This document shows, one piece after another, positions 1 to 46,002 of a stretch of 46,002 bases of DNA. The DNA is taken from the IMG/VR virus record IMGVR_UViG_3300027833_000082, positions 1 to 46,002 of that record, one strand, 5' to 3'. Position 1 is the first letter of the stretch. Each line of letters begins with the position of its first letter. Below the pieces are notes generated by a model. That model searched no databases. It was not told the origin of the DNA and saw only the letters and a list, made by a program, of their open reading frames with translations. Source of the DNA: a virus. The position numbers and the translations under genes are program-made.

Positions 1-2
1 AC

Positions 3-56
3 CATGACATGATAAGTTATACCGAGTACGAAAAACCATTAAAACTAAAATTATGA
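3..56 (+). CDS. 3' end of an upstream early gene (partial)
   Basis: The reading frame is open from the left edge and ends in TGA at 54-56, overlapping the next ATG (53-55) as ATGA. This is the same coupling seen at several other junctions in this block. Only about 17 codons are visible, ending LKLKL. A short internal ATG at 9 could instead start a 15-codon ORF. No function can be assigned, and the call rests mainly on the overlap pattern. Confidence 0.35.
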   Translation, partial: HDMISYTEYEKPLKLKL

Positions 57-259
57 ATGATGATAAAAGATTTATAGCTACAATCAAGTGGCTTGACAAC
101 GGAAACATACAAGATGATATGATTCTTAAGATAGGGGATATTGCCGATGATGATGATGATGTGTTTTTCTACCTAGAAGATGAAAAAGAGATTGAATCCT
201 TCCAGAAGGAAGGCTCACACGAATGGGTAATTATTAACTTAAAAGAAATAGAATTATGA
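53..259 (+). CDS. hypothetical early protein, 68 aa, acidic
   Basis: This is a small acidic protein with a run of five aspartates near residues 32-36 and a C-terminal stretch EWVIINLKEIEL that looks like a beta strand. The start is ATG at 53 after AAAATT, the leader typical of this block, with no Shine-Dalgarno sequence. The stop overlaps the next start as ATGA at 256-259, suggesting translational coupling. I do not recognise a family. It is probably one of the small host-takeover or accessory proteins usual at the early end of phage genomes. Confidence 0.7.
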   Translation: MNDDKRFIATIKWLDNGNIQDDMILKIGDIADDDDDVFFYLEDEKEIESFQKEGSHEWVIINLKEIEL

Positions 260-372
260 GTAAATACAGCAATTGTTGTGGAACACCACCTTCATGGTTG
301 AGTGATTCTTTATGTGGGAGCTGCCATGAGCATGCAGAATTCTACACACAAACCGAAGACCAAGAAGATTAA
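256..372 (+). CDS. small zinc-ribbon-like protein, 38 aa
   Basis: This very short ORF has N-terminal NCCG and central CGSCHEH (CxxC plus His), the cysteine pattern of small phage zinc-binding proteins of the 'CCGAP...CxxCxEH' kind. Four cysteines and two histidines in 38 residues could hold one zinc ion. It starts by ATGA overlap with the preceding gene. Its TAA stop (370-372) lies inside stem I of the first hammerhead ribozyme. The cysteine spacing and the coupling make it credible despite its length. Its function is unknown; protein or nucleic-acid binding is possible. Confidence 0.65.
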   Translation: MSKYSNCCGTPPSWLSDSLCGSCHEHAEFYTQTEDQED

Positions 373-418
373 CTGACGAGACCTTATAGGTCGAAACGCT
401 GTGAAGCGTCTTAATCTT
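365..418 (+). ncRNA. hammerhead ribozyme, type I (HHR1)
   Basis: The full hammerhead core is present. Stem I is AAGATTAA (365-372) paired with TTAATCTT (411-418), 8 bp. CUGACGA lies at 373-379. Stem II is GACC/GGUC (380-383/389-392) with loop UUAUA. GAAA lies at 393-396. Stem III is CGCU/AGCG (397-400/405-408) closed by a GUGA (GNRA) tetraloop. A396-U409 is the 15.1-16.1 pair and C410 is the cleavage-site base. Helix I is the open one, so it is type I. Predicted cleavage after C410 leaves a 20-base leader on the gene at 431. It overlaps the stop codon of the zinc-ribbon gene. The structure was read by eye and activity is untested. Confidence 0.93.
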
Positions 419-430
419 AAAATATTTATT

Positions 431-574
431 ATGAAAGTAAAAAAGCATCTTATTCTGCCGACAGGACTGCATGCAATCCAAGACAGCAACAATCACGTAC
501 ACATTTACACTGAGGATGAATACCAAGAGCTAAATTGGTGGGCTTCAGTAAAACTAAAATTCAATTTAATATGA
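431..574 (+). CDS. hypothetical early protein, 47 aa
   Basis: This short ORF begins at ATG 431 after TTTATT, directly downstream of the first hammerhead, whose predicted cut would leave a 20-base leader. It ends in TGA at 572-574, overlapping the next ATG (571) as ATGA. The protein begins MKVKKHLILPTGLHAIQD, mixes basic and polar residues, and has a WW pair near its C-terminus. No family is recognised. Support comes from its leader, its exact fit between ribozyme and next gene, and the coupled overlap. Confidence 0.6.
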   Translation: MKVKKHLILPTGLHAIQDSNNHVHIYTEDEYQELNWWASVKLKFNLI

Positions 575-864
575 GAGTAACACTAAAATTTAAGACTGAC
601 CAAGGAACTGATTGGGTAGTAACGAAAGACTTTAACGATAAGAAGCATCAGGATAACTTCATTAATTATATCGAGAGAACAAAGGGATACCTTCTGGATG
701 AAGTCTTCGCTAAGGAAACAAAGCAAACAGCCGAAGCCATGTATCTGGATTGGTTCAATAACTTCATAAGTACTGAAGCATTTCGAGACCATTACGAGCT
801 AAGCTTATCTGAGGCTGAAAACATTATAGACGAAGGACGTAAAATTAATCAACTAAATAAATAA
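571..864 (+). CDS. hypothetical early protein, 97 aa
   Basis: I chose ATG 571 over an upstream GTG at 535 because it forms the usual ATGA overlap with the preceding ORF and follows an A/T-rich leader. The protein opens with an alternating polar/hydrophobic strand (MRVTLKFKTDQG) and continues as a mostly helical, charged chain with NFINYIERTKGYLLDEVF in the middle. There are no membrane segments or catalytic motifs. No family is recognised. It lies in the first ribozyme-bounded unit of the early operon. Confidence 0.7.
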   Translation: MRVTLKFKTDQGTDWVVTKDFNDKKHQDNFINYIERTKGYLLDEVFAKETKQTAEAMYLDWFNNFISTEAFRDHYELSLSEAENIIDEGRKINQLNK

Positions 865-869
865 ATATT

Positions 870-1109
870 ATGATATCACAAATTAATTTAATTAAGGAAG
901 ACGAAAAACATATCAGAACGCTGATAAACAACATAGATTCATCTAGCTATGAGCTGGTAGAAATTATCGAGGATTTTGACACAACAGTTAATAGCACGCT
1001 ATCAATTGATGATAACTATGGAGACAACCCATGGTCAGAACTTGTATTTGCACTAGAAAACCTTCAGGAGAAAATAACAGAGGTACAGGAACACGCAAAA
1101 TGGATATAG
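870..1109 (+). CDS. hypothetical early protein, 79 aa, acidic helical
   Basis: It starts at ATG 870 after AATATT, five bases past the preceding stop. The product is acidic and rich in predicted helix, with a central SYELVEIIEDFD segment and a C-terminal ALENLQEKITEVQEHAKW segment that could form a short coiled coil. No cysteines, membrane segments or enzyme motifs are seen. Function and family are unknown. It could be a small protein inhibitor, but this is only a guess from its acidity. Confidence 0.7.
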   Translation: MISQINLIKEDEKHIRTLINNIDSSSYELVEIIEDFDTTVNSTLSIDDNYGDNPWSELVFALENLQEKITEVQEHAKWI

Positions 1110-1129
1110 ATTAACTAAATAAAATAACT

Positions 1130-1378
1130 ATGCAAAACCTAAATTATAAAACTAAAATAGAAATATTATCTACTATTGACGAATTAAAACAGATAGTAAG
1201 AAGCAACGGATTTCAAGAATCTCAAGGAATTAGCCTTGTGGGAATTGAGATTGAAGTGCTGCAAAACCTTCTGCCCTTTTCTTGTATTGATACCAAGCGT
1301 CATCAGAAAGCTGAAACTGTGATTGATTTATTAGACGAATTAATAAATAAATTAAAAACCAATGGGGAGATTAACTGA
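1130..1378 (+). CDS. hypothetical early protein, 82 aa
   Basis: This is a small, mainly helical protein with two leucine/isoleucine-rich segments, one near residues 10-23 and one near 60-77 (VIDLLDELINKLK). It starts at ATG 1130 with the AATAACT leader. Its TGA stop (1376-1378) lies inside the CUGACGA core of the second hammerhead ribozyme. A ribosome finishing this gene would therefore sit on the ribozyme core. No family is recognised. Confidence 0.68.
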   Translation: MQNLNYKTKIEILSTIDELKQIVRSNGFQESQGISLVGIEIEVLQNLLPFSCIDTKRHQKAETVIDLLDELINKLKTNGEIN

Positions 1379-1422
1379 CGAGGATTTATTATCCGAAACT
1401 ACCTGAGAAGGTAGTCTTAATC
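1369..1422 (+). ncRNA. hammerhead ribozyme, type I (HHR2)
   Basis: Stem I is GATTAA (1369-1374) with TTAATC (1417-1422). CUGACGA lies at 1375-1381. Stem II is GGAU/AUCC (1382-1385/1391-1394) with loop UUAUU. GAAA lies at 1395-1398. Stem III is CUACCU/AGGUAG (1399-1404/1409-1414) with a GAGA (GNRA) tetraloop. A1398-U1415 is the 15.1-16.1 pair and C1416 is the predicted cut. Stems II and III differ in sequence from HHR1 yet still pair, which supports a selected structure. Cleavage would leave a 23-base leader on the gene at 1440. The upstream gene's stop codon is inside the core. Confidence 0.94.
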
Positions 1423-1439
1423 ATTAAAAATTATTTATT

Positions 1440-1718
1440 ATGAGACAATTTGAAATCTTAAGAGAAAAAATTACATCACGAGGTGGTGGAATTGAAATTA
1501 GCCTGAGTCCTTATGGCTATGATGACCAGAAAATGACAACCTATTGCAACTACCTTGGTGGTGGCATGCTTGGTAGTATCCAGAACGATTGCACCATTAG
1601 TGATTGGGAGCTTTCTACAGAGCTTTCACAAATCGCTGAAGAGCTAAGTCAGATGTTTGCAAACTTAATCAATGTAGACTATTCCTTTAACCAGAGCCTT
1701 CCAGAGTCGGCTTATTAA
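1440..1718 (+). CDS. hypothetical early protein, 92 aa
   Basis: It starts at ATG 1440 after TTTATT, 23 bases downstream of the predicted cut in the second hammerhead. The N-terminal half is glycine-rich (RGGGIEISLSPYGYDD, then NYLGGGMLGSI) and looks like beta structure. The C-terminal half is helical (ELSQIAEELSQMFANLI). There are two cysteines but no clear metal site. No family is recognised. Confidence 0.7.
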   Translation: MRQFEILREKITSRGGGIEISLSPYGYDDQKMTTYCNYLGGGMLGSIQNDCTISDWELSTELSQIAEELSQMFANLINVDYSFNQSLPESAY

Positions 1719-1729
1719 AAATTATAATT

Positions 1730-2071
1730 ATGTTACACACAAAAAAATTTAACAACAATGAGTACACTATCCAGAGCGAAGGGTACGAAAACAGTAGGTC
1801 TTGGGGACATATCTCTAAGCTCTATATGAACGGCATATACATGGGACAAAGAAAAGTAAGGTACATCAACAGAACGTGGGAGTCCTACAGATTTCGCTCA
1901 AGCATGCAGAACTTGGTACATGGCATGCTTGAGGACAGGATAGAAATGCACATAGCAGACTACAAGGAACAGAATGGGATTAAGAGACTCACAAAAAGTC
2001 GTAGAGAGGATGCCATGCAGTTTGCAGACGATAGGATAAAAGAATTACAATTACTTTATAAAACAATTTAA
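1730..2071 (+). CDS. hypothetical early protein, 113 aa, basic
   Basis: It starts at ATG 1730 after ATAATT, 11 bases past the preceding stop. The N-terminal half (residues 1-55) appears to be beta-rich with many aromatic residues (SWGHISKLYMNGIYMGQRKVRY). The C-terminal half is helical and highly charged with many arginines and lysines. Overall it is basic, so nucleic-acid binding is possible but not shown. No catalytic motif or family is recognised. Confidence 0.7.
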   Translation: MLHTKKFNNNEYTIQSEGYENSRSWGHISKLYMNGIYMGQRKVRYINRTWESYRFRSSMQNLVHGMLEDRIEMHIADYKEQNGIKRLTKSRREDAMQFADDRIKELQLLYKTI

Positions 2072-2072
2072 C

Positions 2073-2321
2073 ATGACAAACAACCATAAAGCACAGAAAC
2101 TGATAGCAGAATATTTTAAAATCAACAATGAGCATCCAGATGATGAGAACTTTGATTGGAACTACTATGATATCCTAGGATATCAAGAAACTCTAGACGA
2201 AACCCCAGAAGATGCATTTGACATAGAGGATATTGAACACCTTCAGATGCGTGTGAAATCCCTAAAAATGTATCATGAAGCCAAAAAACAATTAGAAAAG
2301 TTTGGTCATTTATATGCTTAA
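2073..2321 (+). CDS. hypothetical early protein, 82 aa, acidic
   Basis: It begins one base after the preceding stop (TAACATG), suggesting shared translation. The product is strongly acidic in residues 20-60 (HPDDENFDWNYYD, then ETPEDAFDIEDIEHLQ) and ends in a lysine-rich helix. There are no cysteines or membrane segments. No family is recognised. It is in the second ribozyme-bounded gene group of the early operon. Confidence 0.68.
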   Translation: MTNNHKAQKLIAEYFKINNEHPDDENFDWNYYDILGYQETLDETPEDAFDIEDIEHLQMRVKSLKMYHEAKKQLEKFGHLYA

Positions 2322-2354
2322 CGCTAAATTATAAACAACTAAAAATTAAAAATT

Positions 2355-2552
2355 ATGAAATTGTATGATGTACCAAGAAATAGTAGAATTAAAGTAATAA
2401 TTGAAGATAAAGTGCCAGTAGGTGCTCCTCAAATTACAGAAGGAGAAGAGCTTAACTTCAGGTCTATAGATGGAATGTATAGCTACTGCACCAGAGATGA
2501 TGGTGAAGTGGTACATTTAGCATCATGGACTGAAGTAGAAATTGTAGTATGA
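2355..2552 (+). CDS. conserved-type phage protein, 65 aa, beta-rich
   Basis: It starts at ATG 2355 after AAAATT. The sequence KLYDVPRNSRIKV ... GEELNFRSIDGMYSYC ... DGEVVHLASWTEVEIV resembles a small all-beta protein found as 'hypothetical' in many phages. These have an N-terminal strand, a GxExxxF turn, an IDGMYSxC core and an HLAxWTEVE ending. No catalytic residues are evident. The function is unknown even in relatives as far as I recall. The resemblance is from memory of the pattern, not a search. Confidence 0.72.
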   Translation: MKLYDVPRNSRIKVIIEDKVPVGAPQITEGEELNFRSIDGMYSYCTRDDGEVVHLASWTEVEIVV

Positions 2553-2647
2553 AAGTCAGGTTTGTACTTAAAATAGGTACTTTGCTCAAAACTTTGCTAT
2601 ACAGTAAAGGCAATCTATTGATATTTTTGTACAGAAGTAAAGGTTAA
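2549..2647 (+). CDS. possible 32-aa ORF between 2355-2552 gene and HHR3
   Basis: The ORF begins with an ATGA overlap at 2549 and ends in TAA (2645-2647) inside stem I of the third hammerhead, mirroring the zinc-ribbon gene at the first hammerhead. The product is short, basic and hydrophobic (MKVRFVLKIGTLLKTLLYSK). The same DNA also contains a candidate promoter element (2622-2629) and repeated ACTTTGCT words, so it may be mainly regulatory. The ORF is supported only by its junctions. Confidence 0.35.
   Translation: MKVRFVLKIGTLLKTLLYSKGNLLIFLYRSKG
2622..2629 (+). promoter_or_regulatory. candidate Bacteroidota -7 promoter element TATTTTTG
   Basis: TATTTTTG matches the Bacteroidota -7 consensus TAnnTTTG. 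A transcript starting about 5-8 bases downstream would begin just before stem I of the third hammerhead (2642). A TTTG lies upstream, but about 25 bases away rather than the usual 19 or so, so the -33 match is poor. Direct repeats of ACTTTGCT (about 2579-2598) lie just upstream and could be an operator. Confidence 0.35.
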
Positions 2648-2705
2648 CTGATGAGGATTGAATATCCGAAATCACTTATAGTTATAACTATAAGTGGTCT
2701 TAATC
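2642..2705 (+). ncRNA. hammerhead ribozyme, type I, long stem III (HHR3)
   Basis: Stem I is GGTTAA (2642-2647) with TTAATC (2700-2705). It includes a G2643-U2704 wobble where the other two copies have A-U. CUGAUGA lies at 2648-2654. Stem II is GGAU/AUCC (2655-2658/2664-2667) with loop UGAAU. GAAA lies at 2668-2671. Stem III is about 12 bp (2672-2683 with 2686-2697), starting with a U-G wobble. A2671-U2698 is the 15.1-16.1 pair and C2699 is the predicted cut. The core carries U where HHR1 and HHR2 have C, at the one freely variable core position. Cleavage leaves a 31-base leader, which contains a GCC-GAAA-GGC mini-hairpin, before ATG 2731. Confidence 0.93.
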
Positions 2706-2730
2706 AGCCGAAAGGCATAAATTTTTTATT

Positions 2731-2937
2731 ATGAGTATAGAAGCAATGAAAATGTTCATGTTAATGGGGGACATGACTAGCGAAAACAATTCCCTAGAAG
2801 AAAAGGTAGCGTATAAAGAGCGTATAGCCTTTGCAACCATGCGAAATGCCATTCCAGATTGGCAGCCACCAGAAGATTGGGACACCCTTTCAAACGAAAT
2901 TAAGATGGAGCGTTTATCTAAGCTAACTAGCGTATGA
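2731..2937 (+). CDS. hypothetical early protein, 68 aa
   Basis: It starts at ATG 2731 after TTTATT, downstream of the third hammerhead. The protein is methionine-rich at its start (MSIEAMKMFMLMGDM), then charged, with DWQPPEDWDTLSNEIKMERLSKL at the end, likely helical. There is no recognised family. It ends in TGA overlapping the next ATG as ATGA (2934-2937). Confidence 0.68.
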   Translation: MSIEAMKMFMLMGDMTSENNSLEEKVAYKERIAFATMRNAIPDWQPPEDWDTLSNEIKMERLSKLTSV

Positions 2938-3098
2938 TAAGTCAGGTCTACAAGGTGTATCTAATACACTCCTTCAAGGAAGGAAGCGAACCGAAAGCAA
3001 CAACTAAAACGACCTCATCTATTGAGGAGGCTCGTTTATGGATATCAGAGGCAGACTCTGGAGTAATTTATAACAGTAATAACATTAAAATTCAATAA
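2934..3098 (+). CDS. hypothetical early protein, 54 aa
   Basis: This short ORF is linked to the preceding gene by an ATGA overlap and fills the otherwise empty gap before the gene at 3103. It begins MISQVYKVYLIHSFKEGSE and has a middle SIEEARLWISEADSG helix followed by a strand. The beta-helix-beta arrangement with 'EEARLWI' resembles small phage proteins of unknown role. The call is supported by coupling and gap fit. Confidence 0.6.
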   Translation: MISQVYKVYLIHSFKEGSEPKATTKTTSSIEEARLWISEADSGVIYNSNNIKIQ

Positions 3099-3102
3099 AA
3101 TT

Positions 3103-3726
3103 ATGCCGAATCACGTATATCATTCAATTACAGCAAGTACCGAAGAGGGTACAGAGATACTAAGAGCAATGGCAAAGCATTCACATGGACTGTGTGGATA
3201 CCTTGAGCCTATGCCACAAGAATTAAGTGGAACAACTAGTCCACAAAGAATCCCAGAGCACATGACTCTAAACGAACAGAACGACTTAATAAATAAGTAT
3301 GGCTATTCAGATTGGTACTCATGGGCACACGCTAAGTGGGGAACTAAATGGGGTTGCTATGAGAATGAAATGGATGGATACAATTACACTTTTACTACCG
3401 CATGGGGAGTCTTTAATAACAGTATATTATTTAAGCTTCTTGAGGCTATACCATCCCTTGAATGGTCATGGGAAGAGGAGCAAGGATTTGGAGAAGAGGT
3501 AGAGTATGTAGACGGAGAGCAGGTCTATTTTCTTGAGTGGACTTGTCCTTCATGGTCAGAGCCTATAGAACACGAGGCAGAAGATTTTTACTTTCTTGAG
3601 TCAGACCACACAAACCCTATGGGCACGTTTACCTCTGGGTATTATGTAGACCAACACCTAACAAACAAGGTAGAAGATTTAGGTTTAATTGATAAACTTA
3701 ACGAACTATACTTGGACGGTAAATAA
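3103..3726 (+). CDS. Api92-like / YubB ferredoxin-like domain protein, 207 aa
   Basis: The start MPNHVYHSI, the early EPMPQEL segment, the KWGTKWGCYENE motif near residues 79-90 and the TFTTAWGVFNNSI segment match the Api92-like (YubB ferredoxin-like) family, common on plasmids and phages. A long C-terminal half rich in Glu and Trp follows. The biochemical role of the family is not settled; members are accessory proteins of mobile elements. The start is ATG 3103 after AAAATT. Identification is from motif memory, and the fold is typical length for the family. Confidence 0.75.
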   Translation: MPNHVYHSITASTEEGTEILRAMAKHSHGLCGYLEPMPQELSGTTSPQRIPEHMTLNEQNDLINKYGYSDWYSWAHAKWGTKWGCYENEMDGYNYTFTTAWGVFNNSILFKLLEAIPSLEWSWEEEQGFGEEVEYVDGEQVYFLEWTCPSWSEPIEHEAEDFYFLESDHTNPMGTFTSGYYVDQHLTNKVEDLGLIDKLNELYLDGK

Positions 3727-3742
3727 ACATTTATTATATTTG
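3711..3742 (+). promoter_or_regulatory. candidate Bacteroidota promoter (TTGG ... TATATTTG)
   Basis: TATATTTG at 3735-3742 fits the -7 consensus TAnnTTTG. TTGG at 3712-3715 lies 19 bases upstream, the usual distance for the -33 element. The predicted start falls about 20 bases before ATG 3765, in a 38-base gap between genes. It could launch a separate transcript for the replication genes starting with the DnaA-like gene region. Confidence 0.6.
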
Positions 3743-3764
3743 CAATTCATTAAACACATAAATT

Positions 3765-3971
3765 ATGGGAAGAACTAAAGAACTTCTTGCAGACATGCAA
3801 GAGCAAGAAAGAGACCTTACTGATGCAGATAGCAGCTATGAAATCTGGCTATCAAAGGTCACTCAACATCAAAAATCTTTAACAAGAACAACACAGGCAC
3901 TCGATGATATGTTCGAGGGCTTTGCTATGGCTATAAGGTATGGTCAGGAAGAATCTAAAAAATATAATTAA
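3765..3971 (+). CDS. hypothetical protein, 68 aa, helical
   Basis: It starts at ATG 3765 after TAAATT, just downstream of the candidate promoter at 3711-3742. The product is charged and helical (KELLADMQEQERDL, then TTQALDDMFEGFAMAIRYGQEESKK). There are no enzyme motifs or recognised family. The next gene starts at the base after its stop, so it is probably co-translated with the DnaA-like protein. Confidence 0.68.
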   Translation: MGRTKELLADMQEQERDLTDADSSYEIWLSKVTQHQKSLTRTTQALDDMFEGFAMAIRYGQEESKKYN

Positions 3972-4283
3972 ATGCACTATCCAATTTTTAGTGAGTACGT
4001 CTCACAGGTTTCCGAGGCGTACTCAATAAGTCCAGATAATTTGTTTGCTAAGAGTAAGCGTAGAGATATAGTAGATGCTAGACAGCTACTATATTTTCTT
4101 TGCTCTGAGTCACCTATGAGAATACGTTACATCCAACAATACATGGAAGAGAACGGATACAAAGTAGGTCACTCAACAATTATACATGGTATAAAAAGAG
4201 TAGAAGAGAGAGCGAATGCTCTAGTGTCTCCAAAAAAACACAGTCAAGTCCTTGTTAATAAACTAGCATCTAGCAATGTATAA
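3972..4283 (+). CDS. stand-alone DnaA domain IV-like DNA-binding protein, 103 aa
   Basis: Residues about 25-80 resemble the C-terminal DNA-binding domain of the bacterial initiator DnaA. A KSKRRDIVDARQLLYFLC helix (compare R..VxARQ.A.YL) is followed by the signature helix GHSTIIHGIKRVEE (67-79), equivalent to the H-[ST]-T-V-xx-[AG] motif that reads DnaA boxes. There is no ATPase domain. It could bind the phage origin or host DnaA boxes, either as an initiator helper or as a decoy. It overlaps the next gene by 8 bases. Confidence 0.8.
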   Translation: MHYPIFSEYVSQVSEAYSISPDNLFAKSKRRDIVDARQLLYFLCSESPMRIRYIQQYMEENGYKVGHSTIIHGIKRVEERANALVSPKKHSQVLVNKLASSNV

Positions 4284-4686
4284 CTCTTTGAGCACTGTAT
4301 TCGAGGAAGCTTATACAGACAAACTAGCAGCTAACCTAGACGGAGTTGGGTATGAAGCAAGAATGCTTTATGGCTGTAAGATTAGTAGAGACAATGAGTC
4401 TGGAAAAATTCACATACAGAACTGTGCCCTTGGTGGGGACATGTATAATAATATAGACAATGAAGACGAGTGGAAGTTTGTGGATAAAGGATGGAGATAC
4501 GGAGTGTATAGCCTGTGTATTAAAACCTACCTACTAAAACTAGATAGGATTGAGGAGAGAGTAAAGCTAGAGATGAACAGTAAACAGAATCCAAAGCAAA
4601 TTCAACACCTCAAGACTAATAGAGATAGAATATTAAAGAAGTATAACACAATAAACAATAAATTAAAAACGCTAAATTATGAGTAA
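4276..4686 (+). CDS. hypothetical protein, 136 aa
   Basis: It overlaps the DnaA-like gene by 8 bases and the DUF1071 gene by 8 bases, so it is clearly within the recombination/replication operon. The N-terminal half contains mixed polar segments with two cysteines. The C-terminal part (about 85-133) is lysine-rich and coiled-coil-like (KLDRIEERVKLEMNSK ... TNRDRILKKYNTINNKL). No family is recognised. The position suggests a role in DNA replication or recombination. Confidence 0.7.
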   Translation: MYNSLSTVFEEAYTDKLAANLDGVGYEARMLYGCKISRDNESGKIHIQNCALGGDMYNNIDNEDEWKFVDKGWRYGVYSLCIKTYLLKLDRIEERVKLEMNSKQNPKQIQHLKTNRDRILKKYNTINNKLKTLNYE

Positions 4687-5287
4687 TTCAAAATCAGTTT
4701 TCGAGACATTGAACTCTATCAATGTAAATGACAAAGTAGAAAAAAAGAACAACCTAACCTACCTATCATGGGCATGGGCATGGGCAGAGGTAAAGAAAAA
4801 CTACCCTACTGCAACCTACACAATCTATGAGAATGTAGATGGAATGTTCTACCACACAGATGGTAAGTCTGCATGGGTAAAAACAGGTGTAACTATTGAG
4901 GGTATAGAGCATATCGAATACCTACCTGTAATGGACTTCAGAAACAATTCAATACCTCTTGACAAGCTTTCTTCTGTAGATGTAAACAAAACTATTCAGC
5001 GTAGCTTAACGAAAGCTATTGCAAGACAAGGGCTTGGTCTTTATGTATATGCTGGAGAGGACTTACCTAATGGAGAGTCAAAGGAAGTAGCTAAAAAGCC
5101 AGCCCCTAAGAAGCCATTACCTAAAAAAAATGTTATAGAGTTAAACATAGGAGATGCTAACTGGGTTAAGGTTCTAAAGTATGTAGCTGCTAATAAAGAT
5201 AAGGGGATAAGAGTGATTGGCGAAGAGCTAAAAACTAAGTATGCTATGAATGATAATGTTAAAAAAGAAATAGCTAAATCAATATAG
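4679..5287 (+). CDS. DUF1071-family single-strand annealing-type protein, 202 aa
   Basis: Residues 24-130 carry the DUF1071 hallmarks: NLTYLSWAWAWAEVKKNYP, GKSAWVKTGVTIEGIEH, EYLPVMDFRNNSI, DVNKTIQRSLTKAIARQGLGLYVYAGEDLP. DUF1071 proteins are phage proteins grouped with single-strand annealing recombinases (Sak/ERF-like). The C-terminal about 60 residues begin with a KKPAPKKPLPKK linker and end in a small basic domain. Its neighbour downstream is a PD-(D/E)XK exonuclease, the usual partner for annealing recombinases in RecET/Red-type systems. Likely role: homologous annealing during phage DNA replication. Confidence 0.85.
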   Translation: MSNSKSVFETLNSINVNDKVEKKNNLTYLSWAWAWAEVKKNYPTATYTIYENVDGMFYHTDGKSAWVKTGVTIEGIEHIEYLPVMDFRNNSIPLDKLSSVDVNKTIQRSLTKAIARQGLGLYVYAGEDLPNGESKEVAKKPAPKKPLPKKNVIELNIGDANWVKVLKYVAANKDKGIRVIGEELKTKYAMNDNVKKEIAKSI

Positions 5288-5289
5288 AC

Positions 5290-6021
5290 ATGAAAGACAT
5301 CATCAAACTACTAAAAGACGATAGAGAATACTATGATGGGGTTGGAAAGAATTATCTTTCTAACTCCAATATAGGAGACCTTCTAAAGAATCCTAAGAAT
5401 TTTAACAAGAAGCAAGAGGACAACAAAAATTTTCTTGTTGGAAGATACTTTCACCAGCTAATACTAGAGCCAGAGAAAGCTGCTGCAACACCTCACGTTG
5501 ACGTAGCAACTCGTAGAGGCAAGGCATACGATGCTTTCTTAGAGGAAAACAACCTAACCATGGGATTACTTACAAAGGAAAAGATAATGCTGGAAAACCT
5601 AGTGGAAAGCATGCTAAACGTAGAAGACTTTAGAGCTTTGATTCAAGAAGAAGGAGTTCAGTACGAAGTGCCTATGGTAAAAGAGATACATGGAGAGATG
5701 TGGAAAGGTAAAGCTGACATCGTAGGAAGCGAACACCTTATTGACATCAAGACCACAGGTTCAATTGAAAAATTTAAGTGGAGCGTTAGAGATTATAACT
5801 ATGACAGTCAGGCATATATCTACCAGCAATTATTTAACAAGCCTTTAGTTTTTCTTGTTGTAGATAAAACATCTAAGATGCTAGGGATGTATCCTGTAAG
5901 CAACGAAAGTCTTGCTAGGGGAGAAGAGAAGGTTGTCAGGGCTATAGAACAATACCGAAAGTTTTATGGAGACAGTCCTAGCGAAGACCTAAACCAATTC
6001 TATTACTATGAAGAGGTTTAG
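5290..6021 (+). CDS. PD-(D/E)XK exonuclease (RecE/exonuclease VIII C-terminal-like), 243 aa
   Basis: The protein has the order of motifs of phage RecB-like exonucleases. H55 lies in GRYFHQLILEPE. The acid-x-K core is GKADIVGSEHLIDIKTT (D143, D152, K154). A Q-x-x-x-Y motif lies in YDSQAYIYQQ (Q174, Y178). It most resembles the PDDEXK domain of exodeoxyribonuclease VIII. It would degrade one strand of double-stranded DNA ends to provide single strands for the neighbouring DUF1071 annealing protein, two bases upstream. The predicted length is normal for this family and all key residues are present. Confidence 0.87.
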   Translation: MKDIIKLLKDDREYYDGVGKNYLSNSNIGDLLKNPKNFNKKQEDNKNFLVGRYFHQLILEPEKAAATPHVDVATRRGKAYDAFLEENNLTMGLLTKEKIMLENLVESMLNVEDFRALIQEEGVQYEVPMVKEIHGEMWKGKADIVGSEHLIDIKTTGSIEKFKWSVRDYNYDSQAYIYQQLFNKPLVFLVVDKTSKMLGMYPVSNESLARGEEKVVRAIEQYRKFYGDSPSEDLNQFYYYEEV

Positions 6022-6175
6022 TAATTATATAAAGGAAGCACTTAGTAGTAAACAAAAGAGGCGTGTAATGTGGTTTGAAGTTCCGATGTACTGCACGACA
6101 CGTCAAGGTAAGGATGATATTATCCTTACAACAATAGAAACATTGGAGCAAAAAATTAAAGTAAATAAATTATGA
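6008..6175 (+). CDS. hypothetical protein, 55 aa, basic
   Basis: This short ORF starts inside the end of the exonuclease gene (14-base overlap) and ends by an ATGA overlap with the SSB-like gene. The product is basic (MKRFSNYIKEALSSKQKRRV) with a central MWFEVPMYCTTRQG segment and a helical end. No family is recognised. It fills the entire gap between two recombination genes with overlaps on both sides, which supports it being real. Confidence 0.62.
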   Translation: MKRFSNYIKEALSSKQKRRVMWFEVPMYCTTRQGKDDIILTTIETLEQKIKVNKL

Positions 6176-6462
6176 GTTATTCAAACACCAAAGAAGAAAT
6201 TGTATTCGCAGACGGATTCAAATTTAGAAAGAAACATCCTAATCAAAAAGATTTTGTGCTAGGAAGTTTAAGTATCAAAGTAGATGATGCTATTGAATTT
6301 TTAAGAACCAACCAAAAAAATGGATGGGTGAATGTAGGTATCAAAGAAAGTCAGGCAGGTAATCCTTACATGTTTGTTGATAACTTTGAGCCAAAGCCAC
6401 GTAACGGAGTGGACACAGCTCCTAACCAATCACCTGTACAGGAGTCAGACGTGCCATTTTAA
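6172..6462 (+). CDS. ssDNA-binding-protein-like, 96 aa, with SSB-type C-terminal tip
   Basis: This short beta-rich protein (KEEIVFADGFKFRKKHP, VLGSLSIKVDDAIEFL, WVNVGIKESQAGNPYMFV) ends in a flexible tail closed by ESDVPF. This matches the acidic DD[I/V]PF tip through which SSB recruits partners. Its place beside the annealing protein and exonuclease, and before the primase-helicase, fits a phage single-stranded DNA-binding role. It is shorter than typical SSB and the OB-fold cannot be proven by eye. A hairpin terminator follows its stop. Confidence 0.62.
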   Translation: MSYSNTKEEIVFADGFKFRKKHPNQKDFVLGSLSIKVDDAIEFLRTNQKNGWVNVGIKESQAGNPYMFVDNFEPKPRNGVDTAPNQSPVQESDVPF

Positions 6463-6480
6463 TTAACTTAAAACTGTAAT

Positions 6481-6505
6481 TGGAGGTCGCAAATTGCGAC
6501 CTCCA
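6481..6505 (+). terminator. hairpin terminator after the SSB-like gene
   Basis: A perfect 25-base inverted repeat, TGGAGGTCGCAA / TTGCGACCTCCA around a central A, lies 18 bases after the stop codon and is followed by TTT. The stem is strong and GC-rich in otherwise AT-rich DNA. The T-tract is short, so termination may be partial. It would close the recombination transcript before the helicase operon. Confidence 0.7.
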
Positions 6506-6522
6506 TTTACTAAACGATAACT

Positions 6523-6627
6523 ATGAGAAACAAGACCAAAATAACAGCATGGATACTAATAGCGTTTATATCGTTCTTAGTATTAAGAGTCATTATAAAG
6601 GTTGTGTCAACTTTATTCTCTATATAG
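6523..6627 (+). CDS. possible 34-aa single-pass membrane protein
   Basis: ATG 6523 follows AACGATAACT and the ORF runs to TAG at 6625-6627. The product starts MRNKTKITAWILIAFISFLV and then carries more hydrophobic residues. This gives a positively charged N-terminus and one clear membrane-spanning segment of about 20 residues. It lies alone between the terminator (6481-6505) and the repeats before the primase. It could be a small membrane effector or holin-like peptide, but its size gives no assignment. Confidence 0.42.
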   Translation: MRNKTKITAWILIAFISFLVLRVIIKVVSTLFSI

Positions 6628-6768
6628 GACAATTAATTAAATATATTTTTTTATATTTATCCCCTATAGGAGACTAAAAAGATAACATCTTCGACACAAC
6701 TACTGATAATCAGTCAGTTAGGTAACACAAAGTCGACACAAAGTCGACACAATTAAATCGAACACAGC
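6628..6768 (+). promoter_or_regulatory. non-coding region with TCGACACAA repeats before primase gene
   Basis: This 141-base gap is very AT-rich on its left side (TATATTTTTTTATATTTATC). It contains two TATAGGA words, a short ACTGATAATCAGT palindrome-like element (about 6701-6713), and three copies of TCGACACAA at 6691, 6733 and 6744. The last two are part of an 11-base tandem repeat (ACAAAGTCGAC). It could hold a promoter, an operator, or initiator-binding iterons. No promoter with a full TAnnTTTG match is seen. Together with 6463-6627 it makes up the only gene-poor stretch of about 300 bases. Confidence 0.5.
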
Positions 6769-9186
6769 ATGACAGCAAAAGAAATCACAATTTTTCAGAA
6801 CATTAAAGAGACCTCAACTCCTTTCTTTAGGAGTGTAGATTTTATTCTTGAGAGAATTAAAGGTGGGGCTACCAAGGACTTGGTCAAAAGAATACGAACC
6901 GAGAAAGATAAGTCACAAAGGAATGAACTTAAAAAGAATCTACCAGCAATTTGTTTTTCTGGCACATTCAATAAACGTAACGATGCATCCATCATAGAAC
7001 ACTCTGGTTTTATCTGCTTGGATTTTGATGGTTACGAAAATAATAAAGAGTTATTAACAGATAAGGAGAAGCTTACTAGAAGTAATTATGTATACTCAGT
7101 ATTTATTTCACCCTCTGGTAAGGGATTAAAGGCACTGATTAAGATACCTCAAGACGTAGATAATCATGTAAACTATTTCAATAGCTTAGAGGCACACTTC
7201 AATAACTCTCACTTCGACACAACGTGTAAAAATATATCCAGAGTTTGTTATGAATCATATGACCCTTTGATTTATGTCAACAAGAACTCTAGTATATGGG
7301 AAGAGATAAAAGAAAAAGAATACACTGAGGTTAATACAAAGCTAGACATTCCAACGATACCAATCACAGACGAGAATAAAATCGTAGAGATACTAGTCAA
7401 GTGGTGGGTAAAGAAGTATCCAATGAATGAGGGACAAAGGAATAACAACTGCTACGTTTTAGCTGCAGCCTTTAATGATTTTGGTATAAACAAATCATTA
7501 GCTGGATACGTTCTTCAGAACTATAGAACCCAAGACTTTACTGACAGAGAAATAAATCAAACCATTGACTCTGCCTATGCTCAATCACAAAACTTTGGCA
7601 CAAAGTATTATGAGGATGAGGAGAGAGTAAATAATATAAGGGTTAAGCTTAGAAGAGGAGCTTCAAAAAAAGAAATCAAGAGTCAGCTAGAAGATAGTCA
7701 TATTGAATCTAACGTAATTGAAGCCGTACTTAATAGAGTTGAAGAAGAGAATAAACAAAAACAATTCTGGACAAAGTCAGATAAGGGAGTCATAAAGATA
7801 GTACACATTCTATTCAAAACATTTCTTGAAGACAATGGCTTCTATAAATTTTCTCCAGAGGGAGGAAGAAACTATGTGTTTGTAAAGGTTACTAATAACT
7901 TAGTAGACCACACAGACGAGAAGCAGATAAAGGATTTTGTTTTAAACACTGTGATAGAGCTAGACGATGCTTCAATTTACAATCACTTTGCAGACCAAGT
8001 AAGATACTTTAGAGAGGATTTCCTGACACTTCTATCTACGATTGACATCTACTTTGTTGAGGATAATAAAAGCACCTCATACCTTTACTATAACAACTGT
8101 GCTATTAAGGTAACTAAGGATGATGTAGAGGTTATAGACTACATAGACCTTAATGGTTTTGTTTGGAAAGACCACGTGATAGATAGGGCGTTTAATAAAT
8201 GTGAGATAGGAGACTGTGATTACAAACAGTTTATTCAAAATATTTGTGCTGCAGATGATGGTAGAATAAAGTCTATGGAATCTACAATAGGATATCTCAT
8301 GCATGGATATAAGAATCTTTCTTATAGCCCAGCGATTATACTAAACGATGAGGTTATATCAGACAATCCTGAAGGTGGGACAGGGAAAGGATTATTTATG
8401 AACGCACTTCAGAAAATGAAGAAGGTTGTTACTATAGATGGAAAGTCTTTTACATTTGAAAGGTCATTCGCTTATCAGTTAGTATCAGCAGATACTCAGA
8501 TACTTGTATTTGACGATGTAAAAAAAGGCTTTGACTTTGAGAGATTGTTTTCTGTAGTAACAGAAGGATTAACCTTGGAAAAGAAAAACAAGGATGCAAT
8601 TAAGATACCTTTTAGTAAGTCACCTAAGATTGCAATCACCACTAACTACGCTATAAAAGGTGCAGGTAACTCTTTTGCTAGACGTAAATGGGAATTAGAA
8701 CTACACCAGCACTACAATAAAAACTACACACCAATAGATGAGTTTGGTAAGCTAATGTTTGGAGACTGGAATGATGAAGACTGGTGCAAGTTTGATAACT
8801 ATATGGTTGGATGTATGATGGCTTATTTAAAAACAGGATTAGTTAAAAGTAAGTTTGTCAATCTAAAAATTAGACAACTATCAGCAGAGTCATCGCATGA
8901 TTTCATTGAGTGGTTAGGATTAATTGAAGGTAGTGAAGCAAGCATGGTCATAAGAGTTGACTCACGCCTACACACAAACACTATGTATATTGATTTCATT
9001 TCTGAGTATCCAGACTACGGACCTAAGTCTAGGCTGTCTATCTCTCAGGTTAAGTTTAATAAATGGCTAACTGCTTACGCTGTTTATAAGACTGGAGCAC
9101 AGCCAGAGAAAGGAAGAGATGCATCAGGAAGGTGGATGAGGTTGAAAAGACCAGACGAGGTTAACGTTCAAACAACTTTAATATAA
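6769..9186 (+). CDS. primase-helicase: BT4734/VirE-N primase-like domain + SF3 helicase, 805 aa
   Basis: Residues about 10-135 match the BT4734/VirE N-terminal primase-like domain, with FICLDFDGYE (D85, D87) and the SPSGKGLKALIKI signature (114-126). Residues about 210-270 look like a primase C-terminal helical domain (NEGQRNNNCYVLAAAFNDFG). Residues about 500-720 form an SF3 helicase: Walker A EGGTGKG (535-541, K540), Walker B ILVFDDV (D582, D583), the sensor KIAITTNY, and an arginine-rich AGNSFARRKWELEL finger region. It should unwind and prime phage DNA. It is the largest early gene and the likely centre of replication. The next gene overlaps by one base (TAATG). Confidence 0.88.
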   Translation: MTAKEITIFQNIKETSTPFFRSVDFILERIKGGATKDLVKRIRTEKDKSQRNELKKNLPAICFSGTFNKRNDASIIEHSGFICLDFDGYENNKELLTDKEKLTRSNYVYSVFISPSGKGLKALIKIPQDVDNHVNYFNSLEAHFNNSHFDTTCKNISRVCYESYDPLIYVNKNSSIWEEIKEKEYTEVNTKLDIPTIPITDENKIVEILVKWWVKKYPMNEGQRNNNCYVLAAAFNDFGINKSLAGYVLQNYRTQDFTDREINQTIDSAYAQSQNFGTKYYEDEERVNNIRVKLRRGASKKEIKSQLEDSHIESNVIEAVLNRVEEENKQKQFWTKSDKGVIKIVHILFKTFLEDNGFYKFSPEGGRNYVFVKVTNNLVDHTDEKQIKDFVLNTVIELDDASIYNHFADQVRYFREDFLTLLSTIDIYFVEDNKSTSYLYYNNCAIKVTKDDVEVIDYIDLNGFVWKDHVIDRAFNKCEIGDCDYKQFIQNICAADDGRIKSMESTIGYLMHGYKNLSYSPAIILNDEVISDNPEGGTGKGLFMNALQKMKKVVTIDGKSFTFERSFAYQLVSADTQILVFDDVKKGFDFERLFSVVTEGLTLEKKNKDAIKIPFSKSPKIAITTNYAIKGAGNSFARRKWELELHQHYNKNYTPIDEFGKLMFGDWNDEDWCKFDNYMVGCMMAYLKTGLVKSKFVNLKIRQLSAESSHDFIEWLGLIEGSEASMVIRVDSRLHTNTMYIDFISEYPDYGPKSRLSISQVKFNKWLTAYAVYKTGAQPEKGRDASGRWMRLKRPDEVNVQTTLI

Positions 9187-9440
9187 TGAATATGGAATTT
9201 GAAGAGTATTTATCAGACGATGAAGAGCTTCACATGGCTTACTTAAATTCTTACGATGTAATTGTTATGGGTGCTGACATTAAAAGTATAATAGATTCTG
9301 ACATATATATGTTTGTGCATGACCCATCATATCCTTACGAAAAAGAAGATGTTTTGTTGTTGCTAAAATATTTTGAGGATATAGAAGACTATGAGAGGTG
9401 TATAATAATTAAAAAATTCTACGATGAGAGTTACCTTTAG
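9186..9440 (+). CDS. hypothetical protein, 84 aa, very acidic
   Basis: It starts by TAATG overlap with the primase-helicase stop and overlaps the SF2 helicase gene by 17 bases, placing it in the replication operon. The product is strongly acidic with several tyrosines (EEYLSDDEELHMAYLNSYD, then LKYFEDIEDYERC). It may be a protein-binding adaptor or DNA mimic, but no family is recognised. Confidence 0.68.
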   Translation: MNMEFEEYLSDDEELHMAYLNSYDVIVMGADIKSIIDSDIYMFVHDPSYPYEKEDVLLLLKYFEDIEDYERCIIIKKFYDESYL

Positions 9441-10665
9441 AGATTATCAACAGAAAATTATAGACAAAGGTTCGGAAATAATCCGAACTAAAGGCTTCCT
9501 TTATCTTGCGATGGAGGTAAGAACAGGAAAGACCTTGACTAGTTTAGGTATAGCAGAGAAGGGTGGGTATGAGAATGTTCTTTTTCTAACGAAGAAGAAA
9601 GCTATAAGCTCTATAGTAAGTGACAATGAAATGATGTGTCCTACTTCCTTCTCTCTGTTTGTGATAAACTATGAGAGTATGCATAAGCTACCCAATATTA
9701 AGTGGGATTTAATTATAGTAGATGAAGCCCATGGGATGGGAGCGTTCCCTAAGCCAAACAAAAGAGCAAGAGATGTAAAGAATCTCATAACGAAAACAGG
9801 TTGTGATATCTGTTTGTTGTCAGGGACACCAACACCTGAGTCGTACAGTCAGATGTACCATCAGGTGTATGGTATTCCAAAGAATCCTTTCCGACAGTAC
9901 TCTAGCTTCTATAAATTTTGTCATGAGTATGTAGATGTTAAGGAGAGAAAGATTAACAGCATGTATATAAGAGACTACACCAGAGGTAAGGATACTATCA
10001 TTCAAAAGATGAAACCATACACTATATCTTATACTCAGAAGGAAGCAGGGTTTAAGGTTGATACAAGAGAACACGTGCTTGAGGTGGAGATGAGTGAGTT
10101 AACTTATAAGCTAACTAAAAAGCTTCAAAAAGATTTGGTTGTGGAAGGAAACGAGGAAACAATTCTTGCAGATACACCAGTAAAACTTATGATGAAGCTA
10201 CACCAGATGTTTTCTGGAACTGTAAAGTTTGAGTCTGGCAAGTCAACTATCCTAGACCTTAGTAAGGCACAGTTTATTCATGACAACTTTGGAGATGCGA
10301 AGATTGGAATCTTCTATAAGTTTAAGCAGGAACTAAAAGCTTTACAAGAAGTTTATGGAGATGATTTGTGTACAGAGCTAGACGAGTTCAACAATACAAG
10401 TAAGACTATAGCTTTACAAATTGTGTCAGGGCGTGAGGGTATAAGCTTGCGTAAGGCTGAAGCCCTTGTCTATTACAACATAGACTTCTCTGCCACCAGC
10501 TACTGGCAGTCACGAGACAGGATGACAACCAAGGAAAGGCTAGAGTCCGATGTGTACTGGGTATTTGCTAGGGGCGGTATAGAAAAACAAATATACAAAG
10601 CGGTAACCAAGAAGAAAGACTACACCTTGCGCCACTTTAAAAAAGATTTATTAACTTTAAATTAA
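9424..10665 (+). CDS. superfamily 2 DEAH-box (SNF2-like) DNA helicase, 413 aa
   Basis: The motifs appear in order. YQQKII (Q-like) is near residue 8. Motif I is EVRTGKT (31-37), motif II is IIVDEAH (DEAH 100-103) and motif III is LLSGTPTPES (131-140). Motifs V/VI are near 333-370 (QIVSGREGISLRKAEALVYYN, then QSRDRMTT). This is the compact phage form of a SNF2/SF2 translocase. Such proteins act in phage replication and recombination by branch migration or fork remodelling. It is complete, with both RecA-like lobes. An alternative start is unlikely because of the 17-base overlap with the upstream gene. Confidence 0.85.
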   Translation: MRVTFRDYQQKIIDKGSEIIRTKGFLYLAMEVRTGKTLTSLGIAEKGGYENVLFLTKKKAISSIVSDNEMMCPTSFSLFVINYESMHKLPNIKWDLIIVDEAHGMGAFPKPNKRARDVKNLITKTGCDICLLSGTPTPESYSQMYHQVYGIPKNPFRQYSSFYKFCHEYVDVKERKINSMYIRDYTRGKDTIIQKMKPYTISYTQKEAGFKVDTREHVLEVEMSELTYKLTKKLQKDLVVEGNEETILADTPVKLMMKLHQMFSGTVKFESGKSTILDLSKAQFIHDNFGDAKIGIFYKFKQELKALQEVYGDDLCTELDEFNNTSKTIALQIVSGREGISLRKAEALVYYNIDFSATSYWQSRDRMTTKERLESDVYWVFARGGIEKQIYKAVTKKKDYTLRHFKKDLLTLN

Positions 10666-10670
10666 ATACA

Positions 10671-11018
10671 ATGAACGAAAGAAAAAATTATAGTAAACTA
10701 TCTTATGGTTACGACAAGTGGTCGTATGAAAACTCATACAACGATGTAAAAGTAAAAGAGTTAGTAAAATGGATAAATGAAGAAGGAAGACCTCTTGAAA
10801 GAAAAGAGATTTTAGAGAAATCTAAATCCATATTTATAAAAGAACGAACTTTGGCTGATATATTAAAGAAATTAGTTTTAACTAAAAAAATAAAAAGGTT
10901 AGGCCATGGTGTATATCTAGGTAGATGTACAATGTTTTATACTTATGACAATCACGTTGGTGAGCCAAGATGGTGTGTAAACTGTGGTCAACCTGAATCT
11001 GAACACAAAAGATATTAA
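10671..11018 (+). CDS. winged-helix-like protein with C-terminal zinc-binding tail, 115 aa
   Basis: Residues about 25-88 have the helix pattern of a small winged helix (VKELVKWINEEGRPLERKEI, then LADILKKLVLTKKIKRLGHGVYL). The last residues carry CVNCGQPESEHKRY, a CxxC...H motif suited to bind zinc. It may be a DNA-binding regulator or a nuclease accessory. The next gene begins by TAATG overlap. I do not recognise the family, so the HTH call is structural inference. Confidence 0.6.
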   Translation: MNERKNYSKLSYGYDKWSYENSYNDVKVKELVKWINEEGRPLERKEILEKSKSIFIKERTLADILKKLVLTKKIKRLGHGVYLGRCTMFYTYDNHVGEPRWCVNCGQPESEHKRY

Positions 11019-11395
11019 TGAATTTTAACAACGACTTCAGGTATGACCTTGAGATAGGCAAGGAAGGTGAGCGTATAGTTGACTCTTTGTTTAAAGACAA
11101 ACTTGTTGAGGTGAAAAGGGATAGCTGGGTTTCCATATCAGGAAACATTGCTATTGAATACGAGAGTAGAGGTAAGCCATCAGGTATTGCTACAACAGAA
11201 GCAGACTACTGGATTATTATATTCTCTGGAGGATACCAAGACAAGGTGATGTATGTTTTTGAAACCGAACTACTCAAGGAAGTTTCTAGAAGATACTTTA
11301 AAAAAGGAAGTATCAAAGCAATGGGAGATAATAATACTTCAATGTCTGTGCTTATTCCTATAAAAGAAATTTGTAACTTTGTGATAAATGACTGA
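11018..11395 (+). CDS. PD-(D/E)XK-type small endonuclease / resolvase-like, 125 aa
   Basis: The layout GKEGERIVDSLF (14-25), LVEVKRDSW (29-37), NIAIEYESRGKPSGI (43-57) and TTEADYWII (59-67) matches a phage nuclease-like family. In this family the conserved E, EVK and IEYE residues form the metal-binding core. It is usually annotated as endonuclease or Holliday-junction-resolvase-like. It likely processes branched DNA before packaging or during recombination. It overlaps the VRR-NUC gene by 8 bases, so two nucleases are made together. Confidence 0.68.
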   Translation: MNFNNDFRYDLEIGKEGERIVDSLFKDKLVEVKRDSWVSISGNIAIEYESRGKPSGIATTEADYWIIIFSGGYQDKVMYVFETELLKEVSRRYFKKGSIKAMGDNNTSMSVLIPIKEICNFVIND

Positions 11396-11627
11396 GCAAC
11401 AAATACAAAAGAAAAGAATCAAGCAGCTAGAAGATGAGGGCTACTATGTTATTAAGTTAATCAAGACTAATAAGAACGGCATCCCTGACCTTGTAGCTAT
11501 ACCCCCTAACTGTGGGGTTATATTCAGTGAGGTTAAAACTCCTAAAGGAAAAGTCTCTCCGCTTCAAGAGTATAGATTAAAGGAGTTAAAAAAACATGGG
11601 GTAATAACAGAAGTTTACCGAGGTTAA
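11388..11627 (+). CDS. VRR-NUC domain nuclease, 79 aa
   Basis: This is a minimal VRR-NUC domain with helix QKKRIKQLEDEGYYVIKL, GIPDL (31-35, catalytic D34), FSEVKTPKGKVSPLQ (E48, K50, Q60) and the closing LKKHGVITEVYRG. VRR-NUC stand-alone proteins are PD-(D/E)XK nucleases that cut branched DNA such as Holliday junctions. The catalytic set is intact. Its position next to a second nuclease and the helicases suggests branched-DNA resolution. Confidence 0.88.
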   Translation: MTEQQIQKKRIKQLEDEGYYVIKLIKTNKNGIPDLVAIPPNCGVIFSEVKTPKGKVSPLQEYRLKELKKHGVITEVYRG

Positions 11628-11638
11628 TAATTAAATAA

Positions 11639-11655
11639 TTAACACTAAGTGTTAA
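11639..11655. promoter_or_regulatory. perfect palindrome TTAACACTAAGTGTTAA (operator or weak hairpin)
   Basis: Two 8-base arms (TTAACACT / AGTGTTAA) flank one central A in the 45-base gap between the VRR-NUC gene and the second DnaA-like gene. It is followed by an A-run. It could be a dimeric-repressor operator or a weak hairpin. Its length and symmetry are unusual in this compact region, where most genes overlap. Confidence 0.45.
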
Positions 11656-11672
11656 CTAAAAAAAATAATAAA

Positions 11673-12197
11673 ATGATTGAAATAAGTAAAGAAGAAAGAT
11701 TAAAAAATATAGTTAATAGGGTTTTTAATCTTGACATAATGTGTACCACCAGAAAAAGAGAGGTAGTAGAGGCACGAATGGTTTACTCCAAGGTCCTTAT
11801 GGGAACACACCGAGTAACTCTAGAACATGTCGGCAAGTCTTTAAATAAAAGCCACTGTACTATTGTTCATTACAATAAAAACTTTAAGTTTTTTATAAAA
11901 CCAGATGAAGATTTATGGAGTAAGTACTTATTAGTCTCTAAAATCTATACAGAAACAGACCACATTGCTAATGCTTTAGACTTAGAGGACTGTAGAAAGA
12001 TGATATATTCTTTGGAAAATCAAATAAAAAGTTTAACTTTGAGCAACAACCGTATAGACTTAGAGCACGAAACGTATAAAAAGAAGACAGATATATACCC
12101 TGAACTGTTTAAGTTGATAGATGAAAGGGTTCGTGAAAAAAATGTACACGAGGTTACAAGAAAATTAAATACATACCTAAATGGAGTACGCAATTAA
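11673..12197 (+). CDS. second DnaA domain IV-like protein with coiled coil, 174 aa
   Basis: I chose ATG 11673 over an upstream GTG at 11649, which falls inside the palindrome. Residues about 25-75 again resemble the DnaA DNA-binding domain: TTRKREVVEARMVYSKVL, then VTLEHVGKSLNKSHCTIVHYNKNF, with the HxTIVHY signature at about 61-67. A helical, coiled-coil-like tail follows (NQIKSLTLSNNRIDLEHETY). There is no ATPase domain. It is different in sequence from the first DnaA-like protein at 3972. Possible roles are origin recognition or regulation. Confidence 0.75.
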   Translation: MIEISKEERLKNIVNRVFNLDIMCTTRKREVVEARMVYSKVLMGTHRVTLEHVGKSLNKSHCTIVHYNKNFKFFIKPDEDLWSKYLLVSKIYTETDHIANALDLEDCRKMIYSLENQIKSLTLSNNRIDLEHETYKKKTDIYPELFKLIDERVREKNVHEVTRKLNTYLNGVRN

Positions 12198-12417
12198 CGA
12201 CATAGACAAGATAGTAGAGTTCAGTTCTTGGTCTGATAAGAAAAAAATTGATGAGCTATTAAGAATAGACTGCTCAATGTATACTAACCTAGGTCTTGAA
12301 TCAACAAAGTCAGACAGACAAACTGCTAGAAAAAGTTCTAGGAAAATATATAGGCTAATCAAAACTTTAGATTACAAAATGGGTAATGATTTTTTAGTCG
12401 CAATGGATAGAGATTAA
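12181..12417 (+). CDS. hypothetical protein, 78 aa
   Basis: It overlaps the end of the DnaA-like gene by 17 bases and begins at ATG 12181 after CCTAA. The centre is basic (SDRQTARKSSRKIYRLIK) and the ends are acidic, with helices throughout. The next gene begins by TAATG overlap. No family is recognised. Confidence 0.66.
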   Translation: MEYAINDIDKIVEFSSWSDKKKIDELLRIDCSMYTNLGLESTKSDRQTARKSSRKIYRLIKTLDYKMGNDFLVAMDRD

Positions 12418-12611
12418 TGAAACCACACATAACATCACTGGAGAATGAAAGAATAAAATATGTTAACACTATTGTTAATGAACTTCACGACTCTTGCGAT
12501 GAGATATACGAGTCCTTAATAGACCACGAATACCCTGAGTGTAGAGAAATTTCTAAGGACTTAATCTTAAAGTTAAAATCAATGATAGAATCAATGGAAG
12601 ATGACTTATAA
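12417..12611 (+). CDS. hypothetical protein, 64 aa, acidic helical
   Basis: It starts by TAATG overlap with the preceding stop and overlaps the phosphoesterase start by 11 bases. The small helical protein has HDSCDEIYESLIDHEYPECRE in its centre and ends SMIESMEDDL. No recognised motif. Overlaps on both sides make it credible as a gene. Confidence 0.65.
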   Translation: MKPHITSLENERIKYVNTIVNELHDSCDEIYESLIDHEYPECREISKDLILKLKSMIESMEDDL

Positions 12612-13329
12612 AAAAAAAGATTTTAGACCTAGGTTAAAAGGCAAGATATTAAAAGCCTACAATAACCTTATTAAAAAAGAAAGTAGAGTTCTAATCATAG
12701 GGGATTTGCATGAGCCATATTGTTTAGATGGATACCTTGAGTTCTGTAAGGAACAGTACGCTGTACATAACTGTAACAGAGTAGTATTCATAGGGGACGT
12801 GATTGATAATCACTATGCCAGCTATCATGAGACATCTACAGAAACGATAGGAGGAAAATTTGAGCTGGAGCAAGCGGTAAAAAAACTATCTAAATGGTAC
12901 AAAGCTTTTCCAAAAGCTGAAGTTACTTTGGGTAATCATGACCGTCTGATTATAAGGAAGGCCCAGTCTTCTAACATTCCGTCTAAATGGATTAAAGAAT
13001 TTAAAGAAGTGTTAGAGACTCCTAAATGGAAGTTTGTAACTGAAGTTTTTATTGATGGTGTTCGATATGTTCATGGAGATAAAAGCGGCAAGCCAAGGAT
13101 GGCTGCTAAAAGAGATATGATTTCTACTGTTTCTGGACACTACCATACAGACTTTTATTGTGAGTGGATGTTTGGAAAAACAAGAGCTATATTTGGTATG
13201 TCCGTAGGATGTGGTATAGACAGCAAGTCTTATGCTATGGGTTACATGCAAGGAGGTAAGAAAGAAGCGATTGGATTAGGTGTTGTTATAGGTGGGCACA
13301 CTGCATTTAATGTTAAGATGTTTTTGTAA
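12601..13329 (+). CDS. calcineurin-like metallophosphoesterase, 242 aa
   Basis: All family motifs are present: GDLH (34-37), GDVID (65-69), GNHD (111-114), VHGD (157-160) and SGHYH (178-182). These bind two metal ions and hydrolyse phosphoesters. Phage members are thought to act on nucleic acids or nucleotides, but the substrate cannot be read from sequence. Length is normal. The next gene begins on the last base of its stop (TAATG). Confidence 0.86.
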   Translation: MTYKKKDFRPRLKGKILKAYNNLIKKESRVLIIGDLHEPYCLDGYLEFCKEQYAVHNCNRVVFIGDVIDNHYASYHETSTETIGGKFELEQAVKKLSKWYKAFPKAEVTLGNHDRLIIRKAQSSNIPSKWIKEFKEVLETPKWKFVTEVFIDGVRYVHGDKSGKPRMAAKRDMISTVSGHYHTDFYCEWMFGKTRAIFGMSVGCGIDSKSYAMGYMQGGKKEAIGLGVVIGGHTAFNVKMFL

Positions 13330-13703
13330 TGACCGAAAAGGTAAAGGCAATCACTAAGTTTACAGAAAGGTTTAATGGTTCGTTTAAAAAGCTTGGACCT
13401 AACGATGTAGACTACAGAGTCTATGACTCTGATAATAATCTTATATCATTTGTATTAGTTATACCAACTAAAAAAAAAGTAACTGACTGCTATCCATTAT
13501 CTATTCCTTTAAATAAACTATCTCAGCTATCATTAAAGAGATTAAACCCTGTTGTTATATGGGCTTGTAATGATGGTTTTATGTATGGTAAAGTAAAAGA
13601 ATTAAACGGAAACGTATCTTGGATGGGCACTACAGAACTAAACTCAGAGCTAGTTGTGCAGTACCCAAAACAAAAAACATTTAAGTACGCTAGGTACTAT
13701 TAA
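13329..13703 (+). CDS. conserved-type phage protein of unknown function, 124 aa
   Basis: It begins by TAATG overlap with the phosphoesterase gene. Features include DYRVYDSDNNLISFVLVI, DCYPLSIPLNKLSQL, LNPVVIWACNDGFMYGKV and a closing KQKTFKYARYY. This pattern recalls a small beta-rich protein found in many phages near replication genes. It is the last gene of the rightward block. Its TAA overlaps the TAA of the giant leftward gene on the other strand. Confidence 0.68.
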   Translation: MTEKVKAITKFTERFNGSFKKLGPNDVDYRVYDSDNNLISFVLVIPTKKKVTDCYPLSIPLNKLSQLSLKRLNPVVIWACNDGFMYGKVKELNGNVSWMGTTELNSELVVQYPKQKTFKYARYY

Positions 13704-16700
13704 TCAAGCCCCATCGCTTCGTCCATCATTTTCTGAAGGTCACGCTTTCTTTTTCTCTCGTCTTTCTTTATCTGTTCCAGTGGAGCTAATGCTCCTCCTG
13801 GTCCGTACAAGTCTTCGTATACCTCTGGCATAAACTTCTTCATGTCCTGCTTACTCATTGATGTATCTTTAGAACCTTTATTCTCAGGTCTGTAAGAAGA
13901 AGAGATACCAAGTACATCGTAAGTAGCTGTGTCTAATTCTTCTTCACTGTCAGCTCCGAAATAGTTATAGAGTCCTATGAATGGGTCAAACTGTGTTCCT
14001 ACTGCTATCTCTGCTAGTGCTCTCACTACAGCTCCCACTTTATTCTCATCCCCTTTTGTGAGCTTCTTATATTTTTGAATCACACTTGCTATAGGATTTA
14101 CAACGTCATCATTAAACACCCTACCCTTCTTATACTCTTCACCTTTTATTCCAGATATAACTCTACCAGATACATCAAATCCTTCTACAGCTGAACCAAT
14201 AAAAGGCAGCTGGTATATAAGATTCAATCCCATCATAGCCTCAGCCATTTTTTTAAGAGCTGCTTGCTTATCTTCATCATCTCCCTTAATAAACTTAGCT
14301 ATGTTAGACACGCCAACAAAAAGTACATTAGCTACCGCTAGGTTTAATGCTAGAGACCTTGTGTCTTTTGAACGTGGGACTTTTTTACTTGAAATGTCTC
14401 TTGATATATTGGTGGTACTCTGCATAACCTTATTCATCTGTAGGAATAATGTACTCCCAAACATTGTAAATGCACGAACAAATATGTTATTGTTCATTTG
14501 TAATGGAATCTTATCAGCTCCTCTTCGTGATTGCTGAGTAGCATTGTAATCATTAAAGGCAGAGACAGCTTCAGCCTTACTCATTCCATTTGCAATGTTA
14601 CGTTTGTAGTTAATCATGTAACCCATAACACCTAAGACATCACCAATTATTGTTGGTGAAGCTGCCGCAGTTTTAAAACCAGCCTGTGCTTTCTTAAGCC
14701 TACCACCAGTCAATGCAGTTTTCTTAAATGTTTGTGAGCCAGATTCTAATCCATAAACATCACCCTCAAGACCTTGCTCTACTCTTTTTCTAAACGTAGG
14801 AGATATCTCCATAGCTTCTCTTACAGCTCCTTTCTTTCCAACTAGGTCTTTGCCTAAAGATAAAACAACTTTTGCTCCGTCTATCATAAACATGGGATAG
14901 TCAACTGCTTTCTTAACAATGTTAGGAACCTTAGAGTCTTTAGAAAAATAACTATAGTCTTCAAAAGCGTTTATAAAAGAGGTAGCCTGTTTAGCTATCT
15001 GAATAGCTTTAAAAGCTAAGGCAAAACCTGTGAACTGTGTTTGTAATTTTGCGATTAGCTTAACGCTTAAGCTTGCATCTTTACCAGAGTTTGGATTTAC
15101 CGCAAAGTTAATTGCTTTTTTTATTGAACCTCTTACACCCATTGCATCTATCAGTGCGTTAACAGAATCAATCTTAAATAATGCATTAAGCCTTTTAGTT
15201 CCTACTGCATAGGCTTTGTATTTCTCCATTGTCTGAACATGATTGTTAAGCACGTTAGTAAATGTACCTGCATGCAGGTTTACATCAGCCTTCACATCAA
15301 CTCTTTCTTTGAAAGCAGGAGCAGACTCAGCATTAAAAATACCACTGAAGTCTCCATCAGAAACCATTGTTTCCTTCACGTCTTTCTGTATAGTAGACGT
15401 TGGGAAATAGTTATTTACATACCCTAGGTTAACATCATTGACGTATGAGTAAACATCGTTAACACCTTCAAAATATTCGTTACTTAAAAAGTTTACAGTC
15501 TTATCAGTAAACTCTACCGCCTCTGGACCTATGATATTTTTTATTTGTGCCAAAACATCAGGAGTTATCCCTTGAGCTTCAAGCTTGCGTCTTTGTATAT
15601 CATTCAAACTCAATGCATATATACGCATAAGCTCATCTGCATTAAAACTATCTGTATACTCTCTTCCAGTATCGCTACGTTTTAGGTTTAATTTATGAAC
15701 ACCAGAGTTTAGTTTAGAATAAACATCTCTTATGCCATTAGTAATACCAGGGATTGTATTAGCTATATCATCAAGCTTCTTTTGAGTTTGATACAACCCA
15801 CTATTGTTTAGGTCATCCATTCTGTTAAGAGCGTTGTATACATTCTTTGTAAAGAAATTTTTGCCATCAGTAACTCTGTCTAGTATATTAGATATAGTAC
15901 CAAGGTGCTGAAATATCTGCTTCATGTTTCTTATATACTCTGAGGCATTACTAAAAGACATTGCTTCTGATAAAGCAGTAAAGGCTTTTCCTATTTCAAA
16001 GTTTCTAAAGTGAGATATGATTTCATTCTTTCTAGCAATCTTCTCATTTTCATTTAAAACATTTCCATCTTTATCAAACAGAACTGGATTAGTATCCTTA
16101 ATCTGTTCGTCAGCCTCAGCTTTCATAGCCTTGTTAGCTTCTACTCTGGCGAGTCTTCTAGATTTAAACGTAGCAATTGAGTCAGCTCTTACATCTTTAA
16201 GCTGCTGCATAAGTCCTTGAACCTCTTCAAAGCTCATGTTAGATACATCACCAAAGGTATCCATAGCCAAGGCTAGGTTTACTTTAGCCTGCTCTTTCTG
16301 AGTAAGAGTATCACCATCTAGCTGCTTCTCTATAAGACTATTTATCTCACCACTTTCTGCCTGTAATTTTTCTTGTATCTCATTTAACTGGTCTACATCA
16401 GCAGTTAATATTTGCTTGACAGCTTTGAAGTAAGCCGTGCCTTCCTTACTTAATCCTTTAGCCCTACGCTTACCAGACTTAGTAAATGCAGTCATGGCTT
16501 TTGCTTTGACTAGTTTAAGCATGTCGTTAACCAATGACTTCTTCATCTTAACTTTCTGCTGGTCTACGATATTAAGAACATACTCTGTGTCAGCCTGGAA
16601 CGTATCCACTGTTGACTTACTTACACGTGATACTAGCTTATTTATTTGAGCCTGAGTATACGTTTTAGATTTAGGTAAAGCTTTTCTTATAAAGTTTCTC

Positions 16701-19700
16701 AGCTGTATCTGTGCAGCTTTTAGGTTCTGACTATTAATCTTACGCTGTCTTAGGTTGTTTCTAAGAGCTGATATTTCCTTTTGCACAACAACATTAGCTC
16801 TTGTGTTTAAAGTCTTGTCAAAGTCTGTTAGAAGCTCCATCTGGGTTTGTTCAGGCTGAGCTTTGTACACAGCATTTTCTTTCATCAGCTCCATAGCCTT
16901 CTGTCTTACCTCTGCCATTGTTTTTTCTGGAGTAATAAACTTAGACAAGCTCTCTCTTACATCCTTAAACAACTGCATTCCTTCCTTGACACCGCCTTCT
17001 ACTCTACCAAACGCTTCTGGTAACTGAGTAAATGCATCTACGTTTACCTCCATTGCTGCGGTTATATCCGCAACCTTGAAGCCTCTCCCTTTTAAAACTT
17101 GTTTAATAGATGCGTCTGAGAATCCGTTCTGTCTTCCTTTATCAATGATAACTCCCATTGAATCTGTTTTACTAAACGCAGCATCAGGATTCTTTAAAGC
17201 TTTTAATTGATTTTCCTTAAGTTTTATTTCTTTACCAGAAAATATATCTGCAAGCGCAGTTCCTATAAATTGGTCAAGAGTTAAATCCTGAATCTCTTCA
17301 ACAGATAAATCTTTAGACATTTTAAATTGAGACTTTATGTAGTTCCACATACCTAATAGCCATTGAGTAAACTCACTCTTTACAGCTCCGTCAGCAATAG
17401 TTTGCCCTTTATTTCCTATGAGTATAGCCATGGCTTCGTTAGCTGCTTTGACTTTGTCTCCGTTAAAGTTTTTTAATTGAGTTTGATATTCTTCTGTTTG
17501 TTCTATAAGCTTAACACCTTGAGAGTAAATTGTTTTCCCTTTCTTTGTGGTCTGTAAATAGTCAGTCCACACGTGGCCCATCTCATGAATAGTTGTATTA
17601 AATAAAGCAGATTGAGAATTATGCACGTCAGGATTTAAGTAGATGTCTCCATCTACAGTAACTCCATAGATAACCTCATCTCCTTTAAGGTATTTTTTCA
17701 CACCATCTGACTCCATTACATTGTTAAACGTTTCAGTATCTGTTGATATATTTACAGAAGGAAACGCAATATTCATGAAGTTGTTTAGCTTAGAAACATT
17801 ATCCATGCTACCCTCACTCACTGCTCCAATAAATTCAAGCCCAGGCAATCCGTATTGAACCCCTAGTTTTTGAGTTAATATTGTGCCTACGCTTGCTGCG
17901 TCTAAGTCTCCAGCTTTTAATTTTCCTTTACTAGCTTTTTCTTTTGATTTAGAGACAACATCTCTTTTAGAATCTACTTTAACTAGCCCAGCCATAGCAG
18001 CTTTATACGCTTCAGGATATGTATCCACTAAAGATACTGGCTGTTCTAATATTCCTATAGTTTTTCCTCTAGGTCCAACAGGATAGTTAGGATGGTTTGT
18101 TTGTATAATCCCTGGGTTTAAAACATCTATACCTTGCAAAGCAATAATGCTACGCTGTGGGATTGCTTGTAACTGTGGTTCAGTTATAACGTCTGTTATC
18201 TCTTGAATGGATGTTAAACGTTTAGCTTCATTCATGTCCATTCCTTCTAGTAAAGAAACAATTACAGGCTTGCTAGGCGTGCCTACTTTCTTTTTGGGTT
18301 GACCAGCTCTTCTAACCGACCCTGAAGTAATTAAACTCATAAGCTGCTCTCTTCCAGGAAGTACTTGCTGTTTTAAAAAATCAACAGACAACACTTGCTC
18401 TAAAGATTTAATCTTATCTTTAGAAATAGTATCTAAAATATTTTGAAAGTTTTTTATTTCTTTCTCATAATTTTTAATAGTGGTTTTACTTTTACCTCCT
18501 TCAGCTATAGAACTTTTTCTTGTTTGTATTTTTTCAGCGATAACATTTTTTAGAACATTTAATGCTGCAACTTTATTTTTTTTAGGAACAGTGCTTAGGT
18601 TGTCTGCTAAAACTCTGAACGAAGCTTCGTTAGAACGGATAGAGCCTTCTCCCATTTTCACAACAGGCATAGGAACTAATCCATTGAACTCTGGGTTAGC
18701 TTTCCAGAAAGCTTCAAAGGTTTCTTTGTTATCCTTAAACACTTGCTGAGCTTTAGCTATAAGCACATTAACTTCCTCTTCGGTGGTGTTAGCCCACGCA
18801 GCATTTTCATTTCCTTCTGTTCCAGTAAAACCTAAGCCACCTCTTAAGTTACCTATAGTGTTTCCAGTTATTACGTTGACTACATCTCCAGTTGTTAATT
18901 GGTCAGAGATTGTAAACACAACTGGTATACCATCTATTACAGATAAGTTTTTTATAGATGGCAACTTCCTGTCTGTTCTTTTATTTAGTTCTGAAACATC
19001 AATAGAACCCTCAGGTTTTATTACTAGGTTAGTTGATATGTTTCCAGACTGAGTATTGTTAATAGCTTTAGTTACAGCGTCTACCTCATCTTGTACTGGG
19101 GTAAATGTGTCATCTTCTTTTTTTCTAAAATCCACCTTAGAATCTAATGCAGACTCTAAGTCTGACACTTCTTGTGCCGCTGCGATTGAGCTGGCTTGTA
19201 GTTCTTTAAATCCTGGGAAGTATTCTTCAGTAGTTATTCCCTCGAACTTAGCATCGTTCTCTATTGCTTGGAGGAGCGAGTTATAAATGTCTGACCCAGT
19301 TTGTCTGTCAGTGGACCTTTGGCTCGCAGCTCGTCCAAGAATTTCTTTCCTTTTTCCCTGGTCGACATAGACGGAGTTGACTGCTCGGTAGTTTTGTTTT
19401 TCATAAGTAATATTATTAGCTTCTAATTCCTCTACAAAGATACCTATTTTATCTTGAAGTTCTGGGTTGTCAAAGTCAAATATATTTATAAAACTTACCT
19501 CTCCAGTATCTTCATTAATACTATAGTCTGTTATCTTTGCTTTCTTCAAGGCATTCATTACGCCTTGAGTATCTGATACATTTAATATGTATTCGTTTCC
19601 ATTATGCTTTTCAGAACCCTCTTCTACATATTCAGCAGCTATGCTACTCTCTTGTGTTTCAGGCGCTAAGGCCGCTGCTAATGCAGCATACTCCTGTGCT

Positions 19701-22700
19701 TGTTCTATTGTTGCATTCTTTAATACAACCCTATTAGATATCTCTACTATCTCTGTACCTGCGTCATTCTTGTATCCACCAATACCCTCTTCAACCTCAA
19801 CCTCTAATCCTAGTTGCTGACCTATTCCAGTTAGGTTGTTCCTGTACTGCTGATACCCTTCACTATCTCTTAAGGTCTGTGCCTGTTCAGCACTCTCTAT
19901 TGTAGTATCAAAGAATGGAGCTACCGCTACGATAGTCTCTGGCTTAGTTGTGGGAGCTACAGTTGTATTAGTTTCTATACCTAAACTCTGTTTTTGTTCA
20001 GTTGTTAAGCCTGCTATTTTTTTAGGATTATTTATTTCAGTTCCACTTCTCTCTGTTTTCTCAATAACCTCACCCTCAACTAATCTATCTGTTAGTAACT
20101 GCTCTGCGGTTAATCCCTTTTCAACAACTTTATTATTGTCAGCAAGACTTATATCTCTTCCTTTGCCTAAACTATTTCCATCTGCATCAAAATTTTCAAC
20201 TTCTGCTTTTCTAAGTGAACCATCTAAATTTGTACGCACTGTTGTTACCACTCTACCACCATCCTCATCGGTTACAGTAAATGTTTCTTCCTTTAAAATA
20301 ACATCACTATCTTGAAACCTTTTAGTCTCTGGCTTAGTTGTGGGAGCTACAGTTCCTTCTACTTGTTCCGTTTCGGTGGCCTCAAGTTCTGTGGTTTCTT
20401 GGATGGGTACTCCTGTTCCCACTCCTTGGCTATCTTCGGTTTGTTGGCGTGCATCCACGCTCTCTGTTTCTGTGATTTGAACGGCATCTATTTTATCTTT
20501 TAATTGTTTAGCAACCTCCTCGTCATTTGCAACCTTACCATTAAATTTAGTTAGCTCACGTACTGACATTTTTCCAAGACGTTTTAAAAACTCTTGTTTA
20601 CTGTAAGACTTTCCGTCAATTACATACTGAGATAACTCAGCTCTTACATCTCCAACCTCTACGCCTGGAGAAAATATAGCATCTATCTTAGCTCTGTTTT
20701 CTTGCGGAGCTAATGATTTGTTTTCTAGTATGAAAGCAATCTCTCCGTTAATGTCTTTTATCTTCTGACCAAAGACCTCTCTACGATTTGTGTCTGCAGA
20801 ATATTCTTCTTTAGCAGACAACAGCTCCATTAGTCTAGCCTTAACTTTCTTGTTGTTTGGTTTATTTTTGCTAGCTCCAAAATCTAGCATGTTGTCTGCA
20901 TCCTTAGACAGGCCTAAGTTTTTCTGTATACGCTGCCCTTGGTCTTCATTAATCTTACCAAGCTCAACCATGTTGTTTGTCCACGCAGAGATTCTAGTAT
21001 CTGATTCTTTCTCGTTTACAATAAAGTTTATATCTGTTAGCTTAGACGCTAGTTCTATATTGGAATTATTTCTTCCGTCTATAAGCTTGTTTACCACCAT
21101 CATACTGGCGTTGTTTCCAAAGCCTCCGATACCCTCAGCGGCTATCTCTTTAAAATCTAATTCATCTCCAACCACAACTTGTGCAAGAGCCTCTCCAGCC
21201 ATCTCTCCAATAGGGTCAAATATGGCACGCTCTGCTAATTGCGAAGCAATCTTTTTAGTTCGAGTTGCAACTTTTCCTACCTGAAAAACACGACCAGCTA
21301 ATCCTGCAGTCAGGTAATCAACTAAAGCAATAGGGATACCACGCTTTAAACCACGCTCTTTTGCTAATGCCCAAACAGCATCGTCTTGCATAGCAAGCTC
21401 AACATCCTTAGCATTAAGAACATCATATCCATTAGATTCCATAGCAGCAAAATACTCGTTAGTGTATTCCATTGATAAAGCCGTTAAAGACATTCCAACT
21501 TTCAGCCCTGTTGCTGCACCAGCTATAGCTCCAGGGACAGCCCCAACTCCTCCAGCCATAGCTCCTGTTCCTCCTCCGTAAGCAGCTCCCACTGCTGTAG
21601 AGCCTGTAACTAATTCTGCTCCATAAGGAAGCATCATACCGATAGAGTTTGCAGCCATAGCTAACGCTAGTTCTTTTGGGTTTCTTATAAAAGCATCCAT
21701 GCTTTCTCTAAAACCTTCAGCCCTATTCCATCGTGATAAAGCTTTTGAATCTTTTTTCCCTCTATTCTTAGTCTTCAAGGCTACTATCATTTCAGCAGCT
21801 TTCCTTCTATCATCCTCATCATCAAGGTCTAAGGACTGGAAATCAAAAGCCATACCTGTAGATAACTGAAGTATTATTTCAGACGCATTACCATCATTCA
21901 AACCTTTTGTTAGTTCTGAATAAACAGCAGCTGCTCCTTCTTCAAAATTATCTGTTATAGTCTTGTCGTACTTGGCGCTATAAAAAGTCTTAGCCATCTC
22001 GTACTTGTTTGCAGCATGTTTTTTCTCTGCATTAAGGGATACTTTCTGTATCTTAAATTTGTCTAACAACTCAGCTTGCTGTTCGTTTTGCGGCTGGATG
22101 TCAGTAAGGTCTTCTAGTCTTACACCAAACGTGCTTAATGACTCTACCTGTAAAGCATCCTCGTAAGCTAGGGCTTGATAGTTTGCTCCTGAAGCTTCCT
22201 TTGCTAATGCTGAATATTTTTTTTGTAATAATAGGTCATATTTCTCTCTAAGCTCTAGCATCTCTTCGCTACTTACCTCACTATATAAGGCAGCTTCTTT
22301 TTCCTTAAGCTCTGATAGTATCACATCAGTGTCATCTCGAAGTTGTCCGTTTACATATAGACCCTTGTATTGCTTTCTTTGCTCTGGAGTTAACTCCTCA
22401 ATATAGTCATTATCAAAATCACCAACCTGAGCTTCTATAAAGTCTATCTTATCTCTCACTTTAAGATACTCATCATACTTAGCTTGCTCAGCTTTAAAGT
22501 TTAATCCTACCTCGCTATATATTTTTTTACCTATAACATCTGTGGAGTGGCTGTCTTTCCAAGCTCCCTCTGCAAATCTCTGTGCCTCATCTTCAGTATC
22601 AAACTGAAATATCTCACCTCGTTCCTCAGCAAGTTTCTTTGCTTCAGCAAACTCAGGCTCAACCCAGTCATCAGGAGATGTACCATACCATTCAGTGTTC

Positions 22701-23629
22701 TTAGGAAATAGTGTAGGCATTGCATAATACTTTCCATCTGCCTCGAAAGAAGTCATTAGTACAGTAGATGTAGTTCCGTCAGGATTTATCCTTCCAACTG
22801 TACGCAAGTTTTGCGCCTTATCTGACTGTCCATCAAAGTCTAAAAGTTCATTTGTTTGAAACTGCTCAAGAGCATTTGCACTTAAAAAGTTTTTTAATTT
22901 TTGAGATTGTAATATCTCTGTTTCTGTAGTAAAAGGGTCAAGGTTTATTGTTACTGTTTGGGTATTGTCAAAGTTTGACACAACCATAGAGTCTCCGAAA
23001 CCACTTTCTTCAAAAGTAAAACCATACTTCTGAAACTTATCTCTTAGCTTAGGAACAACCTCTTCTTCTTCTTGGTCAATAAGATTAGCATTTATAATTG
23101 ACAGGTCGTTCTGAAACTGCTCACCCTGAGTTAATAAAGACTGATTAATCTTAAGCTGCTCAAGCGCTGCTTCTTGGTCAAGCTTTTCTTGTTTTTGAAA
23201 ATCTTCCATGTCTATAGCCCTCTGAGTATCAAAGGCCTCTTTAGATTCTCTAGCTTCTACCTGAGCGATTACATCTGGAGGTTTTACTTCAGGAATAAGT
23301 GTGTTGTCTTGAACCTGTACTGGTGGCTGTTCTCTAACATCAGCCTCAGTGTCTTGTAAATTAAACTTATTCTTGAACTGCTCCAATAAACCAACTTCCG
23401 AATCTGATTCCGTAATATCTTTTTTTTTTACTGTCTTCGGAGGCTTTACTCCAATAAGAACGGAGTAGTCATCCTTAGACTGACGGTATCCTTGGCTTAC
23501 AAATAAACCAAACATATCATCCAATGCATTGGTGTTGTTAGCCATAAGCATTTTAAAGTCATCAATAGTTCCGTTGTAACCTTCTTGCTGAAATAATCCA
23601 AAAGAATCTATAATCGCTTGTTCGTTCAT
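13700..23629 (-). CDS. giant virion (ejection-type) protein with zinc-protease motif and polyvalent-protein features, 3309 aa
   Basis: Residues 8-62 hold two copies of a short repeat (DSFGLFQQEGYNGTIDDF and DMFGLFVSQGYRQSKDDY). Residues about 295-360 resemble a phage large-polyvalent-protein segment (AMPTLFPKNTEWYG ... DEAQRFAEGAW). Residues about 655-720 are a Gly/Ala-rich hydrophobic stretch. Residues about 1070-1240 are a low-complexity T/E/P linker with an internal repeat. TTIHEMGHVW (H2015, E2016, H2019) is a zincin-type HExxH motif. Long coiled coils follow to about 2500. Residues 3020-3070 (NDYNATQQSRRGADK ... NNIFVRAFTMFGSTLF) are typical of the C-terminus of such proteins. It is last in an order matching T7 gp14-gp15-gp16, so it is probably ejected into the host with the DNA. 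Confidence 0.78.
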   Translation of the reverse strand: MNEQAIIDSFGLFQQEGYNGTIDDFKMLMANNTNALDDMFGLFVSQGYRQSKDDYSVLIGVKPPKTVKKKDITESDSEVGLLEQFKNKFNLQDTEADVREQPPVQVQDNTLIPEVKPPDVIAQVEARESKEAFDTQRAIDMEDFQKQEKLDQEAALEQLKINQSLLTQGEQFQNDLSIINANLIDQEEEEVVPKLRDKFQKYGFTFEESGFGDSMVVSNFDNTQTVTINLDPFTTETEILQSQKLKNFLSANALEQFQTNELLDFDGQSDKAQNLRTVGRINPDGTTSTVLMTSFEADGKYYAMPTLFPKNTEWYGTSPDDWVEPEFAEAKKLAEERGEIFQFDTEDEAQRFAEGAWKDSHSTDVIGKKIYSEVGLNFKAEQAKYDEYLKVRDKIDFIEAQVGDFDNDYIEELTPEQRKQYKGLYVNGQLRDDTDVILSELKEKEAALYSEVSSEEMLELREKYDLLLQKKYSALAKEASGANYQALAYEDALQVESLSTFGVRLEDLTDIQPQNEQQAELLDKFKIQKVSLNAEKKHAANKYEMAKTFYSAKYDKTITDNFEEGAAAVYSELTKGLNDGNASEIILQLSTGMAFDFQSLDLDDEDDRRKAAEMIVALKTKNRGKKDSKALSRWNRAEGFRESMDAFIRNPKELALAMAANSIGMMLPYGAELVTGSTAVGAAYGGGTGAMAGGVGAVPGAIAGAATGLKVGMSLTALSMEYTNEYFAAMESNGYDVLNAKDVELAMQDDAVWALAKERGLKRGIPIALVDYLTAGLAGRVFQVGKVATRTKKIASQLAERAIFDPIGEMAGEALAQVVVGDELDFKEIAAEGIGGFGNNASMMVVNKLIDGRNNSNIELASKLTDINFIVNEKESDTRISAWTNNMVELGKINEDQGQRIQKNLGLSKDADNMLDFGASKNKPNNKKVKARLMELLSAKEEYSADTNRREVFGQKIKDINGEIAFILENKSLAPQENRAKIDAIFSPGVEVGDVRAELSQYVIDGKSYSKQEFLKRLGKMSVRELTKFNGKVANDEEVAKQLKDKIDAVQITETESVDARQQTEDSQGVGTGVPIQETTELEATETEQVEGTVAPTTKPETKRFQDSDVILKEETFTVTDEDGGRVVTTVRTNLDGSLRKAEVENFDADGNSLGKGRDISLADNNKVVEKGLTAEQLLTDRLVEGEVIEKTERSGTEINNPKKIAGLTTEQKQSLGIETNTTVAPTTKPETIVAVAPFFDTTIESAEQAQTLRDSEGYQQYRNNLTGIGQQLGLEVEVEEGIGGYKNDAGTEIVEISNRVVLKNATIEQAQEYAALAAALAPETQESSIAAEYVEEGSEKHNGNEYILNVSDTQGVMNALKKAKITDYSINEDTGEVSFINIFDFDNPELQDKIGIFVEELEANNITYEKQNYRAVNSVYVDQGKRKEILGRAASQRSTDRQTGSDIYNSLLQAIENDAKFEGITTEEYFPGFKELQASSIAAAQEVSDLESALDSKVDFRKKEDDTFTPVQDEVDAVTKAINNTQSGNISTNLVIKPEGSIDVSELNKRTDRKLPSIKNLSVIDGIPVVFTISDQLTTGDVVNVITGNTIGNLRGGLGFTGTEGNENAAWANTTEEEVNVLIAKAQQVFKDNKETFEAFWKANPEFNGLVPMPVVKMGEGSIRSNEASFRVLADNLSTVPKKNKVAALNVLKNVIAEKIQTRKSSIAEGGKSKTTIKNYEKEIKNFQNILDTISKDKIKSLEQVLSVDFLKQQVLPGREQLMSLITSGSVRRAGQPKKKVGTPSKPVIVSLLEGMDMNEAKRLTSIQEITDVITEPQLQAIPQRSIIALQGIDVLNPGIIQTNHPNYPVGPRGKTIGILEQPVSLVDTYPEAYKAAMAGLVKVDSKRDVVSKSKEKASKGKLKAGDLDAASVGTILTQKLGVQYGLPGLEFIGAVSEGSMDNVSKLNNFMNIAFPSVNISTDTETFNNVMESDGVKKYLKGDEVIYGVTVDGDIYLNPDVHNSQSALFNTTIHEMGHVWTDYLQTTKKGKTIYSQGVKLIEQTEEYQTQLKNFNGDKVKAANEAMAILIGNKGQTIADGAVKSEFTQWLLGMWNYIKSQFKMSKDLSVEEIQDLTLDQFIGTALADIFSGKEIKLKENQLKALKNPDAAFSKTDSMGVIIDKGRQNGFSDASIKQVLKGRGFKVADITAAMEVNVDAFTQLPEAFGRVEGGVKEGMQLFKDVRESLSKFITPEKTMAEVRQKAMELMKENAVYKAQPEQTQMELLTDFDKTLNTRANVVVQKEISALRNNLRQRKINSQNLKAAQIQLRNFIRKALPKSKTYTQAQINKLVSRVSKSTVDTFQADTEYVLNIVDQQKVKMKKSLVNDMLKLVKAKAMTAFTKSGKRRAKGLSKEGTAYFKAVKQILTADVDQLNEIQEKLQAESGEINSLIEKQLDGDTLTQKEQAKVNLALAMDTFGDVSNMSFEEVQGLMQQLKDVRADSIATFKSRRLARVEANKAMKAEADEQIKDTNPVLFDKDGNVLNENEKIARKNEIISHFRNFEIGKAFTALSEAMSFSNASEYIRNMKQIFQHLGTISNILDRVTDGKNFFTKNVYNALNRMDDLNNSGLYQTQKKLDDIANTIPGITNGIRDVYSKLNSGVHKLNLKRSDTGREYTDSFNADELMRIYALSLNDIQRRKLEAQGITPDVLAQIKNIIGPEAVEFTDKTVNFLSNEYFEGVNDVYSYVNDVNLGYVNNYFPTSTIQKDVKETMVSDGDFSGIFNAESAPAFKERVDVKADVNLHAGTFTNVLNNHVQTMEKYKAYAVGTKRLNALFKIDSVNALIDAMGVRGSIKKAINFAVNPNSGKDASLSVKLIAKLQTQFTGFALAFKAIQIAKQATSFINAFEDYSYFSKDSKVPNIVKKAVDYPMFMIDGAKVVLSLGKDLVGKKGAVREAMEISPTFRKRVEQGLEGDVYGLESGSQTFKKTALTGGRLKKAQAGFKTAAASPTIIGDVLGVMGYMINYKRNIANGMSKAEAVSAFNDYNATQQSRRGADKIPLQMNNNIFVRAFTMFGSTLFLQMNKVMQSTTNISRDISSKKVPRSKDTRSLALNLAVANVLFVGVSNIAKFIKGDDEDKQAALKKMAEAMMGLNLIYQLPFIGSAVEGFDVSGRVISGIKGEEYKKGRVFNDDVVNPIASVIQKYKKLTKGDENKVGAVVRALAEIAVGTQFDPFIGLYNYFGADSEEELDTATYDVLGISSSYRPENKGSKDTSMSKQDMKKFMPEVYEDLYGPGGALAPLEQIKKDERKRKRDLQKMMDEAMGLD
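19933..19964 (-). repeat. 32-bp direct repeat, copy A, inside the giant gene
   Basis: This copy is identical to 20323-20354, 390 bases (exactly 130 codons) away, so both are read in the same frame. They encode the linker text VAPTTKPET. They lie in the low-complexity region of the 3309-residue protein and mark a past duplication or a recombination point. Confidence 0.85.
20323..20354 (-). repeat. 32-bp direct repeat, copy B, inside the giant gene
   Basis: Second copy of the repeat at 19933-19964, in the same frame. Recombination between copies would remove or add 130 codons without a frameshift. Confidence 0.85.
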
Positions 23630-23643
23630 GTGTTTTTATTTAA

Positions 23644-25569
23644 TTAAGGTTTTCCGTTATATCCTGCCCCTACTCCTCCAGAGTTCACTGTTGTTCCTGC
23701 ACCACCAGCTGAACCGCTTGTACCACGTCCTGTTCTTTTTGTTGTACCTGTCCGCTTTTTCCCTTGGGTGGCTAGTGCCTGTGTTTTAAGACCTTTTTCA
23801 TTTTCCTGACTCTTCATTATGAAGTCTTTTATTTTATCTGCGTAGTCTGACTTAGTTATATCAATCTCTATCTCACCTCCACCTTTCATTTTAACCTTAA
23901 CAAATCTATCTTTATTACCTCCTACACCATAGGTTTCTGTTAGTGTAAAGTCTGCTGGTAAACTATCTTTAAAGGCCTTCACCATTTCACCATTAGCATT
24001 ATCAACAGGATTGCCGTTAGAGTCAGCATACGAAGCTCTACTTCCATCTATTTTTGCGTCTAACACAATTCTTCTGTAAGCCTCTTTAGTAGTTTCTTGT
24101 GTCTTAGTATCACCAGCACTAAAGCCTGTAGATGTCTCGTTACGTTTCTTAGTAAGGTCTAATCCTGAGGAATTTAGCACAGTATTTATATCAGTAATTT
24201 TATTCTTATCACCTAAAAAGAAGTTAGCGTTAGCTGTAATCCAAGCACTTTGGTCAAGCGGTGTTCCATCTGCACCTACCCATGGTCTTGTTTCTGAAGC
24301 TTTACCGTCAAGGTATGTTATAATTATATCATCTCCAGTTCTATCTATTGTATCAATGTTAGGGTTAATCCCTCTTAAGAAATCAGCAGCCTCTTGCACG
24401 CCAGCATCATCACCATAGAAAAGCTTACCTAAATTACTAACAACATTCTTATCCTTGTTTTCTTGGTCTCCTTTATTTATTTCTGCAGTACTTTCTTTAG
24501 GCTCGTTATATGTAGAGATTGTTTCCTCTCTGTCTATCTTATTTCTAAAGTTTGTTTGAACAGTCTTAAATATTAAGTCTTTTTGTTTCTTAGAAAATTC
24601 AGGAGTTATAGTTCCGCTTCCGTCATCCGTTAATAATACTAGGTTAGGGTCTTTAGCAGCTGCATCCTTATCAAAAGTAGGCATAAAGTTTTTACCTGTC
24701 TCTGGGTTTACAGACAAACTATTAGTAAGGACTGATAACCCATTTAAAGGGTTTGCTGATACATAGCCGTTAATCATATCTTTTTCCATGGTAAGAAAGC
24801 TGGATACAGCCTTTTCACCTGCTGTCCCTATCGTTCCACGCTTAGTAGAGTCTAAAAGCTTTGTTATATCCCCAGCATATGTTGGACCTCCAGCAGCTCT
24901 TATACTGGTTATAAATGTACCTAACCTGTCTGCTTCAGTAGTCATAGTTGCAGATACATCAAACACATCATATTTTTGTTTATATCTATTACGCAGCTGA
25001 TTTACAGTCATAAAGTCGTTAGGGTCTTTGCTCATTACTCTAGTTCCATTACCAGCATCAACCATCTTACCAATACTTACGCTTCCGTCTTCAGAGTTTA
25101 TGTAAGACTGTGAGTTCTTTAGGTTTGATAATCCTTCTATCTGCTCCATCAACCAAGACTCTACAACTTGACTCTCTCCATTTTCAAGTCTTTCCATTTT
25201 ACTAGTATACTCAGCTTGATACTCCTTAGATAAACCAAACAACTGTTTAGTTCCATCTGTTAAATTCTGACGAGCTACGGTATAATCTCTGTCTTTCATT
25301 ACACCACTCTTTAATAACCTGTCTTGAATTAATCGCATACGTGAAGCGTCAGCTGCATGACCTAAAGCAAAAGCATTAGCAGTCTTGAAGTCTCCAGAAG
25401 GAGCGTCATTAAGTATGTCTTGATATTCTCTTGTAGAGGCATCAAAAGCATCTCTCTTTGCCTGCCTTGCAGCACTTGCATCAAGTAGGGTTTTTGACAA
25501 GTTAGCACCTATCTCTTGCCAGTTCACACCAGCTGCGTTTTCTCTTTCTACGTATCCGTAATAACTCAT
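23644..25569 (-). CDS. internal virion / ejection-type structural protein, 641 aa
   Basis: It lies between a small TM-containing protein and the giant protein, in the position of T7 gp15. The N-terminal part (about 1-130) is helical and rich in Ala, Asp and Arg (LLDASAARQAKRDAFDASTREY). The C-terminus is a basic, Gly/Ser-rich tail (TGTTKRTGRGTSGSAGGAG). There is no enzyme motif or membrane segment. The start follows AAATAAAAACAACAACACATG, nearly the same leader as the giant gene downstream, 14 bases away. Assignment rests on context. Confidence 0.66.
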   Translation of the reverse strand: MSYYGYVERENAAGVNWQEIGANLSKTLLDASAARQAKRDAFDASTREYQDILNDAPSGDFKTANAFALGHAADASRMRLIQDRLLKSGVMKDRDYTVARQNLTDGTKQLFGLSKEYQAEYTSKMERLENGESQVVESWLMEQIEGLSNLKNSQSYINSEDGSVSIGKMVDAGNGTRVMSKDPNDFMTVNQLRNRYKQKYDVFDVSATMTTEADRLGTFITSIRAAGGPTYAGDITKLLDSTKRGTIGTAGEKAVSSFLTMEKDMINGYVSANPLNGLSVLTNSLSVNPETGKNFMPTFDKDAAAKDPNLVLLTDDGSGTITPEFSKKQKDLIFKTVQTNFRNKIDREETISTYNEPKESTAEINKGDQENKDKNVVSNLGKLFYGDDAGVQEAADFLRGINPNIDTIDRTGDDIIITYLDGKASETRPWVGADGTPLDQSAWITANANFFLGDKNKITDINTVLNSSGLDLTKKRNETSTGFSAGDTKTQETTKEAYRRIVLDAKIDGSRASYADSNGNPVDNANGEMVKAFKDSLPADFTLTETYGVGGNKDRFVKVKMKGGGEIEIDITKSDYADKIKDFIMKSQENEKGLKTQALATQGKKRTGTTKRTGRGTSGSAGGAGTTVNSGGVGAGYNGKP

Positions 25570-25597
25570 GTGTTGTTGTTTTTATTTGCTACTTCTA

Positions 25598-26494
25598 TTA
25601 TTGAAAGTTACCGCTTAATTGAGACATAATCATATTTCTCTGAGCAGGTGTATACATTTGCAGCTGTAACTGAAACTCTGCTGGGCTTAATTTGGACAAT
25701 TGGTCAAAGCTTGTTATGGCAGTGTCTTGCATTGCAGTACCATCTGCGTTCATTACCTGAGTAGTTCCAAGGCTACCAAATTTATCTGCGTCATAGCTTA
25801 ACCCACCAACATTAGATTGAAACTGTCCTTCGCTATATTGGTTATTAAACTCTTTACGTGTTCCACCCCCTGCCAAAAACTCCTTTCTTGCATCCTTCTT
25901 AAAGTCTCTCTGCATTCCTGCAACCTGCCTAGCGTCCTTGCTTCTTGAGTAGGTGGGAACCATAGCTAAACCTTGTTGAGCTACATTAGCAACACCTGCA
26001 AAAGCTTCTTGCTTTAACTGAGCGCTTGCGTCAGAAGCCTCGGCTGCGGCTCTCTGAGCACCACCAGCTTCACCTAATTTTATCTGAGTTCTAATATCAC
26101 TTTTTCTTGTGGCCTCATCTGCAGAAAGCTTTTCTAAATCTCCTAGGTCAGTGCCCATAGCTGTCCTTATTTGTCCAGCAGCTTCTAAATTACCTGCTTG
26201 AACTCTATTAGCTCCAGCAATTGCTCCACGCTGGTCGCCCTCTCTGTTAGCTGCCATTTGAGTTGCTACCTGCGCATCAACCTGGTCTTCCATTATTTCG
26301 TAAGCTTCTTTGTTAATTGAAAGAGCATCCATTTCGTTTTTAGTAAGTTCCTTTTCAACTTCAGCCATAGCCATAGCCGCTGCTCTTTCTGCATCTCTCG
26401 CTGCTCTTTTTTGTTTTGCAGCTCCTGCGAAACTCATTGCTGTTGTTCCTACTGAAAGTGCTAATCCTCCTATTGCTACTATTGCTCCTGACAT
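25598..26494 (-). CDS. internal virion protein, gp14-like, with N-terminal membrane segment, 298 aa
   Basis: The N-terminus GAIVAIGGLALSVGTTAMSF is a Gly/Ala-rich hydrophobic helix. It is followed by a long Ala/Arg/Glu-rich coiled-coil region (residues about 25-170) and a Gln-rich end. This is the layout of T7 gp14-type internal proteins that form a channel in the outer membrane. It starts at ATG after AAATTATT and overlaps the upstream cupin gene by 16 bases. It is the first of the three ejection-type genes. Confidence 0.66.
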   Translation of the reverse strand: MSGAIVAIGGLALSVGTTAMSFAGAAKQKRAARDAERAAAMAMAEVEKELTKNEMDALSINKEAYEIMEDQVDAQVATQMAANREGDQRGAIAGANRVQAGNLEAAGQIRTAMGTDLGDLEKLSADEATRKSDIRTQIKLGEAGGAQRAAAEASDASAQLKQEAFAGVANVAQQGLAMVPTYSRSKDARQVAGMQRDFKKDARKEFLAGGGTRKEFNNQYSEGQFQSNVGGLSYDADKFGSLGTTQVMNADGTAMQDTAITSFDQLSKLSPAEFQLQLQMYTPAQRNMIMSQLSGNFQ

Positions 26495-27006
26495 AATAAT
26501 TTTTTATTTAATATAACGTGCTCAGGAAGGTCTTTGTAATTTTCTGTATATACCTCATCCTCAGCATCTTTTATTGTTTTTGCGTCTGTCCTGTAAACAC
26601 AAACCCAGGTCGTGTCTTCATGTATGTAAGCTACTCTTTGAGTTCCTATCTCAGTCATTACTTTCATTGGTGATTTAATTCTTTTTACCTCTCCACTATC
26701 TAATAAAACTGACATCTCTCCTTTTAAAAAAAAAGAAGGATGACTTTGTTTATGAATAAAGCTAACCACTAATGTTCCCTTAGGCATAAATATTTCTCTA
26801 GTATATAACCCATCTTTTAAATGATGATTCAAAGGCATTATCTTCTCCATTTCTGATGTATGATGCTTTACTGAACCTTCGTGGGCTATAAGATTTTGTT
26901 TAAATTCATTAATGTTATCCCAAAGAAGCCCCCTGTTTTGGTGGACGTAATCTAATATTTCCTCAGGCTTATTTTCTTTTCTTTTAAATATACTTAATAT
27001 ACCCAT
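26479..27006 (-). CDS. cupin-fold virion-region protein, 175 aa
   Basis: Residues about 55-145 show the cupin layout: NHHLKDGLYTREIFMPKGTL, then FIHKQSHPSFFLKGEMSVLL, GEVKRIKSPMKV, and GTQRVAYIHEDTTWVCVYRT. Histidines lie where cupins bind metal. This type occurs in many phages near tail genes, where its role is unknown. Possibilities are sugar binding, tail decoration or protein stabilisation. The N-terminal 50 residues are helical. A TATCTTTG element lies just upstream. Confidence 0.75.
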   Translation of the reverse strand: MGILSIFKRKENKPEEILDYVHQNRGLLWDNINEFKQNLIAHEGSVKHHTSEMEKIMPLNHHLKDGLYTREIFMPKGTLVVSFIHKQSHPSFFLKGEMSVLLDSGEVKRIKSPMKVMTEIGTQRVAYIHEDTTWVCVYRTDAKTIKDAEDEVYTENYKDLPEHVILNKKLLCQEQ

Positions 27007-27014
27007 AACTTTTA

Positions 27015-27022
27015 CAAAGATA
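27015..27022 (-). promoter_or_regulatory. candidate -7 promoter element TATCTTTG before the cupin gene
   Basis: Reading leftward, TATCTTTG (matching TAnnTTTG) ends 8 bases before the ATG of the cupin gene (27006). A transcript would have a very short leader or none. No TTTG-type -33 box is found at the right distance, so it is tentative. It could boost expression of the cupin and ejection proteins. Confidence 0.4.
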
Positions 27023-27028
27023 TGAATT

Positions 27029-27829
27029 TTAAGGGAAACTTTTGAATGCCTGACTTTTTACTGCAAATAATTCTGTCGATGAAGTGTTTTCGTTGGTTAA
27101 TGTAAATTCACAAAAGTGACCCATCACTCCTTGAGACTCTGCAATTGAATTTTTTATGTATAAAAAGTATTCATTTACACCAGGGATTGGCACGCTTCCA
27201 GGAATTAAAGTATTAATAGTTACTGTAGATGTTCCGTCATTTTGATTTACTAAAGACGTTACCTCTCCTGCTAAATTAGGGGTATATAAACTACCTATTA
27301 GCAATCCAAAATAAAAGGCATCTCCTACAGATAAAATAGAACCTATAGTAGTAGGCGGTATAAACGTAATAGCTGCAGTTCCAGCGCCAATAACAACGTT
27401 GTCACTACTACCAACGCCTGTCAAAGAACGTAATGAGTATTGCTCGTTAATAGCAGGTACACCTCCAGAATTTCTTATAAATGCAAACCAGTCAGATTCT
27501 TTTTGTTCAAAGTAGTCTTCATTAATAAACCCAGTTGTTTGCAAGTCGGTAACAAAAGTTCCTGCCCAAGAATCGTCACCCTCTAAAGCAATTGTTTTAA
27601 ACTTCTTATTATCTAAAGGAGACTCGTTAAAAACACTTGTTAATGTTGACTTGCCTTGTATCCCATAAAAATTATTTCTAGGCACATTATCTGCATTGTG
27701 CTGATATAAGTTCCCTGATTTAAAAGTGAATAAAAACTGATTCATTCCCTTTATTGCTTCAGGAAAGTAAGAATAAAATGACGGCCATCCCTTGGCAGAT
27801 TCACTATATGTTACTGTGTAATTTTCCAT
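27029..27829 (-). CDS. phage structural protein of Bacteroidota phages, probably tail/baseplate, 266 aa
   Basis: The opening YSESAKGWPSFYSYFPEA and IKGMNQFLFTFKSGNLYQHN are typical of a tail-module protein common in Bacteroidota phages. Residues 130-235 are beta-rich with Val/Thr/Gly turns, and the end again forms strands. The protein sits between the adhesin-like gene and the cupin. No enzyme motif is seen. Its exact place in the virion is unknown. Confidence 0.65.
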   Translation of the reverse strand: MENYTVTYSESAKGWPSFYSYFPEAIKGMNQFLFTFKSGNLYQHNADNVPRNNFYGIQGKSTLTSVFNESPLDNKKFKTIALEGDDSWAGTFVTDLQTTGFINEDYFEQKESDWFAFIRNSGGVPAINEQYSLRSLTGVGSSDNVVIGAGTAAITFIPPTTIGSILSVGDAFYFGLLIGSLYTPNLAGEVTSLVNQNDGTSTVTINTLIPGSVPIPGVNEYFLYIKNSIAESQGVMGHFCEFTLTNENTSSTELFAVKSQAFKSFP

Positions 27830-27838
27830 ATTTTATTT

Positions 27839-29548
27839 TTACGTTGGGGGGATGCAAGTTTGTATGTTACTTACAACTCCGTTTGTTACTGTAATATATT
27901 GACCGTTATCCATTAAATAGTTTTGGTCTGTAGCCCTAGTCACTCCGTCATGGTCTAAGAAAATAGGGTTGTTTAGAACAGGATAAGCATTGACTGCATT
28001 AAAAAATCTTGCAAAGAAAAAAGTTCCTGTTACAGGTTGACAGAAAGTAGTAGAACCAATAGCATTAGCCGTAAAGCTAGGTAAAGCCGCAGGACACTCT
28101 ACTGTCAAAAACCATCCTGTACTTGCGCATGGACCTAAAACCTCTATAGACACAGTCCCTGGTGATGCGTTTGGCTTAGGTATAACCATAAGATTATTTT
28201 GAGCCTGACCTCCTCTAATATCATCTCCTGCATTAATTGTTATAGTTCGAGTAGAAGGGGTATCTGGTATCCATCCATTTGAGTCATAGCCATTAAAAGC
28301 GTTATAAACACTTGTATTAGGTGTAGCTGGAACACAAGTGTCTGTAGGGTCTCCTAGTATAGTAAAGGCATTTGCCACACCACTAGTAGACTGTAAGTTT
28401 CCATCTGAAGCGCTTGATAGTCTATTGTAAAAAACACCATCATATAATACTCTTATTCCGTCAGGAATATCTGCAGGATTAAAATAAACTATAATAGCTC
28501 CAGTATCTGACACTGTAGTTCCTGCATCTATATCTAATTGATATACACCTCTTGCTCCTTGTGGGGGAACCAAAGTTCCTCCACATGGAAGTCCTGCTGG
28601 AGTACATGTTCCAGTAGCTATAACAATACCATACTGTATTTCAATATATGTACTGTCAGCTAATATTACAAACTGACTAGTTGCCGTATTGTTTATTGCT
28701 GTACCTCCACCATCATCTAGAAACACGTAGTTCCCAATACCTGGGGTTGCTAATGTTTCAGGAGTAAATGTTATTGGAAATGTTGCTGTCGTAGTTGCGT
28801 TTTGTGCAAAGTAATAATTTATTGTTGCAGCAGCACAAGTGTCATCTGCTTGAATTCCAGAACCTAAAAAACTATCTAGTTGAATAGGACAGTCTGTTTG
28901 AAAAGAAAAAAACGTTCCTTGGATTGGCGCATAAAAATCAACATTTAAAGTACTAACACTAGTTGAGTTTTTAGGAATAACCTGAGTATAAACTCTTGTT
29001 CCTCCACCTCTAAGGTCTAGCTGATTTGCAGTAACTGTAATAGGCTGAGAATTTCCACTTGGTATATATGAACCGTCAGTTTGTATAGTGTATATTGGAA
29101 GAGATGTAGTGCTTACTGGCGTATTGTTATTTGAACCATAGTATGTCGGCTGACCTAATGGGGTGTTAAGCCCTACTGGTCCTCCTACGTTTCCTATGTA
29201 TGTGAGCTGATTATATGTCTGCCCATTATACGTAACCAGAACTCCATCTGGAATCAGGTTTCCAACAATAGAGTAAATTACTACTGCACCTGTATTTGGT
29301 CCTCCACTAATTTGACCTAAGAAAGTTCCGTTTATATCCTGAGATTCTCCTGCAACATTACCACAAGGCAAAGCACATTGTGGACAAGGCTGAGCTGGCA
29401 ATAGAACACAGTTAAGTAGTTCACGCACAATTATGCCATTTGAATATAATCCGTTAGGAGCGCAAACATTCATTTCATCATCAGCAAAAATTGCCGTTGA
29501 GCTCGCTAAGTCTGGTCCGTTTAAATAATATGTTCCTGATACTGCCAT
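27839..29548 (-). CDS. cysteine-containing duplicated adhesin/tail-spike-like protein, 569 aa
   Basis: The N-terminal 55 residues (GTYYLNGPDLASSTAIF ... GLYSNGIIVRELL) precede two homologous modules of about 250 residues at about 60-313 and 319-565. Matching landmarks include PCGN/PCGG, GAVVIYSIV/GAIIVYFNP, IPDGVLVTYNGQTYNQL/IPDGIRVLYDGVFYNRL and VIPKNST/VIPKPNA. Both modules end in a YIEIQYGIV/YITVTNGVV strand and a cysteine. It is beta-rich, Thr/Asn/Gly-rich and has no enzyme motif, as expected for a surface-exposed tail protein that may bind the host. Its end resembles that of the upstream 1615-residue protein. Confidence 0.68.
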   Translation of the reverse strand: MAVSGTYYLNGPDLASSTAIFADDEMNVCAPNGLYSNGIIVRELLNCVLLPAQPCPQCALPCGNVAGESQDINGTFLGQISGGPNTGAVVIYSIVGNLIPDGVLVTYNGQTYNQLTYIGNVGGPVGLNTPLGQPTYYGSNNNTPVSTTSLPIYTIQTDGSYIPSGNSQPITVTANQLDLRGGGTRVYTQVIPKNSTSVSTLNVDFYAPIQGTFFSFQTDCPIQLDSFLGSGIQADDTCAAATINYYFAQNATTTATFPITFTPETLATPGIGNYVFLDDGGGTAINNTATSQFVILADSTYIEIQYGIVIATGTCTPAGLPCGGTLVPPQGARGVYQLDIDAGTTVSDTGAIIVYFNPADIPDGIRVLYDGVFYNRLSSASDGNLQSTSGVANAFTILGDPTDTCVPATPNTSVYNAFNGYDSNGWIPDTPSTRTITINAGDDIRGGQAQNNLMVIPKPNASPGTVSIEVLGPCASTGWFLTVECPAALPSFTANAIGSTTFCQPVTGTFFFARFFNAVNAYPVLNNPIFLDHDGVTRATDQNYLMDNGQYITVTNGVVSNIQTCIPPT

Positions 29549-29562
29549 TTTATTTTATTTTA

Positions 29563-32500
29563 TTAAATACAGGTTATTGTATTATATTGTGTTATAGAAG
29601 CTATAGTCCCATTAGCTGCAATCTCCAGTAAAAACCAATCATTAGGAATAATATAACTTGTGTTTGTAGGGTCTACGTAATAATATTGTATATCACTTGG
29701 GCCATTTAAACTTCCTCTGTATAAATAAAACCCTTGTCTACTTGCTCCTACAGGACTACCGTTTTCATATAATTGACTTCCAACAGTAATACCATAGGTT
29801 GAATAATATTGAAACGCTGGTTGTGAAGTACACTGAGATAAGCTATAGTCTCCTTGAACAATATCTGTAAAGAAATCATCCATACCACATTTTGCTAAAG
29901 TAGCTGAAGCTTGAGGCTTATAACTAAATCCTGTGCTTGGGTCTGTACAATTAAAAAATTGTTGAGTTAAGTTTAAAGTTGCGTCTGGAGGACCAGTGGG
30001 AGGTACGACACAGTCACAGCATACATCAAGTGCATCTATTGTTCCAAAACATAATTCTGCCTCCGTTGGTTGTCTGTAGTCGTATACTAAATATAAGTTA
30101 GACCCAGTTGCTGTCATTGTATAATTCCCTATATACTGTTCTGGAGCAAGTGCTACATCTAAAGGTAGCGCTGTTCCTGCTGCGGTTATTAAAGAAATAA
30201 TATCAGCTGGTGTAGCTGTATATGTTGTGTTAGTTCTTAAAGCATAAAACTCATTTTCAGTTGGCTCAAAAACAAAGTTATCAGTATTTCTTTTGTTGCA
30301 GATAACCTGAACTGATGCATTATCAGCTGGTACAACACCTGCTCCTTGTGGTGCAGTAATTGAATCAAACTGACTAATAATAATAAAATCAGTTCCATCA
30401 ATAAAAGATACTTGCTGTGAATGTAAAGGAGATTGATATGTTCCATCAATCCACCTGTACTCGTTATGTATGTTTTTTCCAACATCAGTTGAGTTAGTTA
30501 TACATACCTGGTACACGTTAATAATATCAGCAACAGGACACTTAACAGTAACTTGTATTGTAGCTCCAGCTATCCCACTCAAGGTTACCTGAGACTCGTT
30601 CTCACTTACAACATTTTTATCAAAAGTAAAAGTAGTTGTTCCATCAGAAAGAGTAGTTGTTGGAACAACAGGCAAGCCGTTGTATATAATTCCTATACTA
30701 CTGCCTGATGAATTGCTTGCGATAATTTCTATATCTGTGTTCCCAACTAATAATCCTAAGTCTATACAATATTCAAAAGTTTTATCCTCTGGGAAAGTAA
30801 ACGTTCTTTCAATTCCACATGCAATACAAACCTCTTCAGATGGAAGCTCTTCATCGTTCATGCTTAAAACATACTCATTCATGTAAGGGTCAAACCCTCC
30901 AATTTTTTGTTTGTTCAAACTGTCTTTAAATCTATCTCTAAACCAAGACCTCATTCCAGCCTCAGAAACAACAGTTAGTTGCTCGTTCTGACCTGCTGAG
31001 CCTGTTAGTTTAATAACTGCTCCACGTTTTGCGTCTGTGAAATATTTATCATATCCCCATGCACAAAAGCTCTCTGGGTTTCGTGAGATACCATACTCTT
31101 CAATTCTAGCTAGTTGAGTTCCAAGAACCTCAGGTACAGATGCTATTGTTCCACCTCCTGCCGAGTCACTCAATAAGTTTTTACCTGCTAAGACATACGA
31201 TATTTTATCTTCTTGAAGAACCAGTATGTCTGTTTCTCTTCCAGATAATTTTTCAATAGGTCCGTAAATATCTTCTAATGGCTTAAAGTTAAGCAAGCCT
31301 AAGTTAAATTCATTTAGCTTGTTTACATTACTTTCGTTGTTATAAACACCACTATATGTTAAATCAGAAAAACGATGTGCTTGCCTAAATTCTAACTCAG
31401 ATGTAGAGGTTGTTCTTTCTCCTAAAGAAAATTCTTTTCCAATAATAGAATCACGTATTCTATAGCTTTCAACTCCATTCCCAAAAGAAAAGCAGTTAAA
31501 AAAATCAGTTAAGACAATTGCAGATGCTGAGCCTGTTTGATTTTGCACATTACCTTCATGTCTCCCTGTTGCTTTGTCAATACTATATACGTCTGCTGAC
31601 TCATACCATAAATCTGGGGTAGCCTCTCTTGGCTCAGTCTCAAACACTAATGTGTTTTCTGCTCTGAAAACTTCAATATTAGCATCAACACATGCTCTCT
31701 TTGAAGTAGCTCTCCCTGTACCTTTACAGGTATTTGTTCCTACTAAACCAAGAACAAGTTGATTGGTTGTAGCGTTACGATGAAACTGCCATTGATATAC
31801 ACATCGGTCTGTAGGCATATTATTAACGTCAGTTCCCAATGCTGGGTTGTAGTAGTTTTGATAATACGGTGGGGGGCAATCAGGGTCTCCAGAAACGCTT
31901 GCAGCTCCTTGGTCTAACCTAGCCGCTATATTATCTCCATCAAACCATTCTTTAAAATTATCATAATCTTGAGATGCTACTAGTTTTAAATCTAGAACAT
32001 ATTCTCTCTTCTCACACCTGCTCCCTTTACCTCTTCTTGAAAATTTAACATAAAGATTTATTCTTGACCCTGCTGGAAGTGTGTAATCTACAAACTGACC
32101 TGGGTTTCCTTCGTCTGCTATATTTACAGGGTAACCAAGCTTTGGATGTCGGTTACCTTTTCTCCTACATGTCCCTCTACCTCCTGGTAATATGGTAGGA
32201 TTATCTCCTTGAGTTACTTGAAAATCATTTGCAATAATCTTCATGTAAGTTCCAGCTGGAATAGGGATTGGGTTTCCACTATCGTCTAGTGGAGGTGGAA
32301 CTAAAAAATCTTCAGCCTGAGCTTCTTTCTGTAAAACAGTAGCGTACTGACATCTCGATGAGGGACCTGCTGTATCTGCTTTAACTCTAAGCCTGTCTCC
32401 TTCTTCAACCTTTCTTGCGTTCTCTCCTTCTAATAAAAAGTAAGTAGCTGCAGTTGAAGCTTCATCAATAAATATATTTGTGTATATTGTATTGTAATCC

Positions 32501-34410
32501 TCAAAATCTGGCTTTAGTACTAGCTTATATCTATCCGCCCATGAAGGAGCAATTTGAGAAGGCGGTATGATTACCTCTATTTTATTTTGTAGCTGAGCCG
32601 CTGAGCAGCCAACATGTATTGTATTATTTGGGCTTACAAGTGCAGTAGAAGAGCGTCCAAACTCATCCATGTAAACAATCCCTACCTCGTAATCTCTATC
32701 ACTGTGAAGACTTGTTGGATTTCCTACACCAGAATATTGACCTTCAGCAAATGATACGCTATAATACTCATAAACAGTTTGTGTTGGAGCAGCTAAATCA
32801 TCTACAAATGCCATTGCTGGAATAACAAAACCTATCTCTGTACTTCCTGGGCTTGTAATTATTTCTATTGGCTGGCCAGCAGAAGTAACACCACTTTCAA
32901 ACTTAGAAAAAGCATCCAAGTTATTTGGTACTACACAATTCCATTCGTCTGTAATAGTTGAGCCATCACAAGAGGTTTCGTTTCCTGGGACTGGGTCGTA
33001 TACTGGAAGTATATTTGCAGCTGTACCTATGGTCTGTAAAAACAAAGGGTCTGTTGCTAACTCATAAACGCTATTGAAATCTTGAGGAAGTATAAAAACA
33101 AATCCTAAATCTAAGAGTCCTGATGTTTGAGAAGGAAATGGAGTTTGTCCAGTGAAACCAAAATGAGTATATCTAATGTCAAAAAATATAGAAGCTCCAG
33201 CAACTAAGTCTAAATTATCTAAATCAAAAAATGCAGCTGAATTAGTTGCGCTAAAGTTTACATCTATACTGTAATTAAAATTCTCTGTCCTGTCTGGCAC
33301 ATCCTCAGCGCCAATGTCTTCAGATATTAGGTTGCAATAATACTCTAAGCGTAAAGGGTTTGTGTTTAAATCAAGTAAATCATACCCATCAACATAGTTC
33401 CCATAGATAAGCCTATTTCCCATTATTGTTTGAGCCTGAGCTAATAAAGGGACATTGTCAAAAAGCCTAAATAGCTGAGTAGGGTTAATTACAGTATATA
33501 TCTTACTGTTAGAAAAACTCAATTGATACTCTGTATTGTCTGCGTATCCTAGGTTTTCTTTATTAAAAACTTCTATAGACTTAATAACGTTAGAGGTGGT
33601 TTCTTTAAATACAACCTCTATAGCTTTAACAAGCGGACCTCCGCTATTGTAAGTTACGTTTACATTATTAAAAATATTAGTCATTCCCTCATTTAAACCT
33701 GAGTCTATAGCGTAGTTAAATCCTTTAGGAGTAAACGCTGGTTCTGTAAATTGAGACAATGCAGAATACTCACCATCTTCATACCTATATCTATAAGAAA
33801 AAGTTATAAACCTTTCTTCTATAAAGTTTTCTTCGCCAGACAAGTTTGTTAACTGAAATGACGGAGCTGCTACAGGAGGTTTTTTAATAACTAAAAGTTG
33901 CTCTTCTAAATCAGGTGAGTTTGAATTATAGTTTCTTGTAATATTTATAAACCTAGGTTGATTGTAGTTGTCTGTCCAAAACAACAAGTCTTCTACTCGG
34001 TTCACTCCTGTTATTAAAAAGTCCTCGCTAAAGTTTAAAATAGTTTTTACTGGGTCAGCTGTTATAACGTGATATGTTAAAAGATTTTGCTGTACATTAT
34101 ATGACACCACCATATCAACAATAACGCCTGATGCATGTGCTGGGTCATTAACAAACCAATATAAAGTTTCTCTCTGACCGTCTTCGTAAGCACCAATACA
34201 TTTAGTCTGTGAACTTAAAGGGATTCCTTGGTAAGCTAAAGATGTTAACTGATTATTGCCTTTTGCATTTTCAACAGACCCAACCTCAGATTCTTCTGTA
34301 GAGCCAAGTCTAATATTTAAGGCATCAACATATTCTCCATTAGGAATCAAGCGTTCATCCACGCTTTTATTCATTCGACCTGCGATAAAATTTCTAGTAG
34401 TTTCTGCCAT
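29563..34410 (-). CDS. large tail/neck structural protein, 1615 aa (stabilisation-protein-like N-terminus)
   Basis: The start MAETTRNFIAGRMNKSVDER, LIPNGEYVDALNIRLGSTEE and the GAYEDGQRETLYWFVND segment match a large virion protein type found beside the neck genes of Bacteroidota podoviruses and crAss-like phages. It is often compared with P22 gp10 'stabilisation' proteins having propeller-like N-termini. The middle is beta-rich with several cysteines. The last 120 residues (FFNCTDPSTGFSYK ... NGTIASITQYNTITCI) resemble the modules of the downstream 569-residue protein. It likely links the tail hub with host-binding parts. The family is inferred from pattern only. Confidence 0.68.
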   Translation of the reverse strand: MAETTRNFIAGRMNKSVDERLIPNGEYVDALNIRLGSTEESEVGSVENAKGNNQLTSLAYQGIPLSSQTKCIGAYEDGQRETLYWFVNDPAHASGVIVDMVVSYNVQQNLLTYHVITADPVKTILNFSEDFLITGVNRVEDLLFWTDNYNQPRFINITRNYNSNSPDLEEQLLVIKKPPVAAPSFQLTNLSGEENFIEERFITFSYRYRYEDGEYSALSQFTEPAFTPKGFNYAIDSGLNEGMTNIFNNVNVTYNSGGPLVKAIEVVFKETTSNVIKSIEVFNKENLGYADNTEYQLSFSNSKIYTVINPTQLFRLFDNVPLLAQAQTIMGNRLIYGNYVDGYDLLDLNTNPLRLEYYCNLISEDIGAEDVPDRTENFNYSIDVNFSATNSAAFFDLDNLDLVAGASIFFDIRYTHFGFTGQTPFPSQTSGLLDLGFVFILPQDFNSVYELATDPLFLQTIGTAANILPVYDPVPGNETSCDGSTITDEWNCVVPNNLDAFSKFESGVTSAGQPIEIITSPGSTEIGFVIPAMAFVDDLAAPTQTVYEYYSVSFAEGQYSGVGNPTSLHSDRDYEVGIVYMDEFGRSSTALVSPNNTIHVGCSAAQLQNKIEVIIPPSQIAPSWADRYKLVLKPDFEDYNTIYTNIFIDEASTAATYFLLEGENARKVEEGDRLRVKADTAGPSSRCQYATVLQKEAQAEDFLVPPPLDDSGNPIPIPAGTYMKIIANDFQVTQGDNPTILPGGRGTCRRKGNRHPKLGYPVNIADEGNPGQFVDYTLPAGSRINLYVKFSRRGKGSRCEKREYVLDLKLVASQDYDNFKEWFDGDNIAARLDQGAASVSGDPDCPPPYYQNYYNPALGTDVNNMPTDRCVYQWQFHRNATTNQLVLGLVGTNTCKGTGRATSKRACVDANIEVFRAENTLVFETEPREATPDLWYESADVYSIDKATGRHEGNVQNQTGSASAIVLTDFFNCFSFGNGVESYRIRDSIIGKEFSLGERTTSTSELEFRQAHRFSDLTYSGVYNNESNVNKLNEFNLGLLNFKPLEDIYGPIEKLSGRETDILVLQEDKISYVLAGKNLLSDSAGGGTIASVPEVLGTQLARIEEYGISRNPESFCAWGYDKYFTDAKRGAVIKLTGSAGQNEQLTVVSEAGMRSWFRDRFKDSLNKQKIGGFDPYMNEYVLSMNDEELPSEEVCIACGIERTFTFPEDKTFEYCIDLGLLVGNTDIEIIASNSSGSSIGIIYNGLPVVPTTTLSDGTTTFTFDKNVVSENESQVTLSGIAGATIQVTVKCPVADIINVYQVCITNSTDVGKNIHNEYRWIDGTYQSPLHSQQVSFIDGTDFIIISQFDSITAPQGAGVVPADNASVQVICNKRNTDNFVFEPTENEFYALRTNTTYTATPADIISLITAAGTALPLDVALAPEQYIGNYTMTATGSNLYLVYDYRQPTEAELCFGTIDALDVCCDCVVPPTGPPDATLNLTQQFFNCTDPSTGFSYKPQASATLAKCGMDDFFTDIVQGDYSLSQCTSQPAFQYYSTYGITVGSQLYENGSPVGASRQGFYLYRGSLNGPSDIQYYYVDPTNTSYIIPNDWFLLEIAANGTIASITQYNTITCI

Positions 34411-34412
34411 GT

Positions 34413-35339
34413 TTATTTAATCCACTTGTCCATACCTCTAATGTTCTGTATTAAACGACCAGGGTGTATATTACTAATTCTAAGCTTTGCGTTTCTCAAT
34501 AAGGCTGAGCTTCTTTTTCTTGCTCTACCTATAACATATTCTTGTACACCAAACTTACTGTTTAATATAGCGAATAAAACGTAGGCATAAACATATTCTT
34601 CAAATAATTTATTTACACTTATTAAAGAATCATCTCCGCTTTCCATTCCATCAGATACATATTCTAAAACACATAATTCTCCTGCCATGTCTGAACTAAA
34701 GTTTATAACTCCAGCTTTTTTATTTATTGAAAAAGTAGGATTAGAGTTAGCCGTTTCTGTATTCAACCCAAACTGCCCACCAATTCCATAATCAAAATAC
34801 CAATCCCCATCTACGCAATAACCCTCTCTATTGTTGTAGGGGCTTTGCTGGTTTAAGTAAATGCTTCTTTTAGTACCTTCTATCCTCTGCATGTCTATCG
34901 TGGACGTAGAGGGCTTTAAAATGTTTCCATCATGGTCAAACAATATTCTACATTTGTTGTCTTGAAGATATGCGTCACTCCAGTTTGTTTGAATGTTTTC
35001 TGTTAAAGGCCTAAGAACACCATCTCTATATAGAGATATTCTAACCCAGTTTACATAATCTGGCGGCATAACGTATCTTAACGTATCACACACATCTAGT
35101 TCAAGTATTTTTATTTCTTTAAACGCATCATAATTTAACTCTTGTATTGCACGCTTTGCATGAAACAATATTTTATATCGCTCTTCGTTATTTACTAAGC
35201 TATGATTCCCAGCGTACATTAACATAAAGTTGTTTACTATATCGTATAAACTTACATATTGATAAGAACCCCAGTTAGCATCTTCTGTATGAGGGCTTCC
35301 TGTGTTTTCGTAGTATTGATATTCGGTTAAGTATGCCAT
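34413..35339 (-). CDS. neck/tail-tube adaptor-like structural protein, 308 aa
   Basis: The segments YVSLYDIVNNFMLMYAGNHS, FHAKRAIQELNYDAFKEIK and TLRYVMPPDYVNWVRISLY are typical of a connector or tail-tube protein conserved in Bacteroidota podoviruses. The C-terminus is basic and helical (RARKRSSALLRNAKLRI). The start overlaps the end of the preceding gene by one base. In known podoviruses the genes between capsid and large tail protein make the head-tail connector, so this is a likely gp11/gp4-like part. Confidence 0.68.
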   Translation of the reverse strand: MAYLTEYQYYENTGSPHTEDANWGSYQYVSLYDIVNNFMLMYAGNHSLVNNEERYKILFHAKRAIQELNYDAFKEIKILELDVCDTLRYVMPPDYVNWVRISLYRDGVLRPLTENIQTNWSDAYLQDNKCRILFDHDGNILKPSTSTIDMQRIEGTKRSIYLNQQSPYNNREGYCVDGDWYFDYGIGGQFGLNTETANSNPTFSINKKAGVINFSSDMAGELCVLEYVSDGMESGDDSLISVNKLFEEYVYAYVLFAILNSKFGVQEYVIGRARKRSSALLRNAKLRISNIHPGRLIQNIRGMDKWIK

Positions 35340-36376
35340 TATTGTTTTTCGTTTTGCGTTTCTCTCATCTCCATTGATTGACCAAACTGAATAGCTTGAA
35401 CCTCTCTAATTGACATTCCAGCGTATTGTAATATTTTATTTACTAATGTAGGTTCATCTTCATCAGGTATTTCAAAATCTTGATACAAAGAATCTGATGG
35501 ATTAAATGAAGGCTCACCCCCTATAAGCTGAGCGTATGTCCACTTAGGGTCTTTAGGATATCTTATATACTGACACAAGACTCTTCCTGCAGATGTTAAT
35601 CCTGAGTTTACGACATTTACTCCCCATTGAAAATTCTGTGGGTATACCTGAATTACCACTCCGTCTTGTGCGTATGCTGGAAACAACTCAGTAGGCTTAG
35701 TTAAGTTAGACATGTTAAGTTGTGTAATCTTTTTATTCGTAACCTTTTCACATTCATTAAGACCGTTTCTTAAAGTTAAAACAGTATATGCCTGAGGTGA
35801 TACTAAAAAAATATCTTTATCTAAGATTAATGTTGTAGTTGCAGAGGTTGCTAAAAACCTAACGGAAGCTACCTTCCCAGTGTCTAGGTTTACAACAACA
35901 TCTCCAGGCTGTACTCCAGCTGCAAAAAAGTTTATGTTTGAATCAATTAATTCATTAGGAGAAACAGTAGTATTGTTTCCGTTATTAACTAAATATTCTG
36001 TAAGTAATAGTACCTTATTAATAAGGTAGTAATTGTCACCTGTTGTAGGTGTTGTTGGTACGCTATATGTGGAAGTAGAAGATGGGCTTGTGAGTACCTC
36101 ACTAGCTCCATTTATATATACTGGCTCAAGAAAATCTTGTTTTGAAAAGATATCTATAGCGTCTTCATATAATTTTTTTATATCTGCAAGTCCTGTTCCT
36201 GATTGCCTGGCATTCTCCTTAGTTACTTGAAAATTATATTGATAAAAATAATCTTCAAAAATATCTAATTGCGCCTGCTTGGCATATAGGTTAAAGTCAC
36301 TAGGAGTAATATACCCATAGTTGTTTTTATTAAGAACCGACAGCACAGTTTCTCGTACCGAATTAATTATGCTCAT
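35339..36376 (-). CDS. head-tail connector-like structural protein, 345 aa
   Basis: SIINSVRETVLSVLNKNNYGYITPSDFNLYAKQAQLDIFEDYF is a helical N-terminal segment (quoted in part: NNYGYITPSDFNLYAKQAQ) typical of a protein following the capsid gene in Bacteroidota podoviruses. The middle is beta-rich and the C-terminus helical (LVNKILQYAGMSIREVQAIQ). It is probably an adaptor attached to the portal. The gene follows its own candidate promoter and a terminator, so it begins a tail transcription unit. Confidence 0.68.
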   Translation of the reverse strand: MSIINSVRETVLSVLNKNNYGYITPSDFNLYAKQAQLDIFEDYFYQYNFQVTKENARQSGTGLADIKKLYEDAIDIFSKQDFLEPVYINGASEVLTSPSSTSTYSVPTTPTTGDNYYLINKVLLLTEYLVNNGNNTTVSPNELIDSNINFFAAGVQPGDVVVNLDTGKVASVRFLATSATTTLILDKDIFLVSPQAYTVLTLRNGLNECEKVTNKKITQLNMSNLTKPTELFPAYAQDGVVIQVYPQNFQWGVNVVNSGLTSAGRVLCQYIRYPKDPKWTYAQLIGGEPSFNPSDSLYQDFEIPDEDEPTLVNKILQYAGMSIREVQAIQFGQSMEMRETQNEKQ

Positions 36377-36394
36377 CTGTCATTTTATTTACTA

Positions 36395-36402
36395 CAAAGA
36401 TA
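36395..36402 (-). promoter_or_regulatory. candidate -7 promoter element TATCTTTG for the connector/tail genes
   Basis: Leftward TATCTTTG matches TAnnTTTG and lies 18 bases before the ATG of the 345-residue gene. It follows directly on the T-run of a terminator for the capsid unit. No clear TTTG -33 box is seen because the upstream DNA is the terminator. It could give tail genes independent expression. Confidence 0.55.
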
Positions 36403-36405
36403 AGC

Positions 36406-36438
36406 AAAAAAAAAGAGGATACATTTCTGCAGCCTCTT
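36406..36438 (-). terminator. intrinsic terminator at end of the capsid gene unit
   Basis: Leftward, AAGAGG (36438-36433) pairs with CCTCTT (36418-36413) across a loop containing CTGCAG, and a run of nine T follows. A second weak GGAG/CTCC hairpin lies at 36451-36465. It lies in the 125-base gap after the 250-residue gene and before the connector gene, a good place to stop capsid transcripts. Confidence 0.72.
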
Positions 36439-36501
36439 CTTAATCAAGTTGGAGTAATCAGCTCCTTATTATTATGAACACTTCGATTACAAAAGTAATG
36501 A

Positions 36502-37254
36502 TTATTTTTTGTTATCCAAGTTTTTTTCAAGAAATTTTAATACATCAATACCTTCATCAGATTGTAAATACCCTGCTACTACGTAGAATGCATCTTCTCC
36601 AAAGGGAATGTTTACCATTCTCTTTTTGTTCTTATCTGTATTAAAGTATACGTCTCTCTTGTTATTTTTAAATATTAACACCTTGTGAGCAAAGAACTCT
36701 TGTACTTTAGAATTTAATTTTAAAGTAGGGTCTTTGACTGCACGCAAGAACCAGTCTGGCTGTTGCTCTGCATATATTAATATGTCTCTTCTTAATTCAG
36801 AAGAGGTAGTTCTAGAAACATCTGTGTTGAATAAAACTCTAGCTAAAGCCTCTACTTGGTCAATATCTAATTGACGAGCCTCTATAAGAGCATCTACTCT
36901 AGAATTTAAAACATCCATTTCTTTTTGAGCATCTTTTTCAGTATCAACCTCAACGAATTTATTTCCGTTCATTGGATGAAAATGTAAGAACTCTTGAAGT
37001 GCCTGGTTTGTTCTTGGAACACTCAAGAAACCATCTTCAAAAACAATTGGTTCTACAATAGCGTTTCCATCTTGTTCATCCTCAAAAGGACTCTTCTGGT
37101 TTCTTGCGTATCGTAAAGCCCTGTTTTGTCCTGTGGCTTCATCAAAATACATTAATGGGTATCTTCTTGAATTTCTAGTTGGCAGCATAAAAGAAAGTGG
37201 CGCTGCATCTTTGGTAAGTTTGTAAGTCTTATTGACTAAGTTAATTTTTTTCAT
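36502..37254 (-). CDS. hypothetical structural-region protein, 250 aa
   Basis: It lies directly after the major capsid gene and before a terminator. The N-terminal 110 residues are beta-rich with an MLPTRNSRRYPLMYFDEATG segment. The middle is helical (NSRVDALIEARQLDIDQVEA), and the end mixes basic strands and a helix. There is no enzyme motif. Similar-sized genes follow the capsid gene in crAss-like phages. A head-associated role is likely but not shown. Confidence 0.66.
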   Translation of the reverse strand: MKKINLVNKTYKLTKDAAPLSFMLPTRNSRRYPLMYFDEATGQNRALRYARNQKSPFEDEQDGNAIVEPIVFEDGFLSVPRTNQALQEFLHFHPMNGNKFVEVDTEKDAQKEMDVLNSRVDALIEARQLDIDQVEALARVLFNTDVSRTTSSELRRDILIYAEQQPDWFLRAVKDPTLKLNSKVQEFFAHKVLIFKNNKRDVYFNTDKNKKRMVNIPFGEDAFYVVAGYLQSDEGIDVLKFLEKNLDNKK

Positions 37255-37286
37255 TTGATTATAATTTAGATTTAATAAAAGTAATA

Positions 37287-37315
37287 ATTACCCTCGTCAT
37301 AATAACGAGGGTAAT
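37287..37315 (-). terminator. hairpin after the major capsid gene
   Basis: ATTACCCTCGT and ACGAGGGTAAT form an 11-bp stem with a 7-base loop in the 76-base gap between the capsid gene's upstream neighbour on the coding strand and the capsid stop. The hairpin lies between the capsid gene (upstream in leftward reading) and the 250-residue gene. The T-rich tract does not follow directly, so it may act as a weak terminator or an mRNA-end stabiliser that raises capsid mRNA over downstream genes. Confidence 0.6.
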
Positions 37316-37330
37316 AATTACATATTTAAT

Positions 37331-38812
37331 TTATGATTGAAAAATCACAAAGTTGTTTGCACCCATAGTACATACACATCTTTCAGATAGGAAGTTTACT
37401 TCCATAGCATCTAAATCAGATGTTGCTGCACCACCAGCTGAACCTGTAATCCAAGTCTTGTACTTTCTGTCTTCAGTTTCAGAAGCTCTGTAACGTACAT
37501 GTAAGAAAGGACGCTTAGCATTCTTTCCAAGGATTTGGTCATAAACAGTTGTAGAACCTGCTGGTACTAACAATCCATTTACAGCTCCAGTTCCAGTTAA
37601 ACCACCACGCATAGTTGGGTCGTTTAAGTATTTCCAGTCAGACTTATAGAAGTCATAACCTCTACGGAATCCTGTGAATCCAAGGTTTAATGCCATCTCT
37701 TGGTCGTTATCAAACAAACCATAAGAAGTACCATTAGCACCTACTTGAGCAGAACCGTTAAGCTCAGCTAACATGTCATCAATGTCAAATCCAAATTGTC
37801 TGTTTAAGAAAAGTACGTTTTCTTCAATCGCACCTTGCTTATCTAAACGAGAAATGATTGCATCGAAATCTGCAAGAGCAACTGGGTTACCACCAGCCCA
37901 TACATTTCCTCTGTTCTCTACTGCATGGAATACACCTTCAGAACCTTTGTTCCCTACGTCACCACCTGCAGCAATTGCTCCAGAACCTGCTTCTGCTGGT
38001 ACTGCTTCAATCATTGACGTCTCTAAGTAATCATCAAAACGTAAACGAGTTTCATGCTCAGACTTCAAATACCATAAGTATCCTGAAGCTCCGTTTTCAG
38101 AAGTAACTTCAATCCATCCGATTTGAGCCATATCAGAACCTGATACTGCATACTTATCTTTGATGATAATTGGTGAGTTGTCGAAGATTTCATCTTCAGC
38201 TTCTAAAGAACCTTGCATTCCATTGCTTCCTTTTTTAAATTCAGAACCATAGATAAAGATAGTAGCATCTGCATTTCCTGCTCCTGAACCACCTGTATAA
38301 CCTGCTGCTGCATAAAATGCTACAGAAATTTGGTTTGCGTTTAATCCACCTGCAATACCTACTGCAGTTACAATTCCTTTAAACTCTCCTGAGTCATCAT
38401 TGTTAGTAACTACGATAGTTTGACCAACACGTACAGCGATAGTTCCAGCAGTTAAGCCTGTTGTAGCTCTGTCTGGCACTAATGCATCATTAATATCAAA
38501 GGTTACGTTTCCTCCAGCGACTACTGCGCCAGTCCCAACCTGTGTATATTTTGTGTGTAATCTCCCTTGCTCTGCCCACTTCACTAGGTCTGAGTTACTT
38601 GGTAATTCAGCTCCTACTAAACGTAAGAAAGAAGAGATAGTTCTATTACCATAACGCTCGAATTCTTTTTCATACGTGTCTGGTAAATACTGGTTCAAAA
38701 AGTTGAAGTCAGTAATGTAATTTGTAGCCAACGGCACTTGTTGTGGTGCTGGCTGTAGCTGAAATCCTGGTCCTGTTGGAACAGTATTTGGCCCTAATAA
38801 TTGTCCTGCCAT
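37331..38812 (-). CDS. major capsid protein (HK97-fold type), 493 aa
   Basis: Position (after portal and scaffold-like genes), size, and content match the major capsid protein of crAss-like and Cellulophaga podoviruses. A disordered Pro/Gln-rich N-terminus (GPNTVPTGPGFQLQPAPQQ) precedes NYITDFNFLNQYLPDTYEKEF. A beta-rich GAVVAGGNVTFDINDALV stretch, ENVLFLNRQFGFDIDDML and a final SERCVCTMGANNFVIFQS follow. It has its own hairpin after it, as often for the most abundant virion protein. No direct fold proof is possible by eye. Confidence 0.8.
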   Translation of the reverse strand: MAGQLLGPNTVPTGPGFQLQPAPQQVPLATNYITDFNFLNQYLPDTYEKEFERYGNRTISSFLRLVGAELPSNSDLVKWAEQGRLHTKYTQVGTGAVVAGGNVTFDINDALVPDRATTGLTAGTIAVRVGQTIVVTNNDDSGEFKGIVTAVGIAGGLNANQISVAFYAAAGYTGGSGAGNADATIFIYGSEFKKGSNGMQGSLEAEDEIFDNSPIIIKDKYAVSGSDMAQIGWIEVTSENGASGYLWYLKSEHETRLRFDDYLETSMIEAVPAEAGSGAIAAGGDVGNKGSEGVFHAVENRGNVWAGGNPVALADFDAIISRLDKQGAIEENVLFLNRQFGFDIDDMLAELNGSAQVGANGTSYGLFDNDQEMALNLGFTGFRRGYDFYKSDWKYLNDPTMRGGLTGTGAVNGLLVPAGSTTVYDQILGKNAKRPFLHVRYRASETEDRKYKTWITGSAGGAATSDLDAMEVNFLSERCVCTMGANNFVIFQS

Positions 38813-38833
38813 TTTTTAATTTTTTAAATGTTG

Positions 38834-39916
38834 TTAATTTTTGTTTTTTAAACTTCTAATTTTCAACCCCTTACCTTCACTTGGATTTACTGCACGATAC
38901 TGAGTTCCTCCTTTTGAAGTTACCTCAGGAGCAGAACGTGTAGACATGTTAATGTTTTTCATTTTTCTAGTCACATCATCCGTTGCTGCTGCTTGTCCTT
39001 GCTCGTAAAAAAACCTTGCGAATTTATCAGGGTTTCTTGCTGCTGACAATGCTTTATGATACTCACCTGCATCTTTAACTAATCCATCTTCATTCAAGTG
39101 TGAGCCAATAAAAGTGGCTAGACTTGATTGAGATTTTTTAATCTCTTCTACTGACCCTCCTGGACTGTACAACAATTGCTTACCATCAATGTCAACCTTA
39201 AAACCTTTAAAGTCTTGATTCAGCACCTTGTCTGTTTCTGTATTAAAGAAATCCACTCTCATAGAGTTGTCATCTTTCTGAGTCTTTGCATTCTCAACAT
39301 GTTGCTTGTACGCCTTGTAGTCTTCATTGTCCTCAGAAATACCAGTTGCACTTGACTCAAGTGGCTGCTTATACATTTCTTTCTGTTCATTGAAAAACTT
39401 CTTAGCTCTTACAATTGCCTTTTTCTTTTTTAACTTAGCTCTTTTAACATCAGACTCATCATCTATATCCTCATCATAGGAGTAATCCTCCATTAATAAT
39501 TCTACATCTTCTTTATCTATACCTTCTTCGGTAGCTAAAAGATACTCAGTTAAAATCTGGTCTTCATCTAAAGAATCAAAGTCTCTGTTTAATTTAACAT
39601 AGTCTTCAATCCCTCTGCCAGTTTTCTTTTTATAATCAAAATAAGCTGACACATCTTCAGGTAGTTCTTCGTTGCTTTCTCTTTCCGCAAACAAATCATC
39701 TACTGATGATATATCCTTATCATATCTGTTCTTAATATAACCAAGAACATCTTCTTCTCTTAGTTCAGTTCCTTGCGTTTCCTCTGGAACTGTAGTTTGT
39801 TCTACAGCTTGTGGCTGTTGTTCATGCTGTTGTTCTACTTTCTCTATTAGAGTTTCTTCTACTTGAGCAGCAGACTTTTCTTCTACAGCACCTACTTCTT
39901 TTACTTTGAATTCCAT
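38834..39916 (-). CDS. scaffolding-like protein, 360 aa, very acidic
   Basis: This gene directly precedes the capsid gene, as scaffold genes usually do. The product is strongly acidic and helical with long charged runs (VEQQHEQQPQAVEQTTVPEE, DEDIDDESDVKRAKLKKKK) and no membrane or enzyme motif, as expected of a scaffold. The end (GLKIRSLKNKN) is basic and could bind capsid. A TATATTTG promoter element lies 20 bases before its ATG. Confidence 0.7.
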   Translation of the reverse strand: MEFKVKEVGAVEEKSAAQVEETLIEKVEQQHEQQPQAVEQTTVPEETQGTELREEDVLGYIKNRYDKDISSVDDLFAERESNEELPEDVSAYFDYKKKTGRGIEDYVKLNRDFDSLDEDQILTEYLLATEEGIDKEDVELLMEDYSYDEDIDDESDVKRAKLKKKKAIVRAKKFFNEQKEMYKQPLESSATGISEDNEDYKAYKQHVENAKTQKDDNSMRVDFFNTETDKVLNQDFKGFKVDIDGKQLLYSPGGSVEEIKKSQSSLATFIGSHLNEDGLVKDAGEYHKALSAARNPDKFARFFYEQGQAAATDDVTRKMKNINMSTRSAPEVTSKGGTQYRAVNPSEGKGLKIRSLKNKN

Positions 39917-39935
39917 TAAATTAAATTTTAGTACA

Positions 39936-39943
39936 AATATAGT
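39936..39943 (-). promoter_or_regulatory. candidate -7 promoter element TATATTTG for scaffold/capsid genes
   Basis: Leftward TATATTTG matches the Bacteroidota -7 consensus and lies about 20 bases before ATG 39916, in a 48-base gap. This is a logical place for a strong promoter for scaffold and capsid. No clear -33 TTTG is found 19 bases upstream. Confidence 0.55.
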
Positions 39944-39964
39944 ACATTAAACAATACTTTTTAT

Positions 39965-40237
39965 TTAGCTTGTTGTGCCCTTAATAGCAGCTTTTTTAGC
40001 TAGTTTTTTACCTGCGTACTTAACGAGTGCTCCTAATCCTTTTGCAGCTCCAGAAGCTACCCAAGACACATTTCCTGAAGCACCTTTTCTTGTGCTTTCT
40101 ACTGACACTGGAGTTACGCTTTTTCCTAACGCTTGAAGCCTTCGCTGCTCAGAAGTTGAGTTAGCATTCGTTAGCGCTTTTTGTAACGGTTTTCTTTGGA
40201 TAACTTTGTTTCTATTTCTTAATCTATCTGCTGGCAT
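39965..40237 (-). CDS. small basic hypothetical protein in head module, 90 aa
   Basis: The protein is lysine/arginine-rich at both ends (PADRLRNRNKVIQRKPLQ, KYAGKKLAKKAAIKGTTS) with a Gly/Ala-rich middle (GNVSWVASGAAKGLGALV) that might be a short amphipathic helix. It lies between portal and scaffold genes. It may be a DNA-binding or minor head protein, but no family is recognised. Confidence 0.62.
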   Translation of the reverse strand: MPADRLRNRNKVIQRKPLQKALTNANSTSEQRRLQALGKSVTPVSVESTRKGASGNVSWVASGAAKGLGALVKYAGKKLAKKAAIKGTTS

Positions 40238-40251
40238 ATTTATTTATTTAT

Positions 40252-42687
40252 TTATCTTGGGTCAAACTCCGCTAAATCAAATCCGTCTAAACTATCTTCA
40301 TTAGACTCAAATCTTTGAGGAGGTAAATTATTTTTTCGTTGGTTAATTAGTTTTGATTGTTCTGAATTCTGCTGACTTATTCTGCCTGACTTAGCTTCCT
40401 CTCTACCTGCTTCTCTTGTTGCTAAAGCCTCAGCATCCATTCCGTTAAGCTGTTGGTTATAGCTAAACTCTTCAGCCATAAGCATACTTTTTAGTTGAGC
40501 CTGATTCTTCATCTTCTCTATTTCAAAAGCTATCTCTGCCTGCTTCATCTGCATTTTAGCCTGCATCTCTGATTGAGATTTTTGCATTGCTGTTTGTGCG
40601 GCCATTTGCTGGGACTTTAACTGTGAAGCTGCTTGCATCTGCTGTTGAAGCATTGCCTGCTTTTCATCACGTTCTTGCTTTTGTTTTCTTTTTACTTTAA
40701 GAAGTTGATTTGCCAGCTTAATATTTCTTAACTCTCTAATGTCAATTGCATCCTCAAGGTTTATATCTCCTTTAGAAAGTGCCATTTGAATATTCTGTTC
40801 AAGCTGAGCCTGCTGTTCTTCATCAGGTGATACTTCAATAAAGATACCAAAGTCATATATGTACAAATCAGAGATGTCATTAAGTATACTAACATTGTAC
40901 TTCCCTATTTTATTAATAAAGTCTTCTTTAAAATCAGAATACTCTAGTATATCTGCAACCCTATAAGTTAAAGCTTCAGCCATAGTTCTATAGATATATA
41001 AACTTCCCTGAAGTATATGCCTTGTTGCTGTATTAGAATTAAGAGCAGCTAACTTCTGTAAACCAACTAATGAATTAGGGTCAGGCGTTGAGCCGTCTCT
41101 AGCTTCATTTAAACCAGTCACAGTTCTAATCATATTAAGATAATGATTATAGTTTGTAATAAGCATTTGAGTTTTTCCAGAACCACTATTAGAAGTAAGC
41201 TGCTGAATAGGAACTCTAGCTTGATTAAAGTCACCGTCCTGAGTGTAGCTTCTACCTATAACACTACCAGTTTGGAAGTATAAACGCAAAGCGTCTTCAG
41301 GATTATAAGCCGCACCTGTACCTAAGTCAACTTCATTTAATCCATCAGCGTCAATAAAGACTCCGTCTGGAACAACTCTAGCTATAACCTGCTGTAGTTT
41401 TAAATGAGTTATTTGAATTAAATCAGTAAAAGGAATCATTCTTCTAACTAAAGATTCAATAACACCTTTATACATACGTGGAGCTGTAGCTACATAATTT
41501 GGAAGTGCGTGTTGAGAAGATGACTGAGGTCTTACCATATTCCTGGCCAGTTCCCATTTTATAATTATATCAGTTCCCATTACCATTATTCCATCATACC
41601 AAACATCTATTGTTTTAGATACCTTTTCAAACTTGCCATCCTCCATCATTTCCGAAGGGGGGTTAAATTGGTCATCTTTTTCAATCATTCTAACAGAACC
41701 ACTATCTGAAACCTTTTTCTTATAAACCATTTTCTTTGTGGTCTTATAATTAAAGTACAGAAGTGTAACTGTGTCTCTAAAGAATATGTCATTCTGCTGC
41801 ATCTGTGCAACGTTGTAATAGTCGTACCAGCTTTGACTATACTTAGATATAGTTTCTAAATCTTCATTAGTTAAGTCTTGGTCTATTTTAAGAAGCTCTG
41901 TAATTGGGACTGTTTTTACTTCTCCCCAATAAAAGCAATCTTTAAAATGAGGGTCTTCAGTATAGCTGTATACTATGTTCGCAGGGTCAACGTATGAAAC
42001 CTCAACACCTGAACCTGGTAAGAACTCATGCTTTGCACACCCTATTCCTAAAACAGTTAAATCATAGTCAACTCTTTTTTTAACATCAAAATAATGATTC
42101 TCTTGAAACATTGTGTCGATAGCCTCTTCTTCTGCAATTTCAATAGCAGGCTTATAATTAAGCTGCATATACAATGTAAGCTCTTCGTCATTTTCTGGAA
42201 GTGAGTCAGGGTCCATTGTAAAAGGGTCTGTCCCTGTCATTTCCTGTATGTCCATTAGGATTTCCTTTCCAGCCATTTGACTTTCAATCATATCCTGATA
42301 CTTAGTTCTCTTCCCTTGGGATAGAGCGTCTTGAGCATAAGCTTTTACTTTGAAAAGTCTGTCTGCCATACCGTTGACTACAATGTCCACAAACTTTGGT
42401 ATAATTGGAACAGGAGTCCAGTCTAAATTTAGATAAGACAAATCTCCATCTACAGCTAATTCGTTTTTATATTTTGCTACTGACTGCTCACCTCTAGCAT
42501 ATAAACGCAGTCTATGAAAATCTCTCCATTGGTTATAGAATCTACATCCACTGCCGTCTTTCTTAAACCACTCATACTGTATTGCTTGCCCTATCTGTAA
42601 GCCAAACTCATCAGTGGCTTTATCAGCGTCTGATACAAATTGACTAGGAAAGCCTACAGATGAAATATTAATTTTAACTTCCTTCAT
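40252..42687 (-). CDS. portal protein, 811 aa
   Basis: Residues about 525-560 (NEARDGSTPDPNSLVGLQKL, then ALNSNTATRHIL) and FQTGSVIGRSYTQDGD match a portal type of Bacteroidota podoviruses and crAss-like phages. After about residue 640 a long coiled-coil, Gln/Met/Lys-rich tail follows (KQAMLQQQMQAASQLKSQQM). The gene follows the large terminase directly. The portal would form the dodecameric DNA channel at one capsid vertex. Length agrees with crAss-like portals (about 800). Confidence 0.85.
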   Translation of the reverse strand: MKEVKINISSVGFPSQFVSDADKATDEFGLQIGQAIQYEWFKKDGSGCRFYNQWRDFHRLRLYARGEQSVAKYKNELAVDGDLSYLNLDWTPVPIIPKFVDIVVNGMADRLFKVKAYAQDALSQGKRTKYQDMIESQMAGKEILMDIQEMTGTDPFTMDPDSLPENDEELTLYMQLNYKPAIEIAEEEAIDTMFQENHYFDVKKRVDYDLTVLGIGCAKHEFLPGSGVEVSYVDPANIVYSYTEDPHFKDCFYWGEVKTVPITELLKIDQDLTNEDLETISKYSQSWYDYYNVAQMQQNDIFFRDTVTLLYFNYKTTKKMVYKKKVSDSGSVRMIEKDDQFNPPSEMMEDGKFEKVSKTIDVWYDGIMVMGTDIIIKWELARNMVRPQSSSQHALPNYVATAPRMYKGVIESLVRRMIPFTDLIQITHLKLQQVIARVVPDGVFIDADGLNEVDLGTGAAYNPEDALRLYFQTGSVIGRSYTQDGDFNQARVPIQQLTSNSGSGKTQMLITNYNHYLNMIRTVTGLNEARDGSTPDPNSLVGLQKLAALNSNTATRHILQGSLYIYRTMAEALTYRVADILEYSDFKEDFINKIGKYNVSILNDISDLYIYDFGIFIEVSPDEEQQAQLEQNIQMALSKGDINLEDAIDIRELRNIKLANQLLKVKRKQKQERDEKQAMLQQQMQAASQLKSQQMAAQTAMQKSQSEMQAKMQMKQAEIAFEIEKMKNQAQLKSMLMAEEFSYNQQLNGMDAEALATREAGREEAKSGRISQQNSEQSKLINQRKNNLPPQRFESNEDSLDGFDLAEFDPR

Positions 42688-44937
42688 CTATCTAATTAAA
42701 TCGCTTGTTATTCCCTTATTGGTGTACCTTGCAAAGTTAACTGAAATTTTTGAGCTTTTCTTTTCAGGTGTATATAAATGTTTTTGACAAGCCATTATAG
42801 CTAAACCGCTACTAATAGATGCGTCAAACTTAGTTCTGTTGTTAATATCAAACTTAGCCCAATCATTTAATGTTCTAGTAAAAGGCATTGTTCCCATAAG
42901 GTCAGCGTCTCTGAAAGTGCTCTCCATATCTAATCCAATGTTCTTTTCTATATACGACTCTATAGCCGCAGCATGAGCCTGTTTAATGTCTTCACTTGAA
43001 TTTGGAATACCTCCTAACTCTTTTTCTGTTCGTGATAATTTGTTATATTGCTTATCAGGTCTATTCACGCTAAAACCTCTATACCCTCTGTTTTTAAAAT
43101 GATATAATAAACGAGGCTTATTGTTCTCAATAAGTATAGGCATGCCATAAAAAACACAAGCCATAAGGACTTCCTCAAAAAATATTTCTGCTGTTTGAGG
43201 CCTAGCTATATACTGTAAAAAAAACTCATTACTAGGAGCTTCGTCCATGTTAAATTTAGTTAACCCATGAAGTGCTCCGTTTGAACCTCTGTTGCCTACA
43301 GTACCAGAGATGTCATAACTATCACATCCAAATGCTCCTAGATGTTCGTTGCCTGGCAGGAATCTTCCATTTCTTTTTAAAACATTGTTTTGTAAATTCT
43401 TTCCAGGAGTCCAAGACACCATAAACCTACCATCTTTATTTGGTGTAAAAATAACAGATGAATCTTTTATTCCATCTTTCCAAGAAAAAGAGCCTTGTGT
43501 TAAATGCTGCTCTCTAATCATGGAGTCGTTATAGTCAATCTGTTGATATATCTTTGTTAAATTAAAAAGACTTTGTTTGCTTTCATCTCTGAACGCATGA
43601 GACTCTGTACGTGGGAATTGTCTGTAAAATTCATTAAGTGCATCTGCGTCACTTTTTAAAGAGTCAACTTCATTCTCCCAATAATCAACTGCTCCTTGAG
43701 ATATCATTTCTCCATCCACTCCTAAGATAGGTTTATTAGGAGTTCTAAGAACAGGCATTCCATACCTATCTATAAAACCTTCCATGTTCATTTCCATAGG
43801 AATAAACAGTGAATACAATCCGCTTTTAGTTTGACCATTGGAGTTTCTTAACTTCACATCAGAGTCTTCATAAAGCTTTTTAAAGTTATCACCCCCCTTA
43901 CTTAAAGCGTTGGAAGTAGAGCCCATCATGCATTTGCCTATAATTTTACTACCTAATCTCAAACAAGTCTTAGTTACCCTCCAGTTATTTAATATGTTAT
44001 TTGGCTTGAGCCACTTTCCACTTTCATCGTGGATTAATAACAAAAGCTTTTCACCATCATAAGAGTTATCATCGGTATTCTTCCAGTCAATTGTTGTGTC
44101 TAAGCCAAGCATCTCATTTTTGTCCTGTTCAAACATGTTCTTCTTTGTTATCTTAGAAGCTGGAACTCTAAACGCTAGTTCTGTCTTAGGCTTATCCATT
44201 CCATCCTGAATAGGTTTAAAGAAAAAAGGCAGCCTATTTGCTATTGGCACAACTTTGTCTGTAAACATTTTTTTTGCATCCGAACCAGTCTTAGATAATA
44301 TTCCAACCCTTGAATCTTTAGCAAGCGTTCCTATATTTACCCCTTCGTTTGAGCTCATATATGAAAATCCTGAACGTCTAATCTTTAAATAGTCTTGACC
44401 GAAGCTTCTTTTGTCAGCTTTACACGCCTCCCAGTGTAGCCATAATATTCTGTTAGCCTCTCTGAAGTCAGGATATCCTATGTCTATACTAGCCCATTGA
44501 AGATACATGTAGTGAGAACCTGTGACGTATGTTGGAATGCCTTTATTCATGAACCAATAGCCAAACTCTCTATTGTCAAACTCGTTTTCAATATAATCTA
44601 CCCAACTGCTCTTAAACTCAGAAGGCATTTCATTCCATTGAAATATAGATTGAATCTTACTTAAAGGCTTTGGTATGTCAATTCTTTCCCAATACTGATT
44701 CTCCTTGCTTTTACTTCTAGAATAAATCTTTTTTGGACACTTAGGCAGTGCTATAATTAAACCCTGTATATTAATTATGTTTTCAATTTCTCCTGTTTTT
44801 GAAATTATAACCAAATCATATTTCTCGTCATACCCATACTTCCAACTTTTATTTTTGTTCTTGTTGGTGAGTACGGCTTTAGGTACGTAATCTTGTACGT
44901 CCTTATATAATACGTTATCTTGACCTTCGTTCTGCAA
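42688..44937 (-). CDS. terL: terminase large subunit, 749 aa
   Basis: The N-terminal ATPase has an adenine/Walker-A-like KIRRSGFSYMSSNEG (about 183-197), GILSKTGSDAKKMF, and a Walker B LLLLIHDESGKW (about 298-309, ending DE). The nuclease half begins with FGCDSYDISGTVGN (about 534-547, catalytic D) and has FYGMPILIENNKPRLLYHFK with E and a late acidic region, as in RNase H-like terminase nucleases. It packages phage DNA into proheads through the portal, whose gene is next. The Walker A is diverged, as in many crAss-like terminases. Confidence 0.87.
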   Translation of the reverse strand: MQNEGQDNVLYKDVQDYVPKAVLTNKNKNKSWKYGYDEKYDLVIISKTGEIENIINIQGLIIALPKCPKKIYSRSKSKENQYWERIDIPKPLSKIQSIFQWNEMPSEFKSSWVDYIENEFDNREFGYWFMNKGIPTYVTGSHYMYLQWASIDIGYPDFREANRILWLHWEACKADKRSFGQDYLKIRRSGFSYMSSNEGVNIGTLAKDSRVGILSKTGSDAKKMFTDKVVPIANRLPFFFKPIQDGMDKPKTELAFRVPASKITKKNMFEQDKNEMLGLDTTIDWKNTDDNSYDGEKLLLLIHDESGKWLKPNNILNNWRVTKTCLRLGSKIIGKCMMGSTSNALSKGGDNFKKLYEDSDVKLRNSNGQTKSGLYSLFIPMEMNMEGFIDRYGMPVLRTPNKPILGVDGEMISQGAVDYWENEVDSLKSDADALNEFYRQFPRTESHAFRDESKQSLFNLTKIYQQIDYNDSMIREQHLTQGSFSWKDGIKDSSVIFTPNKDGRFMVSWTPGKNLQNNVLKRNGRFLPGNEHLGAFGCDSYDISGTVGNRGSNGALHGLTKFNMDEAPSNEFFLQYIARPQTAEIFFEEVLMACVFYGMPILIENNKPRLLYHFKNRGYRGFSVNRPDKQYNKLSRTEKELGGIPNSSEDIKQAHAAAIESYIEKNIGLDMESTFRDADLMGTMPFTRTLNDWAKFDINNRTKFDASISSGLAIMACQKHLYTPEKKSSKISVNFARYTNKGITSDLIR

Positions 44938-45196
44938 ACCCTTGTTTTGTATCTACTTTGTTATTACTTTCTGCTAAATCTAAAGCCTCTTTTTCTAACT
45001 CTATTCTGCTTAGTATTTCAAACGCATCAAATATTGCTAGTTTTTTTGTAGCCGCTGCATTCTTTAACCTGTCTGCAGAAATATCATCTTCTGGGTCAGG
45101 CTTTATAATATCTTCTTTAGCGACCTTTATTAGCTGCTCTACAGCCTTTCTGGCAGCAGATATAATATCAAGTTTCATTTCTTTATTTGACTTCAT
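44915..45196 (-). CDS. possible terminase small subunit, 93 aa
   Basis: It overlaps the terminase large subunit gene by 23 bases, the classic position of a small subunit. The product is helical and charged (LDIISAARKAVEQLIKVAKE, then DAFEILSRIELEKEALDLAE) with a short basic end. No clear helix-turn-helix is seen. Identification relies on position and size. Confidence 0.5.
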   Translation of the reverse strand: MKSNKEMKLDIISAARKAVEQLIKVAKEDIIKPDPEDDISADRLKNAAATKKLAIFDAFEILSRIELEKEALDLAESNNKVDTKQGFAERRSR

Positions 45197-45756
45197 AGAA
45201 TCATTGTGATTTGGTGGTCAAACATACGATAAAGTTTTTCTCCATCTACCTCAAACTCATACTCGCTGTCAGGCTTAAAAGATATTAAGTCTCCTTTATT
45301 AACGCCTTGCTTAATTAAGTTTTCATTAGGAATCTTAACTATGCCAACTAAAGGTTCTTCGTTTGTGTTTTTAAATATAACAGATTTTTTTGTTTCAACA
45401 GGCTTAATGTAGCAGTATCTGTCGTGCGCATGCCAAACATCATTTTTCTTATACATAAAGAACTGCTCATTGTCTACTAAAAACAGGTTGTCTTTTAGAA
45501 AACTCTTTCCGCTTTTTCTTCTTCCTTGAATATCATTATAAAACTTAAAGACATTGTGGTGTACCAATAAGGTATCTCCTATTTCTATAGGTCCACAATA
45601 GTTTATAGGCAAAGACTTTACGTCTGCATACCTATTAGAGTACCTAACATCTTCCTCGGAGGAACTTACTAAAAAATCAATACCCCCAATATTTTTAGTA
45701 TTGGAGTATCGTTTATCTTCTCTTGGTGTGACTATAAAGTCTGTTGGTGATTTCAA
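45193..45756 (-). CDS. GroES-like co-chaperonin-fold protein, 187 aa
   Basis: The last 60 residues (ILVGIVKIPNENLIKQGVNK, GDLISFKPDSEYEFEVDGEK, LYRMFDHQITMIL) match the closing strands of the GroES/Cpn10 fold, with the GE-x-LYRM-x-x-x-x-I ending usual in phage GroES-like proteins. The first part also has GPIEIGDTLLVHHNVFKFYN, as in marine phage forms. It may cap host GroEL to fold the capsid protein, as T4 gp31 does. The gene precedes the terminase genes. Confidence 0.7.
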   Translation of the reverse strand: MKSPTDFIVTPREDKRYSNTKNIGGIDFLVSSSEEDVRYSNRYADVKSLPINYCGPIEIGDTLLVHHNVFKFYNDIQGRRKSGKSFLKDNLFLVDNEQFFMYKKNDVWHAHDRYCYIKPVETKKSVIFKNTNEEPLVGIVKIPNENLIKQGVNKGDLISFKPDSEYEFEVDGEKLYRMFDHQITMIL

Positions 45757-45977
45757 AAGTTTATGTTGTATTCAATGGACACAGGCATAGCAGAGCTAAA
45801 TTCCTTCCAAAGAATAACAACATCATTGTCTTCTATGTATATTTTATAGGACTGTAGTTCAGAGTCATACTTTATTAAATGAATCTTATGTGTTCCACTA
45901 AGAACATCTTGCCCTACTAAATAATGCATAGCCCCAGACTTATAGTCTGGGCCAACTGATATTTTTCTTATATCCAT
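45753..45977 (-). CDS. hypothetical late protein, 74 aa, beta-rich
   Basis: This is the first leftward gene visible at the right edge. It starts at ATG 45977 after an A/T-only leader and overlaps the GroES-like gene by 4 bases. The product is beta-rich (GPDYKSGAMHYLVGQDVL, HLIKYDSELQSYKIYIED) without known motifs. No family is recognised. Upstream sequence is outside the window. Confidence 0.65.
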   Translation of the reverse strand: MDIRKISVGPDYKSGAMHYLVGQDVLSGTHKIHLIKYDSELQSYKIYIEDNDVVILWKEFSSAMPVSIEYNINF

Positions 45978-46002
45978 TATATTTAATTTTATTTATTATT
46001 AT

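Follow-up and report, generated by a model that had tools for sequence, protein, structure and literature searches.

The window, by which we mean the whole stretch of DNA analysed here (46,002 nucleotides of the IMG/VR virus record IMGVR_UViG_3300027833_000082), carries three hammerhead elements (HH1 to HH3) within 2.3 kb, on the same strand and flanking phage genes. The elements and the gene blocks that they delimit are as follows.

365-418, + strand: HH1, a type I hammerhead with an open stem I, cut predicted after C410
431-1378, + strand: gene block between HH1 and HH2 (ORFs 431-574, 571-864, 870-1109 and 1130-1378)
1367-1424, + strand: HH2, hammerhead 2, cut predicted after C1416
1440-2647, + strand: gene block between HH2 and HH3 (ORFs 1440-1718, 1730-2071, 2073-2321, 2355-2552 and 2549-2647)
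2640-2707, + strand: HH3, hammerhead 3, with a 12-bp stem III, cut predicted after C2699
2707-2716, + strand: hairpin GCC-GAAA-GGC, close to the 5' terminus of the downstream product predicted for HH3
2731-6462, + strand: gene block 3' of HH3, leading into recombination genes
4679-5287, + strand: Sak-like annealing protein, in the preceding block
5290-6021, + strand: exonuclease, in the same block

All three copies have the type I core CUGANGA ... GAAA ... NUH, in which H17 may be C or A and is C here, and three helices, of which stem I is open and stems II and III are closed. The TAA stop of a 38-aa ORF (256-372) lies within stem I of HH1, the stop of an 82-aa ORF (1130-1378) is the UGA of CUGA in HH2, and the TAA of ORF 2549-2647 is again within stem I in HH3; the next ATG codons are at 431, 1440 and 2731. 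The elements do lie between genes, as the earlier note had it, but not between every consecutive pair, since they separate blocks of four to five genes.

A pattern made of the core, GAAA and UCUUAA occurs three times on the + strand of the window against 0.08 expected, and none of 100 shuffles reached three; a looser, core-only pattern gave 11 matches against 4.7 expected, 8 of them outside the full element. R2, a covariance model trained on sequences from outside the window, scored HH1, HH2 and HH3 at 69, 54 and 50 bits (E-values 4.2e-17, 8.5e-13 and 9.3e-12), the next match in the window having an E-value of 0.11. On the basis of these counts and E-values we regard the three elements as real hammerheads at these places, which bears out the positions and strand first proposed for them; the loops, the stem lengths and the compensating differences between stems were likewise as the earlier note gave them. 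Counting the A-U pair that adjoins the core, stem III is 5, 7 and 12 bp long in HH1, HH2 and HH3, and stem I of HH1 is itself paired over 8 bp. HH1 and HH2 have the hammerhead as their minimum-energy fold, at -14.4 kcal/mol in each case; HH3 is more stable by 1.1 kcal/mol (-18.6 vs -17.5) in a competing fold that pairs CUGAU with AUCAG. The leader after HH3 is longer by about the length of the hairpin at 2707-2716, which in relatives reads GGC-GAAA-GCC, a compensatory change.

At gathering thresholds, which are database cut-offs and not biochemical criteria, an Rfam search returned no match in the window. Hammerhead_1 (RF00163) resembles the elements in its core, stem order, open stem I and modelled 6-bp stem I, but scored HH1 alone, at 29.2 bits against a cut-off of 34, with HH2 and HH3 not listed, so that the search with this model which the earlier note had suggested as a check would have failed. 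The RAGATH-1 hammerhead (RF03152) shares the hammerhead core and overlapped weakly with HH3 and HH1, but with scores (22.9 and 19.9 bits) that stay under its cut-off of 56.3. HOTAIR and snoRNA matches among the sub-threshold hits were discarded as chance. Of more than 50 relatives in 16 loci, not one was recovered by the Rfam models at their own thresholds. Judged by their sequences, these elements are a compact type I subclass with a 6-bp open stem I, a loop II of the form U-N-A-N-U, accompanied by an A directly outside stem I, and a variable stem III, the loops of which vary freely among relatives. The cleavage triplet in 146 relatives is mostly GUC (116), followed by AUC (20), GUA (6) and others (4).

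Pattern matches numbered 165, against none in reversed controls. UUAA was fixed in stem I in the first scan, from which the conservation of this stem could not be judged; two later scans blind to stem I yielded 155 non-redundant cases. Stem I was at least 5 bp long in all 155 and exactly 6 bp in 142, and its cells were paired in 99.4% against 58.6% after shuffling. Conservation of UUAA as such was dropped as an idea, stem I being represented in this set by 54 distinct 6-mers. Extension beyond 6 bp was also rejected as a general feature (outer flanks -2.14 vs -2.08 +/- 0.12 kcal/mol for shuffled ones), and the absence of such pairing, as a rule, is a further difference from Hammerhead_1. Every one of the three helices shows covariation, with changes on both sides at 13 of the 15 pairs, and alignment cells were paired in 100% of cases against 70% when shuffled and 30-36% when slid. 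Loop II varies together with the base outside stem I: a U-pentaloop goes with A (129/129) and a GNRA loop with a non-A base (10/10), an association that holds in all 139 classifiable cases, although these are related sequences and not independent. It suggests that the tertiary contact of loop II with the distal end of stem I may be intact. Taken with the compensatory stem changes, it argues that the RNA structure is under selection.

The placement of the elements relative to coding sequences is stereotyped. From the predicted cut to the next ATG the median distance is 24 nt (interquartile range 21-27, 301 cases), and 82-85% of copies fall within 10-45 nt against 17-18% of random places. Upstream stops cluster about stem I and CUGA, usually touching or inside them. 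Such spacing does not by itself prove mRNA processing, since the narrow room between a stop and a ribosome-binding region would force a similar position on any compact intergenic element. It also bears on the possibility that cleavage is regulated, chiefly by upstream translation: a terminating ribosome would cover stem I and the core, and the cut and the release of the downstream gene would depend on ribosome traffic, or else on a ligand or protein. The stop is the TAA of stem I or the UGA of CUGA in 56/129 cases (58/150 in the stem-I-blind set), most others being within about 25 nt upstream, and all three window stops (TAA, UGA, TAA) are inside their elements. However, UUAACUGA alone has stops in two frames, which compact genomes would reuse anyway, no conserved domain resembling an aptamer turned up, and the loops of stem III vary freely; we consider conditional control of this kind unlikely, if still worth weighing.

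Hundreds of related phages carry from one to about fourteen copies. Among 42 records there were 1-9 copies per record, always on a single strand in the 22 records with at least two, and one T7-like record with a phage RNA polymerase (G365) has about 14 (13-14), likewise on a single strand. The subclass is rare in hosts: it was present in 1 of 300 Flavobacteriaceae genomes, and a wider scan gave 17 stretches among 84,980 species; residence in host genomes was accordingly rejected. Several copies are orthologous. HH2 has a counterpart before the same gene (ORF 1440-1718) in three relatives (L125, L334 and L350), and HH3 has one in 5/5 close relatives possessing the gene that follows it (ORF 2731-2937); at both these places and after ORF 256-372 the stems have changed and the pairing is kept. 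Some relatives lack the element or carry altered copies. The nearest named relative, MW202828.1 (TerL 76% identical), has none; of three relatives with an exonuclease gene about 80% identical, two (L337 and L339) show no canonical copy in the examined stretches and the record of the third (L338) contains two variants whose stem II includes a U.U pair. In the cultured elemo phages of Flavobacterium the element is intact in elemoA, B, C and E, and stem II is broken in elemoD and elemoF, indicating that it can be dispensable at times. The elemo records have an antisense ORF annotated across the hammerhead. These broken copies and the Rfam scores under threshold could be taken to mean that the elements are inactive relics or chance resemblances. 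The covariation already largely refutes such a reading, and the pattern matches absent from reversed controls and the conservation at orthologous junctions speak against it too; we give it next to no weight.

The same comparisons show how gene order behaves at these sites. In six related genomes neighbours were kept in 12 of 80 cases across a hammerhead and in 100 of 241 at other accessory junctions (p 1e-5, with pairs that are not independent), and ORF 256-372 keeps its own hammerhead in four genomes, in all of which the following gene differs. With a Sak-like annealing protein and an exonuclease encoded nearby, a conserved hammerhead might serve as a patch of homology for cassette swaps, its cleavage being incidental. 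Homology, however, needs neither compensatory stems nor a loop II matched to its flanking base, both of which speak for selection on RNA structure, and we hold it improbable that recombination is the main function.

The reading that we favour, and think probable, is that the three elements are compact type I hammerheads acting in cis as punctuation of a polycistronic phage operon mRNA. The cutting of a polycistronic message, already proposed for early mRNA in the earlier note, is the best-supported explanation, and it agrees with where the elements lie, with their strand, their covariation and their conservation among relatives, and with the stop/ribozyme/start layout; that note's interpretation as a whole is supported in part. 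Against the reading stand the relatives without a canonical copy, the broken stem II of elemoD and elemoF and the slightly more stable competing fold of HH3. The fold, the layout and the copy number, like the covariation and the conservation at orthologous places, can be read directly from the sequences. With the RNA polymerase past it, each hammerhead would fold and cleave the transcript that contains it, directly 3' of the C in the UC site. The upstream product would end in two hairpins (stems II and III) and a 2',3'-cyclic phosphate, and the downstream product would begin with 5'-OH-UUAAUC and an A/U-rich leader of 20-31 nt before the start codon. The predicted products of the two inner blocks are 411-1416 and 1417-2699, and in this way the operon RNA would be split into translatable blocks with no host nuclease involved. 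With the upstream stop within the ribozyme or right next to it, folding is probably held back while a ribosome terminates there, a coupling that we infer, as we do cutting within cells, translation of the products and an effect of their ends on stability. The early mRNA of phage T7 is cut at several co-oriented intercistronic RNase III sites that leave hairpins at 3' ends; there host RNase III is needed, whereas a hammerhead cut is built into the RNA, and the likeness is one of analogy, not homology.

Hammerheads are also able to ligate, and two cuts in one transcript yield the right ends. Pairs of them could therefore free an RNA the length of a gene, which would then be re-ligated, form a circle or last as a non-coding RNA, a possibility raised before (PMC3088659). 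Spacing and copy number vary widely, though, the pieces are ordinary genes, and the authors of 2011 sought spliced or circular products and found none (PMC3088659). We think this hardly plausible. Part of the window's proteins were scanned, and none of these was recognised as a phage RNA ligase or as a product of an RNA-end-repair gene.

Clustered hammerheads in phages are not new. Perreault et al. found in 2011 that multiple hammerheads flank prophage genes on many occasions, suggested that hammerheads divide phage transcripts into shorter mRNAs, and observed cleavage of three prophage clusters in vitro and of one in E. coli (PMC3088659); a 2017 review gives the same account and calls the role open (PMC6155905). 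The view that phage hammerheads are mostly single, and that this is an undescribed system, thus has to be given up, multiple-copy clusters with the same proposed role having been published in 2011 (PMC3088659). The two agree in having several hammerheads at the borders of single genes or short blocks. The earlier clusters, however, are in prophages, belong to types I, II and III and lie in many instances near integrases, and three of them have been seen to cleave (PMC3088659), whereas ours are of one type I subclass known from sequence, with a stereotyped order of stop, ribozyme, 24 nt and start, on virus contigs and rarely in hosts. In haloviruses HF1/HF2 a hammerhead, HHphage, is part of an early transcript and precedes a start codon by 13 nt; a 5' end reported for the transcript has been read as an indication that it is active in vivo. 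It differs in being a structural variant, in single copy, of an archaeal virus (PMC3088659). What the present analysis adds is the subclass itself, the stereotyped layout and the occurrence of both intact and naturally broken versions in cultured Flavobacterium phages.

We would tentatively suggest, as a possibility on the doubtful side, that in phages mostly of Bacteroidota arrays of this subclass form a self-contained code for mRNA maturation (stop, cut, leader, start) without host nucleases, and that the same elements mark the boundaries of cassette exchange. Standard Rfam models miss this widespread class, which has thereby been overlooked in phage annotation. What clustered self-cleaving ribozymes are for in phages has been asked since 2011 (PMC3088659, PMC6155905, PMC10085705); a subclass that keeps a fixed geometry with respect to stop and start codons, reaches about 14 copies in a single genome and occurs in cultured phages makes that question testable, and the closely related elemo isolates, intact and naturally broken, provide a cultured comparison.

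In the window, a virus record of 46 kb, the early operon lies on the + strand; it starts left of base 1, takes in the recombination genes and extends to ~6,460. Within it, a combined hammerhead pattern occurs three times where 0.08 matches would be expected by chance, always on the coding strand:

365-418, + strand: HH1, with CUGA[C/U]GA, stem II, GAAA, stem III, UC and stem I
1367-1424, + strand: HH2, with CUGA[C/U]GA, stem II, GAAA, stem III, UC and stem I
2640-2707, + strand: HH3, with CUGA[C/U]GA, stem II, GAAA, stem III, UC and stem I

A covariance model (R2) built from 47 relatives and no window sequences scored the three copies at 69.0, 53.8 and 50.2 bits, the next best match in the window having an E value of 0.11. 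Pattern and model together confirm the three elements where the earlier note had placed them. The search that it had proposed, with the Rfam type I hammerhead model, gave no match in the window at threshold; Hammerhead_1 scored HH1 only, with 29.2 of the required 34 bits. Rfam thresholds likewise recovered none of the hammerheads from 16 loci holding more than 50.

These copies belong to a larger family. Scanning virus contigs for the pattern gave at least 120 loci, and a structural descriptor recognised 165 hammerheads in the DNA examined versus none in reversed or complemented controls. Since the first pattern fixed part of stem I, two further scans were run that ignored this stem and fixed stem III instead. 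In all 155 non-redundant cases that they returned the flanks pair as stem I, which is exactly 6 bp long in 142 of them, as a rule with no pairing beyond. Of stem I cells, 99.4% were paired, versus 58.6% in shuffles (where 63.3% was the maximum), although the stem takes 54 different sequences. Over the whole structure, 12 of 15 pairs in one alignment of relatives (R1) and 13 of 15 in the other (R2) have changed on both sides. Most copies have U-N-A-N-U as loop II, and these have A immediately outside stem I in 129/129 cases, versus 0/10 with a GNRA loop II (p 2e-15, a guide only given that related sequences are not independent). In natural hammerheads, loop II docks on stem I at this place, so the association suggests, at the level of sequence, an intact loop II-stem I contact as needed for fast cleavage.

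Comparison with close relatives of the window (L125, L149, L334, L335 and L336) showed the element before ORF 2731-2937 in 5/5. L125 and L334 both have the copy preceding ORF 1440-1718, as does L350, a more distant relative, and the copy that follows ORF 256-372 occurs in all three that cover that place. At the second site, stem II (GGAU/AUCC vs GACU/AGUC) and stem III (CUACC/GGUAG vs CCACC/GGUGG) differ with pairing kept. A fourth site carries a hammerhead in L125, L149 and L336 and none in the window, and more distant relatives (MW202828.1, L337, L339) have few or none. Another related stretch, L338, has two variants (233-289, 1861-1917) in which U.U replaces the usual first G-C of stem II; both share the stem II sequence UUGCUAAUUGCAU. 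Gene neighbours were kept less often across hammerheads (12/80 comparisons) than at other accessory junctions (100/241), in a comparison of non-independent pairs with simple ORF calling.

The 42 virus records found by pattern hold 1 to 9 copies each, figures that do not measure prevalence as samples were chosen by presence of a hammerhead; in all 22 records with two or more, the copies share one strand. Nine are packed into 4.3 kb of G005, a close relative of the window. The T7-like phage G365, which encodes a phage RNA polymerase, a primase-helicase and a DNA polymerase, has 13 (model) or 14 (descriptor) over about 25 kb. On this 39.8-kb contig (L355/L356) the ~14 hammerheads lie on the minus strand; two are identical in stem III, and in one the stem III region is very long and contains additional structure. 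The three copies of the window may be a lower bound for its phage, because its left end may be missing from the record and L125 has three further ribozymes upstream of its ortholog of ORF 256-372. The 5.8 kb of L149 (JAAGZR010000219.1) were binned as Aliivibrio and contain eight hammerheads and genes of the window's phage group; the contig almost certainly belongs to a phage and was misbinned.

The position relative to genes is stereotyped. In 85% of 146 and 82% of 155 cases an ATG follows the predicted cut at a distance of 10-45 nt (random positions, 17-18%), with a pooled median of 24 nt (IQR 21-27). The stop codon of the upstream gene lies directly ahead of stem I, inside it (TAA at -3) or at the UGA of CUGA; in the window the stops are TAA, UGA and TAA for HH1 to HH3, each within its element. 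The ribozyme-bearing gaps there measure 58, 61 and 83 nt, the remaining intra-operon gaps -14 to 38 nt. HH3 and three others carry a 3-bp GNRA hairpin directly after stem I (GCC-GAAA-GGC in HH3, GGC-GAAA-GCC in relatives), and their leaders, at 31-32 nt, are longer by about the hairpin length. Such positions are partly to be expected where genomes are compact and the ribosome-binding region has to stay free, so they support a processing role and do not prove it. In the stretches L126 and L061, each of six hammerheads is followed by a very similar stretch, e.g. AAAAGTCAGGTGCAGACTATAACAGGCAC, which forms a repeated leader ahead of the next gene. A long perfect inverted repeat (GGAGGTCGCAA/TTGCGACCTCC) at 6470-6530 of the window, in the gap past the last small early gene, is possibly the end of the early operon.

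Cleavage would release two RNAs, 411-1416 and 1417-2699, besides the flanking parts. On the upstream side of each cut the product would carry two hairpins at its 3' end; on the downstream side it would begin 5'-OH-UUAAUC, followed by a short leader. In general, common RNA decay routes are slowed by hairpins at the 3' end and by a 5'-OH, which may hold for these products too. By analogy, the elements would most likely work like the RNase III sites of T7 early transcripts, except that they would need no protein. A calcineurin-like metallophosphoesterase is encoded at 12601-13329, where the replication genes end; it might conceivably act on RNA ends such as 2',3'-cyclic phosphates.

Cutting of the polycistronic mRNA, as put forward in the earlier note, is plausible, but the system is not undescribed: clustered phage hammerheads were described, with transcript processing proposed, by Perreault et al. 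(2011; PMC3088659), who showed that they cleave both in vitro and in E. coli. The biological reason for phage hammerheads was called unknown in a review of 2017 (PMC6155905) and in a paper of 2023 (PMC10085705). The compact hammerhead is a real, widespread element; the subclass may have been noticed elsewhere already.

The terminase of the window matches Flavobacterium and Cellulophaga phages. The element is rare in host genomes (1/300 Flavobacteriaceae), and a species collection gave 17 stretches with it, mostly Bacteroidota. Pelagibacter phages also have related hammerheads; two of these (L160:2948-3007, L162:2496-2557), which precede genes for MarR-type regulators and integrases, have UA as their cut site and are flanked in a different layout. 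In the genus Elemovirus, cultured Flavobacterium phages have a single copy whose stem I differs (GGCAAA/UUUGUC) and whose stop, ribozyme and start layout is the same, with 26 nt to the ATG. The six sequences compared (L357, L358, L359, L360, L361, L158:6003) have it at the same place, and most of their records annotate a minus-strand ORF across it. Stem II is intact in Elemovirus A, B and C (GGUU/AACC) and, through a double compensatory change, in E (GACU/AGUC), and is mismatched in D and F (GACU/AACC), which seem to combine the two intact types. These isolates, with intact and broken stem II, form a natural test set.
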